Origin: Carposina sasakii
Taxonomy: Eukaryota > Arthropoda > Insecta > Lepidoptera > Carposinidae
NCBI GenBank assembly: GCA_014607495.2
Contig: CP053154.1
Span: 7,750,001 to 7,814,000 of the forward strand
Direction: 5' to 3'
DNA: 64,000 bases
A model generated the notes under the pieces. That model worked only from the letters and a program-made list of their open reading frames with translations. It made no database searches and was not told the origin of the DNA. The translations under genes were made by a program, and so were the position numbers. This document shows, piece after piece, positions 1 to 64,000 of the stretch (positions are counted from its first letter, which is position 1; each line of letters starts with the position of its first letter).

Positions 1-395
1 CATAATACATCTAATCGTGTCCGTTATGGTAGCGTACAGAAGAGCTATATCGAGTTGGTATGTAGCTCAGGCTGTCTGGACAAATATTCAAAATAGCTCA
101 CATTTAACTAGGTCAATAGGGCACTTTATGTGACGGCTAAACGCCCTTATTTCAGAATTTGTGACGCTACAGAATCTTAGATAATTCGATCGAAAATGTG
201 TCCAGGCGGCTTGAAAAACCACTTTTCGCTGGTCTCTCAATCTCGGTAACGGAAGTTTTAGACGACTTTTTACATATCAACGGGCGTCACATAAATTTGT
301 GACAGGCATCGAGCTAAAAGTTTTGTGGTACGTGCAGCGGTTTAGTAGAAAAATGCAAAAAACAGTGTCTAGCCGGCTTGAATTTACGTATAAAA
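1..395. other. Non-coding stretch, unclassified repeat-like DNA
   Basis: No convincing reading frame or splice structure is visible. Several short TGTGACG-type motifs recur and lead into the 74-bp palindrome, so this is probably the left part of the same repeat. Confidence 0.4.
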
Positions 396-469
396 CTACT
401 AACATTTAGTGACGCAATTTGTGACGGTAATATATTACCGTCACAAATTGCGTCACTAAATGTTAGTAG
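396..469. repeat. Perfect 74-bp palindrome
   Basis: The two 37-base arms are exact reverse complements about a centre between 432 and 433, with no spacer. The first mismatch is at 395/470. Exact arms suggest recent or gene-converted origin. It lies in a stretch (1-500) with several scattered GTGACG/CGTCAC motifs and is probably the core of a fold-back element whose outer ends I could not define. Confidence 0.85.
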
Positions 470-514
470 AGGAACCATATTCGAAAACGCTCCCATTATT
501 GAGTTTCAGAGGGC

Positions 515-683
515 TTAGTGTGAGTTTTCACTTCGAACTCGTTCGCTTTAACGTAAAGCGGCTAACCAATCATATTATGGCTATGTAATGTGATGTCATA
601 AAAGTGAGAACAACGGCGCTACGTGATTGGTTAAACTGTTTACGTTTACGCGATCGAGTTCGAAGTCAAAACTCGCACTTCAG
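515..683. repeat. MITE with ~40-bp inverted ends
   Basis: The left end, starting near AGTGTGAGTTTTCACTTCGA, is matched with a few mismatches by the reverse complement of the right end near 640-683. The inner arms both contain a TTAACCAATCA-like motif. This is a non-coding fold-back element of about 170 bp. No transposase frame is present. Confidence 0.65.
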
Positions 684-729
684 AAGTGTCCAGCCAGAAG
701 TTTTATACGTAAATAAAATTCAATATACC

Positions 730-1051
730 ATGGTTTGGAGGAGCCAAAATGTCTAGACGTATTAAGCTAGCACTGAGATTGCGATCCGGCCACTTGCCAT
801 TAAATAAGTTCGCTTTTCAAATGAAAAAGATTAACTCACCGAATTGCACAACGTGCAATAAACCAGAAGATCAATACCATCTGTTAGTGGAATGTGTCCG
901 GAACGAACCAAGTAGATCACACTTGCAAAACCTCGTTAAGTACAATGCTTTAGATTTAGGTATATTCCAGACTATTTTGGCGTTTCCAACCACAGATACT
1001 GCTAAGTTAGTTTATATGTTTGTATTAGACAGTATTAGAATTGAGTATTAG
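730..1051 (+). pseudogene. Non-LTR retrotransposon ORF2 C-terminal fragment
   Basis: The frame has an ATG at 749, but in-frame similarity (PWF-x-GA) starts about 18 bases earlier. The conserved core RLRSGHLPLNKF is followed by a C-x2-C-x7-H-x4-C cluster (CTTC...H...C, about residues 33-49). That is the C-terminal zinc-knuckle region found after the reverse transcriptase/RNase H of R1, Jockey and related insect LINEs. The reverse transcriptase and endonuclease are absent, so this is a 5'-truncated dead copy. The following 200 bases, ending near 1290, are AT-rich and probably include its 3' UTR. The clade is not certain. Confidence 0.7.
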
Positions 1052-1365
1052 TACATTAAAGTATTAAGACAGATGATCAAGAAAACTAGAGATCATCTCC
1101 ATAGCTGTCAGGCACTTGTAAATAGACTGGCTGCATGCACATAGAAGCTCACATTAATATCTGCATAAACACTAGACACTATAAATTTTCAAGTGGTAGA
1201 TGTACATATAACGTATAAATAATATAAGAAAAAAAAAAGTTCTAGGAACAAAATGTATTGACGTACAGTCACAAACAAAATGAATAAAATTATTTGTGAA
1301 ATTATAAACGGAGATATAGCGTTATTTTTATGACTTATATTTACTCACAATCACGTGTTGAAAAA

Positions 1366-1515
1366 GTACATATTGACGATGAAATGACAATACCTCCTAA
1401 CATTTTTTTAACAAGTCATTTTTTAAATTTTAATATACGAATATTATTGAATTATAAGTATATTGCATTAAAAAATGTTAGGAGGTATTGTCACTTCACC
1501 GTCGATATGACACTT
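1366..1515. repeat. Fold-back MITE
   Basis: An arm of about 40 bases, including GACAATACCTCCTAACATTT at 1387-1406, recurs inverted near 1474-1512 as AAATGTTAGGAGGTATTGTC. The loop of roughly 65 bases is very AT-rich. Weaker complementarity may extend the element outward to about 1340-1580. The open frame through it is a consequence of the symmetry and is not a gene. Confidence 0.65.
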
Positions 1516-1738
1516 GTGAGCTTTGGTAATTACTACACTCCGCTTTTACAAGCACGAGCCAAAGGCGAGTCTCGTACATAATAGCAATAACCAACTTAGC
1601 TCACTTGTTTCATAATATACTATTAAGTTCTTTATATGTTCATGAGTTGCCATAACATATTAGTCATACTTGTGCATCAGTCCCAGTCACGGGCCTGTAC
1701 CAATGAATTTATTTCATGTACAGATTTTAATGTTGCAA

Positions 1739-1978
1739 ATTGGTCTAGTAGGTAGTGACCCTGCCTACGACGCCATAGGTCCTGGGTTCTACACGCCGTA
1801 GGTGCAAACATTGATATGGTGAATATTAATCTTTGTTTCAGAGTCATGGATGTTTATACTTATCTATAAATTTATATACCGTTACTTAGTACCCACGACA
1901 CAAGACCTTAGGGATCTTAGTGTGGGACTCGGTTAATGTGTTGTGTAGTGTGTGAATATTATTATTATTATTAAATTT
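1739..1978 (+). mobile_element. tRNA-derived SINE copy
   Basis: The copy starts with tRNA-like sequence, with a degraded B box in TCCTGGGTTCTACACGCC near 1780. It continues through a body containing ACCCACGACACAAGACCTTA and ends in an (ATT)n tail. A second, better-preserved copy lies at 48939-49178. The shared head, body and trinucleotide tail mark a Pol III SINE. Confidence 0.75.
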
Positions 1979-2250
1979 CTCACTTAGCTCGTGCCTCGGA
2001 AAGCACATAAAACCGTTGGTCCTGCACCTGATCTCTCTCCGGTCATGTCGGCTTTCCGTCCCATTGGACTATGACAGTAACGGAATAGAGTGCACCTGTT
2101 TGCGCACACTTGTGCACTATATCCTTGCGTACCTGGCCAATCTCCATGATTGGTTGCCTTGACCGAAATATGGTCGGAGATCATCACTTGTGCATTAGCA
2201 CAATTAAACTGACTGATAACAAAGTACATACATAGAAGAAATAATATCAA
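1979..2250 (-). repeat. Dispersed repeat with an open frame
   Basis: The minus-strand frame (1984-2250) begins only with TTG. Its DNA, for example CAAGTGTGCGCAAACAGGTGC and the GGAGAGAGATCAGGTGCAGG block, is of a kind I associate with a common lepidopteran interspersed repeat. I regard the frame as incidental. A hydrophobic start followed by cysteines looks like a secreted peptide, but no start codon or splice context supports one. Confidence 0.5.
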
Positions 2251-2332
2251 TTTTGGTTGGTCAATTTATGTTATATTCTGCTCCAGTCCAAAGTATCCAC
2301 TGAGAAATAAAAGGTGTAAATTTTTGATGGTG

Positions 2333-2338
2333 TTTATT
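2333..2338 (-). terminator. Polyadenylation signal of RpL39
   Basis: AATAAA on the minus strand lies 32 bases beyond the eL39 stop codon, so the mRNA probably ends a little below 2325. Confidence 0.7.
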
Positions 2339-2369
2339 CAGCTTAAAAGCTACATTAAGAACTACAAGC

Positions 2370-3019
2370 TTACAACTTCAGCTTTGTCCTTCTCCAGTGA
2401 CGCCTCTTAGCATTGTATCTGAAACAATATATCAAGGATAAATTGATGTTCATATTTTACAACTTTCTTCTATTTAGCAACATGAAACTTCATCAAAAAG
2501 TCAGGTAAATGACAGATTCTACATTATTATATTACACCAACCAACCATTGGAAAACTAGTTCATGGTATTTCAACACTAGAGTTAAAGTTAAAGGACCAG
2601 ACGGAACTGATTTGCTTGTTTGGTACGAAAATGTAAATAGTATGTACATGTGTTTCTAGTCCTGAAAACCTGACTTGATTGGACAATAACTGAGACGTAC
2701 TATTTCTCACAGGCTTGGTAGATTCCACAATTTACAGATGTATTAATAGGAAACCAACAAAACCTGCTCACGTACATTATGTGATCTCCAATATCTACTA
2801 ATAATATTTATCTTACCGGATAGTATTCCCTGTGCGCATTCTAACCCATTGAGGGATCGGTCTGTTTTGTTTCAACTTCTTGGCAAGTTTTCGCTTGATA
2901 ATAAATGTCTTATGGGCCGACTGAAATATAAGGGAATACACAAATTATATAACATCATGAAAATATTTACGGATTATCACAATATATTTGGATTTTCGCA
3001 AAATAAAATTACAAACCAT
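2370..3019 (-). CDS. RpL39: Ribosomal protein eL39 (three exons)
   Basis: This encodes the 51-residue large-subunit ribosomal protein eL39, which lines the lower part of the 60S exit tunnel. Exons on the minus strand are 3017-3019 (ATG alone), 2817-2920 and 2370-2418. Exon 2 reads [19 protein letters not shown] then [15 protein letters not shown]. Exon 3 reads [15 protein letters not shown] and a TAA stop. The joins are ATG|GTTTGT (the weakest, phase 0), TTTCAG|TCG, ATCCG|GTAAGA (phase 2) and TTTCAG|ATAC. Length and sequence match the family throughout. An AATAAA follows the stop. Upstream of the ATG are a TGGCAACACAG motif and a pyrimidine-rich CTCTGTC start region typical of insect housekeeping promoters. 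The position of exon 1 is the only uncertain part. Confidence 0.93.
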
Positions 3020-3085
3020 TTTGCGGGTTACAGCTGTCAACACAAAATGACAGAGACAAACTGTGTTGCCATATAAAAAAGTTTA
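3020..3085 (-). promoter_or_regulatory. Probable RpL39 promoter and 5' UTR
   Basis: Reading the minus strand towards the ATG there is TATATGGCAACACAG, then TTTGTCTCTGTCATTTTG, then TTGACAGCTG. A pyrimidine-rich start about 45 bases before the ATG suits a terminal-oligopyrimidine leader as found in ribosomal-protein mRNAs. The exact start site is inferred. Confidence 0.45.
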
Positions 3086-3566
3086 CCCTATAAGGATTAT
3101 TTTTAAAAAACTGCCACCATAGATAAAGTGCGTTTCACCTTTAGCAATCGATTGCCGACCGGTTGTCTGCCGTGTCGGCTGGCTGCCGAAACTTGTTTGT
3201 TGCTTGTTTTCCTTTAAAATAATGAGGGATTTTCTGACAACTATTTAAAAAAATAGTACAAATCACCTGGATAGATGGCGTGAGCGCATCTCCATCCCTA
3301 ATTTCTGTTTTGTCATTGGACACGTTCAGGGGAAGGTGAAGGGGGAGCAGCTAGGGAGGGTGATTCGCTCATGCCGTATACAGAGTATAAGTATAGACCA
3401 GGGATTTGGTATCTCCTGGTATAGACAAGCTACTGAAACATTGCTATTGATGGCAGGCAAATTGTTCGTGTCGTAAGAGATTTGGTCCAAAACAATTAAA
3501 GTTTCGTGAAATTTGTATTCTCGAACCTTAAATCAATATCCTAAAAGGTACTGAAAGTGTGCAATT

Positions 3567-3636
3567 ATGGTAAATTGCAGTATAATTGGCTGTAAAAATA
3601 TAGTGAGCGAAATCAGCCAAACATTACCTCTCAACG
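3567..3636 (+). CDS. Possible first exon of a THAP-domain protein
   Basis: The exon opens with ATG and reads MVNCSIIGCKN, then SQTLPLN, and ends at CAACG|GTAAGT, a strong donor in phase 1. THAP zinc fingers typically begin just after the start Met with C-x4-C followed by a conserved N. C4, C9 and N11 match that spacing. The rest of the domain (conserved FP, W, then C-x2-H) would be in later exons, which I could not find in the following kilobases. It diverges from RpL39 across about 500 bp, so the two may share a promoter region. It could also be an orphaned exon of a dead gene or of a domesticated P-element relative. Confidence 0.4.
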
Positions 3637-3639
3637 GTA

Positions 3640-4065
3640 AGTTGAAATTTTGATGAGACGCTTTATGTCAATCAAAAGATTATTAAGTTAGTTTCTATTT
3701 TCTGTCATAATCATGCAGTTTTTTTTATTGAATTTAAGGTCTAAATATGATAAAAGCATAAGCAAATAATAAATATACATAGGAAATAATATATGAATAT
3801 CACATTTTCTCTCTCACACTGTATACGCTATTAGCTCCTCTATTACTTTCTCTCACGCCATCTATTTTTGACCCCCTTGAGAAAACCCCTCATTATACAG
3901 ACCTCAGATGACAACGAATTTGATACCATATGGGCGATTCTGACCGTCACACTTAAACCTAAACGTAAATAGTCTTACCTGTCCTTTTCTCTCTCAGCCA
4001 TTTATATTCAGAACGTAAAGAGATAGACCTGAATACAGACATAATATTTTTTTTAACCTTCATTA
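3640..4065. other. No gene seen
   Basis: AT-rich DNA with stops in all frames. It may be intron of the putative THAP gene. Confidence 0.4.
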
Positions 4066-4066
4066 A

Positions 4067-4310
4067 CCCAGATAAGCCTGAAACTAACTATTATCCTACT
4101 GTCCTATATATAGTACGCTAGTATTTGTAACAAGTTATACGTAAGTTATTTATATTATTTTGCTAGAATAATATAAATAAATAAATTTCTAATAAAGCTG
4201 ACACGTTTCTTACTGCAAATCATAAGACTAAATAATCTTAGATAAAGAGGGTATTCTGATATTTTTTTATTTCTACTGTCCTAAATATAGGACAGTAGGC
4301 TTATCTGGGT
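4067..4310. repeat. MITE with CCCAGATAAGCCT ends
   Basis: The left end CCCAGATAAGCCT and a CTACTGTCCTATATATAG block are matched inverted by TACTGTCCTAAATATAGG and AGGCTTATCTGGG at 4274-4310. Non-coding, about 245 bp. Confidence 0.6.
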
Positions 4311-4446
4311 GTTATGTAGGTATACTAAAAACCATAATTCGAGATATTAATTTGACAAGTAAGTGATAAAGGTTTACCAGAATTAGAAGAAATTAAATAG
4401 TGACGTTATAGTCGATATCGATAATTGTCCATATGATTATAATCAA

Positions 4447-4672
4447 CTAGTGGACGCCCGCGACTTCGTCCGCGTGGACTGCAAAATGTCGAAATTATCC
4501 GGGATAAAAATATATTCCCGGGATAAAAAGTAGCCTGTGTGTTAATCCAGGGTGCCAGCTAACTCCATACCAAATTAATTTATTAAAATCGCTCCAGCCG
4601 TTTTAACGTGAAACAGTAACAAACATCCATCCATCCATACTTACAAACTTTCGCGTTTATAATATATTATTA
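4447..4672 (+). mobile_element. RTE-like LINE 3' end or derived SINE
   Basis: Starts with GACGCCCGCGACTTCGTCCG and runs through ATCCGGGATAAAAA, AAAAGTAGCCT, AATCCAGGGT and CCATCCATCCATAC to an AT-rich tail. This string recurs at 9148, 24545, 37750, 38720 and 49215. It resembles the untranslated 3' region common to lepidopteran RTE-type elements. No reverse transcriptase is attached. Confidence 0.7.
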
Positions 4673-4919
4673 CATTATAAGAAAGTGCTTATCATGCTGA
4701 GCAACTTTTCCTAAGACGGTATTTTCATATCTCTCAAAGTTTAGCTGGGCTGCTAAGGGTTCTGCATCAGGCAGTCTAGACCTTCAATTTTTTTCTTTCA
4801 TATCATTTCTACGTCATTTTATTCTTTCATACATATTTTTTGGATAACTTGAACCGTTTACGCAGCGCACGCAACGGAAGTCTCCAAAGTTGAATAATTT
4901 TCCCCGTTTTTTCCACATT

Positions 4920-5305
4920 TTCCTCTTATTCTTCGTCCCTATTGGTCGCACTGTAATGATATATAGCCTAAAGCCTTCCTCGATAAATGGACTATCCAAC
5001 ACAAAAAGAATTTTTTAATTCGACCTAGTAGTTCCGGAGATTAGCGCGTTCAAACAAACAAACAAACAAACTCTTCAGCTTTATAATATTATAATATTAC
5101 TAGCGGTCGCCCACGACTTCGTCCGCGAAAGGGGGCATTGCACCCGTGCGAAGCCGGGGCGGATTGCTATATACCCTATAGACTTCCTCGATAAACGGGC
5201 TATCTTACACTGAAAGAATTTTTCAAATCAGACCAGTAGTTCCTGAGATTAGCGCGTTCAAACAAACAAACAAACAAACTCTTCAGCTTTATAATATTAG
5301 TATAG
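4920..5305. mobile_element. Two RTE-like 3' fragments in tandem
   Basis: Both parts end in GCGCGTTCAAACAAACAAAC...CTCTTCAGCTTTATAATATT (near 5045-5098 and 5252-5300). The second begins with GTCGCCCACGACTTCGTCCG. Non-coding. Confidence 0.65.
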
Positions 5306-5677
5306 ATAATATAGTATAGATTAAGACTTGACTGTATATAGGTAAATTAATTGAAATGGACAAAATTTCATATTACAATTAATTTTAACTCCAATAAATA
5401 ATAAGGGCTCATGCTGGAACCCAAATACTGTTATACGGATTAACTATTTGATTATTTTAATAAAAAAATATATACGTAAAAAATATCGATACGTCATTTC
5501 GGTCAAGGGTACCATGTAATATAACTACATACAATCTCAAATAATTACTGCACTGAAGTGTATGAAACAGCTGATTTTTTTTTCAATATTTCGGAGTTGG
5601 TCACATAGTGAAAGTTGTTTCTTTTTACCTACCTAGTTTCGTGTCAAAAGATAATCACTAATTTTAAATTGACTATA
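5306..5677. other. No gene seen
   Basis: AT-rich sequence without convincing coding or repeat structure. Confidence 0.4.
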
Positions 5678-6271
5678 CAGGGTGATTTTTCGTTGTTAAC
5701 GTTCCCGAAAACCACGGAATCTCCTCGTCATCACGATCATTTTTCTCCATGGAAGTTTACCTGGAAAGTATTTGGTTTCCAAAATATTAGGGTCCAAAGT
5801 TGAGTAAATAGACTGCGTTTTTCTGCATAAATGCACATTGACGCGTGTAGCAAGATTTTTTCACGAAAAATAATTAATATCTGTCTATGAAAAAACTAGC
5901 ATAAACACTATAAATTTTGCCCGATCAAGTAATATTTTTTTTTGAAAAAAATTTACATCGTTTCCCAGCATTTTTTGGCCTAAACTTACTTTATTTGATG
6001 TATAGAGTACGTACTTTTTTTTATACGAGTATATAAAAGGTTTGTCAACGTCCACTTCAATTTACATTATCTGTTTCAGACAAATTTCCTTAATCTAATT
6101 GAGTGGACAGTTAAAGACTAACACAACAAGCAATAAATGAGGTTACTAACAATGAAATATTGACATAACGACTACTACAAAATTAAAATTAAAACCTAGC
6201 CAAGCAGACACAAGAAAGAAATTAACAATAAAAATACCCTTCGTTAAGGGTGGCAACGAAAAGACATCCTG
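5678..6271. repeat. MITE family C copy
   Basis: Flanked by TA and bounded by CAGGGTGATTTTTCGTTG and, at the other end, GGTGGCAACGAAAAGACATCCTG. Shares GTTCCCGAAAACCACGGAATC, TTTCTGCATAAATGCACATTG and CCCTTCGTTAAGGGTGGCAA with copies at 17030, 18495, 39592 and 49382. This is the longest copy. No transposase is encoded. Confidence 0.75.
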
Positions 6272-7209
6272 TATATTATAATACATCGCTCTTCTTAACC
6301 CATCTCATGGTACCCGTGCTAAATTAGGTAAGTAATATATTGTAAAAATTCCTACAGCTACTAACGAAGAATCTGCAAATTTATACACTCTTTAGACACG
6401 ACACGACAATATTTTTGTCCAATTATACGTTTTAGCTTAATACTTACATACATACATAATAATCACGCCTTTATCCCTTACGGGGTAGGCAGAGCACCAA
6501 GGGCTGATAAAACCACATGGTGCCACTTCTGACCAATTGGAGGGTATAGTTGAGATGTACAAGTTCGGTTAGTAGCTTAATAGTAGTGAGCTTAATACAT
6601 ACTTCCGATATTAATATTTTTTAGTAAGGTCTCTAATAAGGTCTTATATCGGTTATAACAAAACGCATGCACAGTTTGACATTATTTAAAAATTGGATAA
6701 TTTGGAAACAATGGATATAGAAATGGTTGAAATATCGATAAAACTTAGACAAGGTTTAACGTAAATCAACGTTTCTTAAGTTAAGTCCATGTTTTCCCAA
6801 AATGTCTTAAAGCTTTAATTTATTTTAACGATATTTCCCACTTCTGATGCAATTACCTCAATGTGACATTACTGCATGAATATTTTTTTTAAAGAAAGAA
6901 AGTTAAAGATTCTTCTGTCTAAAGAGGAACATAGATCACGGAGCCAAAAAAGAGGAACACATGGGACTAACAATGGGTTTGGTTTAAAACTTCTACAAAA
7001 TATATAAAAATGAAACTTTTTTGAAAGCATTTTATTTATTATTTGTTTTTCTGGTCAAACGCTGATTAGATTATTTGCTTGCATCAATATTTTCAGTTTT
7101 ACTAAAAATCCTTTCCGGCAAGATGATACCTAAATGCTATGGCGTAGCAAATAAAAAATAAATAATGACAGATTTTACAATTTGAGTTTTGATTTTGACA
7201 GATTTTTCG
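6272..7209. other. Gene-poor stretch with a short SINE-like repeat
   Basis: At 6455-6565 lies CACGCCTTTATCCCTTACGG...GTGCCACTTCTGACCAATTGG, repeated at 63753 in the same orientation and at 34500 inverted. The rest is AT-rich with no gene visible. The last part must include the promoter of the mIF3 gene. Confidence 0.55.
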
Positions 7210-7222
7210 TGAAAAATTTTAC

Positions 7223-7628
7223 GATTCGGCGGGAAAAGCTGGAAGGGTGCAGGTGTAATTTTCTTGTGAAAATGAAAAATTGTTTGTAAATAGCTTGCAT
7301 GTGTCCGAAAAGTGATGTTTTCTGGTAGATAAGTTATATTTTGATTACTTGTGATGTTAATCTAGTGCGTGTGCATGGTTTTATATGCAGGTAAGCCGAG
7401 TAAAACTTTAGCTGGATTACGATTTCTTCATGGGCGCATGTAAGTTGTTTCTGCAATAATTTTCCATTTTGACTAACTTTACACTTGTTCTTGAGGATTT
7501 TCCCGACGTTTCATCATCATCATTATCATCCATCATAAATTCAGAAATCATTTTACTAGACAATGATTAGGCTGTATGGGCTTAGTTCCCCTTGCCTTTC
7601 CTTCGGGATAAACTAAATAATAATAATA
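7223..7628 (+). mobile_element. Family D retroposon, copy 1, in the mIF3 leader
   Basis: A 406-bp element starts at GATTCGGCGGGAAAAGC and ends TTCGGGATAAACTAAATAA plus an (ATA)n tail. It is flanked by a perfect 13-bp duplication, TGAAAAATTTTAC, at 7210-7222 and 7629-7641. Three more copies with the same 5' end and A-rich tails lie at 15413, 15857 and 16581. The shared 5' end, 3' tails and target duplications indicate LINE-mediated retroposition of a full-length short transcript. I see no clear Pol III A/B boxes. Confidence 0.85.
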
Positions 7629-8775
7629 TGAAAAATTTTACAATTTTTTATTTTCATAACTGGAAAAAATCACAAAAAAGCAACAAAGCTCAGCAGCAAG
7701 GCTTTTATATTAGTGACTGGAACATGAATAGACTAAACGTACTATTCAATGTACGACGAGCTCTAGAATGTAGGACTATATCAAAAATAATTACAGCAGA
7801 TGGAAAAGATGTACCCAAGAGAAAAACTTTTGAACAGAGAATAACTCTTATTAGCCCTGATAATACTGTTAGTATAACTGATTTAAAAAATGCTCAAACC
7901 CTTTCCTTAAGGCGAGATTTGAAATTAGTTAAAATACAAGATGAAGATTCAAAAAGTAGGAGACCAATTTACAGGTAAAACTAAGTTTATGTTCTGAGTA
8001 AACTTACTTAAATTTTCATTAGCTTCAATCTTCATGATTTCATTTAGTATCAACCTAATTCCACGTACCTACTTAATCAACTTTTTTCAACATATATTAG
8101 TAAATGATTCAATTAATTAATTGAGTAACTATTCAATATACAGGTTAATGACAAGTGCTGAATATCTTAAAGAAGATTTGGAGAAAAGAAAGCAGAAGCA
8201 ATCAGCTCGCAAAGATAGTTCTGTAAAAGGAGAAAAACTGCTTACTATGTCAACAAAAATAGGTGAACATGATCTTATGACAAATATAAAAAAGATGCAG
8301 AAGTTTTTACAAAAGCACTATGAAGTGAGGGTAGTTATATCTGGAGATGGGACTGAAAGTGCTTCTCAAACTGTAAGTAACCCTTCCCCATCTAAAGAGT
8401 CTATTCTTGTTATATTAAATTTCATACTGTTGCTTATAAATACATATATATTTATATGATTTAATTATATCAATATTTGCATAAGTGGAAAATTAGCCAT
8501 GTGCAATGTGTATAAAACAAATATATTTGTTTTTCAAATTATACTCCTTAGGTAATCTCTTCATCTTACACATAAACCAACCTTTTAATATTGTGTTACA
8601 GGAAAGGATATTTTCAGTAATAGAGAGAAATCTAAAATCTCTGGGCAAGATTCTTCAGAAAAGAAATAAGGGCAGTAGCCTTAAGTTCCAGTTACAGCCT
8701 ACATCATCGGCCACACAATCTATAGACAAAGAGTCCACTTCTCCTGACAATGGTAATGATAAAGGGCCACTATGA
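7628..8775 (+). CDS. mIF3: Mitochondrial translation initiation factor 3 (three exons)
   Basis: mIF3 binds the mitochondrial small ribosomal subunit, blocks early 39S joining and helps select the start codon. Exons are 7724-7974 (or from 7628), 8144-8372 and 8602-8775, joined at TACAG|GTAAAA / ATACAG|GTTA (phase 2) and CAAACT|GTAAGT / TTACAG|GAAA (phase 0). The IF3 N-domain is visible as RITLISPDNTVSITDLKNAQ, then LRRDLKLVKI and RRPIYRLM. The C-domain follows as STKIGEHDLMTNIKKMQKFL and YEVRVVISG, then a polar tail to TGA. From ATG 7724 the protein has 217 residues and opens with MNRLNVLFNVRRALECR, a good mitochondrial presequence. The ATG at 7628 adds 32 residues but is formed by the retroposon tail and its target duplication, so 7724 is the likelier ancestral start. 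Confidence 0.88.
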
Positions 8776-9147
8776 CTAGTCATTGTTATCATGGTTATAT
8801 TAGCAGTCAAATATCATATTTTAAGTAAATATATTTTTTTTGCATTTAAGTCTGATGATAAACAAACAAAATCAGATGAAAAAGAAGTATGTCGTAAGTG
8901 TTAATATTTTTTTATTTGTGTTTTATTAAAAATGTAGAGTAAATGTTAAACTGACTATTTTATTGAAATGGTTGGATTGAATTTATTTAATTTTAATCAT
9001 TAATTTACACTGTTAGTTTTTGAAACTGAGACAAATGTTTAGAACAGTAACAGTTTTTTGTAAATACATATATTTTTAAAACAGACTGTAATTATTACTG
9101 TCAACTTATCATCAGCAATACTTACATATTATATGCATATAAATACT
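8776..9147. other. mIF3 3' region, no further gene
   Basis: AT-rich. An ATTAAA near 8933 could end the mIF3 transcript. Confidence 0.4.
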
Positions 9148-9463
9148 AGTGGACGCCCGGACTTTGCTGCCGCGAAAAAACTTGTGAAATTATCTATACT
9201 AATATATTAATATTATAAAGCTGAAGAGTTTGTTTGTTTGTTTGTTTGAACGCGCTAATCTGGAACTACTGGTCTGATTTGAAAAATTCTTTCAGTGTTA
9301 GATAGCCCATTTAAAAAGGCTACAGTCTTACAACAACCTGCCCGGCTTCGCACGGGTACAACGCCCCCTCACGCGGACAAAGTCGTGGGCGGCTTATCTG
9401 TGATAAAAATATTTTCACGGGATAAAAAGTAGCCTATATGTTAATCCAGGGTGTCACCTAACT
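9148..9463. mobile_element. RTE-like fragments
   Basis: An inverted tail (TTTATAAAGC...TTTGTTTGTTTGAACGCGCTA at 9205-9255) meets GTCGTGGGCGGCTTATCTG and the GATAAAAAGTAGCCTATATG block. The matching right-hand part resumes at 9994-10105 after an inserted element. Confidence 0.65.
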
Positions 9464-9993
9464 CCCCCCCGATGGTTTGCCCGCCTTGTAGGGGCAGGGG
9501 GCAATTACGGCTTAGTAACCGTGGACTGCTCACCCACGGTGAAGCTAAGAGGCAACCAGGGCCGGCCTGTTTGGGCCGCCGGCTGGCTCGAGGAGGGCGC
9601 TCCCAGCGGGCTGAACAAGTCCGCTGCGGACGCGTGTGGAGGTGGGACCGCAGAAGAAGAGGAGTGCCGGTTTTACGGTGCGCCGTTCTCCCTATCTTCT
9701 GCGGCCGTGGAGGGATCGCAGGGGGAGAGGCGTGTTGGTATTACGGTGCGCCACTCTCCCTACCCCCTGCGAGCTGGCGGGGCCGTTCCGTCGAAACGGC
9801 AGTGGTGGGGCCGCAGAGGAAGAGGCATGTCGGTATTGCGGTGCGCCGCTTGCCCTATTCTCTGCGGCCGAGGTGTGGTCGGTGGCAGAAACACAGACCT
9901 GATCTGCCACCGGGTACCAGTTAACACATAACCACTCGGGTACCCCCTGCGCCCGGGTGGTATGCGTAATGCATTTTGTCCCCCGAAACAAAA
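9464..9993 (+). mobile_element. GC-rich retroposon, copy 1
   Basis: Runs from a C tract before GATGGTTTGCCCGCCTTG to CCCCGAAACAAAA. It is inserted in an RTE-like repeat, with an imperfect flank repeat (gggtgtcacctaact / gggtttcagctaact). A near-copy is at 63002-63598. The body holds three similar blocks around TACGGTGCGCC...CTCTCCCTA. All open frames in it overlap one another in several phases and none has a known domain, so I treat it as a non-autonomous element. It lacks about 70 bases present in the other copy. Confidence 0.7.
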
Positions 9994-10105
9994 GGGTTTC
10001 AGCTAACTCAATACCAAATTTTATTCATTTCGCTCTAGCCGTTTTTATGTGAAAGAGTAACAACCATCCATCCATACTCACAAACTTTCGCATTTATAAT
10101 ATTAG

Positions 10106-11560
10106 TAAGATAGTAAGATTTATATTCATTTTGAAACATGGTCTTAGGTTATTGGAAGTGGAACTTAACATTAGTTCTTATAAGGGTCCCTTCCTTACTG
10201 AGGTGCTATGTTGGTTGGATTGCACCACCTAGTTTCCCATCGAGGTGTCGGCTACAAAAGATTGTCTATATAGGTAGGTTAGTTAATATTCTTATTCTTT
10301 ATTGCATATACACAAACAATATAATTTACAAGATAAAAAAAGAGTTGCATGTACTATGGCAAGTTTATCTCTTCTTTAGTGGTGATTCATAAGAATTATT
10401 CTAAAGGTATCTAAAGGTAGGCACATGATCCAAGGCGCGTGCGTCCATCTTCATTTGTATCTTTTTTAAGGATTAGTCTTGTTGTCTATGTCTATAAAAT
10501 AAATGAATGTGTAGTCTCCTCCTACACTGATTGGCTCCAGGGTTTTAAGAAATAATAATTGAGAAGTTTAATTTGATAAACATTTAATACAGTGACTATA
10601 GAATCAGTCGAATAAGATCCTCCTAGGTACATTATTATAGGTTTATCTATTGCTACAGATAACTTACATTACACCTTAACATGGCAAAGTTTTATTTATT
10701 TTATTGGGTATTACTAAAAAAATCATAAATTAACAATTATTCTTTATCAGTTGGAATTATCACAGATGCTTTGGAGATCTTTTAATCTTATGTGGTAGAT
10801 GTTATTATATAATATTAACTTATATAACATAAATTGATATTGATATTTAACATTAGATGACTATAGGAATAGTATTTCAAGCATATAGTCTATGTGAATG
10901 TAATGTACAATATTTACATAGTGTGGACAATGAATAGGATTCGACTCTAATACTTAATTATAAAGTTTTAACCTGAATACTTATTAATTCACTAATTACT
11001 TTATTTTCATGGAATGAACTCTGTGAGACTAGTTATGAAAAAACTTCGTTTTTCGCTACGATAATAGTATGAAATATGAATTTAATGCTCTTAGCGAAAA
11101 TTTAATCGTTGTCTAGGAACCAATAGTTTAAATAAGGTTCTTGATAACATCAAGTTATTGGATTTGAGTCATATGTTATTAACACATTAGGTTACTAACA
11201 TTTACTTTTTGTGCACTAGTTTCAGAATATAGGTACATGCCACATGTTTGTAGGAAGGTATCTCGCAAATTATTATAATAATAAATATTTGTATTTTCTT
11301 CTCTTATTGCTCTTGGCATGTTATAAATATTGGGAAAAGTTTCTATTTGTTTGTTTTTGTGTTGGCTTAGTATACCTACCTACAAAATTACAGTTACACA
11401 CAAAAATGTTAAAAATATCTACACACCTATCTCAACCACTATATATGATAAAATAGGTATGAGCTTTATGAATAAAGTCACAGTATGTCATAATACGTAA
11501 AAATGGGCTTAAATTACAGAAAAAATTATCATCTACGTAACATATCTTGTATATTTATGA
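10106..11560. other. No gene seen
   Basis: Strongly AT-rich. Short frames are unsupported by composition or splice sites. Confidence 0.4.
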
Positions 11561-11635
11561 ACACTTTTGGAAAACACCCTACTCATCCTACTACCCAATT
11601 TATTCTACGCCGAAGCTAACGAGAATATTTTGAAA

Positions 11636-12994
11636 ATGAACCCAAACAACGAAAAGAAAATCTACACACCAGAAGAGATTAAGAAAATAGCCCCAGGCTA
11701 TAGAGGAAAGCCAGAACGATTCGATCCAGCTAAAGTTGGAAAGAAGCGTGAGCCACCTCAAAAGAAACAGGGCCCGGCAACGCCAAAGGTACCTGCCCCA
11801 ACAGCAACCGACAAAGCTACAAACCCAACTCCACCGAAGAACAGTCCTATGTGGGCTGACTCCGTATTCGGAATTGACGTAGCCGTCAGGGAGCTAGACA
11901 TCAATCAGGAAGTGACTCCAAATTTCGGGAGAGCTCCAGAGATTGTTGAAGAAGTTTTCTCCGCTATTAGTGGAGATGACTCAAATCTTAATAAACAAAT
12001 GACCAAAGGCATGTTGATGTACTACACGACGTCGATGCTATGGGCACGTTTATTAGATATAAAGGCCAAGCGTGGAAACACAAACTTGACCTTCGAGGAA
12101 CTCGAATTCTGCAAAGCAGTCATGCAGCACGAGTACAACATTCCACAACCCATCTATTTGTTCCTAAAAGGAATAGGTGAAGTCAAAGATTCTACAGGTA
12201 AAACTGTACATCTTGCTAATCACGTACTCCCAGTAACAGTAGTACAAGGTGTGGGCGGTTATCACTCAAATGCTATTGACGCAACATCACACAATCTTTA
12301 CGAAGAAATTCCATCTTTAGGAATTTGTGGAGACGTAGTGATGGCAGAAGCATCGGAAGCGGCGCAACCAACGCCAAACTTTCGTGTGTTACCTCCAAGA
12401 ACCAGAGCGACTCGCGCATTGTGCGGTTACTTTGGACCCATTGGTGCTCGCAAAGAGGAAGTACGTATACTATTAAATTCAGTAGGTATACATGCGAATT
12501 CCTTCGATGAAACCATTGGGAAAACAAGGCTAAACATCAACCTACTACAGAAGGTAAGTGATTACTTCGCTGGATGTCCTACATTCCGCAATGAAAAAGT
12601 AAAACTTGATGCTCTGACAATAGAAGGAGATGCAGCCCAACTCATTCGTTCAATACCAACGAGTGAAAACGTGAATCCAAACGCGAAATGGACTGAATTG
12701 GTCATCAGACCGACATCAGCTAACGCGAATGCGACCACGATATTTGGTGCCTCATATGTTATGGGATACCAACTATACAAAGAAGCAGTTGAACAAAGTG
12801 ACGCCAATTGGTGTTGCGTTGAACAAGCTTCATTAATCCAGCCTTGGAACATACCACAAGAATGGATTACAAACAGAAACGAAAGACGAACTCTACCTCC
12901 AGGATTTGGAATTGACAGATTTGTGTCGATATCCGATTCACAGAGAAATAGAACAAACGCAATCGTTCGCAGAATGATTACGAGTCTTCGTTAG
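11636..12994 (+). CDS. Virus structural-protein-like ORF (probable endogenous viral element)
   Basis: A single uninterrupted 452-codon frame runs from ATG 11636 to TAG 12992-12994. The frame is open upstream to a TTG at 11567, but no earlier ATG exists. Residues 1-70 are Lys/Pro-rich and look disordered, with a PGYRGKP motif at 20-26. The remainder looks like a compact globular domain with an alpha-rich part (about 90-180) and conserved-looking blocks such as QHEYNIPQPIYLFLKG and ALCGYFGPIGARKEE. No CCHC knuckle, protease or reverse transcriptase is present, so it is not a retrotransposon gag of the usual kinds. Its length, basic N-terminus and lack of introns fit a capsid or nucleocapsid protein of an insect RNA virus. 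A partiti-like origin is my guess only. It is richer in GC than its flanks and carries no stop or frameshift. Confidence 0.6.
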   Translation: MNPNNEKKIYTPEEIKKIAPGYRGKPERFDPAKVGKKREPPQKKQGPATPKVPAPTATDKATNPTPPKNSPMWADSVFGIDVAVRELDINQEVTPNFGRAPEIVEEVFSAISGDDSNLNKQMTKGMLMYYTTSMLWARLLDIKAKRGNTNLTFEELEFCKAVMQHEYNIPQPIYLFLKGIGEVKDSTGKTVHLANHVLPVTVVQGVGGYHSNAIDATSHNLYEEIPSLGICGDVVMAEASEAAQPTPNFRVLPPRTRATRALCGYFGPIGARKEEVRILLNSVGIHANSFDETIGKTRLNINLLQKVSDYFAGCPTFRNEKVKLDALTIEGDAAQLIRSIPTSENVNPNAKWTELVIRPTSANANATTIFGASYVMGYQLYKEAVEQSDANWCCVEQASLIQPWNIPQEWITNRNERRTLPPGFGIDRFVSISDSQRNRTNAIVRRMITSLR

Positions 12995-13158
12995 TTAAGT
13001 AATAAAATTGACCGCGGCCACGGCGAGCAGCATCGAGGGTACAGTCAAATTTATTAAATATTAAGATTAGTTAACATGAGAAATTTTCTCAAATGTAAAA
13101 TAATTAGTTTTAAATTAAATTAAATTTTCGTTAATTTTTATTTTCATAGTATAATTAG
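12995..13158. other. Spacer between viral-like ORF and retrotransposon
   Basis: AT-rich 3' flank of the viral-like ORF. The retrotransposon joins near 13159, directly after the last in-frame stop at 13156-13158. Confidence 0.5.
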
Positions 13159-14375
13159 CATAGGGCAACAGGCTGTATGAGGACAGCTCCTACTGCAGCT
13201 CTGGAGGCCATGCTAAGCCTACCGCCACTCCATCTGTTTATCAAACAGGAAGCAGCGTCTTCAGCGGTACGCCTCAGGTCCTTAGAACTCTGGAAAGAGA
13301 GCGGTACGGCCCACACAACCATTCTCACGGAGGCCTACGAGGATTTACCGATACTAAGGGCACCCAGCGACAGGATCCCCAAAAAGTGGGTATTTGATAA
13401 AAAATATAAAATCCAGTTGCACGAGAATGACGACTTCGAAGGCCTGAACTTGAATGAACTTAGGATATTCACGGACGGGTCCAAAACAGACTCTGGGACG
13501 GGGTCAGGAGTATTCTCCGAGGACTTGCAGGTCAGAGTCGCCACACCTTTGGGATACTACAACACGGTCTTCCAGGCCGAGTGCTTCGCGATCTCACAGG
13601 CAGCTACAGCCATAATAGCCAGAGAGGTAACTGACCAAGGCATCAGAATCCTCTCGGACAGTAGGGCAGTCCTACAGGCGTTAAACAGCAACACTGTTAC
13701 CTCGGGGCTCGTCTACGACTGCCACCGCCGACTAACAGAGGTATGTAGATACAACCGTCTCACACTGCAGTGGATCAAAGGCCACAGCGGCTCGAGAGGT
13801 AATGACTCTGCGGACGCGCTGGCCAGACAAGGTTCGAACCTTACAGCCATAGGTCCGGAGCCCATCATACCAGCCCCCGCAGGCATCGCCAGGACCTTGC
13901 TGAGAGCTAGGACTGGCGAACAGCATAATGCACACTGGTTCAGTCAAGAGGACTGTCGACAAGCAAAAGAGGCCTTACCTCAAATTTGCGGCCGACTGTC
14001 AAAGAAGCTAATACAGTTGAATAAACCCCAACTGAAACTGATAACCAGTATTATTACAGGTCATGGAGCCTTCAACAAACACCTATCCACATTAGGTGTT
14101 ACAGACAGCCCCCTGTGCAGAGCCTGCATGGAGGAAGAAGAGACAGCCGCCCATCTGCTGCTGCGCTGCAGAGAAGTGGCCCCGTACCGGGCAAAATATC
14201 TCGGCTCTCCAGGCTCGCTTAGCGAGACTTTGGGCAACCTGAAAAGGCTGCTAGGATTCCTGGAGGAGATAGGCTGGCTCGAGTAGAGAGCACACCACCC
14301 TTACGCAAAATAGGCGCACAGACGTCGAGTTGCGGAAACAAGCCCGTTCTACCATACCATACCATACCATACCCT
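13159..14375 (+). mobile_element. 5'-truncated non-LTR retrotransposon: RNase H and zinc knuckle
   Basis: The open frame reads from about 13159 (ATG at 13177) to TAG at 14284-14286. It begins inside the conserved linker RATGCMRTAPTAALEAM, then carries a complete RNase H domain with FTDGSK, AECFAI, SDSRAV, KGHSG and GNDSADALA, so all catalytic acids are present. A C-x2-C-x8-H-x4-C knuckle (CRAC...H...C) follows. The endonuclease and reverse transcriptase are missing through 5' truncation. An (ACCAT)4 tail at 14351-14370 probably marks the 3' end in place of poly(A). The order RNase H then knuckle suits R1/LOA/I-type elements. It has no stops, suggesting a fairly young insertion. Confidence 0.85.
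14351..14373 (+). repeat. (ACCAT)n microsatellite tail
   Basis: Four perfect ACCAT units plus ACC, placed where the upstream LINE fragment should end. Confidence 0.9.
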
Positions 14376-14622
14376 ACTCATCACCTTAGGCATTTATGTA
14401 AAGCAACCTGGTTCTCAAAGGTTCCAAGTCAACTAGATGCCAAAAGAACATTGTTCGTCGTCAGTGTCCTCACTCACAATATACGTATAATACTTGGTCC
14501 TTTGAGTCGGATAGTGGTATCCGCCATCAAAATTTAGTGCTATTTTTTAATTAGGTACCTAAAAGTGCATTAGTTACGCGTACACTATATAGGCATATCT
14601 GTCTCTCTCTGCCGGAGGTAAG

Positions 14623-14708
14623 TCAGTGTTTATGGTGCGGCCCCAAGTTAGCAAGGGGGACACGGTTCCGACGACGGGCGCAGCGCGCACTACACTTTTT
14701 AGAAGATC
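14623..14708 (-). CDS. Insulin-like gene, coding exon 4: C-terminus
   Basis: Acceptor TTTTTCTCTTTCAG|GATC is close to ideal. Entered in phase 1 it reads SSKKCSARCARRRNRVP, then ANLGPHHKH and TGA at 14623-14625. It lies 6.1 kb from exon 3, so an unseen exon or an alternative 3' exon remains possible. An ATTAAA on the minus strand at 14546-14551 could serve for polyadenylation. Confidence 0.6.
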
Positions 14709-17700
14709 CTGAAAGAGAAAAAGATTCCTTAGGAAATCAGTTCTTATGTGTTGAAGGCTCATTTACACGATACCGTTTTCTTGTCTGTTGTCATACAATT
14801 TTATCGAAACAATGCGTGTTATTTTAACAGTTACTTACATTTACATTTTGATAATAATGGCGTATCAATAATTGAATACAATTATTGCTTTTGAACGTAA
14901 GTCCAGATATTTATAAGAAAATGGTAGGTATCTTGTAAATACTTAAGCCTTTATGGTATGTTAGTTTTCAGTTTTACAGGCACAGCACAGTGTTAGGCAT
15001 GTAAAAATACAATAGTAACTAAAAACACTCAATTATCAAATGATCCATGCAAGGAATGGCTTTAAATGCAAGCAGTAGGTAGATTGATTTTCTTTTTCGC
15101 CGTCGAATAATCGACGGCAGTCATCCCCAATACAAGACCAGTTTTTGAAGTCGGAAACGACAATACGCCACCTCAATTTTGTAGGAGATGGAGATGTTCT
15201 ATATTCCCTGAGAGCTTATGTACCGAAAACATGAAAATGTCCATGCGGTTTAAAATGCATGCACATGCGCGTTGGGAAAAGTTCTACAATAGAGAAACTT
15301 TAGTTCCAGGTACATAGTTCTACTTACAGAAATGTATAATCAAATATTGTTTTCTAGGAATTTGGTTTTAATGAACGCATCCGTAACAAGTAGTACCTAG
15401 GTAATACTTATTGATTCGGCGGGAAAAGTTGGATGCACCCTTCCAACTTTTCCCGGTGTAATTTTCTTGTGAAAATCAAATAATATTTGTAAATGACTTG
15501 CTTGTGTTCGTAAAGTGATGTTTTCTGGTAGATAAGTTATATTTTGATTACTTGTTATGTGAATCTAGTGCGTGTGCATGGTTTTATACGCAGGTAAGCT
15601 GAGTAAAACTTTAGCCGGAATACGATCTCTTCATGGGCCCATGTAAGTTGTTTCTGCAATTATTTTTAATTTTGACTAACTTTACACTTGTTCTTGAGGA
15701 TATTCCCGACGTTTCCATTCATCATCATCATTATCATCCATCATAAATTCAGAAATCATTTACTAAAGACAATGGCTGTATGGGCTTAGTTCCCCTTGCC
15801 TTTCCTTCGGGATAAACTAAACAAAAAAAAAAGTAATACTTATTACGGATGCGTGTCAGATTCGGCGGGAAAAGCTGGAAGGGTGCAGGTGTAATTTTCT
15901 TGTGAAAATCAAAAATTGTTTGTAAATGGCTTGCATGTGTCCGTAAAGTGATGTTTTCTAGTAGATTAGTTATATTTTGATTACTTGTGATGTGAATCTA
16001 GTGCGTGTGCATGGTTTTATACGCAGGTAAGCCGAGTAAAACTTTAGCCGGATTACGATCTCTTCATGGGCGCATGTAAGTTGTTTCTGCAATAATTTTT
16101 CATTTTGACTAACTTTACACTTGTTCTTGAGGATTTTCCCGACGTTTCCATTCATCATCATCATTATCATCCATCATAAATTCAGAAATCATTTTACTAA
16201 ACAATGATTACGGCTGTCCCAAAATAAAACACTGAATATGCCATTTTGTGAAAATACTGTTTATCCCAATTTTGGATGTTCTGTGTTAATATCTTCCGTT
16301 TATGGCGTATTCTGTGTTTTTGGACCTTGGTATCTTTGCCATTTTAACCATTTTCAAAAAACGGATTTTTGATTTAGGTAGTAGTTGCACACAGAACATC
16401 CAAAATTGGGATAAACAGTATTTTCACAAAAATGGCATATTCAGTGTTTTATTTTGGGACAGCCGATTAGGCTGTATGGGCTTAGTTCCCCATGCCTTTC
16501 CTTCGGGATAAACTAAAAAAAAAAAAAAAACGGATGCGTGTGATATCCACCCAGGGATTTGGTATCTTCTCCACCAATAAGATTCGGCGGGAAAAGCTGG
16601 AAGGGTGCAGGTGTAATGTGTAAATGGCTTATGTGTCCGTAAAGTGATGTTTTCTGGTAGATAAGTTATATTTTGATTACTTGTGATGTGAATCTAGTGC
16701 GTGTGCATGGTTTTATACGCAGGTAAGCCGAGTAAAACTTTAGCCGGATTACGATCTCTTCATGGGCGCATGTAAGTTGTTTCTGCAATAATTTTTCATT
16801 TTGACTAACTTTACACTTGTTCTTGAGGATTTTCCCGTCGTTTCCATTCATCATCATTGTCATTCATCATAAATTCAGAATACATTTTACTAAGCAATGA
16901 TTAGGCTGTATGGGCTTAGTTCCCCTTGCCTTTCCTTCGGGATAAACTAAAAAAAAAAAAAAAATATATCCACCAATAATATTTATTGGTCCATGAAACT
17001 TGAAAATATGAAGCATGTCAAATATTATACAAGATGATTTTTGATCGACAACGTTCCCGAAAACCACGGAATCTCCTCGTCATGTATGGAAGCATGCCTG
17101 GGAAGTGTCTGGTTTCCAAAATATTAGGGTCCAAAGCTGAGTAAATAGACTGCGTTTTTCTGCATAAATGCACATTGACGCGTGTAGCAAAATTTTTTTA
17201 CGAGAAATAATTAATATTTGTCTCTGAAAAAACTAGCATAAACACTGGACCAATCAAGAAATAAAAAATTCAAAAAAATTTACATGATTTCCCAGCATTT
17301 TTTTTTAGCATAAACTTACTTTTTTCATGTTTAGAGTACGTACCCTTCGTTAAGGGTGGCAACGAAAAAACATCCTGTAGCATAGTAGGTACCTACATCT
17401 CTAGTGGAAATGGAATGGCAGCCCAGGAATTTGGTATCCTTCTTAAGGTAGGTTCCTACGGTCCGTGATATTGCGGACCGACGCGCACAAGCGCGCACCA
17501 CGGATCGTGGGAAATAGAGCGTCCGTGGTAATGCAGACGCGTCCGTCTCGGTGCGCCTGCATCCTTAAGGTGGGTTCCTACGGTCCGTGATATTGCGGAC
17601 CGACGCGCACGAGCGCGCACCACGGACCGTGGGAAACAGAGCGTTGGTAATGCAGACGCGTCCGTCTCGGTGCGTCTAGATCCGATAAATGTAGGCGGAC

Positions 17701-20700
17701 GCGGACCAGCCTGCACCGACACGCACCGTGGGATAGGGTCGTCCGTGGTAATTGCAGACTCCGTGGCGGTGCGCCCGATCCATGGCGAAGGATAGCTCAG
17801 ACGCGGTGCGCGCTCGTGCGTGCTCGTTGTCTATAGGCGACCACATAAAAATTGACGACCATGTCGACGGCTGCATGGATGCAATAGCGATTGTGGTAGT
17901 CTAATGGCATTTTTGAATACTCGTACACTCGTGAATACACTTCTGAATTTTTAGTATTTGCCCAGATATAAAAAATGCTACTTTATTCAAGACCTAATAG
18001 GGAATACTAAACTTTCCCTAATCTTACTTGAGGTAACAGATTACGGTTTTTTGAAGAAAGCTTTTATACACTTCACAACACATTAAAATTACACATTACA
18101 ACTTGCATAAGCCTTTAACAGTAATTTACCTATACAGGGTGTTTGTGACAGCCAGGCAAATATTTATGGCGACTTCAGCATGATTCTAAATTTTCGCAGG
18201 AAAATTCATTTTTCCGGCATATTTTCCACGCGTAGATAATGACTTAAAAACAAAATTTTAACCTATTGATTTTCGAAAAGAAAGTCCCAAAATTTCAAAA
18301 TACTAATGAACCCTATTGGATAGTTGATTTATAAAACAGCAATGTACTGTATCACACAATAACCAAATAAGCTGAAATCAATACAATTACTTTGCGGATA
18401 ATCAAATTAAAAATATTTCCTGGGAGTAATAACACTGTCGTCATAACAATGGTACTTGTTCAGCGTTTCATTCAGTATCACACACACCTTGTATGTATAG
18501 ATTTTTGGTCGTCAACGTTCCCGAAAACTAAATCTCATCATCAATGATTTTTCTCCATGGGAGGCATTAACTACAGTTTTCTGCATTAATGCACATTTGT
18601 AGCAAGATTTTTCACGAGAAATAATTAATATCTGTCTATCAAAAAATTTTATTGGGCACTATAAATTTCGCCCGATCATAAAAAAATTACATCGTTTCCC
18701 AGCTTTTAAACTTACTTAATGATGTATAGACGTACCCTTCGTTAAGGGTGGCAACGAAAAAACATCCCAGGATGTAACAAAAAGGTTATGTTAAGCTATG
18801 TAAATAGCCCACTATAGAGAACCTATCCACGAGAAAATCACATTTTTCCCAATAGTATGGAGAATTTTTGTATCTCAGGAATTTTCATACAATAGCTTAT
18901 AGTCGTGCTTCAAACTATTTCGAGTTCGCTGTACAAAGTATGTACTGTAAACAAACAACTTGTCCCTAGAAATATTATCCTAGTTTTCTTAGACATAAAT
19001 AAAATTGTATGCGTTACAATTCGGAAGTTCAAACATTCACTATGGGTGTGCCCAACACCGGGCCCTACACCCTCCACTTCTGATAATTCATAAGTTCATA
19101 ACTCACTGCACTAACTACAATCGCCAGTGCTCGGGTCTGGTTTCGCGTGGCGATTGTAATTAGTAGTGCCTGTTTTCGCAGTTATGACCAGATACAGTGG
19201 AGGGTGTAGGGCCCGGTGGTGGGCGCATCCATAGTTAAAGCGTGCTACAAAATAAATACCTTCAAGTAGTCCATGGGTTACGATGCCGTACTAAAGTATT
19301 TCAGAGAAAATAGTCCTTATTTCAATAAGGCTGCGTGTTATAACAAAAAAAATACTTTTTTACGAAAGTATTTTCTTTCAGTTAGCGCGATTCTACACCT
19401 TAATAGATATAGCCTAAGGTTTAATTTATCACTACGATACTTGCAACGTAAAGTCTTCCACGTATTTCGGCCCAGACCGCCGACGACCACGGACGGGCAC
19501 GCACCGTGGGATAGCCTCGTCCGTGGTGCGCGTTCGTCCGTAGCCGTCGGCGCGTCCGCGTCCGTCTGCAATATCACGGACCGTAGGAACCCACCTTTAG
19601 GCAGCCTAATGTACTTATTAATTTTTATCAGTATGAATGACATATAAGTAAGTATGTAGTTTGATTTTAACTGGTAAGTATGGTACATAATCTGATAGTG
19701 ATTCGTTCAAGACGTAATTAGTTAGTTTTAATGTAACATTAGTAAACTTGCAAAGCATTAGTAATGAAGGTTAGTGAATCGCCGCTATTTGTTCTCGATT
19801 TCGGCTTTTACGAGTACCTACTAAGTACTTTTTATAAAATGAATATTTTTAATAATAGGTATGTATTACTTTCATAAACGCCCCGACATAGCTAGCTGCC
19901 TACTAATGTAAAATCTTAATATAATAGCCATCGTATCGTTATACTTTGAGGTATGACTCTACCTACATACGAGTATATTGTTGTCAAGTAGACTTTTACG
20001 GCGGACTAATATTCTTAAAAATATCAGTGTTGTAATTTTTTTTAAATAGGTACAGCTGTAAACAGCTTCATAGAATAAAAAAGTTCTCATACGCTTACAA
20101 ACTACCGTACGTACGTAGCAAACTCGTAGCATATGCTACGAGTGCTACGATGCGTAGCGCTGTGCCTGCGCGCATAGTCCCGCGATACTGACTATTTTAA
20201 TTTTATTGAAACAAATATTTATTCGCTGACTATAATAGGCTTTACTAACTCTACTGTAGAGATTCCCTTTTCAGGTGCCAATTAAATGCGATAGTACGAT
20301 ATATAATATAGGTCACGCACGCATAACCATACGAGTATAAGACATTAGCATGAATAAAAATAGCATGTCTATGTAATCTACATAAAGTTCTATAATTACA
20401 AAAAAATCTGATAGCGACATCTGTTCATCTAAGTATGTATTAGAAACAAACCAACATCCACAAATGGACTATGGTTAAAGTTGTACAAGCTTTGAGAATA
20501 TGAATTATGTAAAAATCTTTACAGCCTTAAAAACAAAAAATAAGAGGATCGCGATACGCTAAGCTTTAGTTAAGTATTAACTACCTGAGCTAAGCTTTGC
20601 ACTTGTATCAGTGTACATAGATTAGTGTTAATACGTACTCGTATGCATCGGCGTAGAGCGTGACGCGACCCTTAGGTACCTACTTGTACGTACACTCACC

Positions 20701-23700
20701 CAAATGCAAAACTGAGTTTAGACCGCGCGGCAATTTTACACGTAATATCCAAAACCTGTACACAGCCCATACTGTACAACAAAGAAGAACAGACACGAGA
20801 ACAAATAGACGGCGATGGACAGACACACCATGTTACCCATGAGTGCGGGTCGCCGGCGGCCGGACCGCCGTCGCCGGCACCAGCAGCGTCGGCGCCCGTA
20901 CCCGCGACTGCCCCCCGCCCGGCGCCCGGTCCGCCCCCCGTCCCGCCCCACCTCCACCGGCCGAGACCGCATCAGCATCATCGTCGACTCGCTGGCGCGC
21001 TCGGCTGAACGGTCTTCGATCATGTGCGACTCTAGGTCTTCTAGCGGCGATTCGGAACTGCAATAAAGGATATAAGTGGTAAATAAACTTTTAAGGAAAA
21101 GTGAAAGGTGGTGTGATAATCTATTTTAAGGTCATTCGACGTAACCTCAGTCCTCAGATTTGTATTTGCGTGAGTATACATAGATATCACTAACTGAGCT
21201 TTGTTAGTGATATCTATGCTCAAGCAAATGCAAAAATGAGCTCAGGCTCCGCGGATTATGGACTTGCGACCGCCAATGTAGCTCAAGTGGTGCAGTAACA
21301 TGACGTGCTACGTGTTTACTACAACAAATCCAAATATACTTGGGGATTAGGGATCTTTGCTATTTTCACGATTTATATAGATATTGTTATAATGTAAACT
21401 CTCTTTTAAAAGTATAAGTGAATGCAATAATATCAAACTTACTTGGCACTGATAGCGCAGTAGGAGCTGAGTTGTTTCCACGTGCATCCGACAGTGCAGC
21501 ACTCGTCCGCTATGCCTGCGTGGCGCTTTCTCCGCGCGCTTGGGTGCTCCACTACTGGAACAAAAGTATAATATCGCTGTTTAATAGCGAACCGCACGCA
21601 AGCAAAGAAAGCCTAAAATATTCAATGCAATATTCATCTAACGTCCTTTGTATAGAATATTTTCACTCTTACGCTTAAGACTGTTTCACATCGCGATGAA
21701 ACATTTTTTTGAAATTAAAATTTGCTGACCTGGGTACTTACGAGGGCTGTTTGATAAGTCGTTTTAAAAAGTAAACTATTTACATTGCAATATCAACAAG
21801 TCTCCTTTGAGGGCCAAACACTTGTTCCAGCGAGTTGTCCATCCCCTCCAAAAAATACGTTTTGGTCGAGGTAGGCGTTTACACCAGCGATCCAGTCCTT
21901 ATTTGTCAAAAATTTTTGCCCTCCAAGCCATCTTTTCAGATTTGGGAATAGGTAATAATCGCACGGAGCTAGATCCGGCGAATACGGAGCATGCGGAACC
22001 AGTTCGAAGCCCAACTCGTGGATTTTGGCCATTGCAATAGTTGACGTGTGCACTGGGGCATTGTCTTGATGAAAGAGGACATTTCGGACAATTTTGGTCG
22101 TTTTTCCAACAATTCGGCATTAAAACGGTCCAATAACTCTGCGTAATAACGGCCAGTGATAGTCTTTCCCTTTTCCAAGTAATCAATCATAATGATTCCT
22201 TCGCCATCCCAGAAGACTGTCGCCATGACCTTTCCAGGACAAAACAGTTGGGGGTCACCAGTCGCCATCCATGATTGCTGATTCAGGTGTATAAATGGTA
22301 CCCAAGTTTCGTCCACAGTGACAAATCGACTATTCCGAATTACGCTTCATCATATCCAAACAAAGTTTTGAAATCGTGTTTTTTTCGATTGTCAACAAAC
22401 GTGGACATCGTGCTTTGTCATACCCAAATCTTCATGCAGGATTTTATGTACTGGAGATGCCTGTGTTCTCAGCTATTTCACGCACCTTCACTCGGCGGTC
22501 GTCGAGTACGACTTCTTCAACAACACAGTAGTGACTTCGATTGGGCGACCAGAGCGTGGAGCATCAGATGTGCTTGACCGACCACGTTTAAAATCATTTA
22601 TCCAGTTATAAACAGTCTGCAACGTTGGTGCGTTAGTGCCATGAACAGAATCAAGTTCAGTTTTTATTGTGGCAGCACTGCAACCCGATCATAAAAAAAT
22701 GTTTTATAACGGCACGAAATTCAGTTTTTTCCATAGTTGTTGAATTTTACGAGTGATCACATAAACAATGGTTATACTGACAAAAACTATGTTGCTGAAT
22801 TTTTGACAGTCTTCATTTGAAAGATTGTGCCTGCCAGTGTTAACGCCATTTACCAGAAAAAAGGTTTTACAAATAGTTTTTAAAAGGACTTATCAAACAG
22901 CCCTCGTACTTACATTGCAATATAATAAAATGGGTTGTCATAAGTGGCGAGGTAGAGACGAGAAGACCTGGTCATTTACATCTAGGTATTCTCGCTATGT
23001 TAAACGTGACTGTCAAATCTCATTATCTCATTTCGGAAAAACAGCCGTGTGTATGTATGTATGTAATTAGATATCTGGAGTTGGTACACACATGACTTTC
23101 TAAATGGTACATTGTTATTAATTATTTATAGGTAACGTTATCTGTTTCATTAAATAGGACTTCTGTTGTTTATTTTAAATTAGATTATGAGTCATGTCAT
23201 TTTTTAACGAATTAGAAAATAGGAATATTTATTTACGAGGCGTTTTATCCGTCTTACTTTCCTTACTAAGTTCGATGTAAACGAGCTATAAAAAGGGCAG
23301 TAGGTAGTAGTTTTAGGCATACCTAGTAGGTATGCTGTTAGTCTTCCCATGTTCGGAAATACCTCTATATGCCAATAAATATCTATATATGCCAATAGTA
23401 ATTAACGCTCAAACGTAACAGTCCATTAATGTAGGGTTAAGCAATAATTTTACTGTGATTAGCAGACATAAACATTCAAAAGGTCATTGGATGTATTGAT
23501 AGATAAATGATGAACACATGCCAGATCACATTATATTATGGAGCAAAGTTTTAACTTGTTATTGTTTTAATACTTATAGCACACCTTCATCATTCAACTG
23601 TTCGATAAAGTGTAACATAAGGGCTAGCTTAAACGAAATATGTACTTACTATGGGTATATAATACCTATATAATAAATAATAATGTCCAATATATTTGAG

Positions 23701-26598
23701 ACACAAAATTAAATCTTTATTTTCGATGATTATGTGAACATTCATCAGTAAAATTCCACTTTCGTTACACCCTGTCTACATACAAGGCGAGACAAAGTAT
23801 GGATGCTCTACGAACCCGACATGCGTGACATGTAACTGTAAAGTATAGAAGCTACCCTAAAAACTGCTGAAATGAAAGCTTCCTTTTACATTTATGTTCT
23901 ATCACTCAAACTTGTATGCAATGCTAAAAGCTACCTTTTAAACTTGTGTGCTACGACAAAGGCTACCTTTTAAACTCGTGTGCTACGATAAAGCTACCTT
24001 TTAAAATTGTGTGCTACAATAATAGCTATATTTTAAACTTTTAGGTATGCTACTATAAAAGCTATCTTTTAAACTTGCGTGTTACGATAAAAGCTACATT
24101 TAAAACTTGTAGGTATAGGTACAATAATAGCTACTTTTTAAACTTGTGAGCTACGATAAAAACGTTATTTTAAATATGTGTGCTACGATAAAAGTTTATA
24201 GACTTATGTGCTACGACATAAGCTTCGTTTAAACTTGTGTGCTACGAGGCAAGCTCATTTAATTTTATTTACTTGTGTGGTTCAACACAAGTTCCTTTTT
24301 TCTTTTATGCTACGACGCAAACTTTCGTTTTGTCATGAAAACTAACTAATCACTACTTTTGATAGAGAGAGTGATTCAAGAGGAAGGTTTATATGTATCT
24401 ATCTATAGTATCAGCATTGCACCCGTGCGAAGCCGGGGCGGGTCGCTAGTACTATAATGCACGGTCTCTTATTGTTTGCATTGCAGTGTTTGCACCCTGC
24501 CTATATACTAATGAATTATGCAAGCAGGATCTACTTTCTTTATCTATACATATAATAAAAATGTAACGGGTCGCAGTCTGTACATGGAAGATATATGAGA
24601 AAAAAATATTATAGGAGACCTTTATCAACGCAATAGTACCCAAAACAATGATTTTTGAAATTTTGTCTGTTTGTCTGTGCACGCTAATCTCAGAAACGGC
24701 TGAACCGATTTCGATGCAGTTTTCACGAATATATTGTGACAGGTCCCACTTAACATATAGGCTACTTTTCATCCCGGGAAATGTTTTTATCCCGGATAAT
24801 TTCAACATTTGATTTTTCTGTAGTCCACGCGGACGGAGTCGCGGGCGTCCACTAGTAATACCTATAATTTTAGTATGCGTGGTTCCTTAACGTTTATCAT
24901 ATGTCAATCAGGATGTTAAAATGAAATTAAAGTAGGTATTGCTTCAGATTGGTGGTCGTCTGCTGCCTGGGTAGCTCATGGCTAGATATGACCGATACTC
25001 TGATGTCTTTGTCTGGAATGTTTATATTTATTTTCGCTTCACTCAATAGGTCAAGTGCGGGTTAATTTTTAAGAATATAATTATAAAGTCTATGACTCCT
25101 GATAACGTTGGAATGTGACTAATTGGCAAATAAGTAATACGAAATAAAAATAAATTATGTTTTACCAATTCTTAAATTACTCTGAATGGTTGTGTTATAA
25201 AGGCGATCTTACATTAGTTATATAATTAAAATTGACATGCACTAACCCCGTGTAACTGGCATTTATTAGAGGTTAACGTTATTTTATTACATTGGTACAG
25301 TGTGAATAATGTACAGAACAGTTTGGATTTATTTATTTATTTATTGAGAAATGTTAAATATTGAGGATGTATTTAAAAGCCACGTGTTTCATGTACAGGG
25401 TGTAACAAAAAGGGTATGTTAAGCGAAAAGCTATGTAAATAGCCCACTATAGAGAAGCTATCCACAAAATTTGAGATCCGAAATCACATGTTTATTTTTC
25501 CCGATTGTATGGAGAATTTTTAAATATCTCAGGAATTTTCATACAATCTTGAAAATTAAAAATGTGATTTCGAGTCTCGGTAATAGGTTCTCTATAGTGG
25601 GCTATTTATACAGCTTTTCGCTTAACATACCCTTTCTGTTACATCCTGTATAAGTACAGTAGTATCACGTAGTAATGTGTGATGCTGTCTGCCAAAGATC
25701 CGTCTACATCTCAGCGTGTGTAGCCGCCCTAAGGCTGACCTTCTCATTATCTTCCTCGATAACCGACGTTGCCTCGCGGATGTTATTGGTTTAGACGAAT
25801 AGACGATTGCAAATTAGAATAATTGAAGCTGAATGTAGGTAAAAATGCAAAATTCGAGAGGATTTCCAATTTAACATTTTTAATAATTGAAATCTTTAAT
25901 TAAATTGGTATAAACACGGACACAAACATTTTTTTTTCAAGAAATTCGACTGAGTATTTTAAAGGTGTACCTACTCAATTTCCTGTGAGTGCTTTAAAAA
26001 AAATCTCTCAAAACTGTTATTTTCAAAAAACTTTTTTCACTCTTCAAAAAATATATTTTTAAGGGTGTTTATAAATATAAGGGTATATATATATATATAT
26101 ATATATATATTAAGGGGTTTATAGTTCATAAACGATAAAGTTTTTTGATGATTCTTTATTTGTGGGCATGGAGATATCACAAGGTACCATGACTAGGTCC
26201 TGATAATGATATCCCGAAGAAATCGAGGAAAATAGAAGTGCTAATTAGCTAATTGCTGAGTTGTATTTTTGTTATTATTTAATATCTGTCGGTCTGCGGT
26301 AAATTCTGGTCGCAATAACTTAATTAGCAAATGTCTGTATCTATTGACGAGTTAATACCGGTTATCATAGAACCCGTAGATAAATACCGTGGGTAAACCA
26401 AGTGAGGTTAGCAATAAGTGCCGGCATCTAACCTGTGGGCACGTCCCATGCCGGGCTGTTGTACGCGTGGCAGACTCTGCTCATGATCTCCCCGAGCTTG
26501 CGTCCACACAGCTTCTGGCTGGCCGGCGCGCCGTCGACGCTGGCGTCCCACAGCGTAGCCACAGCCAGCATCATCAGGTGCAAGTAGTTGCTCTGCAT
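14623..26598 (-). CDS. Insulin/IGF-like peptide precursor (four coding exons)
   Basis: This is a secreted insulin-superfamily hormone, expected to act on the insulin receptor. Coding exons on the minus strand are 26433-26598, 21443-21554, 20837-21057 and 14623-14708, giving 194 residues. Intron phases are 1, 2 and 1, and every donor and acceptor agrees with the reading frame. Order: signal peptide (1-24), B chain with C-G-x2-L-x7-C, a short connecting region with one RRKR site, A chain CC-x3-C-x8-C, then a basic C-terminal extension of about 100 residues. The phase-1 intron in the connecting region is the ancestral insulin-gene position. Bombyxin genes lack introns. The short connector and long extension suggest the arthropod IGF-like class. 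Exons 1-2 are secure. Exons 3-4 rest on splice logic. A mariner relic lies in intron 1 and three retroposons in intron 3. Confidence 0.87.
14709..15400. other. Intron sequence, no feature
   Basis: Part of intron 3 of the insulin-like gene. AT-rich, no exon or classified repeat seen. Confidence 0.4.
15413..15832 (+). mobile_element. Family D retroposon, copy 2
   Basis: Starts at GATTCGGCGGGAAAAG and ends in GGGATAAACTAAAC plus poly(A). The 12-bp duplication GTAATACTTATT lies at 15401-15412 and 15833-15844. Near the 5' end a local rearrangement makes the palindrome GGGAAAAGTTGGA...TCCAACTTTTCCC. Confidence 0.85.
15857..16529 (+). mobile_element. Family D retroposon, copy 3, with nested MITE
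   Basis: Flanked by ACGGATGCGTGT at 15845-15856 and 16530-16541 and ending in a poly(A) run. Its left target duplication directly abuts the right duplication of copy 2. Two extra bases (CA) precede GATTCGG. A 255-bp MITE interrupts it at 16211-16465. Confidence 0.85.
16211..16465. repeat. MITE with ~75-bp inverted repeats
   Basis: CGGCTGTCCCAAAATAAAAC...TTTTGGGATAAAC-type arms run inverted from both ends, and ATTA is present on both sides (16207-16210 and 16466-16469) but only once in uninterrupted copies of the host retroposon. The insertion is therefore defined at base level. Superfamily unclear. Confidence 0.8.
16581..16968 (+). mobile_element. Family D retroposon, copy 4
   Basis: Starts at GATTCGGCGGG with the 11-bp duplication TCCACCAATAA at 16570-16580 and 16969-16979. 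The tail is poly(A) then TATA. It has a small internal deletion after GGTGTAAT relative to copy 1. Confidence 0.85.
17030..17377. repeat. MITE family C copy
   Basis: Shares GTTCCCGAAAACCACGGAATC and CCCTTCGTTAAGGGTGGCAA with the copy at 5678 and is bounded by TA on both sides. Confidence 0.7.
17446..17690. repeat. Tandem pair of ~122-bp GC-rich units
   Basis: Units starting at 17446 and 17568 both open AGGTRGGTTCCTACGGTCCG and share GTGATATTGCGGACCGACGC. A related inverted stretch lies at 19480-19600. Open frames through it are repeat-derived. Confidence 0.75.
18135..18491. repeat. MITE family B copy
   Basis: Begins CAGGGTGTTTGTGACAGCCA after TA. The far end CACACACCTTG is its degraded inverse. 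Related copies at 36050-36489 and 44012-44479 share AGCCAGGCAAA and CATTGTTTTGAGTTATACGA-type blocks. Confidence 0.65.
18495..18770. repeat. MITE family C copy, degraded
   Basis: Contains TTTTTGGTCGTCAACGTTCC and ACCCTTCGTTAAGGGTGGCA with internal deletions relative to the copy at 5678. Confidence 0.6.
18771..18900. repeat. MITE family A fragment
   Basis: Contains GTAACAAAAAGGTTATGTTA and ATAGCCCACTATAGAGAACC as in the full copy at 25396. Confidence 0.6.
19039..19235. repeat. MITE with 40-bp GC-rich inverted ends
   Basis: ACTATGGGTGTGCCCAACAC...CCCTACACCCTCCACT on the left is matched by the reverse complement of the right end with only a few differences. About 197 bp, non-coding. Confidence 0.75.
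19600..20836. other. Intron sequence, no feature
   Basis: Within intron 3 of the insulin-like gene. A short ACGTACGTAGCAAACTCGTAG/TAGCATATGCTACGAGTGCTACG inverted motif occurs near 20105-20150. No exon seen. Confidence 0.4.
20837..21057 (-). CDS. Insulin-like gene, coding exon 3: C-terminal extension
   Basis: Acceptor CCTTTATTGCAG|TTCCG is excellent. The phase-2 frame reads SESPLEDLESHMIEDRSAER, then a Gly/Arg-rich part with RRRCWCRRRRSGRRRP, and ends at CATGG|GTAACA in phase 1. Only this frame continues exon 2 without a stop. The phase-1 frame stops after four codons. The DNA is very GC-rich, so open frames also occur on the other strand, but none of those has splice support. Confidence 0.75.
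21153..21240 (-). ncRNA. Pre-miRNA-like hairpin in the insulin-gene intron
   Basis: The 88-base stretch folds into one stem. The core arm ATAGATATCACTAAC (21179-21193) pairs perfectly with GTTAGTGATATCTAT (21203-21217) across a loop of about 9 bases. Outer pairing of GAG/CTC, ATTTGC/GCAAAT and CTCA/TGAG continues with small bulges. Size and bulged stem fit a miRNA precursor. It lies wholly inside the 385-base intron between coding exons 2 and 3. The strand is not decided by sequence, and a small MITE could also look like this. Confidence 0.4.
21443..21554 (-). CDS. Insulin-like gene, coding exon 2: cleavage site and A chain
   Basis: Acceptor ACTTTTGTTCCAG|TAGTGG and donor GCCAA|GTAAGT are both near consensus. 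The exon reads EHPSARRKR, a furin-type site, then ADECCTVGCTWKQLSSYC, an exact CC-x3-C-x8-C A-chain pattern with the usual Leu and Tyr. It enters in phase 1, matching exon 1, and leaves in phase 2. Confidence 0.93.
21741..22906 (-). mobile_element. mariner transposon, inactive
   Basis: Terminal repeats CGAGGGCTGTTTGATAAGTC...TTTTAAAA (28 bp, one mismatch) end at 21741 and 22906, with TA on both sides. The minus-strand transposase relic spans 22734 (MEKTEFRAV) to 21793 in at least three frames. The catalytic triad can be read as TVDETW, HQDNAPVHTS and CDYYLF, with exactly 34 residues between the last two acids, giving the D,D34D signature. Frameshifts and length loss make it non-functional. 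It sits in intron 1 of the insulin-like gene, in the same orientation as that gene. Confidence 0.9.
22909..23870. other. Intron sequence, no feature
   Basis: AT-rich intron 1 DNA. Only short TATG/TACC-type simple repeats are seen. Confidence 0.4.
23900..24325. repeat. Minisatellite, ~34-bp units
   Basis: About a dozen degenerate units with the pattern CTTTTAAACTTGTGTGCTACGATAAAAGCTAC follow one another. Units diverge towards the right, where the TTTTAAACTTGTG part is least conserved. The unit is not a coding multiple that stays open and has no spacer structure. Confidence 0.85.
24409..24856 (-). mobile_element. RTE-like LINE 3' fragments
   Basis: Holds CACCCGTGCGAAGCCGGGGC (24420) and, inverted, CGCGGACGGAGTCGCGGGCG (24827) with TCATCCCGGGAAATG between. 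Same family as 38720-39145. Confidence 0.65.
24857..25395. other. Intron sequence, no feature
   Basis: AT-rich intron 1 DNA. No exon or classified repeat. Confidence 0.4.
25396..25648. repeat. MITE family A, complete copy
   Basis: CAGGGTGTAACAAAAAGGGT...GCTATGTAAATAGCCCACTATAGAGAA is inverted almost exactly at the other end, and TA flanks both sides. The element is nearly one long hairpin of 253 bp. Confidence 0.8.
25649..26432. other. Intron sequence with a (TA)n tract
   Basis: A pure TA run lies near 26086-26110. No other feature. Confidence 0.5.
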
Positions 26599-26606
26599 GG
26601 TTTAAT
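26433..26606 (-). CDS. Insulin-like gene, coding exon 1: signal peptide and B chain
   Basis: Acceptor GATTCCAG|ATTAAACC lies eight bases before ATG 26598-26596, so another, non-coding exon must lie upstream. Residues 5-17 (YLHLMMLAVATLW) form the signal-peptide core, with cleavage likely near DGAPA. The B chain reads KLCGRKLGEIMSRVCHAYN, with the C-G-x2-L-x7-C spacing of insulin B chains. The donor CCCACAG|GTTAGA leaves phase 1. The long open frame on the same strand in another phase is a shadow. Confidence 0.92.
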
Positions 26607-28283
26607 CTGGAATCACAACCATTCAATTATTGATTGAAGACACTTAGTAGAATTAAAATAGACACTTAGTAGAAACATTCAATTATTGATTAAAGACACT
26701 TCTATTAAATATTGTATAAGTAGTCAGAAAGTTTCCTGCACTAATGCGAGGCTTCATTAGAATACATTAGCTGCATCTCCTTCCGTGCGTGTTGTACCTA
26801 AGAGTCGACTAAGATGGCGGTCTCTCAGGTATGTGCTAGTAACTTATCACTGGTCGTTTACATCTGACCCCGCTATGCTAAACGTGGCTGTAGTATCTCT
26901 CCTGTGATCCTGCAGTTCTATTCACCCTATTCCATAATGGCGTTCCCATGAACACAGTCGTGTGTGTAGGTATGTATGGCCAGAAAGTTCCTTGTTGTAG
27001 CCATCACATAGGTAGGTTTCTAGTGTCGGCGTAGAGTAATCTGTTACTCGTATATCGGATCGGAACAATTTAACAATTGGTTTAAATACCGACAGCAGCT
27101 GTACATGAGCACGTTACAGTTATGCGCGATACGGTTAGCAAAAATGTCTCTGTTCTGTACATACTCGTACTTTGATTTATTTGACGAGACAATATTTTCT
27201 ATAAATGTCTAATATTTATTAGATATTGGGTCATGACCATGAGATATCAACTGGGGTCAGAGTTTAATTCCTGAATAACAAGCGATACTCTGGATTTTTT
27301 GCCTGAAGTTAGGTAAAAAGGTACCACTAAATATAACATTTCGAAATTAAAAAGGAAATTCCAATTTTATTGTAGAGCTATAAACATCAAATCGTGACTT
27401 TTGTAAATAAGGTTTAGTATTTACCTGGAAGATTTATTATTTAACTGACTCTATTTAAATAGATATTAACTTATTTCATAGTAAAAGTTTTTACAACTGT
27501 AGATATCGTAATATGAGCCACAAATGCGTGTAATATGAGTAGGATTTCGCTTTTATACCCGAGGGTAGTTGTAATCCGACACCGACTCCGCCCAACCTAG
27601 CTTTTCTATCCAATTCGATTCATTTCCTAAAGTGCAACTGATTTTATATTACAAATGCACTCCATAAGTAAGTGTTGAAATTGATACTTTGTAATCTTCA
27701 TACTCAATCTAAGTTATGTTTAAGTTACGTTGTGACAATAAAAGTTATTCTTCAGCACGTGGAAGTTATGGTTCGCAGTTACATAAGGTAGTCCATTATG
27801 AAAATATTTTCTTCAGAGTTAATAAATATTAACTCTGTTATTAAATCTTATACGTAGTTAGGTACTTATTTTTTATCTAGTCCAAGGTAAAAGTCTTCCT
27901 GGATGTAATCGGTTTTAGGTCAGACAAGAACTGAAAATATGAAAGTAAAAAAAAAACAAACGGTAAGAAGGTGGGTAAGTTTTCGTCTAATATTGCGTAA
28001 AAAAATCGTGAAATTTAAGGTATTATGTAACATATTAAATTTTTGTCTATATCTCGTAGAAGTATTTGTAATTATCGTGTTTGGGTGGGTCACATCGTAG
28101 GTAGATACCTACTTATTGATACGCATTCGTAACTATTGATAGCTAAAAATAAGACTTGTTGTACTATTGAAACTGTTCATTGATCGATTATGTGAGATAT
28201 TTTATGTGTCTAGTGAAAGTTATCTACTTATTGTTATGTTCAAGGACGTGCTGAATTAACAATTGCACTTACTGCAATTTGAT
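26607..28283. other. Probable leader intron, no feature
   Basis: Upstream of coding exon 1 of the insulin-like gene. No exon could be supported. Confidence 0.4.
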
Positions 28284-28376
28284 AGGGTGTAACAAAAGGG
28301 GTATGTTAAGCGAAAAGTTATGACATTAGCCCCATATAAGGAACCTATTCACAAAAATTTTAGACTCGAAATCATC
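28284..28376. repeat. MITE family A fragment
   Basis: GGGTGTAACAAAAGGGGTAT and GTTAAGCGAAAAG match the left end of the family. The right end is missing. Confidence 0.6.
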
Positions 28377-29864
28377 GTAATCACTTCAATCACTACTCTT
28401 TTCTATTGTGTCTATTTTTAACCCATTTCCATTGTCTTGTTCTATGTTGTTGCTGTCCGTGTATGTATAATTTTCAAATAAATTCTATCTATCTATAATC
28501 ACCTCTGTATCTACTTATGATTATGATGATGCTCTTGCTCTATGTTAAAGTAATTTTAAATTTGCCGCCTTTTCATAGATGACAATTTTCTTTATTATCT
28601 GTGAGCTGTGTGCGCGTCCCTTCTACTTGTCAAAACTGTTAAAATACCGGTGTTTGCATTTCTTCAAATATACAATATTTAGTGAAAGTAGACTGTTTCA
28701 TTCAACACTCTAGATAAATACTAAATTAGTTTCAATGTACATACGTCACACATTTAGACAACTTGGAAAGTTACTTACTATAAACCGATGAACTTATATC
28801 TTCCTTTATTTTAAGCCTAGGTATTGTTGTGTGGTAGATCAAGCTGGAGATATGGCTAACTAAAAGTCCATGAAAGCTCTAAGACCTAATAGCCTAAGAT
28901 GTCGATTGACAGAAATATATTAGTCCTAGTGAAATTGTAGGCCTTTACTTATCAGTGGGGCGATGCTATAATAAAAATAAATTGCCATGAATCAGGATGA
29001 CCTCACCTGCACAATTTGAAAAATGCAAATCAGCGGCTTCCTTTCTTTAAGTGCCATTCCGAGGATAGTGTGGGGTGTTGCCTTTACGATTGTGTTAACG
29101 TCATTGTACAGTGACTATTTTCATAATTTGATCAATTCACGCCGCTATGATTTATTCTATTTATAGTGAACTTGAAGTGTCCGTATGCAACGTGAGAGTA
29201 GAGCGTAGCGTGGGCAGTGGTAATGGTAAACAAGTTGTTATACGGTTAACGGTGGACGTCGCCACTGGGCGACCAACAATTACACTCCCACTACTACGCA
29301 CTTGCAACGTGCAATATGCATGCATGCTGTTCCCTTATGCTTTGTATCTATCGGGGATAAATCTAGAAAGAGATAACGCAGGCGATTGAAAGGATTCATT
29401 ACATATTTAATTGCATTAAACCTACATATCTGCTCTGTCTGATGTTATGTGATCGCTGTCTGACTCTTTGCTTATGGCTAGCACGAAAACGTAATGTTAT
29501 ATCATACGATGCTTAATCCTATACTTGAAGGAGCAATTTCTGTATATTTGTATGTAATTCTGTAGAAACCTGTGACAAATATTATACCGAAATATAATAA
29601 TCGATGACACCCTACATTTCGTATTGTTTTGTTCTAGAACCAAAAATACCATGCATGATCTAACATTGCAGTCATCAGATAGTGCAGTGACCTAAGTCGA
29701 ACAGTGATATAATTATACGCACATGAGAAAACTGAACCGTTCCGAACCATGACCTGGATACAGATTTTTGTAGACACTATCGCAGCATAACACTCATGTG
29801 AACCTGCGAGATGGTTAGTCACCTGATACGAGATTACATTAGTGTTAAATACCTCATCACGGGT
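28377..29864. other. No supported gene
   Basis: An ORF at 29147-29389 is flanked by CGTGAGAGTAGAGCG and CCACTACTACGC-like inverted motifs and looks repeat-derived. No other feature seen. Confidence 0.35.
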
Positions 29865-29980
29865 GTCGACCGCACGAGTAGCGTGTCTACCAGTCTCTAC
29901 GTAGGTATCCCGGCGCGGCTCGCGATCACTCCCGCTGCGCGTGCGCCGCCCGGCTCAGTGCTTGTGCACTTGATTGGATA
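29865..29980 (-). promoter_or_regulatory. CpG-rich segment, possible alternative promoter
   Basis: A cluster of CG dinucleotides (CCCGGCGCGGCTCGCGATCA and GCTGCGCGTGCGCCGCCCGG on the plus strand) interrupts AT-rich DNA. On the minus strand a CCAAT motif precedes it and a donor-like ATCAG|GTGACT follows near 29820. It could be a second leader exon of the insulin-like gene, but nothing fixes its strand. Confidence 0.25.
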
Positions 29981-30119
29981 ATTACATGAATCTCGATCCC
30001 TGCTCGATATACAGCCTTGTTGCTGACGATTTGCAACAGCTGTTTGACCACTACATGTAGGGTTACCATGTAGAAAATTTCTACGTTCGGAGCAATAGCC
30101 TGATTTCCCTCAGTCAGGT

Positions 30120-30362
30120 TTTCTTCTTCTACCTCAGCCTATTGCAGTCCACTGCTGGTCGTAGGCCTCCCCCAGGGCACGCCACAAGATACTGCCACAG
30201 GGCGGTTTTGCCCATAGTCACCACGCTGGGCAGGCGGGTTGGTGACCGCAGTGTGATTTTCGGACTATGTTGTCAGTACCCACCTCCCGGAAACCCTTAA
30301 TCGCCTCGTACGATACCCACGGACAGGCAGGGGTGGTACAAACTCTATTCTGTCGGCACCAC
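30120..30362 (-). mobile_element. LINE-derived or SINE 3' segment
   Basis: On the minus strand it contains GAAACCCTTAATCGCC-type inverse blocks and GGCCTACGACCAGCAGTGGACTGCAATAGGCTGA. The same segment in the plus orientation is at 46418-46672 with a GATGATGATGA tail, which marks the 3' end of a retroposon. Confidence 0.7.
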
Positions 30363-31237
30363 GCGGTTAAATTAAAACTCTTTGTGAGGTATTTTTATAT
30401 TTATTATATTTAGTTCAAGAAAACATTATTGGATTTGTGTAGTTACTGGGCCCGGCCGGAACCTGGTTTTGGACCTTCGAGATAAAGTACATAGATAATA
30501 AATAGATAGATAGGTAGATAGATATAAATTTATACGTTCATGTCTGTAAGTCATGAGATTTCCTGATCTAAATCTTCCGATCGCAATCCTGAAGAAAGAT
30601 TGAAAATCATGACACCTAAAAACAAATCCTGAGATATGGTAACCCTTACTACTACGTGTAAATACCTCGCCTATTTGAGATATTACCCGTCAAGCCGTGT
30701 AATTTAACTGCGAGTAGGTACTTATAAGTAAGGCTGGACAGTTGCAACATCGTTTTTTGTATGGTTCAATACAAAGTAGTAATGCCGCCGCCGTAGCCGA
30801 GACATTCAATGTAGGTGGCCGATTTCTGAGAAGTTCTCGTACGCTTTTAAATCTTTATTAGGTCATTATTTTCATCCATCTCAGTTTTTAGAAATTCAAA
30901 TTGATTCGAAATATTAAGATTTTGCGTTATCTATGTGGTTATGTTATATTCTTTCTATGTAAATATATAGAACCGATGTTATTAACATAACAAATAACAT
31001 ACTGATAGAGTTAGAGTTATTTTCGTACTGTAACTTCGATAAAACCCCATCTCATCACTATTTTTAATCTCTTAGCAACAGGCAATAGAGACACTCCTAA
31101 GGTACTAGAGATAGGTAGGTACTACATTCTTAACAAGATTCAAACCTAGTCATTACCTATACCGTAGGCACTTAGACTAGACCTGGCTATTAATAGCCTC
31201 GGTAATCATATGCAATTATCAACAGCCTCACGAATAT
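30363..31237. other. No gene seen
   Basis: AT-rich with a short GATA-type simple repeat near 30490-30525. Confidence 0.4.
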
Positions 31238-31442
31238 TCACAGACTAAAAATAGGGTTAACAAAGGTTATTTCTAGAACAGTCACGCTAATTTTAGGTTT
31301 GGCTCCTATCGACAGACACGTCTCAATCATGATAGGCAACGATGGCCGATTGTAAAGTTTGGTGAGGTCAAGTGTAGTCGCGTCTCCAATTGGCAGTTTG
31401 TGAACGGTCAGTGCCTTCGCGGAACAACACAATAACATTGAA
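31236..31442 (-). CDS. Unrecognised 66-codon ORF
   Basis: The frame runs from a true ATG to TGA, with balanced codon use and higher GC than its flanks. It reads MLLCCSAKALTVHKLPIGDA, then LDLTKLYNRPSLPIMIE. No family is recognised, and no signal peptide processing site or splice junction is evident. It may be an exon remnant or chance. Confidence 0.2.
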
Positions 31443-31535
31443 CTCTACGAGTACTTACTACCTACTACAAATCCACCACACGCGAAGTGTCACTCGCAAG
31501 ATGTCTCAAGCCAATGCATTTCTTCTACAGACATA

Positions 31536-32109
31536 CAGGGTGTAACAAAAGGGGTTATGTTAAGCGAAAAGCGATATAAATAGCCCACTATAGAGAAAAC
31601 TATTTCCAAAACTTGAGACTCAAAATCACATGTTTATTTTTCAAGATTTTATGAACATTCCTGAATTGTTTAGGGCAGTGGTTCCCAATTAGTTTTTTCT
31701 ACGTACCACTCTAACAAAGATCTCAAACTCGCGTACCCCTTATTGCAGGAACAATAAATTAATAAGAAATGAAATCAGATTTATTTTGAATTCATAACTA
31801 TCAAAATACAATAGAAGATGACAGAGAACACCAGTTTTATTAATGTGACAAACAGACCGTTTTTCTTTGCACATATAAATATATTTTGGTAATTTTGGTT
31901 TTCTTTTTGGTACGCGCTACGTACCCCTTCATGCAACCTTGCGTACCCCTGGGGGTACGTGTACCACTAATTGGGAACCACTGGTTTAGGGAGAATACTA
32001 TCTGGTAAAATAAACATGTGATTTTGAGTCTAAAATTTTGGAAATAGTTTCTCTATAGTGGATTATTTACATAGCTTTTTGCTTAACATACCCTTTCTGT
32101 TACACTCTG
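31536..32109. repeat. MITE family A copy split by a hAT-type MITE
   Basis: TA-flanked CAGGGTGTAACAAAAGG...AGCCCACTATAGAG on the left and the inverted CTCTATAGTGGATTATTTAC...TTACACTCTG on the right. The centre holds another element at 31676-31983. Confidence 0.75.
31676..31983. repeat. hAT-type MITE with 8-bp duplication
   Basis: Ends CAGTGGTTCCCAATTAG...AATTGGGAACCACTG, bordered by GTTTAGGG at 31668-31675 and 31984-31991. An 8-bp duplication and CAGTGG ends are typical of hAT elements. The CGTACCCC...GGGGTACG inner motif is also paired. Non-coding, 308 bp. Confidence 0.85.
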
Positions 32110-34490
32110 TATATATTTACTTTGCAAATTAGACCGCGCGTAAAGTTACACCTCGATATGCTTACATGATTTTTGACAGCAAAATGTATGGAATACGAGT
32201 ATCTATCAAATTAAACTGTAGGTTACACTCTAGCATCTAGATTAAAGCTTTTAAGAGGGAGTAATAAAATTATTATATGGGTGGTGGAAAATACCTAAAA
32301 ATATAAGTTTACGGTTACCTAAACTTTTCTCAATTTCAATACATAATTATAATCTACCCATGTATATGTTAACTCATAACAAATATTTTTGTAAGTGCTA
32401 AAGTGATTTTCAATAAAAACCATGACCTATATAACAAAGAACCCAAATTTGCGACCCAGAGTGATCGACCCCGATACAAAAGTTGACCCGAGTCTCAGTG
32501 AAGTTCAAATATATATTCGACCGGTCATGTTTGTTTATATACGTACAAGTATTATGCTCTTGCTTTTCTCAATCTGAGAGCTGCCTCTAAACTACCCATT
32601 GTTTAATATGTCTGTAAAACTTTATGTTGCTTTGAAGACGTTCTTTTGCAACGTATAGGTACTTCTAGAGCGTATGCAATTTATTAAAAGCAGCAGGCAG
32701 AGGTGCCTGCCTATTATCTTTATTATCGGTCGAGTAAATTAGTTTTTTTTACGACGAAAACAAACTAAATAAACATGGTTGCGGGCGGTGAAAAAAGCAA
32801 AGCATTTTCGTTTATTAGCACGGTGCATTCGATTCTGAGAATGATTTCTAATTGTATCCACCTTTTACGACGATCGTACGATTGGCCGACGAGTTTGAAT
32901 GAATGGTCAATAAAAACTGGGATCATCTTGGATCTATCTATGATTTGAAACTGCAACATTTGTAATTCTGTAGGGTACATATGGGTTTGTTACTTTTTTG
33001 AGACTAATCAGCGTGTACTCTCAAGGTATTTCTAAAGCGAATACTTGTTGCTTGAACCGACGGAAGAGATTACGTTTTGTGTGATATTAAATATAAATAA
33101 ATTATTGTCTTGTTTAAATAAAAATTCACACACTACACAACACATTAAATTACTTATAATTACATACCTATATAGGTACATCACGGGAGGGAACCACGAA
33201 TAAAGATGAGTGTGTCTGTGATCGATCACGGTTACGCGAATATTAGTTTAGTAGGTTAATATATTATGTTCTATCGATCTCTTTTTTGACATTCCCTAAA
33301 GCTCTATATTTCATACATTTTGCTATCAAATGTTAAAGCTGCACCTTTAATGCGATTTTATGACACCGTATTTGTTTAGTTTATAGACTACTAGGGATTC
33401 GCTCCGGCTCTGCACGGGTGTAATGCCCTTTTGACGTGGAAAAATTCCGGGGCGGTCGCGGCCGTAATAAAAAAGTGTTGTGTTTCTCAGACGATTTTTC
33501 TCTGCGTAAGAACCAACTTCGTACTTCAAGGAATATTCTAAAAAAAGAATTAGCAACACATTCAGCTATTCATTTTTATATTATAGAAGATGTGGCAAGT
33601 TTTTTCTTAAAACAAATAGTTGTAAGTAAATTAATGAAATAGGTAATTGGAAACAGTAATTAATATCCATGCTGTCGCTATATCCAACATTTTTACATTG
33701 AATGTTTTAAATTTGGTTATAGTGTACCAATATAATTAAGTTTAAAGCCCATCAAGAGGTGGCGTTTTATACCTTTATCCTATATACCTAAGTCTGGATC
33801 TCATTGCAACTTGAGTTTTATGATGTAAATATAGTATGTAATCAGCAATAATTTGACTATGTCTGGCATGATAAAATGATTTTGTAAGTACGTTTGTTCC
33901 TACCAGAGTACAGCTTTGAGAACTTATTGCATACTGATATTTATATTAATATAGGTATGTTTACATTTATATTTTATATCGATCTTTTGTTATAAGGTAA
34001 AATAATATAAAGGAAAATGGCGTCTAAGTAGGTACTGAAGATACGAAATAACGTAAAGTTGGCAAACATCTAACTTTTCTTTTGGATAAAGAACTACTAA
34101 CTTTGATTGATCGACTTTTAACGCTACGCTCAACCTGGCTACGAGTTTTTATATGTTTTTATTACCCGGTTGCGCCAAAAAAGGGTTTTATTTTTCACGT
34201 GTATGTATATTTTTTTGGCACGCTTTAGAGCTTAAATGTAAAGCCTACCTACCGTCGTAGATTCGTCTAAGTCAAAATTTGTACCTACGCAGTCAGGTTT
34301 TTCTTTCTTTAAGTAAGTAATGAGGTTATTTATATAGAAAAAGATATTTTTTATACTAAGTAATATTTTGTATTATGTTGTAGAAATGAGGATGATATTG
34401 AGGATTATCGGAGTGAAAACAAAAAGTATAATATTACAGCTGCTTCTCTTCCCGGGCATACTGTACAAGTCAGTAGAGGGACAAGAGGGT
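32110..34490. other. Gene-poor stretch
   Basis: AT-rich sequence. A short RTE-like remnant (GCTCCGGCTCTGCACGGGTG) occurs near 33400. No gene could be supported. Confidence 0.35.
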
Positions 34491-34494
34491 CTTG

Positions 34495-34662
34495 GTATTT
34501 TGTAGGCGACGGGCTGACCACCTGTCACTACTAACCGAACTTGTACATCTCAACTTTACCCTCAAAATTGGTCAGAAGTGGCACCATGTGGTTCTATCAG
34601 CCCTTGGTGTTCTGCCTACCCCATAAGGGATAAAGGCGTGAATATATGTATGTATGTATGTA
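34495..34662 (-). repeat. Short SINE-like repeat
   Basis: Contains AATTGGTCAGAAGTGGCACC and CCATAAGGGATAAAGGCGTG and ends in (TATG)n. Inverted relative to the copies near 6455 and 63753. Confidence 0.65.
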
Positions 34663-34916
34663 TATTTTTATAACTAGTGGTTTAAGGAGTGCACACAAGT
34701 AGGTACTTAGATCAAAATATCTACCTGTCGGTAAGCAGGTTCCGAATAGAGTTTGTAAGTTTAGAAAAAGGACTTCATAAAATATTTTATAGGTTTTTTA
34801 CTGGTTTTTTCCAAGTAGGTTAAAACTTTATTATTGCGTTTGAAGAAGTATCTAAGTAGTATAATATATTCAACTAATATGTGGAATTGGAAAAATGTAA
34901 TATTAAAAAGTATGCT

Positions 34917-35234
34917 ACTTAAGGTGTGTTTCCACTATGTCGTTAAGGTAATTTATCTTTGGATGACCATAGTTGTTCTTGTGTAGCTGTTCCACAGATT
35001 ACCTACTGTTCTTATTGTAACGACTGTTTGTCGATTTTTTTATGGTATGTTCGACTATCGTACTAGCCATTCCCCACTGTCATGTCAATCTATCCTCACC
35101 GTAAAAAATGTCGTAGACGACAGTTAATCGTGTCGTTCTAGTACCTATACTATCTGTGAATACGTCCAATAAACTACGAAATTTAAAATTACATGATTAT
35201 CTATTGTTATGCCATGATGGAAACGTGCCCTTAG
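34917..35234. repeat. MITE with TTAAGG ends
   Basis: TTAAGGTGTGTTTCCACTATG on the left is matched by inverted CATGATGGAAACGTGCCCTTA on the right. TTA at both borders suggests a PIF/Harbinger type. Confidence 0.5.
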
Positions 35235-36049
35235 TATGTAAAGCTTTTATTAGACTATCATAGCTCCGACTTTTTATAATGTTAGTACAATATTAAATTA
35301 TGATTTTTAAACTGACATTACGACAATAATATTTATGAAATTCATTTGGAGATGAGTTATGAGAATAGTAAGTACGAGTATGTTTTGGTTTTATGTTTCA
35401 TAAAACATATTTCTCTATCAGCGTTAATTATAATATCTAATTAGCAATTCTACTAATTACAAAAAATATACATAACAGATAACTAACAAGAACTTCTTAT
35501 ATCTTTGTAATACCTACAACAATATTCAAAATTAGGACATTAATTAAAATATATCTCACTAGGTAACTATTACGTTCTTTTTAAATACTTTAAGAGCCTA
35601 ATTCAAGTATAATATAAACAATAATAATGCAATTCCTGCAAGTTTATTTTTTGCCCGAGTTTTTTGGTAAGTATATTCTCTTGAGAGCAGTCGGGTAGGT
35701 CTGTGTGTTTAGGGCATAAGAGGTATTTTTCAGTGGTTGGATGTAATTAAAGTTCGAGGAATCGATCAATGATATGGATTGTTAGTGTGTGATTCCACCG
35801 CTATACAATTTTTTTTCATTAGTTTCTAGTAATAAAAAATTAAGGACCTTACATATAAACCGTGTGTAAAGTTATGCAACCGTTAAGCATGACATTTGAC
35901 AGCAAAATGTATAGTCTGTCAAATTAAGGTTTTACTAGCATAACCAACGCTTAAAGTTTTTATAAACTTTTTATAAGTTAGAAAGTAATCTGTGGGCCCT
36001 ATGTTTATTTCCAGACAGAGGACATAACATAAATAAGATTTGAAAATTT
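35235..36049. other. No gene seen
   Basis: AT-rich, stops in all frames. Confidence 0.4.
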
Positions 36050-36489
36050 GAAAGAAGCCAGGCAAACACTGAAATAAACAAGTACCATTGTGTTAAGTTA
36101 TACGACAGTGTTATTTCTCGCAGGAAATGTATTTTTGATTTGATTATCAGTAATCTTTGCTCTCCGCGCCAATTGCATCGGGCGATCCTGTGACTAATTA
36201 AATGGGCTTATTATGTGACACGTTGCCGTTTTTTGAATCACTTGTGACTCTCCATTAGGGTTGATCAGTTATTTGGACTTTTTGGAGGACAATTTTTTAA
36301 AAATCAGCTATTGTTTAAAGTAATTATCTAAGACCTAATTAAACGGACAAAACTATTTTTTTCCTGAAAATGTGAAAAAATGTCGGAAAATTTTGGAATT
36401 TTCCAGCGAAAATTTTCTACATTTTCCGCCTCAGAATCATGATCTGAAGTCATGGTATCAATATTTGCCTGGCTGTCACAAACAACCTG
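36050..36489. repeat. MITE family B copy, left end lost
   Basis: Contains GAAGCCAGGCAAACACTGAA, CGACAGTGTTATTTCTCGCA and ends CTGGCTGTCACAAACAACCTG before TA, as in the copy at 44012. Confidence 0.65.
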
Positions 36490-36639
36490 TATATTAAGCT
36501 TACTTAAACTGAAATGAAATAACAAAACGTGTGATACATTCTCAGAATTGATTTTGAACAACTTTTTCCTGTTCCACTGCAATGTTACATACGGTTCTAC
36601 AATGGAGATGTGGAGGTGTACCAATATGTATACCTACAT

Positions 36640-36780
36640 ACAGGGTGTACCGAAAGTGTAAGCGAAGTGGGTACTAACGAAGAAAACAGCCCACCACAAA
36701 GAACCCATATTCACAAGTTTTTTTATTTGAAATCAATTTGAATCTGTAGAAAGGTACTTTAAAGAGTAAGAGAGTGCTAG
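36640..36780. repeat. Divergent MITE family A fragment
   Basis: CAGGGTGTACCGAAAGTGTAAGC followed by ACAGCCCACCAC.AAGAACC resembles the family A left arm with many changes. Confidence 0.4.
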
Positions 36781-37027
36781 AGTAAGAGAGTGCTAAATCT
36801 TAGTACATTTTTTTGCAGCAAAGAAAGAACTGTTTATCCAATTCTAAGAGATTTTTTCAATGCTGGTAAAGTAAGAATGGAATCAAAATCCACAGCACTA
36901 TTACAGATTGCATGCACAACTAACACCGCAAACAAATCGCACAAGTGGCAAAAAAAAGTTGAGTAAAATACTAAATTTTACTGTCACCTCACAAAAAAAT
37001 AAGCAAGTACAATAAAGTTCAACTAAC

Positions 37028-37135
37028 CTTTTCCCGTAAACTGTATGACGGTTTCAAAGTAACCAATGCGGCTTCGGGTACCTGCCGCGGGTCGTCGCGG
37101 GTGCGCGGCCGTATCGCGTCGCGTGTGCTGTCGAG
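37028..37135 (-). other. Putative non-coding first exon
   Basis: GC-rich sequence downstream of a TATA box on the minus strand contains no ATG and ends at GGGAAAAG|GTTAGT, a strong donor. A weaker donor, GGCAG|GTACCC, lies inside it. The insulin-like gene needs an upstream leader exon on this strand, and this is the best candidate, 10.4 kb before coding exon 1. The link is inferred. Confidence 0.45.
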
Positions 37136-37215
37136 CTGCGCGCGCGCAGTATCCTCGCACTATATAACTGGCAATCAGCTGGAGGTGCGGGCGCTTCGCA
37201 CGCCCCGCCCCCCGC
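37136..37215 (-). promoter_or_regulatory. TATA-type promoter with GC box
   Basis: On the minus strand GGGGGGCGGGGCGTGCG (near 37200-37215) is followed by GCCAGTTATATAGTGCG, with TATATA at 37161-37166. A start is expected near 37135. The CpG-rich island of about 200 bases stands out from the AT-rich surroundings. Probably drives the insulin-like gene. Confidence 0.5.
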
Positions 37216-37749
37216 GCCATAACAAACCCCTCTAGGACGCTCTGGCCAAAGTTCATGTGGATTTACGAATCCATGGAGGATAAGTGTTTGAGGGCGGGAA
37301 GGCAGTAGGAAGAAAAAAGAAAGAGACTTAAATAACCCCTCTTTTGGCAAAGCCGCAACGGGTAACAATCGGTCAAATAACGTCAGTTATATGTATGTTA
37401 CACCTAATCAGTATATCATAAATCAACGCCCACTTGTAGCTAACTTAAGCTTGGATAAGTTGTTATTTCCCATTAGGTAGCGCATGTGAGACTCCAATAG
37501 TGATGTGCCGGAGATCCGTATCCGTATCCGCGGATATCCGAGGAAAAAGAAAGATCCGTGTCCGTATCCGTTACTTTTTTGGCGGATCTTTTCACTTTAG
37601 TAATTTTAAATTTATAAATGATATTCTTTAAATAGGTGATTAGGTAGCAATAAAAAACTATTAAATTTAATCCAGATATTTTTTTATTTGCTAAAATCAA
37701 TAGTTGGCTCCTTTAAGTTGCAAACTTATCAGAAGTTAGTTACCATATC

Positions 37750-38330
37750 TATCCGTACTAATATTATAAATGGGAAAATAAAAAATGTGAGTGTCTGTTT
37801 GTCCGTCTTTTAGGGGAAAACGGAGTGACGAATTGACGTGATTTTTTAAGTGGAGATAGTCGAAAAGATAGAGAGTGATATAGGCTACTTTTTGGTCTCT
37901 CTTTTTTGTCTCTTTCTAACCCCCCACTTTACTAAAATGGGGGGTGGAAGTTTGTATGGAGTATTCTTCAATTTTCAAGGTAGAAAGCTAAAAATTGGTA
38001 TGCGGACTTTTATTTGACTAAAAAACAATAATGCGTTATTTTTTTGGAAATCTGCCGCCAACCCCTTAAAAGAGTGGGTGAAATTTTATATGGGACTTTT
38101 TGCAGTTTTCAAGGTAGGAATCTAAAAATAAAAAATGGAATTAGTTACACTATTTATAACTCAATAACGGCTGTACCGATTTGGCTGAAAATTGGTAGGG
38201 TATCTTAGAACCAGGAGACGGACATAGGTTTATTTTTTATCCCGGGAAAATATTTTTATCCTGGATAATTCCGACATATTGTTTTTTCTTCAGTCCACGC
38301 GGACGGAGTCGCGGCCGTCCAATAGTAGTA
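37750..38330. mobile_element. RTE-like LINE 3' region
   Basis: Contains TATCCGTACTAATATTATAA at the left edge, CGGCTGTACCGATTTGGCTG, ATCCCGGGAAAATATTTTTA and GTCCACGCGGACGGAGTCGC at the right. Non-coding. Longer than other copies. Confidence 0.65.
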
Positions 38331-38714
38331 TGTAACTCAAAGGTACTCTTAGGTAAATTAGCTATCTTCTTAATGAGATCAACATTATAAAAAGTTATAA
38401 GATCACCTTTTACTAAGAAATCAAAACTTAGATCTTCGTGATTTTTAAATTCTAATTAAATAATTTTTGAAACTAAGTATTTGTCGCGCGCACCGACACT
38501 GACTGCGTAAGAAAGTTAAGATCCGTAGTCGTATCTGCGGATATTGACACCAAATATCTGTTTTCAGATCTGTATCCGCGGATATACATTTTAACGATCC
38601 GGCACATCACTAGACTCCAATCGACCAGCAGATAAAAACTGGACGGGCCTTATCATGAGGATGCTTCAACGGTAGAACAACAACTTAACGCAGTAAACCC
38701 TGGACTGGATTCCC

Positions 38715-39146
38715 CAAGGAAAGACATTTTCCCGGGATAAAAAGTAGCCTATATGTTAAGTGGGACCTGTCACAATATATTCCTGAAAATTGCATCGAAA
38801 TCGGTTCAGCCGTTCCTGAAATTAGCGTGCACAAACGCACAAACAGACAACAATTTCAAAAATCATTCTTTTGGGTACTATTGCGTTAATATTTTTCTCG
38901 TATAATATTTTTTCTCATATATCTTCAATGTACAGACAGCGATCCGTTACATTTTTATTATATGTATAGATAGATATAGACAAAGTCGCTTGCCGCTGTC
39001 TGTCCGTCCCTATGTATGCTTAGATCTTTCAAACTAGGAAACGGATAATGATGCGGTTTTTTTTAAATAGATAGTGATTCACGAGGAAGGTTTATATGTA
39101 TAGTATTAGCACTGTACCCGTGCGAAGCCGGGGCGGGTCGCTAGTA
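38715..39146. mobile_element. RTE-like LINE 3' region
   Basis: Contains TTTTCCCGGGATAAAAAGTA, GTGGGACCTGTCACAATATA and CACCCGTGCGAAGCCGGGGC..GGGTCGC. Related to 24409-24856. Confidence 0.65.
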
Positions 39147-39282
39147 TAAAATAATGTTTAGGTACTGTACCTGAGGGGCAGCATGTTTTAATCGGGTATA
39201 ACGATGGATTATCCTAGATTTAGGCCATTGGTGTAAGAGTACTCTAGTGATATATTTCAGATTCATTTTGAACAAGTAATGA

Positions 39283-39557
39283 CAGGGTGTAACAAAAGAG
39301 ATGTTAAGCGAAATGTAACCAAAATAGCCCAATTTAGAGAAACTATCTACATTTGAGACTCGAAATAACATGTTTACATTTCAAGTTTATATTTAAGTAA
39401 GTATAGGTAGGTATAGGTAGGTATGAACATAAGTTCTTCGAAATTCCTTAAACTATCTGGTAACATGGGATTTCAAGTTTTATATTTTGTAGATATAGCT
39501 CTATAGTGGGCTATTTTGATAGCATTTTGCTTAGTCTACCCCTTTTGTCACAACCTG
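39283..39557. repeat. MITE family A copy
   Basis: CAGGGTGTAACAAAAGAGATG to the inverted CTTTTGTCACAACCTG, containing AATAGCCCAATTTAGAGAAAC. More diverged than the copy at 25396. Confidence 0.65.
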
Positions 39558-39591
39558 TATAAGTGTATAAGTATGCTAAAGTGTATATGAA

Positions 39592-39970
39592 CAGGATGTT
39601 TTTTCATTGCCACCCTTAATGAAGGGTACGTACTTTATACATCAAATAAAGTAAGTTTATGCCAAAAAAATGCTGGGAAAAGATGTAAAATTTTTGTAAA
39701 AAAAAATATTTATTACTTGGTTGGGCAAAATTAGCGTCCAGTGTTTATGCCATTTTTTTCATAGACAGATATTAATTATTTCTCGTGAAAAAATCTTGCT
39801 ACGCGCGTTCGTGTGCATTTATGCAGAAAAACGCAGTCTATTTATTCAACTTTGGACCCTAATATTTTGGAAATCAGACACTTCCCAGGTATGCTTCCAC
39901 AGAGAAAAATTATCGTGATGATGAGGAGATTCCGTAGTTTTCGGGAACGTTGACGACCAAAAATCACCTG
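39592..39970. repeat. MITE family C copy, inverted
   Basis: CAGGATGTTTTTTCATTGCCA to GACCAAAAATCACCTG, flanked by TA on the right, with GATTCCGTAGTTTTCGGGAA inside. Confidence 0.7.
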
Positions 39971-42900
39971 TATAGTGCATTATACTATAAACAAACTTTT
40001 TAACTTACTTAAATATAATAATCTAGCAAATAAATAAATTAATTGGGCTATTATACCTATAATAGGTTAATAGGAATATATAATTATGAAAATAGTAATA
40101 ACCTGTCAGTGAAAGTAATATCTACTTAATTAAATTACCTTATTAAACGGATTGGCGATTTTAAAGTCTCTTGGGTAACAAAATAATATGTAACAAATAG
40201 GTAAAATAAACGTGAGTTAGTCGTTAATTATTATAATATAGGACAACATATAGACCAGTGGACTAAGACAATGTAAGCGACAGCGAAATTCGCTAATTTA
40301 TCGAAATATTTCCTCCAATATCACGTCATTTAACGATTTCACGCACGCTCTAAATAAATCTATCTCTTATGTGTATTTCTCATTCTCGAATGGTTTGCTG
40401 GAAGACACCTTTTTCAGAGATAAGCACGCCTTTGTACATGTATATTTATTCGGAAAACTTCTTGTAAAAAAAAAGGTGTACAATAAAGAATAAGAATAAA
40501 GGCTTCCTATAATATTGAAAGAAATGTGTCAATGACTTTGCGAACTTCGGTTTCGCTAGTAAAATTTTTACGAGTACATTGACATTGAGGGTTTACTTAG
40601 ACTTTATTGTAACTATCCATTGAACCTTAGAAACATTGACACTATGGGTCGATTTTTCAATGATCTGATAACCTATTTGAAGGATTTTATAAAGGTGATA
40701 TGTCTCTATCTTGTTCAAGTTTTAGAGAATAACTCCATCTCTTCAGATAAGCAGTGGAAAAATATGCCCTAAATTAAGATCTAGGTTACTAGAATCTATT
40801 GATCCTAGTAGGATTGTCTCAGGTCTAGGTCAAACAAACATAACGGATTCATTACACTCTCTTGTTTACACTTTTTATTATAACAATAAATTATGCTCTT
40901 TATATCATAGGTATATGTATATGGAATATTTATATGTAATAACAGAGTGTTATACAAATAGAATAATGTATGGTTGTATTACATGCATTTATCGGATAAT
41001 AATCCCGAGCAAAATTAGCATTATTTTTTTACGGTAGGTAATTAATGTATGACTAGGTAGCTAAGTATGCCTTGATCGAATTTTACCAGACGTCTACTAA
41101 GCTGACCAATATTGATATAAAAGTTAGATAAAATCGGTGTTAGTAATTTTGCCGAGTGGTTCATGGTTTATGGTGAAAGAGATTTCTTGGGAGATCAGTC
41201 AAGCTCTACCATATTTGTAGCAAGAATGAGCGAGAGCTCTACCGTCTCAATAGTCTTGAGTTCTAGAAAAAAAAGTATATTTTCCCAAATTGATTCCCTG
41301 TCGGGCAATGCAGGTTTCTATCGCAATTATCTAATTGACATACAACACTGTACGGTGAGCCTTACAAGAGTGCTGCATGTGAGATACAGTTCCCAACTTT
41401 GGACTTAGACTTATCATTATTTCTTGATCGAATTTGAATAGATTAACACACAGCTACACACTTGCTCCGATAGGAAGCCTTTAGTTTCGCGCGTATATCA
41501 AGACACGCGATAAAGTCTACGAACACCATGGTGGGCAAGTAGCGACATGCAACGTCTTTGTCTAAGCATCCAGAGTTGTACCTATACGTAGCTTTACAGA
41601 TTTGCAACAAAAATAAGCAGGTATGCCTATGAAGAATTCCTCTATATTTTTGACTCTAATTTGGTATAACTGCTTTGTCGAGAAAGTAAAATGTATGGTA
41701 AACAAATTGATAAAACGCGGAGTACCTATGTGTTCATCGAACCGCGGAACATGTCTGTGTCTGAGGCGTCTGCTAGACGGTCCAGACCGAGTCACTGACT
41801 CCAGCTATTAATACCCATATTCTTTACAATAACTTGTTTCTCTTAATATAGAAAGCTATTTACAAACAAGGTGATGAATTGATAACGACTGATGTTATTC
41901 AGAATTGATTGCATTTTATGTGTGTCGAATGATGTAATTAGCGAACGAGCAAGTGCAGGCTTCTACAGAAGCCGCTAGTGTTTTAAGTAGGTATATAATA
42001 AATGATTACTCCGATACCTAAGTTATCGTGGATTAGGTAAGAATTAGTGCAAATAACTCAATCAACTTCTAGTCTTCAGACTTCAACTTTTCAGATTAAG
42101 CAATATATATTTATCTAACGGTTACAAAATACCTTAAAAATACAGATATAGAGATATCTAATTTTCCAGGATTAATAATTGCCTAAATCCTCTCTTTACA
42201 CAGGAGAATTTTTTTTCACCGTTATGTCGTCATAGTATGAAAATTTTGTTTAACACATCGTATGTAGAGTTGCAAAGCACTCGTACTGTCCATATATTAA
42301 CACCCTCCCCGGTGCAGTAATTTTTTACTGGCTATGAGATACGGAGAATATGTAGAAAACTTGTCAGAAATGTCAGTCCATATATCATTCGTACTATCAC
42401 TGCTGCCTATTTCAATTGGTATCTATGATATAATTACAAGCTGTCAATTATGGCGAGTCACATCTCAACTCAACTGGCGCCTCAGCATGTGTATTTTGTT
42501 GAAAATCTTCCGCAGTGCCTAATGCAGGTCATAGCTATATCTTACATATAAGCCATACATTAGGTACATAAGTGCAGTACGTTTTCTCTACCATGCGCCA
42601 ACGATGCACCTAAGTATTTTTTTTATATTTACTTAAAGAATATTAGATTTATTACAGCATAAGTATTTATCTACCCATAGATTGTGGTATAGGTATTTGT
42701 GGTATAGTGCTCGAGAAGCGGCGGTAGATTTATTTCTTACCTGCACTGTACCCGTATTTGGTGAGAGCGAGATGTCTCACTTTTAAACGTCAAATCCACA
42801 GAGCTGAGTAATAACTAGACAAGGCAAGTGTTTCTACTTGGTGTGTAAAAAGGGATTGCAAACCATTTCTATCAGCCCTAATTCATTCAGTCCTAGCTCG

Positions 42901-44011
42901 AGAACGAGTGTCTATTCTAATTCTTAAGTTTATTCTGCCAGGTAAACAGTGTTATTTACTCAAACTCAAAACGTGGCTTTCTGCTATGTATGTATTTATT
43001 TTATAAATCCGGTACCTACCTACCCAATAATTATCGTTTACTATCAAACAAATCTCAAGTATAATTAAGCAGTTTTCCTTCAAACAAACTATCGATAACA
43101 TTTCAAATTGTTGCCCTCAATTCGAACAATTTGGAGCAAAATTAAACTATTTTGAGAATATCCAGATGATTGATAGCTACAATCTAGAACTTGACAAGGC
43201 CACATCAACCCGTGTTTTGTGCTATTAGCATCTAATAAACAAGCCTCATTAAATGCAACTAAGTGATAGAAATAGCTCCTAGAATTACACTATGACATCG
43301 CTCTGAGTCAGGCCCTGGCGCTGATAGGAATTATTGATATTGCACTTTAGTTGTTGTTACTGAGGCCCTTTTTATTTACTTTTGTAGACTTCTATCTTAT
43401 TAATTAAGGTTGAATGAAGTATTGAAGTACCAGAGGTGATATTGTCCTCGGTATCGGAAACATCGTTTTAACTTTACTAGACTGACAGGTATTATTTTTA
43501 ACCTATGGCTGACTTAGCAAGCAGTCGATCAGTGCTCTTTATTCCGCCTATTGGCAGTGTACGAGTAATGTGAGGACATTTGGCGACCTAGAGATGTTGT
43601 TTAGAAGCACTTGTACCTTGGCGGCGAGCCTTGCGTGTTCTTTATTAGGACATTAAATTAGTATGTTCAGTATACGATCTTTATTAGACATGCAGACAGA
43701 CAAGCCGTCAGGATTGTTTAAATTTTCAATGTACCCAATAGCAGTTTCTGGAGCCCCTAAGCTGAGGTAATAGATCTATGTATTGAACCCTCGCGTTTTA
43801 CATAATTTTACTATGTATGTTAAGTAGATAATTAAATTAAATTAGGTACAACTCCTTTCTGTTTTGATTCTAAATAGATGCGTAACGATATCATAATTTT
43901 AAAATCTTGTTTTTGCTGCTAGGTATCCAATGCAAATTCAGGAAGAATTTTTCTCAGAATCAAATATAGAATCCATTACGTGTTATTCATAGACATACTT
44001 ATATACCTATA
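39971..44011. other. Gene-poor stretch
   Basis: About 4 kb of AT-rich DNA. Short open frames (for example 41163-41408, 41562-41811, 42334-42522) have no recognisable domain, splice support or biased composition. Nothing can be annotated. Confidence 0.35.
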
Positions 44012-44479
44012 CAGGGTGTGTGTGACAGTCAGTCAAATACTGAGATACTGAACAAGTACCATTGTTTTGAGTTATACGACAGTGTTATTACTCGCAGGGA
44101 ATTAATTTTTGATTTGATTATACGCAATGTTTGCTTTCCGCGCTGTTTGTATCGGACGATCCTGTGACTAGATAAATAGGCTTATTGGTTATAGTGTGAT
44201 ACATTGCTGTTTTTTGGATCACTTGTGAATCTCCATTAGGGTTGATCAGTTATTTGAACTTTTTTGAGGGCAACTTTTTTGAAAATCATCTTTCGGTAAA
44301 AACCAAAATATTTTTAAGTATTTATCTAAGGCCTAATTAAACGAACTAAACAACATTTTCCTGAAAATGTGAAAAAATGTCGGAAAATTTTGGAATTTTC
44401 TTGCTTCAGTGTTTTCCTCCTCAGAATCATGGTTTGAAGTTAAAGTATCAATATTTGCCTGGCTGTCACAAACACCCTG
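44012..44479. repeat. MITE family B, complete copy
   Basis: CAGGGTGTGTGTGACAGTCA to TGGCTGTCACAAACACCCTG, with TA on both sides. 468 bp, no open frame. Confidence 0.75.
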
Positions 44480-45181
44480 TATAAAAATAACACCTTAGGC
44501 TACCAAGCTTACACGGACCAAATTGCAGCTGGCAAACTTAATCTTTTTGTATACATAAATATTTTTTTAATCTATCCTTTGAAATACTTACCTGTATAAT
44601 TCTTGATTATCAAACAAACCGGTTAGGTTCATAATGATAAAACTTTCATGGACCTATAGCTTTCGTAAAATGCAAACACCACTCACAAGTGTCCCATTCA
44701 TTCGTTTTATGAGCGCTATTACCTACTACAACTTTGTATGCGCTTTTAAAGATGTTCACCGGACGAAGTCGTGTGACTGTTATTTACTTCTTTAGATATT
44801 ACATTTTATATTACTTTGTTGGTAACGCATAATAAAATAGTTAATACACATAAAATTATTCCGTTACTGTAAGTGATAGCTTAGATAATTCTATGGTTTA
44901 GTGCCACTTGTAGTAAATGCTAGATAAACATAAACAGAAAGAGCAGGCATGAGTACCAGATTTTCGTAAATCTAGGTTTATGTAACAATATTATTGAAAA
45001 AATGTCTTGCATTTTTGCGTAGGATGCATTTTGGTATGTACCTATATTTCTTGAGGAGTGTAAGTGAGTTATCAATTCTTTAGAATTCCCAAAAAAACCT
45101 ACGAGAACGAAAAAAAGGGAATTCTCAAGTTTAAACGTACAGTGCATAAACGATCACAATGATAAAATTGTACTATATTAG
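44480..45181. other. No gene seen
   Basis: AT-rich; no supported feature. Confidence 0.4.
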
Positions 45182-45182
45182 T

Positions 45183-46074
45183 AGGGGAGAGTTGGATATT
45201 ACCGCGGTTGATAATTCCGCGCATCAGCATATATCAAAAACTATCCACTAGTTTTGCGATACAGTGCATAAACATCGAAGCTCGACATGCCTACACCCTA
45301 CCCCGCGCATCGCCGGTACTTTCCGGGCGACGATGGAAACAGCATGTCTTGCAGAAGTTTTTTCCGTCATTCTTTATAAAATTTCGTACATACTTTTGAT
45401 AAGAGGTAAGTGATACTGTGTTATTACAATACTTTGATACCATAAATTTTTAAAGCTTATACAATGTAGAATCAATGTTACTTATACTTTTTACATACTT
45501 TAAACTTTTCAATATTATTTGAAAGTTAAAAATTAAAATGGCCAAGTTTGACAATATCGCGCCGACGACGAAATTATCAACTATGAAAAAAACATACATA
45601 CAAATCAACATAGTATAATTCAATTTTATTTTCGTTTTAAATGGATAAAACATGGGATATAGAAAATATGAACATTTCATTAAAATAATAATGATTAAAG
45701 AATTCAAGATTTACTTACATATATCGTCATACTTTATATAGGCAGTGATCTAATTTTTCAAACAGGATTTGGGTACCCTTAGGGTTTCCTTAACTTTTTG
45801 TAAAAAATCTTTGATTCGTACCTACTCATTTTTTATTATTATTTTTTTGGTTACTTACTCATTTATATGGGTACTATTTCATCAAACCTAAGCACGGTAT
45901 TATAGAACCAGTTTGACAATAACACGCTTCTAAAGGTCTTTATATTTTTACAATAATTAATTTCTATTTCAACTTTCTACTAATTATTGCATTTTGTTTA
46001 ATTTAATATCAAACGTTTTCCTAATTATGGACCCAAGTCCTTAGGGGCTCGGTAATATCCAACTCTCCCTTAAT
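45183..46074. mobile_element. Non-autonomous DNA element, GGGAGAGTTGGATATTACCG ends
   Basis: GGGGAGAGTTGGATATTACC at 45184 is exactly inverted as GGTAATATCCAACTCTCCC at 46051-46070. The 890-bp interior has no transposase. The superfamily cannot be told because the flanking duplication is unclear. Confidence 0.65.
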
Positions 46075-46417
46075 ATTTGCAGTGCACCTTTTCTTCTGCC
46101 AGCCTATTTATATTATCTTGTCTTACGGAATACATAAGAGCAGTATCGGTGTACCTTTATGGCGCAGGCGCAATAAAAGTGCGTTTGACACGTGTTTTCA
46201 GTATAAAATAAGATATACTCAATGTACTATATCCGTGTGGTGTCAGCATAGAATAGCCCCATCTTTACTTTACTTCAAGTGGTAAATTATGACAAACTTT
46301 GGTTCACTGCTTAAGATTTCAATTATTAGTTACTTAACTATCCAATATCCATATAGATATAATAGTGCGATGAAAGATTTCGGATCAATACATACAATGT
46401 AATTGTATGGCTACGTG

Positions 46418-46672
46418 GTGCCGGCAGAGTAGAATTCGTACCACCCCACGTCTGCCCGAGGGTATCGTACGAGGCGATTAAGGGTTTCCGGGGGATGGGC
46501 AGCAGCACCTCCCGTGTTGACAACATAGTCCAAAATACAAACTGCGGTCACCAACCCGCCTGCCCAGCGTGGTGACTATGGGCAAATGCCCCTCATGGCA
46601 GTCTTGTGGCGTGCCCTGGGGGAGGCCTACGTCCAGTAGTGGACTGCAATAGGCTGATGATGATGAATGATG
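46418..46672 (+). mobile_element. LINE-derived or SINE 3' segment
   Basis: Plus-oriented copy of the repeat at 30120-30362. Contains CGAGGCGATTAAGGGTTTCC and GGCCTACGTCCAGTAGTGGA, ending in AATAGGCTGATGATGATGA. Confidence 0.7.
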
Positions 46673-48938
46673 TGGAAACTAAAGCTTTACCTGTTACCTA
46701 ACCTTTTTTCGCAAATGAGATAGGTAGTAAATTTGTATTATAAATGTATTAGTTAATAATTAATAATACATACATAATCAAAGTTATAGAAAAAAATTCT
46801 GAGGCCCTTGCTTACTTTTCGCGCAAAATTAGGCACCTATTAATTTCTTATACGCACGTACCTGTAAATACATACGAGTACATTAAAAGTTTCTCCTAGG
46901 GTTTTAAGTAGATACTTAAGTTGGTGGGGTACGAGTACCCGGGGTACGATATGGATATGATACACGATTAGTATACGACATATAAGTATAGTTATCAAGA
47001 GATACGACCGATGTTTTACGGTGTTATGTCTGCAGATCGTATGCTAATAGTATTGTTTAGACTAAAGGTGGAAGCTGGATATTTATGCGCTGGTTCCGAG
47101 AGAAGCGCGCTCTGAACTTTAATATTGACAACTTTGTAACCCGGACTTTGATGAAAGCGACGGTAAACACACATGCTGCACTTTATTACCGGCTTTAAAG
47201 ACACACTAAATTAAACGATAATTGAACTACTAAAGAAAATTATTTTACGCACACATTTTCCATTCCATTTTAATTACTTCTCGGTCAATTAGATTATATT
47301 GTTTATTGTGCTTTAAATAAATTTTATATAAAGGCGAAGGTAAATCACTATCTACCTATATATAGCCCTTGTGCCATCCATCCACGAAATTCCCCAATCC
47401 CCAAATAGTAAAATCGAGCTTTATATATATTAGCTTTTGTACCAAAAATGTACGGATAACATTTTTGTTGACTTGATATTTAAGTCTTTTGTTTTAAATT
47501 TATCATTGGCCATTGTAAGATTTTGACAAACCGGACCCGTATCGATAAGTCCGATAGTGCATTAGTAGGTAACGGTAGTCAGTATAGGGGTTTATAAAAG
47601 GGCGGAGTGTAGCAAGAGCACGTAGGTGCACAATAATCATATGCCCTTGTGGGAAGGCAATAAAATAGACATTAGTCAAACGGCTCAATGGTCCTACGCG
47701 CTGTCTGACGTGTTTTAGTTTGATTATTTTGTTTTTCATAAGTTCACTTTCACAGAAATATTTGTGATTGTTCTACTAATTCTATAGAATTGTATATAAC
47801 CGTAGTGCACCGAAGTCTTAGCGACTCATGTGCGAGCGACTTTTGATATAAAACGTGGCAATGTTCGTTATGTATCTTCCTAATCAAAGCGGTAGATCAA
47901 ATTTAATTTAAGAAAATTGTTCAAATTATCGCAATGCCATTCAACAATAATGACTTAATTTTAATTTAATTTATATATATTTTAGGAAGACATACAGACA
48001 GATTAATTTTATAAGTCGTCTTGATTTTACAAGATTCGCAATGAGGGCGGGCGGGTCCTATTATAATAATCTATCACAAGGTTTGCACGTGATTGAGATT
48101 TACTCTTCCTATCTAAACGTTTAATTTATATACCCTTAAGTAATGTATCTCTCTATTTATGTATTGTTCATGTTTTATTTATAGGCATCCGATTCGTCAA
48201 TAACCTGTCGGCGCCGGGAAACCGCGAAACCTGACGCCATGACCGTTCGTTACGCAATGTTGTGTAAATATAAACAAGTATGGTAATGTATCATACGCAT
48301 TTGCGGTTTCACTCGAAGTATTAACACTGAAAAGGAGAGAATTGGATTATTAGATCATTGTCACGGGGCTTCTACTAATTACTTAATTACACTTTAAAAA
48401 GCTATCGCTTGATTGATGGATGAGATAATTTTTTGCGCCATAGTCACATGGCAAGGGTTCTCTCTACCTCTTAGATGACTTGAAAATAAGAATATTACAA
48501 TATATAATGAATATAACGATAAGTGAAGGTCCTGTGTGTTGTTTTGATACTTAATTTATTAAAATATAAAATTCCTCGAAAGATTAAAATTAAGTATTTA
48601 TATTCATTATAACGATTATGCCACGCCCTATAATTAATCAAATTGGCAAAAAAAGTTACCCATTGTCAATAAGAGGAGCCGCCCCGAGATGCACCGAGCT
48701 TGCACCCAGGATTCTCGGCTAAAAATAGCTCCAAACAACTAACAGGAGCGTGGGCCTGACCCGGTTACGTTAATCCAGAGATTTGTTTGAGATATCAGGC
48801 CTAACGATACCTTTATGAATGGTTCCTGAGTCAGGCAACCAACCATTATGACTTTGCTTGTAGATCGCAGCGGAGAAACCGAGAAATTTTAACCTAGTTA
48901 TAATTTATATTACTATTATGGATTGTATAATATGTAGA
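46673..48938. other. Gene-poor stretch
   Basis: AT-rich. A CG-richer patch at 48200-48240 and another at 48660-48780 have no open frame with splice sites that I can support. Confidence 0.35.
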
Positions 48939-49178
48939 TGTATGTTGGTAGTGGCCCTGCCTGCGACGCCATAGGTCCTGGGTTCGAATCCCGGTAGGTG
49001 CAAACATTGATGTGATGAATATCGATGTTTGTTTCCGAGTCATGGATGTTTATGTACTTATCTATCTATTTATATACCGTTGCTTAGTACCCACGACACA
49101 AGACCTCAGGGATCTTAGTGTGGGACTAGGTCAATGTGTTGTGAAGTGTGTGAATATTTATTATTGTTATTATATAGG
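48939..49178 (+). mobile_element. tRNA-derived SINE copy
   Basis: The B box GGGTTCGAATCCCGG is intact at 48981-48995, with an A-box-like TGGTAGTGGCCC about 35 bases before it. The body and trinucleotide tail match 1739-1978. The tRNA-like part lacks a full cloverleaf, so this is not a tRNA gene. Confidence 0.8.
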
Positions 49179-49214
49179 CTTAGCTCCAATCCTGCAATAC
49201 TATTATATTAGGTA

Positions 49215-49375
49215 CTAGTGAACGCCCGCGACTCCGCCCGCGTGGACTGCAGAAAAACAAAATGTCAAAATTATCCGGGATGAAAAGTATCCTATGTCCG
49301 CCTCCTGGTTTTAAGCTACCTTTCCACCAATTTTTAGCCAAATCGGTACAGCCGTTCTTGAGTTTAGTTTAGTTA
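49215..49375 (+). mobile_element. RTE-like LINE 3' fragment
   Basis: GAACGCCCGCGACTCCGCCC and TCAAAATTATCCGGGATGAAA place it in the same family as 4447. Confidence 0.6.
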
Positions 49376-49381
49376 TACATA

Positions 49382-49891
49382 CAGGTGATTTTTCGTTGCC
49401 ACCCTTAACGAAGGAAGGAACGAATTACTCTTGAAACAAAGTAAGTTTCTGCAAACGCTTCTGGGAAAAGATGTAATTTTTTTTTCTAAAAATTTTTTAA
49501 TTACTTGATTGGGCAAAATTTATAGTTGTTTATGCTAGTTTTTTCATAGATAGATATTAATTATTTCTTTAAAAAATCTTCGTAAAAAGTATTCGTCAAT
49601 GTGCATCTATGCAGAAAAACGCAGTCTATTTACCCAACTTTGGACACTAATATTTTAGCTTCCATGGAGAAAAATGATCGTAATTATGACGAAATTCCAT
49701 AGTTATCGGAAACGTTGACGACCAAAAAACATCCTGTATTAGTTTATTTATAGACAGATATTAATTATTTCTCGTGAAATAATCTTGCTACGCGCGTCTA
49801 CACACACGGTATGCTTCCATGAAGAAAAATGATCGTGATGATGAGATTCCGTGGTATCCGGGAACGTTGACGACCAAAAAACACTCTGTAT
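49382..49891. repeat. MITE family C, one copy plus a partial
   Basis: First copy 49382-49736 (CAGGTGATTTTTCGTTGCCA to AAAAAACATCCTG, TA on the right). A shorter part of the same family follows at 49741-49891 and ends ACCAAAAAACACTCTG. Confidence 0.65.
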
Positions 49892-52426
49892 AGTAACCAC
49901 CTAATTTTTATCAGTTTTTCTGTTCCACAGCTTCGCTCCGCTCCAATGGACAGGCAGAAATTAAAGTCAGCAAGTCAGTAAAAAACAAAATTAGCGCCAG
50001 TCATTCTAAACTTTTATTCATTATTTCAAAGGATATATCTATGTATAAAGAAAAAAGCTAAATATATTGTCCATTGTTTCAGAGACGCAAAGTGAAACCT
50101 GTTATTCAGTTTCGGTGACATTGTGTCACGTCTGCTATAATGTTTACGAGTCCGTGCGTGCATCTTGCCCTACGGCTCCACGCTGGGCAGGCGTGATGCA
50201 TCCTAAACAAATGGGCTAACTGGCCAAGCTATAAATCGTAATGACGCCGATCCAAGACACGTGTACCAATCACACTTTGTTATTGTTTGTTTCGTAAGAT
50301 TGTTCTGTGGGAAATTTCACGATGTAACTTAAATTTCTACCTATCTATTAGCTAGATATTAGTTAGGAGTAAAAGTAAATTGCCTAAAAACCTTTGCTGT
50401 TAGCTTTCTACATTACTTGCTACTTAGAGACCAACCTATCTAAAATAATAATAATAATATAATAATAATTTATTTTACAAAACACAATTATACAATAAGC
50501 GCACTGAGATTAATATAAATTGAGGTATAGTAAATTAAAGGGACAATAAAAAAATATGCGCGGTACAAACGCTGCTGTCTACCTAGGATTTAATCTGTTC
50601 TTGTAGACATCAGTGCCCTCCTCGACATTATAAATACATAGGTAGAGTATATAAAACAATAAGTACTTAAGTGCACCAAATATGCTCTACAAGACTGTTT
50701 TATCTAAAAAAATAACATTAAATCTTATCCTATCAGAAATACATTGCACACCAAACCAACTTATTCTAACATGCGTGTGTGTGTGTGTGTGCGTTTAAGT
50801 GTATGAATCATTATTATAATATTATCTTACTACTCTCAATAGAGCTTCCGTTTGTCCATAAGTAAGGTTCTGAAGAAATTTTGAAACTGTCTTTTTGCAT
50901 AGGTAATATTTTAAGGGTTGCAAGTTAAGTTCTTTATTTAGTTTATTATAGAGGTAACCTCCCAGAAAATATTCACTCTTCCCTCTTTTTTCAATAAATC
51001 AGTATAGATAAATAACCCATTAGGCGAATCGTGATAAGAAGTAAGCGTTTAGGAGATCCTATTTGGAGTACAAGCTGGGTGGAGCATGGCTATGGATAAG
51101 ACAGGCGAAGAACTAGCAACATACTCGTATGTCACTGATATTTTACATCCGGCCTTGCAATGTCAAACAAACATGATTATAGGATCTCCTTCGCAGCAGT
51201 TTTGGTTACCTTTAACTTTAGATCTTACCATGGATTGTAACCGTGTCTATTATGTATCCTTAGGTACCAAAGACATTGAGTAATCTACTTTTTGCTACTT
51301 TTCCAATGTCTTGGTACTTCTTCGCAGTTTCTTGTTCTTCTGTCAGTTTGTTAGATGCTCTCATAAATGACTTTAATATAATATCCTCTATCTAAAACTC
51401 AAAAGTAAGTATATTATGCTCTTTCTCTTCAGTATTAAATCTGCACTTAGTAATATTTTGCGTGAAATATTTATTGGATTTCGTATATCTAATAAATTAG
51501 TTTTGAGGTTTATATCAAAAATATTTGTTCAAACTGAAAGATAATAAATAAAGATTTATTAAATACTAGAGAGTTATCACATTTAGTAATGAAAGTGGAT
51601 AGGAAAGTCAAGTACTAAGCATCTTGGTACCTATCTATATCTAAGAGAAGTCTTCAATACGAGTATTAGCCAAAAGCATCTTTATGACATGTACTTGCTA
51701 GCAATCTTCATAAAATTCTTTGAGAAAATCTTCATAAAACCATAAAATTGTTATTACCATTGCACAGTAAATTATCTAGGTACTTATCAGCTATATGGAA
51801 GGAGGTATGTAAGAAAGTAAAGGTTCGTATACAGAGTACATCGGTATATGCCAGTAAATTAAACTTTTCCGATTAGGTTTGTTGAATTAAAAAAGAAAGA
51901 AAGAAAACGTTTAATTTTCGCCACACACACACATAAAAAATTACAAGCTAAAATATATAAAGTGGGTATAATACCGTAATCAATGCATATAGGTACTATA
52001 CATCAAAACATTATACACATATATACATATACATACACACATTATAAATCAATCACAAAACATAAAAAATAACATAAAAATTCCAAAAGTCATCAAAAGT
52101 AGACAATATAAAAGTGCGACGAAAAATTGGTCGCCACTCACTCAGCATAATGTTATATATAGCATGAGATGCTATAACGCTGGTCTTCCGTGTCGCCAGT
52201 AAACTTGCCTAATGGACAAGTCGTAAATAATATAAAACTAAAGACAATATACAACAACAATACGAATAGAAACACAACACAAAATAAGCTACTTTCTTAC
52301 AAAGCTTACAAATAAAAACGTAACAATACAAATTAAAAACGCTCCACAAATTAGTTACTACGCGACACAAAATTAGTTACTCACGTAGGTAAGTACTACT
52401 AAGTACATGAAGATATTCAATTTTTT
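49892..52426. other. Gene-poor stretch with simple repeats
   Basis: (AAT)n tracts near 50445-50470 and (TG)n near 50775-50793. An unrecognised ORF at 51086-51283 has no start context or splice support. Nothing else seen. Confidence 0.35.
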
Positions 52427-52512
52427 TTTTGGATTACTTGTGACTCTTGATTAGGGTTAATAAAGTTTTTGAACTTTTTTCAGGGAAACTTTTTTTTTAA
52501 TCATATTTTTTT
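52427..52512. repeat. MITE family B fragment
   Basis: GATTACTTGTGACTCTTGAT..GGGTTAATAAAGTTTTTGAAC corresponds to the middle of the copies at 36050 and 44012. Confidence 0.5.
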
Positions 52513-52514
52513 AC

Positions 52515-53330
52515 TTAATATATTCTATAAATACTGTGGCGGTTCAGCACACCGAACGTTAGGGTAGCTAAGTGTAGATTGTGACGCGATTTCATTTTTA
52601 AAATGTTTACACTATTTAAGAACGGTGTTACGTGGGAGCGAGGTGGAATGGGGAAACAGTATCGTGCGCATGCATTCTGCACTCTTTGTACCATGCGGTG
52701 AGTTTTTTTATAAAGACAAGACCCATAAACAGTAATACAGAAGTTTAATCTCGACAGTACCAAATATTCACACAACTTGACACGCATATCGACACTCAAG
52801 AATTGTCTAATACCATAGAGGACCCTAAGTCAATAAAAGCAACTTCGCGTTAACTCAACTACGTGCTTTTCAAACCGTAAATTTCCCTCAAATAAAAGTC
52901 CTAAATTTTTCGCTTCTTCAACTGGCTCAATCTTTAAACCATTTATACGTATATCTGGCTTATAATCTTTTATTTTAGCAACCTGGAGGTTAGATCCTAG
53001 CACAATATATTTTGACTTGGAAGGGTTTAAGTTTAATTTATTTTTACAGGCCCACAATGAAATACCTTCAAGGTCGTCATTGATTTGTTTTATACTACTA
53101 TTAAAATTTTTAAGATCTATTGATAGATAGATTTGTAAATCATCTGCATATATATGATACTTACAGAATTGATTTAGTTATGTCTGATGCATATAAAATA
53201 AAAAGTAAAGGGCCCAGTATGGATCCTTGTGGTACACCCCTTTCAATTTAGAATTATTAGCAAGGTAATAAAATACCTTGAAAGAATCCACTTTTGGAAG
53301 ATTATCTGATTGAGCTTGCACAAAACCAAC
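52515..53330 (-). pseudogene. Non-LTR reverse transcriptase fragment (CR1/Jockey-like)
   Basis: On the minus strand the RT motifs appear in order: VDSFKVFYYLANN, a GV-x-QGSILGPLLFILYA block, YADDLQ (near 53132-53150), WACKNKLNLNPSKSKYIVLG, NLGLLFEGNLRFEKHV and the C-terminal RVQNACARYCF region. Frameshifts split it into at least three frames. Endonuclease and the finger/palm start are missing. Dead copy. Confidence 0.8.
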
Positions 53331-53650
53331 TTTATTAGTACTTATACGAGTATATTAAGTACGTTTTAAACTTGAATAACGCAAATAAATACGAAATAAT
53401 AACAACACCAACCGCGTCACCGCTTGCCGCTCAGTCGAATCGTGAAGACTGCCGACTGCGCAGGCATCGTGACGTCACATGCACCTTCGTACATTGGCTT
53501 TTAGCGGCAGGAAGGCTACATGTTTATTACTTAATATCTTCGTAATTAATGGGCCGATTTGGATAATTCAAAAAGATATAACTTTCTTATGTCATATAGA
53601 ATAACGTGGATACCAGTTATATTGAATTTGCTATAACTGTACTGATCCTC
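53331..53650. other. No gene seen
   Basis: A GC-richer patch near 53400-53510 has no supported coding content. Confidence 0.35.
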
Positions 53651-53725
53651 ATTGGCGCGGAGAGCAAATATTACTGATAATCAAATCAAAAATGCATTTC
53701 TTGCGAGTTGTAACACTGTTGTGAT
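53651..53725 (-). repeat. MITE family B fragment, inverted
   Basis: TTGGCGCGGAGAGCAAATAT and CTGATAATCAAATCAAAAAT match the inverse of the copy at 36050. Confidence 0.55.
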
Positions 53726-54609
53726 TAACTTAAACAGCGGTGAATCTTTATTACTTCTAATATTAAAACAGACAAGATTACCTTCTAACTCGCAAGATAC
53801 ATCCATTGCTATGAAATTATTTTTGTTGAAAGTATTATTGTTTTTCAGGCGCCCCTTTTGTACACACTCTTCGAAGATGCCCCTTCTCGCCACATTTTGT
53901 GCATTTATAACTAGAAAAACGGCAAGTGGATTTATAATGGGATGTAAAACCACATACAGTACATTTATTCGCTTCCGCTTCTCACAAAGCGAATAGTTCA
54001 ACCGCCGGCGCCGCCGGCCCAATGCCGCATGGAGTTGCACTGCATGCGCCGCCCGCGACTCCGTCGCTGCTGCGCCTAGCTGCGGAGCGCGCAATGCGTA
54101 CTGTCTGGGCCATTTCTAGGGCCCTATTGAACGTTACTTTAGCCTCGTCTTCTGCAAATAGATGCTCACGTTCCTTATCATTTATTTAGGATGAAACGAT
54201 CTCGGATGACGGTTTCTAACTCTCCTTTGAAGTTGCAATGCTGAGCCAACTGGCGGATGCGAGCAGCCCAATCTGCTAGACTCTCCCCCGAATATTGCTC
54301 AGTTTTGTAGAAGGAATACCGCTCCGCGAACACACACCGCTTCGTGGAAAAATGAGTTTCCAAACATACCAGCAGCGCAAACGTACTCAATATTGTCTAT
54401 CTTCGCAGGAAATACATCGTTGCAATTGTAAAGGTTTCTTCAGCTAAAGATGTTAAAAGAATTGCACGTCGTTTGACTTTATCAGTAATGACATTGTCAT
54501 CCGATAAACCATTTGCTATACAATATTGCAAAATTCTTATTTTAAAGGATCCCCATTGCTGTGAATTATGGTCAAAGTTTAACGTGCCGCCGAATAATCC
54601 ATGTGCCAT
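53700..54609 (-). pseudogene. Ty3/Gypsy-type gag relic
   Basis: It starts at ATG 54609 (MAHGLFGGTLNFDHN). The capsid-like part is broken by frameshifts: residues such as LETHFSTKRCVFAERY and SLADWAARIRQLAQHCNF mark the retrotransposon gag domain. Two zinc knuckles follow near 53860-53965, CTVCGFTSHYKSTC and CTKCGEKGHLRRVC, both C-x2-C-x4-H-x4-C. Downstream it runs into a MITE fragment, and protease and polymerase are absent. LTRs were not identified. Confidence 0.75.
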
Positions 54610-56580
54610 TGCGTACTATATTGCGTAAATTCGTATTCCTCGTCGCCAAAAATATATTATGTATACAAGGAAACTAGGAAAATCGTGTTACCACACTGAC
54701 GTTTATAAATATAAGAGAGAACCTAAATACACCATAAGTGCGTATTTTTGTTTTTTTTTTATAATCTTTTTCTTCATAAAACTATTTGTTTAATCGGAAT
54801 CGGATCATAGGGATCATCTTATCTCTACCTAGGGATCATCTTGCCCATAGGGGTGTATAAGATGATTACATTGTAAGATTTAAAAAAAAGATATTTTAAA
54901 AAATGAAATCTTAAAGTCTGGTTTTGAGTATGAGTAAAGTTAGATAGATACATATACTAGAAGTAATCGCCTTTATTTTTGGTTTAACTTGAATGATTTG
55001 CGTTTTATAGCGATTCCCGCTTAAAGGGGATCATCTCGTACTACTTTCCCCTAAATAGGTACTAAGTAGTTGGAGTTAAGTTACTTCAATTTGTTAATCC
55101 TCTTATACCTTTAAACCGCACTAGGCGGATAAACTAAGGGTTTTTGATATCTACCGTGTTATTACAAAATAATTCAAATATTGTTTAAGCTAAGCGTGCC
55201 CTAAATTTGGCAGAAATGCCATACGTTTTGCTGTCAAATGTCATATTTAAATAAAGTCTAACTTTAGGCGCTCTTTTGTAATAACACCGCTAGTGTTTTT
55301 TAGAAATTAACAGTAACATGCTATATGTATGTACTTCAATAAATAAAATATAAAAAAACGAATTACACTATTCCTAAGAAAACTATCTATGCGACTCTGA
55401 GCTGTCCGGCCGTGGGAGGTCACAAAGTTTCGATAGATAAAATGATAACACAGCCAGGAATTGCATTGTAAATGCATACTATTAATTATTATCTAAATTA
55501 CTTAATTATCTGAGAAAGTTTGAAGGTCAAGATCGAACTATCATAGATCCATATAATAAATATATATTGTTTATTGTTTCTAATAACAGGCAGCTATTTA
55601 CCTACCTACGCACGTTTTATGTCAGTATGCAGTGTACTATGTTGCATTTTGGCATAACGTATCGTACTAACAACCACTTTCAATAACCGATCTCGAGAGA
55701 TTTTTTGCATATTTCAGATTAAATTTTCCATTGTTTTCATACAAAATTTCAAATTTGGAATTTATCCGAGATTCTCTATGATTTCTAGTATTGAAATTGG
55801 CCGTAAATTAACAAATTTAATGTGCTTACTTATAGATTGATTACTTCTATCAATAGGCATCCGACCAGAGAGAGAGCCTCTGCCCCGAAATGAGAAAATA
55901 ATGAGAAGTCAATGTACCTACCAATAACTTATTTTCTTTACAACGAACATGTCCCAAACTCTACTTATAATATAAAATAATCTTTCTGTCATTGAAAGTC
56001 CAGTCAGATTAATATTAGATTTTAATATATCTCTGTAGGTATATAAAATATCAATACGACTTTTTGTCCCCTCGCGCCCTTGAATCCATCTCTCAACTGG
56101 CCGTAGTTCTGCAGAAAGCGACCAAAGCCATTTTTGGCCAAAATGAGTTAGCTATGCCAACACAAACTAGATTTTTTGCTCTATATTCTGGTAAAATCGA
56201 CTGTTTTTTAGCACTAAATTTAGCAGATAAATTGCTGAAAACGATCAACAAGAAAAACAAGTGTTAAATAAGTTAAAAGCAGCCACCTTGGTCGAGTTGG
56301 TCTGATTGGAGAACTATTCTTCAACTAAAATATGTATCTTTAAATCTGCAGAATACAGCCATTTCACTCGGTCGGTTTTGGTAATAACCTATAGTACTAA
56401 TGTTCACAATATTTTATTCTGCATAAAACGACTACGTAGATGGTCGCCTACTTCGATTTAGGTTTTCCCTTCGTCCCGTAATTTGGTCGTATTTTGCTTT
56501 TAATATTTAGTAATCCACATAGAACTTTGTTGTCATTCCATGTTCGGCTCGTACCTATATTCCTCTATGCTTATAGTTGC
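54610..56580. other. Gene-poor stretch
   Basis: A GGGATCATCTTGCCC/GGGGATCATCTCGTACTAC repeat pair near 54830-55050 suggests a decayed MITE. No gene is supported. The frame at 56064-56267 could be a remnant of the BEL element that follows. Confidence 0.35.
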
Positions 56581-56589
56581 TCCAGATTT

Positions 56590-58795
56590 GCTACAATCTT
56601 TATTAGGAATACTTTTTAGATTTCGCGAGGGCCGCGTAGCTATCACTGGTGACCATCTCTACTTAGTCTGTGCTGGTGACGTCCGGGAAATGTTTCCACA
56701 GATTAAAATTCAAGAGAGTGATAGGGATGCGCAGAGGTTTTTGTGGCGCGGCGGGGACTTTACTGCCCCAGTAAATGAATATAGAATGAGCTCGATGATT
56801 TTTGGTGCCGCTTCGAGTCCGTTTATTGCTGTATATATAAAAAATAAAAATGCCATGGAGTTTGAAAAATCGCATCCGAAGGCAGTTCATGAAATTATCG
56901 ACAATAATTACATGGATGATTATATTAGTAGTTTCGATGACGTTGACGAGGCAGCCAGCGTAGCGTTAGATATACTGTACATAAGTTTTGTTGTTTTGAA
57001 ATGCGAGCATGGATCTCTAATGATGACTCGAAGGCTCTGTCGGGCATTCCAAAAATGTTGTGGGCTAATCCTGACATTGATGTTAGCCTGCCATCGGAGG
57101 TAAGTGGGATTATTTGGAATCCTTCTGAGGATGTATTAAGATTACGTATGGGATCCCCAAATGTCAACAATAATCTAACTAAACGAAGTGTATTATCACA
57201 AGTCATGAAGGTATATGACCCATTAGGATTTTTAGCTCCAATTACCATACAGAGGCGAATTCTCATTCAACAACTGTGGAGACAAAGCTTAGGCTGGGAT
57301 GATACACTACCTAAAACATTCGCTAATATGTGGAAAGAATGGTTAGAAAGTCTAGAAGGGACACACAACATAAAAATTCCCAGATGGTACGTCGGTTCCC
57401 ATAATGTCAAGGACACCCAACTACATGTGTTTTGCGACGCTAGTGAAGAGGCCTACGTATTGGCGTTTCGAGTTTGATGATGGAGGTGTTAAACTAGCTT
57501 TAATAGCCAGTAAAGCACGCGTAACACCTTTGAAACCGTCTACCATACCTAGGCTTGAGCTACAGGCTGCGTTGATAGCATCAAGACTTTCTAGGACAAT
57601 TCAGGATAGTCATAGAATAAAACCGTCATCTATTGTATATTGGACTGACTCGACAACAGTTCTGCAATGGTTACGTGGGGATGCTCGCTGGTATAAGCAG
57701 TTTGTAGCACATAGGGTTGGAGAAATAACCGAGACTACGAACGTTGCAGACTGGCATTGGGTTCCCGGGGCTCTTAATGTAGCAGATGATGCTACGAGAT
57801 CCAATGTTGCAATAACTAACGTGTCCCATAGGTGGTTCATAGGTCCGTCCTTTCTCCTAGGTCCTCCTGAGGATTGGCCGAAAGAGCCTGTGAGAGAGAT
57901 CACGCCAACTCCGCAGTTAAAAAGCGAGTTGGTGCGATATCTAGCACAGGATGCAAGTCATGATAATGACATACCCATACTAGACCCAAGTCGCTTCAGT
58001 GTCTGGTCTAGACTTCTACGAGCTACTGCACGATTTATAGTTTTCTTTAAACAGGTAGTAGCAGAAGACATCATCCTAGCAGAGAGATTGTTAATATCTA
58101 AAATACTAAAGGATTGTTTCTCTAAAGAGTTAATGGCTTTGAACTCCTTGCAAGTCTTACCTAAAGACAGTCGCCTTTCTTCCCTCGCCCTGAAGATCGA
58201 CGAAGAAGGTCTTTTAAAACTGGACTCTCGGATAAAGAATGCGCCTGATACAAATGAACAGTGAAACAGGCTCTGCGCGCTACGCTCAAGGAGAAGATAC
58301 CGAAAGAGGACGTTTTGCACACTTTCTTACTAGAAGCCGAAGCCATTGTTAATTCACGCCCATTGACGTATGTACCTATCGCAGCGGACGCACCGGAAGC
58401 CATAACCCTCTTCCACTTCTTGATCGGATCGTCGTCCAACACAAACTGGTACGCGAACCAGGTGGACGATAGTGAGTTACATCGGCACAATTGGAGGAGC
58501 GTGCTGCGATTAGCAGACCACTTTTGGTCTCGTTGGGTCCGAGAGTTGCTACCCACACTGATGCCGAGGAAGACTGCAACGGCAGCCACCCCTTAGGTGG
58601 AGAGGAAGGAAGGCGACATAGTGCTGGTTGTGGCCTCATCTTTGCCCAGGGTTGTCTGGCTCATAGGCAAAATTATTAAGTTATACCCTGGGCTAGATGG
58701 GCACGTACGAGTGGTGGATGGGGCCATTAAGGGGGGTGTTTTGAAGAGTGTGCCACTCGTCGTGGGTGAGCAGGCAGTTGCCACTCACTGACTGT
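56590..58795 (+). pseudogene. BEL/Pao retrotransposon pol relic
   Basis: Segments in order: reverse transcriptase with AGDVREMFPQIKI, FGAASSPFIAVYI and YMDDYISSF (56660-56940); the connection region with KVYDPLGFLAPITIQRRILI; RNase H with HVFCDASEEAY and YWTDSTTVLQWLRGD; then the zinc-binding start of integrase is lost. The C-terminal integrase part (EAEAIVNSRPLTYVP) and the DUF5641-like end (GDIVLVVASSLPRVVWLIGK) follow at 58261-58791. Frame changes occur near 57000, 57470 and 58260. The integrase catalytic core is deleted, so the copy cannot move on its own. A TGTTGGCGACTGCTTGG motif at 58818 after a purine-rich run may start the 3' LTR. Confidence 0.85.
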
Positions 58796-61679
58796 GCTCT
58801 GCACCAGGGGCCCAGGATGTTGGCGACTGCTTGGTCGCATTCCTTTTTATATGAATATTTTTATTTTTTAACTGATTTTGTCAAATGATGTTGTTTTTCA
58901 CTGTCAGAAGGTAATTTGTTGCAAATGGTCGATTTTATGTCATATTTTCATTTACAATATAGTTTTACGGGTTTTCATTACTTATGTCGGGTTTTCATTA
59001 TAGTAGGCTTGCCAAAAACTTTAACACTGTATTCTTTGAAACCCATAAATCTTAAATTTTCACTGCGCGCGCTCTTGCTTGCTACTATGTATGTACCTAC
59101 TTTTACGGTTACTATTTTACTGAACCTGAACTGTAAGAATTGGAACTATTGGACCTAAGCTATTAATTAATACCTACCTACAAAAATAGCTCTTCAAGTA
59201 GTTACTTACTTAGTTGTTTGATTGAAACGTTATAAATAAACTAACATTACAGATTTGAACATTTATTTTCATTATTCCCATTAGTAGGTAACATTCAATA
59301 ACATTTAGGTATAGGTACAGTGTAAAATTATAATCCATAGGTATGTATAAGTATAAATCTACAATATTCTATTTGGTAGGTACATAGCACATTAAGCATT
59401 TATGTAAGTCCTATCACCATGCCGTTTACGGTACCTACTTATAAGTATTTCAAAGATGTTTGGTCCATAAAATCGCACGAAAACAATCTAATAATTAATA
59501 ATAGGTAGATACCCGTACATAAATTTTTACGTTTTGAAATTCGTCAATGTTACAATAAAATAAATAACTTAGAAATACAGCTAAACCTTAGACGGATAAA
59601 TACCTTACAGACGGTATGCCATGGTACACAACACTCACGGTCAATATGTTCATTACGATATCGAAGCTGGGAATGTTAAAATTTCAAATAGTAATAATTA
59701 ATTACCTTAGAATAATGATTTCGCTCCGGAGCGCAGACCTATCCTTAATCTAAGTTAATTACATATATATCTACTTAATTATAAATAGTGATACCATAAC
59801 CTTAACATACAATATTTATACACAACAATTTTAGTTAGGTACCTACCTTTATCTGTTACCTATAAGTATGTTTTTTATTTTATTACAAAGATGGTATATC
59901 AAATATATCTAATTTAATTATGTACCTATTACATATATACCTACATCTTAACTTTTTTCTACTTACATAGAAGGAGATAAAATTTACTTGAAAAGTTATA
60001 CACGTACATAATTAACATTTTTTTAAATATCATCCGAACACACTGATAACGTTTTGAACACATTTTTAACGTAGAAAATATGCAGCAGATAATTTTGAAA
60101 AGGTATTTTTTTATATAAAATAAAAAAAGAGTGTGATCACACTCACACGAGGTCACTTACACCCTGTATCGTGTATTTACCTTTTAATCTCAATCGTTGT
60201 ACCTTTTTTCTAGGTAATTTCACGAGAAAGTGGCTTTCTATGCTAGGTAACTTTCTAGTACACAATATGGCCAATTTGTGCGAACACAGTGTTCCGCAAA
60301 TGAGCGTAATGAATAATGTTCAAAGGGGACAAAAGGGAAAAAGTCGTGAAGCCAGAAATGAATTTACACGACCCGCTATAAAATGTTGGGTCAAGCAAGC
60401 CTTTGCTTTTATGATGATTAGTCATCATTATTATCTTACTTCGTCGTCGCTATTTTATCACTGGAACCGAGAGGTGTCCCTCACTTTGAATAACAAATAT
60501 TGGATATTTAAGTTATAGGAGGTAAAAAATGATTACAAATTATGTGTACACTTATGTTGCTATACGTACAATGGCCTAACTTATAGAGGCTAAGTGCGAA
60601 AAATGCCCGCCCTAATTTGTACCTAATACTTAGCAAAGCCGAAGCAAAGCGATAGCGAAAATTGTACAATATTCGCCTTGAAATGTCAAAGTTCCTTTGT
60701 AATTCATTTTACGTAATACGAATTTGACAAGCAATCAGCGATTTTTGTACAATTTTCGCTATCGCTTTTGCTAGCTAGGTAATAAGGGGGCCGGTAAAAC
60801 TAACTAACTAAGTATGTTGCTGAGTAAGTAATGTACTACAGGTACTTTTTAAAGGTGTCTACGTTTTACATCTCCATTGTATTGGAACACTAGTAATTTC
60901 TTATTAATGACTTTGAAATTAACTCTATGTCGTCAGCAGAGTAGCTATACCTTCTACGTGGAAGTGAAAGAAAGTGCAAAGTAATTTTACATAGCTAGGT
61001 TTTAATAGATATCATAAATGTGATAAAATAATAAAGAATACCAGATTAATTTTTATAAGGAACTTTCATATTATCATTAAGTTTTCAGTAAGCACAACAT
61101 TTTTACATGCATTACGAAAATTGCTAACTTGCAAAACTTAAGAGGGCGTATAAAGCTAGGAACAAAATCAGCCCAAGTGGCATGACCTGCGAAACAAGAT
61201 ATGATAAACCGCCATGCGTCCTGTTGAATTTTGTATAGTAGAGACGATACGATATCGTAAGATACGATATCCACGATGCGTGGTCATGCTAGGGGGGCAG
61301 ATGTCACCCGCACGCATCACACCCCCCGCACTTGTTCAAATAATCAGTTACAAATATGTTTCAGTTCCAGTTAATAAAACTAATTACTTAGCACAAAAAA
61401 CATTAATTTTATTCCTGCGTTGGAACCAAAAAATAATGTATAACACCCATATAAAAATGCAAATTAGAAAATTTGTATTTCTTACTTTGCATTCTGGGGA
61501 ATTCTCGAAAAACTCGTTTAAATCACGTACCTGCCTATAGTAACAACTTTGTAAAATAGCCTTTGCAAAGGCTAAATAACAAAAATTCAAGATATACTAA
61601 TGATACCTTTTTAGATCCGTTAAGGGGTAACTTGGACACCAAAACCTCTCAACATCTCTATAACATGTACATAAAGATT
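58796..61679. other. Gene-poor stretch with one MITE
   Basis: A fold-back repeat at about 60640-60775 has arms GCAAAGCGATAGCGAAAATT..GTACAA and TTGTACAATTTTCGCTATCGC. The rest is very AT-rich and without supported genes, including the 115-codon frame at 60171-60518. Confidence 0.4.
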
Positions 61680-61927
61680 TCAATAAGTGCTCGCATTGTT
61701 CCCTCTCATGGCTACACTCATCCGCCTGGTCGGCGGCGGCAGCGCCCGCGCGTTGAGCGGGTGTCTCGGGCGGGCTGGCCGCGGCGGCAGGCGCGAGTCC
61801 GTGCTGGCTCGGGCTCGGAACTCTTCGGAACATTCAGAGCGACCCGAGGATGAGGTCGAGTCGCTGCGGACGACGCCCAACACCTCGTCCTCTTCGTCTA
61901 GCTCCACTTCTGTCCATGCACGTCGAC
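61680..61927 (-). CDS. Possible coding exon, unrecognised Ser/Pro/Arg-rich protein
   Basis: Acceptor CGTGCTTATCATCGACAG|GTCG, with a branch-like CTAAAT, leads into a GC-rich frame: RRAWTEVELDEEDEVLGVV, then RSDSTSSSGRSECSEEF and a Pro/Arg-rich part ending RRM. The frame either stops at TGA 61680-61682 or is spliced at GATGA|GTGTAG near 61715. Third positions are mostly G or C, as in the confirmed exons here, unlike the repeats. The opposite strand is also open and cannot be excluded. No family recognised and no partner exon found. Confidence 0.35.
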
Positions 61928-63001
61928 CTGTCGATGATAAGCACGAAAGATTTAGTAGTTTATGCTGTATTTCACACGTAAATGTGTGTGACGAAAATAT
62001 TTAAATGTTTTGCTATATTTGATGAAGCTTTCTATGATTTTTTATGTCTGTTATGTCTAGCTTTTTCTTCCAGTTTACCGATCTTTGGAAGTATAGGCAG
62101 GTCAGCCACCCTATTGCTAAAAAGGTCTACGGAAACGATCGTAAAATTAATTTTCAATGTTAAAAATATGTAAATTGGTGGCGACAACATCTGCAAGGGT
62201 GTGAGTTAAGAGTTATGGAGATCGTGACCTCCTTCAAATTCAACAAGTACGTACGTAACCAACAACGTGCTTCGGACCGAGCGCAATAATTTAAATAAAG
62301 GTTTTTTTGAAGGGTATGAAACCTTCGCTTACTACCGTAACTTTTTATATTACGCTAAGCCTGCCTGGACTCTTTCATTAAAAGCCTTGTCTCCGGAAGA
62401 AATACAATGGTATTAAAACTCAGATCCCTCCTGCAAGTGTTGCAGCCAACGACTTTGTTTCAAGTGGGCCAATTTTTTTGTATGACCCATTAAGACTTTT
62501 TAAAATGTATTTTCATAATTATTCTGCTCATTGTGTGTATCTACTCTACTGTATAAGTTACTCACATAAAATTTTATTAGCTATGCGAATTTTCTTTCAA
62601 ATGTTTACTTATTATTCCAGAATAATCCTCAAATCGTGGTCTGTGGTCTGAGGTAATACGCATACCTATCAAGTGTATTTTCTATTAAAAATGCATAAGA
62701 AGGTTAATTTTTAATGGGTTGTTGAATGGTTTTAAATAGATAGGTTACCGTCGGTCAACTAGCAGGCATTGGTAGTATTTTTACAGTTTTATGAAAACTA
62801 GGGCAACTAACATCCTGTATAGGTACCTAATTAAAAATTATATATTTTATTAATGTAAGTAGGTAAATAAAGTTGGAAACGTTTGTTAATTTATTTTTAC
62901 ATTATTTATCTATTTCATTTGTGTCAATAATTTTATTGCTGTACTTGGGTATTTTTATCACCGCTGATATTGTATGGTTGACTTAGGACAACCCGCGACT
63001 T
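61928..63001. other. No gene seen
   Basis: AT-rich. If the exon at 61680-61927 is real, this would be its upstream intron. Confidence 0.35.
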
Positions 63002-63598
63002 CCCCCCCGATGATTGCCCGCCTTGTCGTGGCTTAGTAACCATGGACTGGTCACCCATGGTGAAGCTAAGAGGCAAGGGCCGGACTGTTTGGGCCGCCGG
63101 CTGGCGGCCCGAGGAGGGCGCTCCCAACGGGCTGAACAAGTCCGCTGCGGACGTGACGCGCATGGAGGTGGGACTGCAGAAGAAGAGGAGTGCCGGTATT
63201 ACGGTGCTCCGTTCTCCCTATCTTCTGCGGCCGTGGAGGGATAGCAGGGGGAGAGGCGTGTTGGTATTACGGTGCGCCACTCTCCCTATTGCCCCCCTGC
63301 GAGCTGGCGGGGCCGTTCCGTCGAAACGGCAGTGGTGGGGCCGCAGAAGAAGAGGCATGTCGGTATTGCGGTGCGCCGCTTGTCCTATCCTCTGCAACCG
63401 AGGTGTGGTCGGTAGCAGAACCACAATCCTGATCTGCCACCGGGTACCAGTAATCTGGTATGGCCTCCTAGTAGGGGTATTTAGTGGGTATACCGTGAGT
63501 CTCATTAGCCTATACGGGAGTCCCACATAACCACTCGGGTACCCCCTGTGCCCGGGTGGTATGCGTAATGCATTTCCCCCCCCCGAAACAAAAAAAAA
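63002..63598 (+). mobile_element. GC-rich retroposon, copy 2
   Basis: Near-copy of 9464-9993, flanked by GGACAACCCGCGACT (62986-63000) and GGACAGCCCGCGACT (63599-63613), a 15-bp duplication with one mismatch. It ends in CCCCGAAAC plus poly(A). It holds about 70 bases near 63450-63525 missing from copy 1. Confidence 0.8.
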
Positions 63599-63752
63599 GG
63601 ACAGCCCGCGACTACACCTTCCATAATGTTCGTTTGAAAACTTTTTGAAAAGGTGCAGTTATTTTTATAATAAAAATCATAAGCTTATCATAAAAATAGA
63701 ACCTCCATTTTTTGTCATAGTAGGTATTTTGAAGTGAACTTCAACCTTTTAC

Positions 63753-63862
63753 ATACATATATTCACGCCTTTATCCCTTACGGGGTAGGCAGAGCGCCAA
63801 GGGCCGATAGAAACAGATGGTGCCACTTCTGACCAATTTTGAGGGTATAGTTGAGATGTACC
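63753..63862 (+). repeat. Short SINE-like repeat
   Basis: CACGCCTTTATCCCTTACGG...GGTGCCACTTCTGACCAATTTT, same family and orientation as 6455. Confidence 0.65.
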
Positions 63863-63985
63863 TACAAGTACAACATTTTCAGCCCTCAATAATGTATCTA
63901 ATCTTGGAAATCGCTAAAACATGTGTTTAATTTTGTGACTATTAATACCGAAGTTTATTGAAGTAGGTAGGTAGTAGGTACATAT

Positions 63986-64000
63986 ACAGGGTGTAACAGA
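63986..64000. repeat. MITE family A end, cut by the window edge
   Basis: TACAGGGTGTAACAG is the family A terminus. The rest lies outside. Confidence 0.5.

What the first reader, a model, noticed from the sequence alone, without database searches (positions are those of the whole stretch)
14623..26606. Insulin/IGF-like gene hidden in four short exons
B-chain spacing C-G-x2-L-x7-C at 26433-26598 and A-chain spacing CC-x3-C-x8-C at 21443-21554 lie on the same strand. They join through a phase-1 intron, the classical insulin-gene position. Exon 2 leaves in phase 2, and the only frame of exon 3 that continues it stays open for 73 codons and then joins exon 4 in phase 1. None of the exons stands out as a long frame, so a simple ORF scan misses the gene.
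Basis: partly seen in the sequence, partly recalled or inferred. Interest (0 to 1): 0.92.

Follow-up and report, generated by a model that had tools for sequence, protein, structure and literature searches.

The report
Butterfly-or-moth insulin-like growth factor gene
This is a real butterfly-or-moth gene for an insulin-like growth factor already known from other insects, and it looks built so that different splicing makes cells read its last exon in different reading frames, giving one hormone several different tails.

Summary
The finding is real. [quoted passage not shown] Veenstra 2020, PMC7357564): Pfam Insulin 3.5e-9, best lepidopteran homologue E 6e-63. A donor 8 bases on (exon 3 ending 20829, not 20837) gives 213 residues with the GTVSP tail; an internal donor (20952) gives 172 residues without the arginine-rich part. 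The 8 bases shift the frame of exon 4. In 8 of 8 species with both proteins, one DNA sequence explains both tails (0 of 2000 scrambled tails pass). The frame-2 tail keeps C-x3-C in the window and 14 of 14 frame-2 relatives. Third-phase tails fit in 5 of 5 tested. Selection on frame 2 is suggestive only: 11 of 73 frame-1 proteins could not encode the full motif, and the site test is weak. No RNA of this species was available. The gene is of a known kind; I found no paper on the multi-frame last exon.

The parts
26433..26606 (-). Coding exon 1 (first coding exon; a few bases of 5' UTR, signal-peptide-like start, B chain). ATG at 26596-26598; donor after 26433, phase 1
   Evidence: aligns with relatives' N-terminus
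21443..21554 (-). Coding exon 2 (rest of connecting peptide with RRKR, A chain GIADECCTVGCTWKQLSSYC); leaves in phase 2
20829..21057 (-). Coding exon 3, longest form; C-terminal extension including the arginine-rich CWC region
   Evidence: alignments
20952..20953 (-). Donor D1 (GAG|GTGGGG, phase 0; 20952 is the last exon base): short isoform without the arginine-rich part, 172 aa predicted
   Evidence: relatives' short isoforms such as P0030, P0041, P0043 change tail at the matching residue
20902..20903 (-). Donor D2 (CGG|GTACGG, phase 2; 20902 is the last exon base): third-frame entry to exon 4, truncated 147 aa predicted
   Evidence: 5 of 5 tested third-frame tails of relatives fit one exon 4
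20837..20838 (-).
   Evidence: 13 relatives plus Plutella P0080
20829..20830 (-). Donor D4 (ATG|GTGTGT, phase 0; 20829 is the last exon base), 8 nt beyond D3: family-typical frame-1 tail, 213 aa
   Evidence: the Gly-Asn that spans D3 is kept in 31 of 31 long frame-1 proteins of relatives
14574..14708 (-). Coding exon 4, frame 1: DLLKSVVRAAPVVGTVSPLLTWGRTINTDLPPAERDRYAYIVYA, stop ends at 14574
14623..14708 (-). Same exon 4 read in frame 2: (G)SSKKCSARCARRRNRVPLANLGPHHKH, stop ends at 14623
14546..14551 (-). ATTAAA, possible polyadenylation signal, 22 bases after the frame-1 stop codon
   Evidence: hexamer match only
21793..22346 (-). mariner/Tc1-type transposase remains inside the intron between exons 1 and 2; not part of the gene product
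   Evidence: Transposase_1 8.9e-16; DDE_3 1.2e-4, the latter below Pfam's cut-off

Best explanation
The locus is the aIGF gene of a lepidopteran. It encodes a secreted insulin-fold growth factor (B and A chains joined by a short connecting peptide with an RRKR site) with a long C-terminal extension. Tail identity is set at splicing by a cluster of donors in exon 3. D1 skips the arginine-rich CWC region. D4 includes it and enters exon 4 in frame 1 (GTVSP tail). D3, 8 bases upstream of D4, includes it and enters exon 4 in frame 2, giving a basic tail with a C-x3-C pair. D2 enters in the third frame and stops quickly. So one exon is read in more than one frame. Shown here: the exons, the open frames, the splice-site sequences, the family, matching isoform proteins in relatives, and that one DNA sequence explains both tails in 8 of 8 species. 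Inferred: that these transcripts are made in this species; that the hormone comes from fat body among other tissues and acts through the insulin receptor kinase (from the literature on aIGF, dilp6 and BIGFLP); and that the basic tails tune retention, stability or receptor choice.
For: Pfam Insulin 3.5e-9. IGF-I chains in the PDB, 4.7e-6. 104 homologues over; every one listed with a species name is lepidopteran, including Bombyx LOC101740144. Veenstra 2020 states that Bombyx has an aIGF, and that the typical aIGF gene has four coding exons, an alternative splice site in the middle of exon 3, an arginine-rich part (in many species with two Cys) and a GTV-type last exon. All four donors and both exon-4 frames lie in the window with matching phases. 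8 of 8 species pairs are back-translation consistent, against 0 of 2000 scrambles and 3 of 56 cross-species pairs. Third-frame tails 5 of 5 tested (the Pieris pair uses two species; a sixth candidate, P0034, had no partner and was not tested). C-x3-C in 14 of 14 frame-2 relatives plus the window. P0022, a 221-aa frame-2 form, comes from a contig of 908 bases, too short to hold introns of this gene, so most likely a spliced transcript.
Against: No transcript of this species. Many of the relatives' isoforms are probably automatic gene models (labels such as 'isoform X2'). AlphaFold gave a poor model of the Plodia frame-2 isoform (pLDDT 49.5), so it adds nothing firm. The last position of Veenstra's GTVxPx(F/Y) pattern is L here. 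No second insulin-like motif pair lies in the 64 kb, so the gonadulin/relaxin neighbourhood that Veenstra reports for cockroaches, termites and stick insects is not seen in this window. Veenstra's idea that the extension selects between two receptor kinases fits Lepidoptera poorly, since he reports only type A insulin receptor kinases there (passage).
Confidence: 0.88

Rival explanations
1. The gene is aIGF, but the frame-2 (D3) and third-frame (D2) forms are splicing noise: a leaky donor next to the real one, open in frame 2 by chance, with no function. (This contests the function of frame 2, not the identity of the gene.)
For: Uniform synonymous recoding of the window's frame 1 leaves frame 2 open over its first 27 codons in 42% of 20,000 draws, keeps both Cys in 7.9% and does both in 3.3%. 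The site test is weak: the Ala wobble that makes Cys2 has 0 steps where 14 other degenerate sites average 3.4-3.6, Poisson P(0) about 0.03, chosen after looking, and two of those other sites have only 1 step. Steps are fewest near the exon start, as splicing enhancers would also give. Of 73 frame-1 proteins, 5 (three tortricid species) can encode neither Cys, 2 (gelechiids) not the second, and 4 not the first at that spacing. Plutella and P0022 lack the shared stop.
Against: C-x3-C in 15 of 15 frame-2 sequences including the window; the relatives come from five families (Pyralidae, Crambidae, Nymphalidae, Noctuidae, Plutellidae; family names recalled) and one unnamed source. The frame-1 residue at the Cys1 wobble is N, S or D in own-species pairs, and G if Vanessa's frame 1 stands in for Nymphalis, while the Cys stays. 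Gly-Asn spanning D3 is kept in 31 of 31 proteins, though this is seen at residue level only and could have a protein reason. P0022 is most likely an assembled transcript.
Confidence: 0.5
2. It is a bombyxin or Bombyx IGF-like peptide (BIGFLP) gene.
For: Same insulin-type cysteine pattern; Lepidoptera; one relative (P0068, Hyposmocoma) is named 'bombyxin F-1-like' by its source.
Against: Most bombyxin genes lack introns (PMC3745042, passage), whereas this gene is split by three introns within its coding part. The long arginine-rich and GTVSP tail is what Veenstra uses to set aIGF apart, and he treats BIGFLP as a different peptide.
Confidence: 0.02
3. A decayed pseudogene or a chance pattern.
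For: Large introns with transposon remains; cysteine spacing alone arises in 3 of 200 shuffles.
Against: Open frames through all exons, donors and acceptors in the right phases, 55-65% identity to 13 relatives.
Confidence: 0.01

Closest known systems
[quoted passage not shown] in Lepidoptera the Bombyx mori LOC101740144 type (P0021)
   Same: Insulin core, short connecting peptide, four coding exons, arginine-rich CWC region that an exon-3 internal donor can remove, GTVSP last exon. That P0021 is the Bombyx aIGF of Veenstra is my inference from its sequence; his sequence files were not seen.
   Different: Veenstra's section 9 describes inclusion or exclusion of the arginine-rich part, and a stop-codon variant in the honeybee; the words 'reading frame' and 'frameshift' do not occur in the main text. 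Here exon 4 is in addition open, and in relatives annotated, in a second frame.
Vertebrate IGF-1 Ea versus Ec/Eb (mechano growth factor)
   Same: Insulin-like growth factor whose 3' splicing shifts the frame of the last exon and so changes the C-terminal E peptide (PMC3485521 and PMC3448668, passages)
   Different: In IGF-1 the shift comes from including exon 5 or part of it; here from two donors 8 bases apart in exon 3. The tails were not compared in sequence.
Drosophila dilp6
   Same: Proposed aIGF orthologue, very short connecting sequence, fat-body growth factor (PMC7357564 and PMC3745042, passages)
   Different: Veenstra reports that both extension exons are lost there
Bombyxin / BIGFLP
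   Same: Insulin family, Lepidoptera
   Different: Bombyxin genes mostly intronless

Membership tests
Insulin superfamily (PF00049) | B chain CG-x2-L-x7-C and A chain CC-x3-C-x8-C, Pfam match above gathering score | tested here: met
   38 bits against a cut-off of 23; motifs
[quoted passage not shown]
   open frames and splice phases in the window; no RNA
aIGF (Veenstra 2020) | short connecting sequence between B and A chains | tested here: met
   30 residues between the last B cysteine and the first A cysteine (product)
aIGF (Veenstra 2020) | arginine-rich region in exon 3, in many species with two Cys | tested here: met
   RRRCWCRRRRSGRRR
aIGF (Veenstra 2020) | alternative splice site in the middle of exon 3 that removes the arginine-rich region | tested here: inconclusive
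   donor D1 with the right phase lies in the window and relatives have short isoforms changing tail at the matching residue; use in this species not seen
aIGF (Veenstra 2020) | last exon with a sequence near GTVx1Px2(F/Y) | tested here: inconclusive
   GTVSPLL here: GTV and P fit, the last position is L; Bombyx P0021 has GTVSPLI; Veenstra writes 'more or less'
aIGF (Veenstra 2020) | signalling through a receptor tyrosine kinase | not testable with these tools
Bombyxin genes | mostly intronless (PMC3745042 passage) | tested here: not met
   three introns within the coding part

The most novel reading that the evidence does not exclude
In Lepidoptera the last exon of the aIGF gene is an overprinted exon under selection in two frames. 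Paired donors 8 bases apart decide whether the growth factor carries the family-typical GTVSP tail or a basic, four-cysteine tail (C-x-C plus C-x3-C) that makes a distinct, locally retained or differently signalling hormone. This would be an independent invention of the frame-shifted E-peptide switch of vertebrate IGF-1.
Probability: 0.35. Interest if true: 0.75.

Novelty: new variant of a known kind. Interest (0 to 1): 0.5.

Why it matters
If frame 2 is functional, one insect hormone gene sets tail identity, and perhaps range of action, by choosing between two donors 8 bases apart. It would be a conserved overprinted exon in an animal growth factor and a second case of the frame-shifted C-terminal tail known from vertebrate IGF-1, testable in silkworm. 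At the least it shows that some lepidopteran aIGF proteins listed as 'uncharacterized LOC isoform X2' differ from their sister isoforms by a frame shift in a growth-factor tail.

Tried and rejected
Membrane-anchored form: reading through the D4 donor in the window gives a hydrophobic tail. Seven of 97 relatives held look like read-through, but their tails diverge within about a dozen residues of NMVCL or NTVCL, so I take these as intron retention or model errors; the short shared stretch after the donors may be a splicing element. Structure: one AlphaFold job on a 22-sequence alignment headed by Plodia P0001 gave pLDDT 49.5 and pTM 0.19; no fold search was run on it. Other orders: profile searches with a frame-2 and a frame-1 alignment (capped at 7987 and 7993 scored candidates, word-based) listed no hit named as non-lepidopteran, so whether caddisflies or beetles share the second frame is open. 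Whole-genome search for other insulin genes got no answer in three tries, so copy number in the genome is unknown. Species: the tree places the window nowhere with support; highest identity 72% over 107 columns, to Parnassius. tRNA scan found nothing. A GC-richer patch at 37.0-37.5 kb (GC 0.498, CpG ratio 1.23) could be a promoter, but nothing ties it to this gene. Maruca ILP1/ILP2 knock-outs (PMC8284963, passages) were looked at for function, but I could not tell whether either is this gene. The regular expression for a tighter A-chain motif was written wrongly (its count of 0 is void). The automatic sorting called a tail frame-2 only if it had C-x3-C near its end, which would be circular. 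I therefore read the leftovers by eye: of 104 proteins, 73 have GTVSP, 14 are frame-2 (13 sorted, plus P0080 found by eye), 7 read-through, and 10 others (six third-frame-like, P0034, P0048, P0068, P0078, P0081, P0090; four partial models, P0092, P0094, P0096, P0097); I saw no frame-2 tail without the motif.

Full report
Observation. On the minus strand the window holds the four exons as described: 26606-26433, 21554-21443, 21057-20837 and 14708-14623, with acceptors and donors in the stated phases. The loose cysteine patterns alone are weak evidence: 48 of 200 shuffles show a B pattern, 10 of 200 an A pattern, 3 of 200 both on one strand. The spliced product scores 38 bits against Pfam Insulin (cut-off 23, E 3.5e-9), matches IGF-I and IGF-II chains in the PDB (best 4.7e-6), and finds 72 proteins at E<=1, best 6.2e-63.

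Family. together gave 104 proteins. Every one listed with a species name is lepidopteran, among them Bombyx mori LOC101740144. Veenstra 2020 (PMC7357564; abstract, section 9 in full and passages seen; supplements not seen) states that Bombyx has an arthropod insulin-like growth factor, expressed in fat body. He describes the gene type by four coding exons, an internal splice site in exon 3 that includes or skips an arginine-rich part, in many species with two cysteines, and a last exon near GTVxPx(F/Y). The window shows these features as sequence, with L in place of the last F/Y, so I file it as an aIGF orthologue. It is not bombyxin: most bombyxin genes lack introns (PMC3745042, passages), and Veenstra keeps BIGFLP apart from aIGF.

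I find four usable donors in exon 3 of the window, picked by matching relatives' isoforms. After 20952 (phase 0): 172 residues, arginine-rich part skipped. After 20902 (phase 2): 147 residues, quick stop. After 20829 (phase 0): 213 residues, the family-typical form ending DLLKSVVRAAPVVGTVSPLLTWGRTINTDLPPAERDRYAYIVYA. The last two differ by 8 bases, so exon 4 is read in two frames.

Is the second frame real elsewhere? Thirteen relatives and Plutella P0080 end in the frame-2 type of tail. For all 8 species where I held both a frame-1 and a frame-2 protein (Plodia, Amyelois, Achroia, Bicyclus, Loxostege, Ostrinia, Spodoptera frugiperda, Plutella), a single exon-4 DNA sequence exists that yields both. 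Controls: 0 of 2000 scrambled tails (250 per species) and 3 of 56 cross-species pairings pass. Short third-frame tails of Danaus, Battus, Pectinophora and Hyposmocoma, and the longer one of Pieris (two species), fit exon 4 in the third phase, 5 of 5 tested. Four of the five tails are only three residues plus stop, so that test is lenient, and a sixth candidate (P0034) had no partner. P0022 is a 221-aa frame-2 form from a 908-base contig, most likely a spliced transcript; that 'lgn' denotes assembled sequencing runs is my inference.

Is the second frame selected? For: C-x3-C is kept in 14 of 14 frame-2 relatives plus the window. The Ala wobble that makes the second Cys is T in 14 of 14 rows, and the neighbouring Arg wobble C in 14 of 14, while most other degenerate sites vary. 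Rows: 8 with own-species frame 1, 5 with frame 1 borrowed from another species (Aphomia from Galleria, Chilo from Diatraea, Nymphalis from Vanessa, Mythimna and Heliothis from Helicoverpa), plus the window; P0022 was dropped because its stand-in frame 1 did not fit. On a tree drawn by hand from recalled phylogeny, the Ala site has 0 steps against a mean of 3.4-3.6 over 14 other sites counted as four-fold (Leu included), Poisson P(0) about 0.03; two of those 14 have 1 step. Gly-Asn spanning the D3 donor is kept in 31 of 31 long frame-1 proteins, a few from the same species.

Against: the per-site value is modest and chosen after looking. Constraint is strongest near the exon start, as splicing signals would also give. 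Under uniform synonymous recoding of the window's exon, frame 2 stays open over 27 codons in 42% of draws, keeps both Cys in 7.9%, and does both in 3.3%. Of the 73 proteins with a frame-1 tail, 62 could encode both Cys of C-x3-C, 4 not the first, 2 (gelechiids) not the second, and 5 (tortricids) neither. Plutella and P0022 lack the shared stop. I call selection on frame 2 suggestive, not shown.

Mechanism. Shown in sequence: an insulin-type core with a signal-peptide-like start, an RRKR site in the connecting peptide, and tails that depend on the donor. Inferred: secretion from fat body and other tissues and action through the insulin receptor kinase (from the literature on aIGF, dilp6 and BIGFLP); basic tails with C-x-C, or C-x-C plus C-x3-C, change retention, stability or receptor choice. 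Receptor choice is the least likely of these: Veenstra reports only type A insulin receptor kinases in Lepidoptera, with a kinase-less relative. The nearest functional parallel is vertebrate IGF-1, where 3' splicing shifts the frame of exon 6 and changes the E peptide (PMC3485521 and PMC3448668, passages). This is likeness of working, not a claim that the tails are homologous.

Novelty. Searches (open-licence PubMed Central only; the lists showed 20 of more than 1,100 papers each) turned up no paper that I recognised as describing a frame-2 exon 4 in insect aIGF. I saw listings for most of these papers, and passages of PMC8220825, PMC10148640, PMC9552230 and PMC8284963. Supplements could not be read, so Veenstra's supplementary alignments may hold such forms. 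The gene is a new member of a known kind; the multi-frame last exon is a variant on it that public annotation already contains.

Surroundings. A mariner-type transposase remnant lies in the first coding intron, a BEL/Pao fragment at 57374-58264, a LINE-type RNase H frame at 13159-14286, and a mitochondrial IF3-like gene near 7.6-8.8 kb. An s2m element sits directly behind a 477-aa open frame at 11561-12994, a layout reported for winter moth by Tengs and others 2021 (PMC8515862, passages). No second insulin motif pair lies in the window.

Noticed in passing
13007-13049 (+), with the open frame 11561-12994 (+): Rfam s2m (coronavirus/astrovirus-type 3' stem-loop II motif, 55.8 bits) starts after a gap of 12 bases behind the stop of an intact 477-aa frame that has no Pfam match; parts of it have no PDB or PHROG match. 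Same layout as the s2m just behind an uncharacterised 331-aa protein in winter moth (PMC8515862, passages). Whether the protein is the same family was not tested.
   Followed up: partly
8121-8459 (+), probably 7586-8775: Mitochondrial translation initiation factor IF-3-like gene in exons (IF3_C 1.2e-6 in the middle piece, below Pfam's cut-off; the flanking pieces had no such match).
   Followed up: no
13159-14286 (+): LINE-type frame with RNase H (4.6e-13), ending about 290 bases beyond the growth factor gene's frame-1 stop, on the other strand.
   Followed up: no
57374-58264 (+): BEL/Pao retrotransposon remains (Peptidase_A17 3.9e-15).
   Followed up: no
about 20790-20828 (-): The intron right after the donors keeps VCLxxAxxLFS-like coding potential in the window and in P0017, P0071 and P0072, perhaps a conserved intronic splicing element.
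   Followed up: partly
about 15780-16980 (-): Three near-identical stretches containing 'TTTAGTTTATCCCGAAGGAAAGGCA' in the last coding intron, seen by eye; looks like a repeat family.
   Followed up: no
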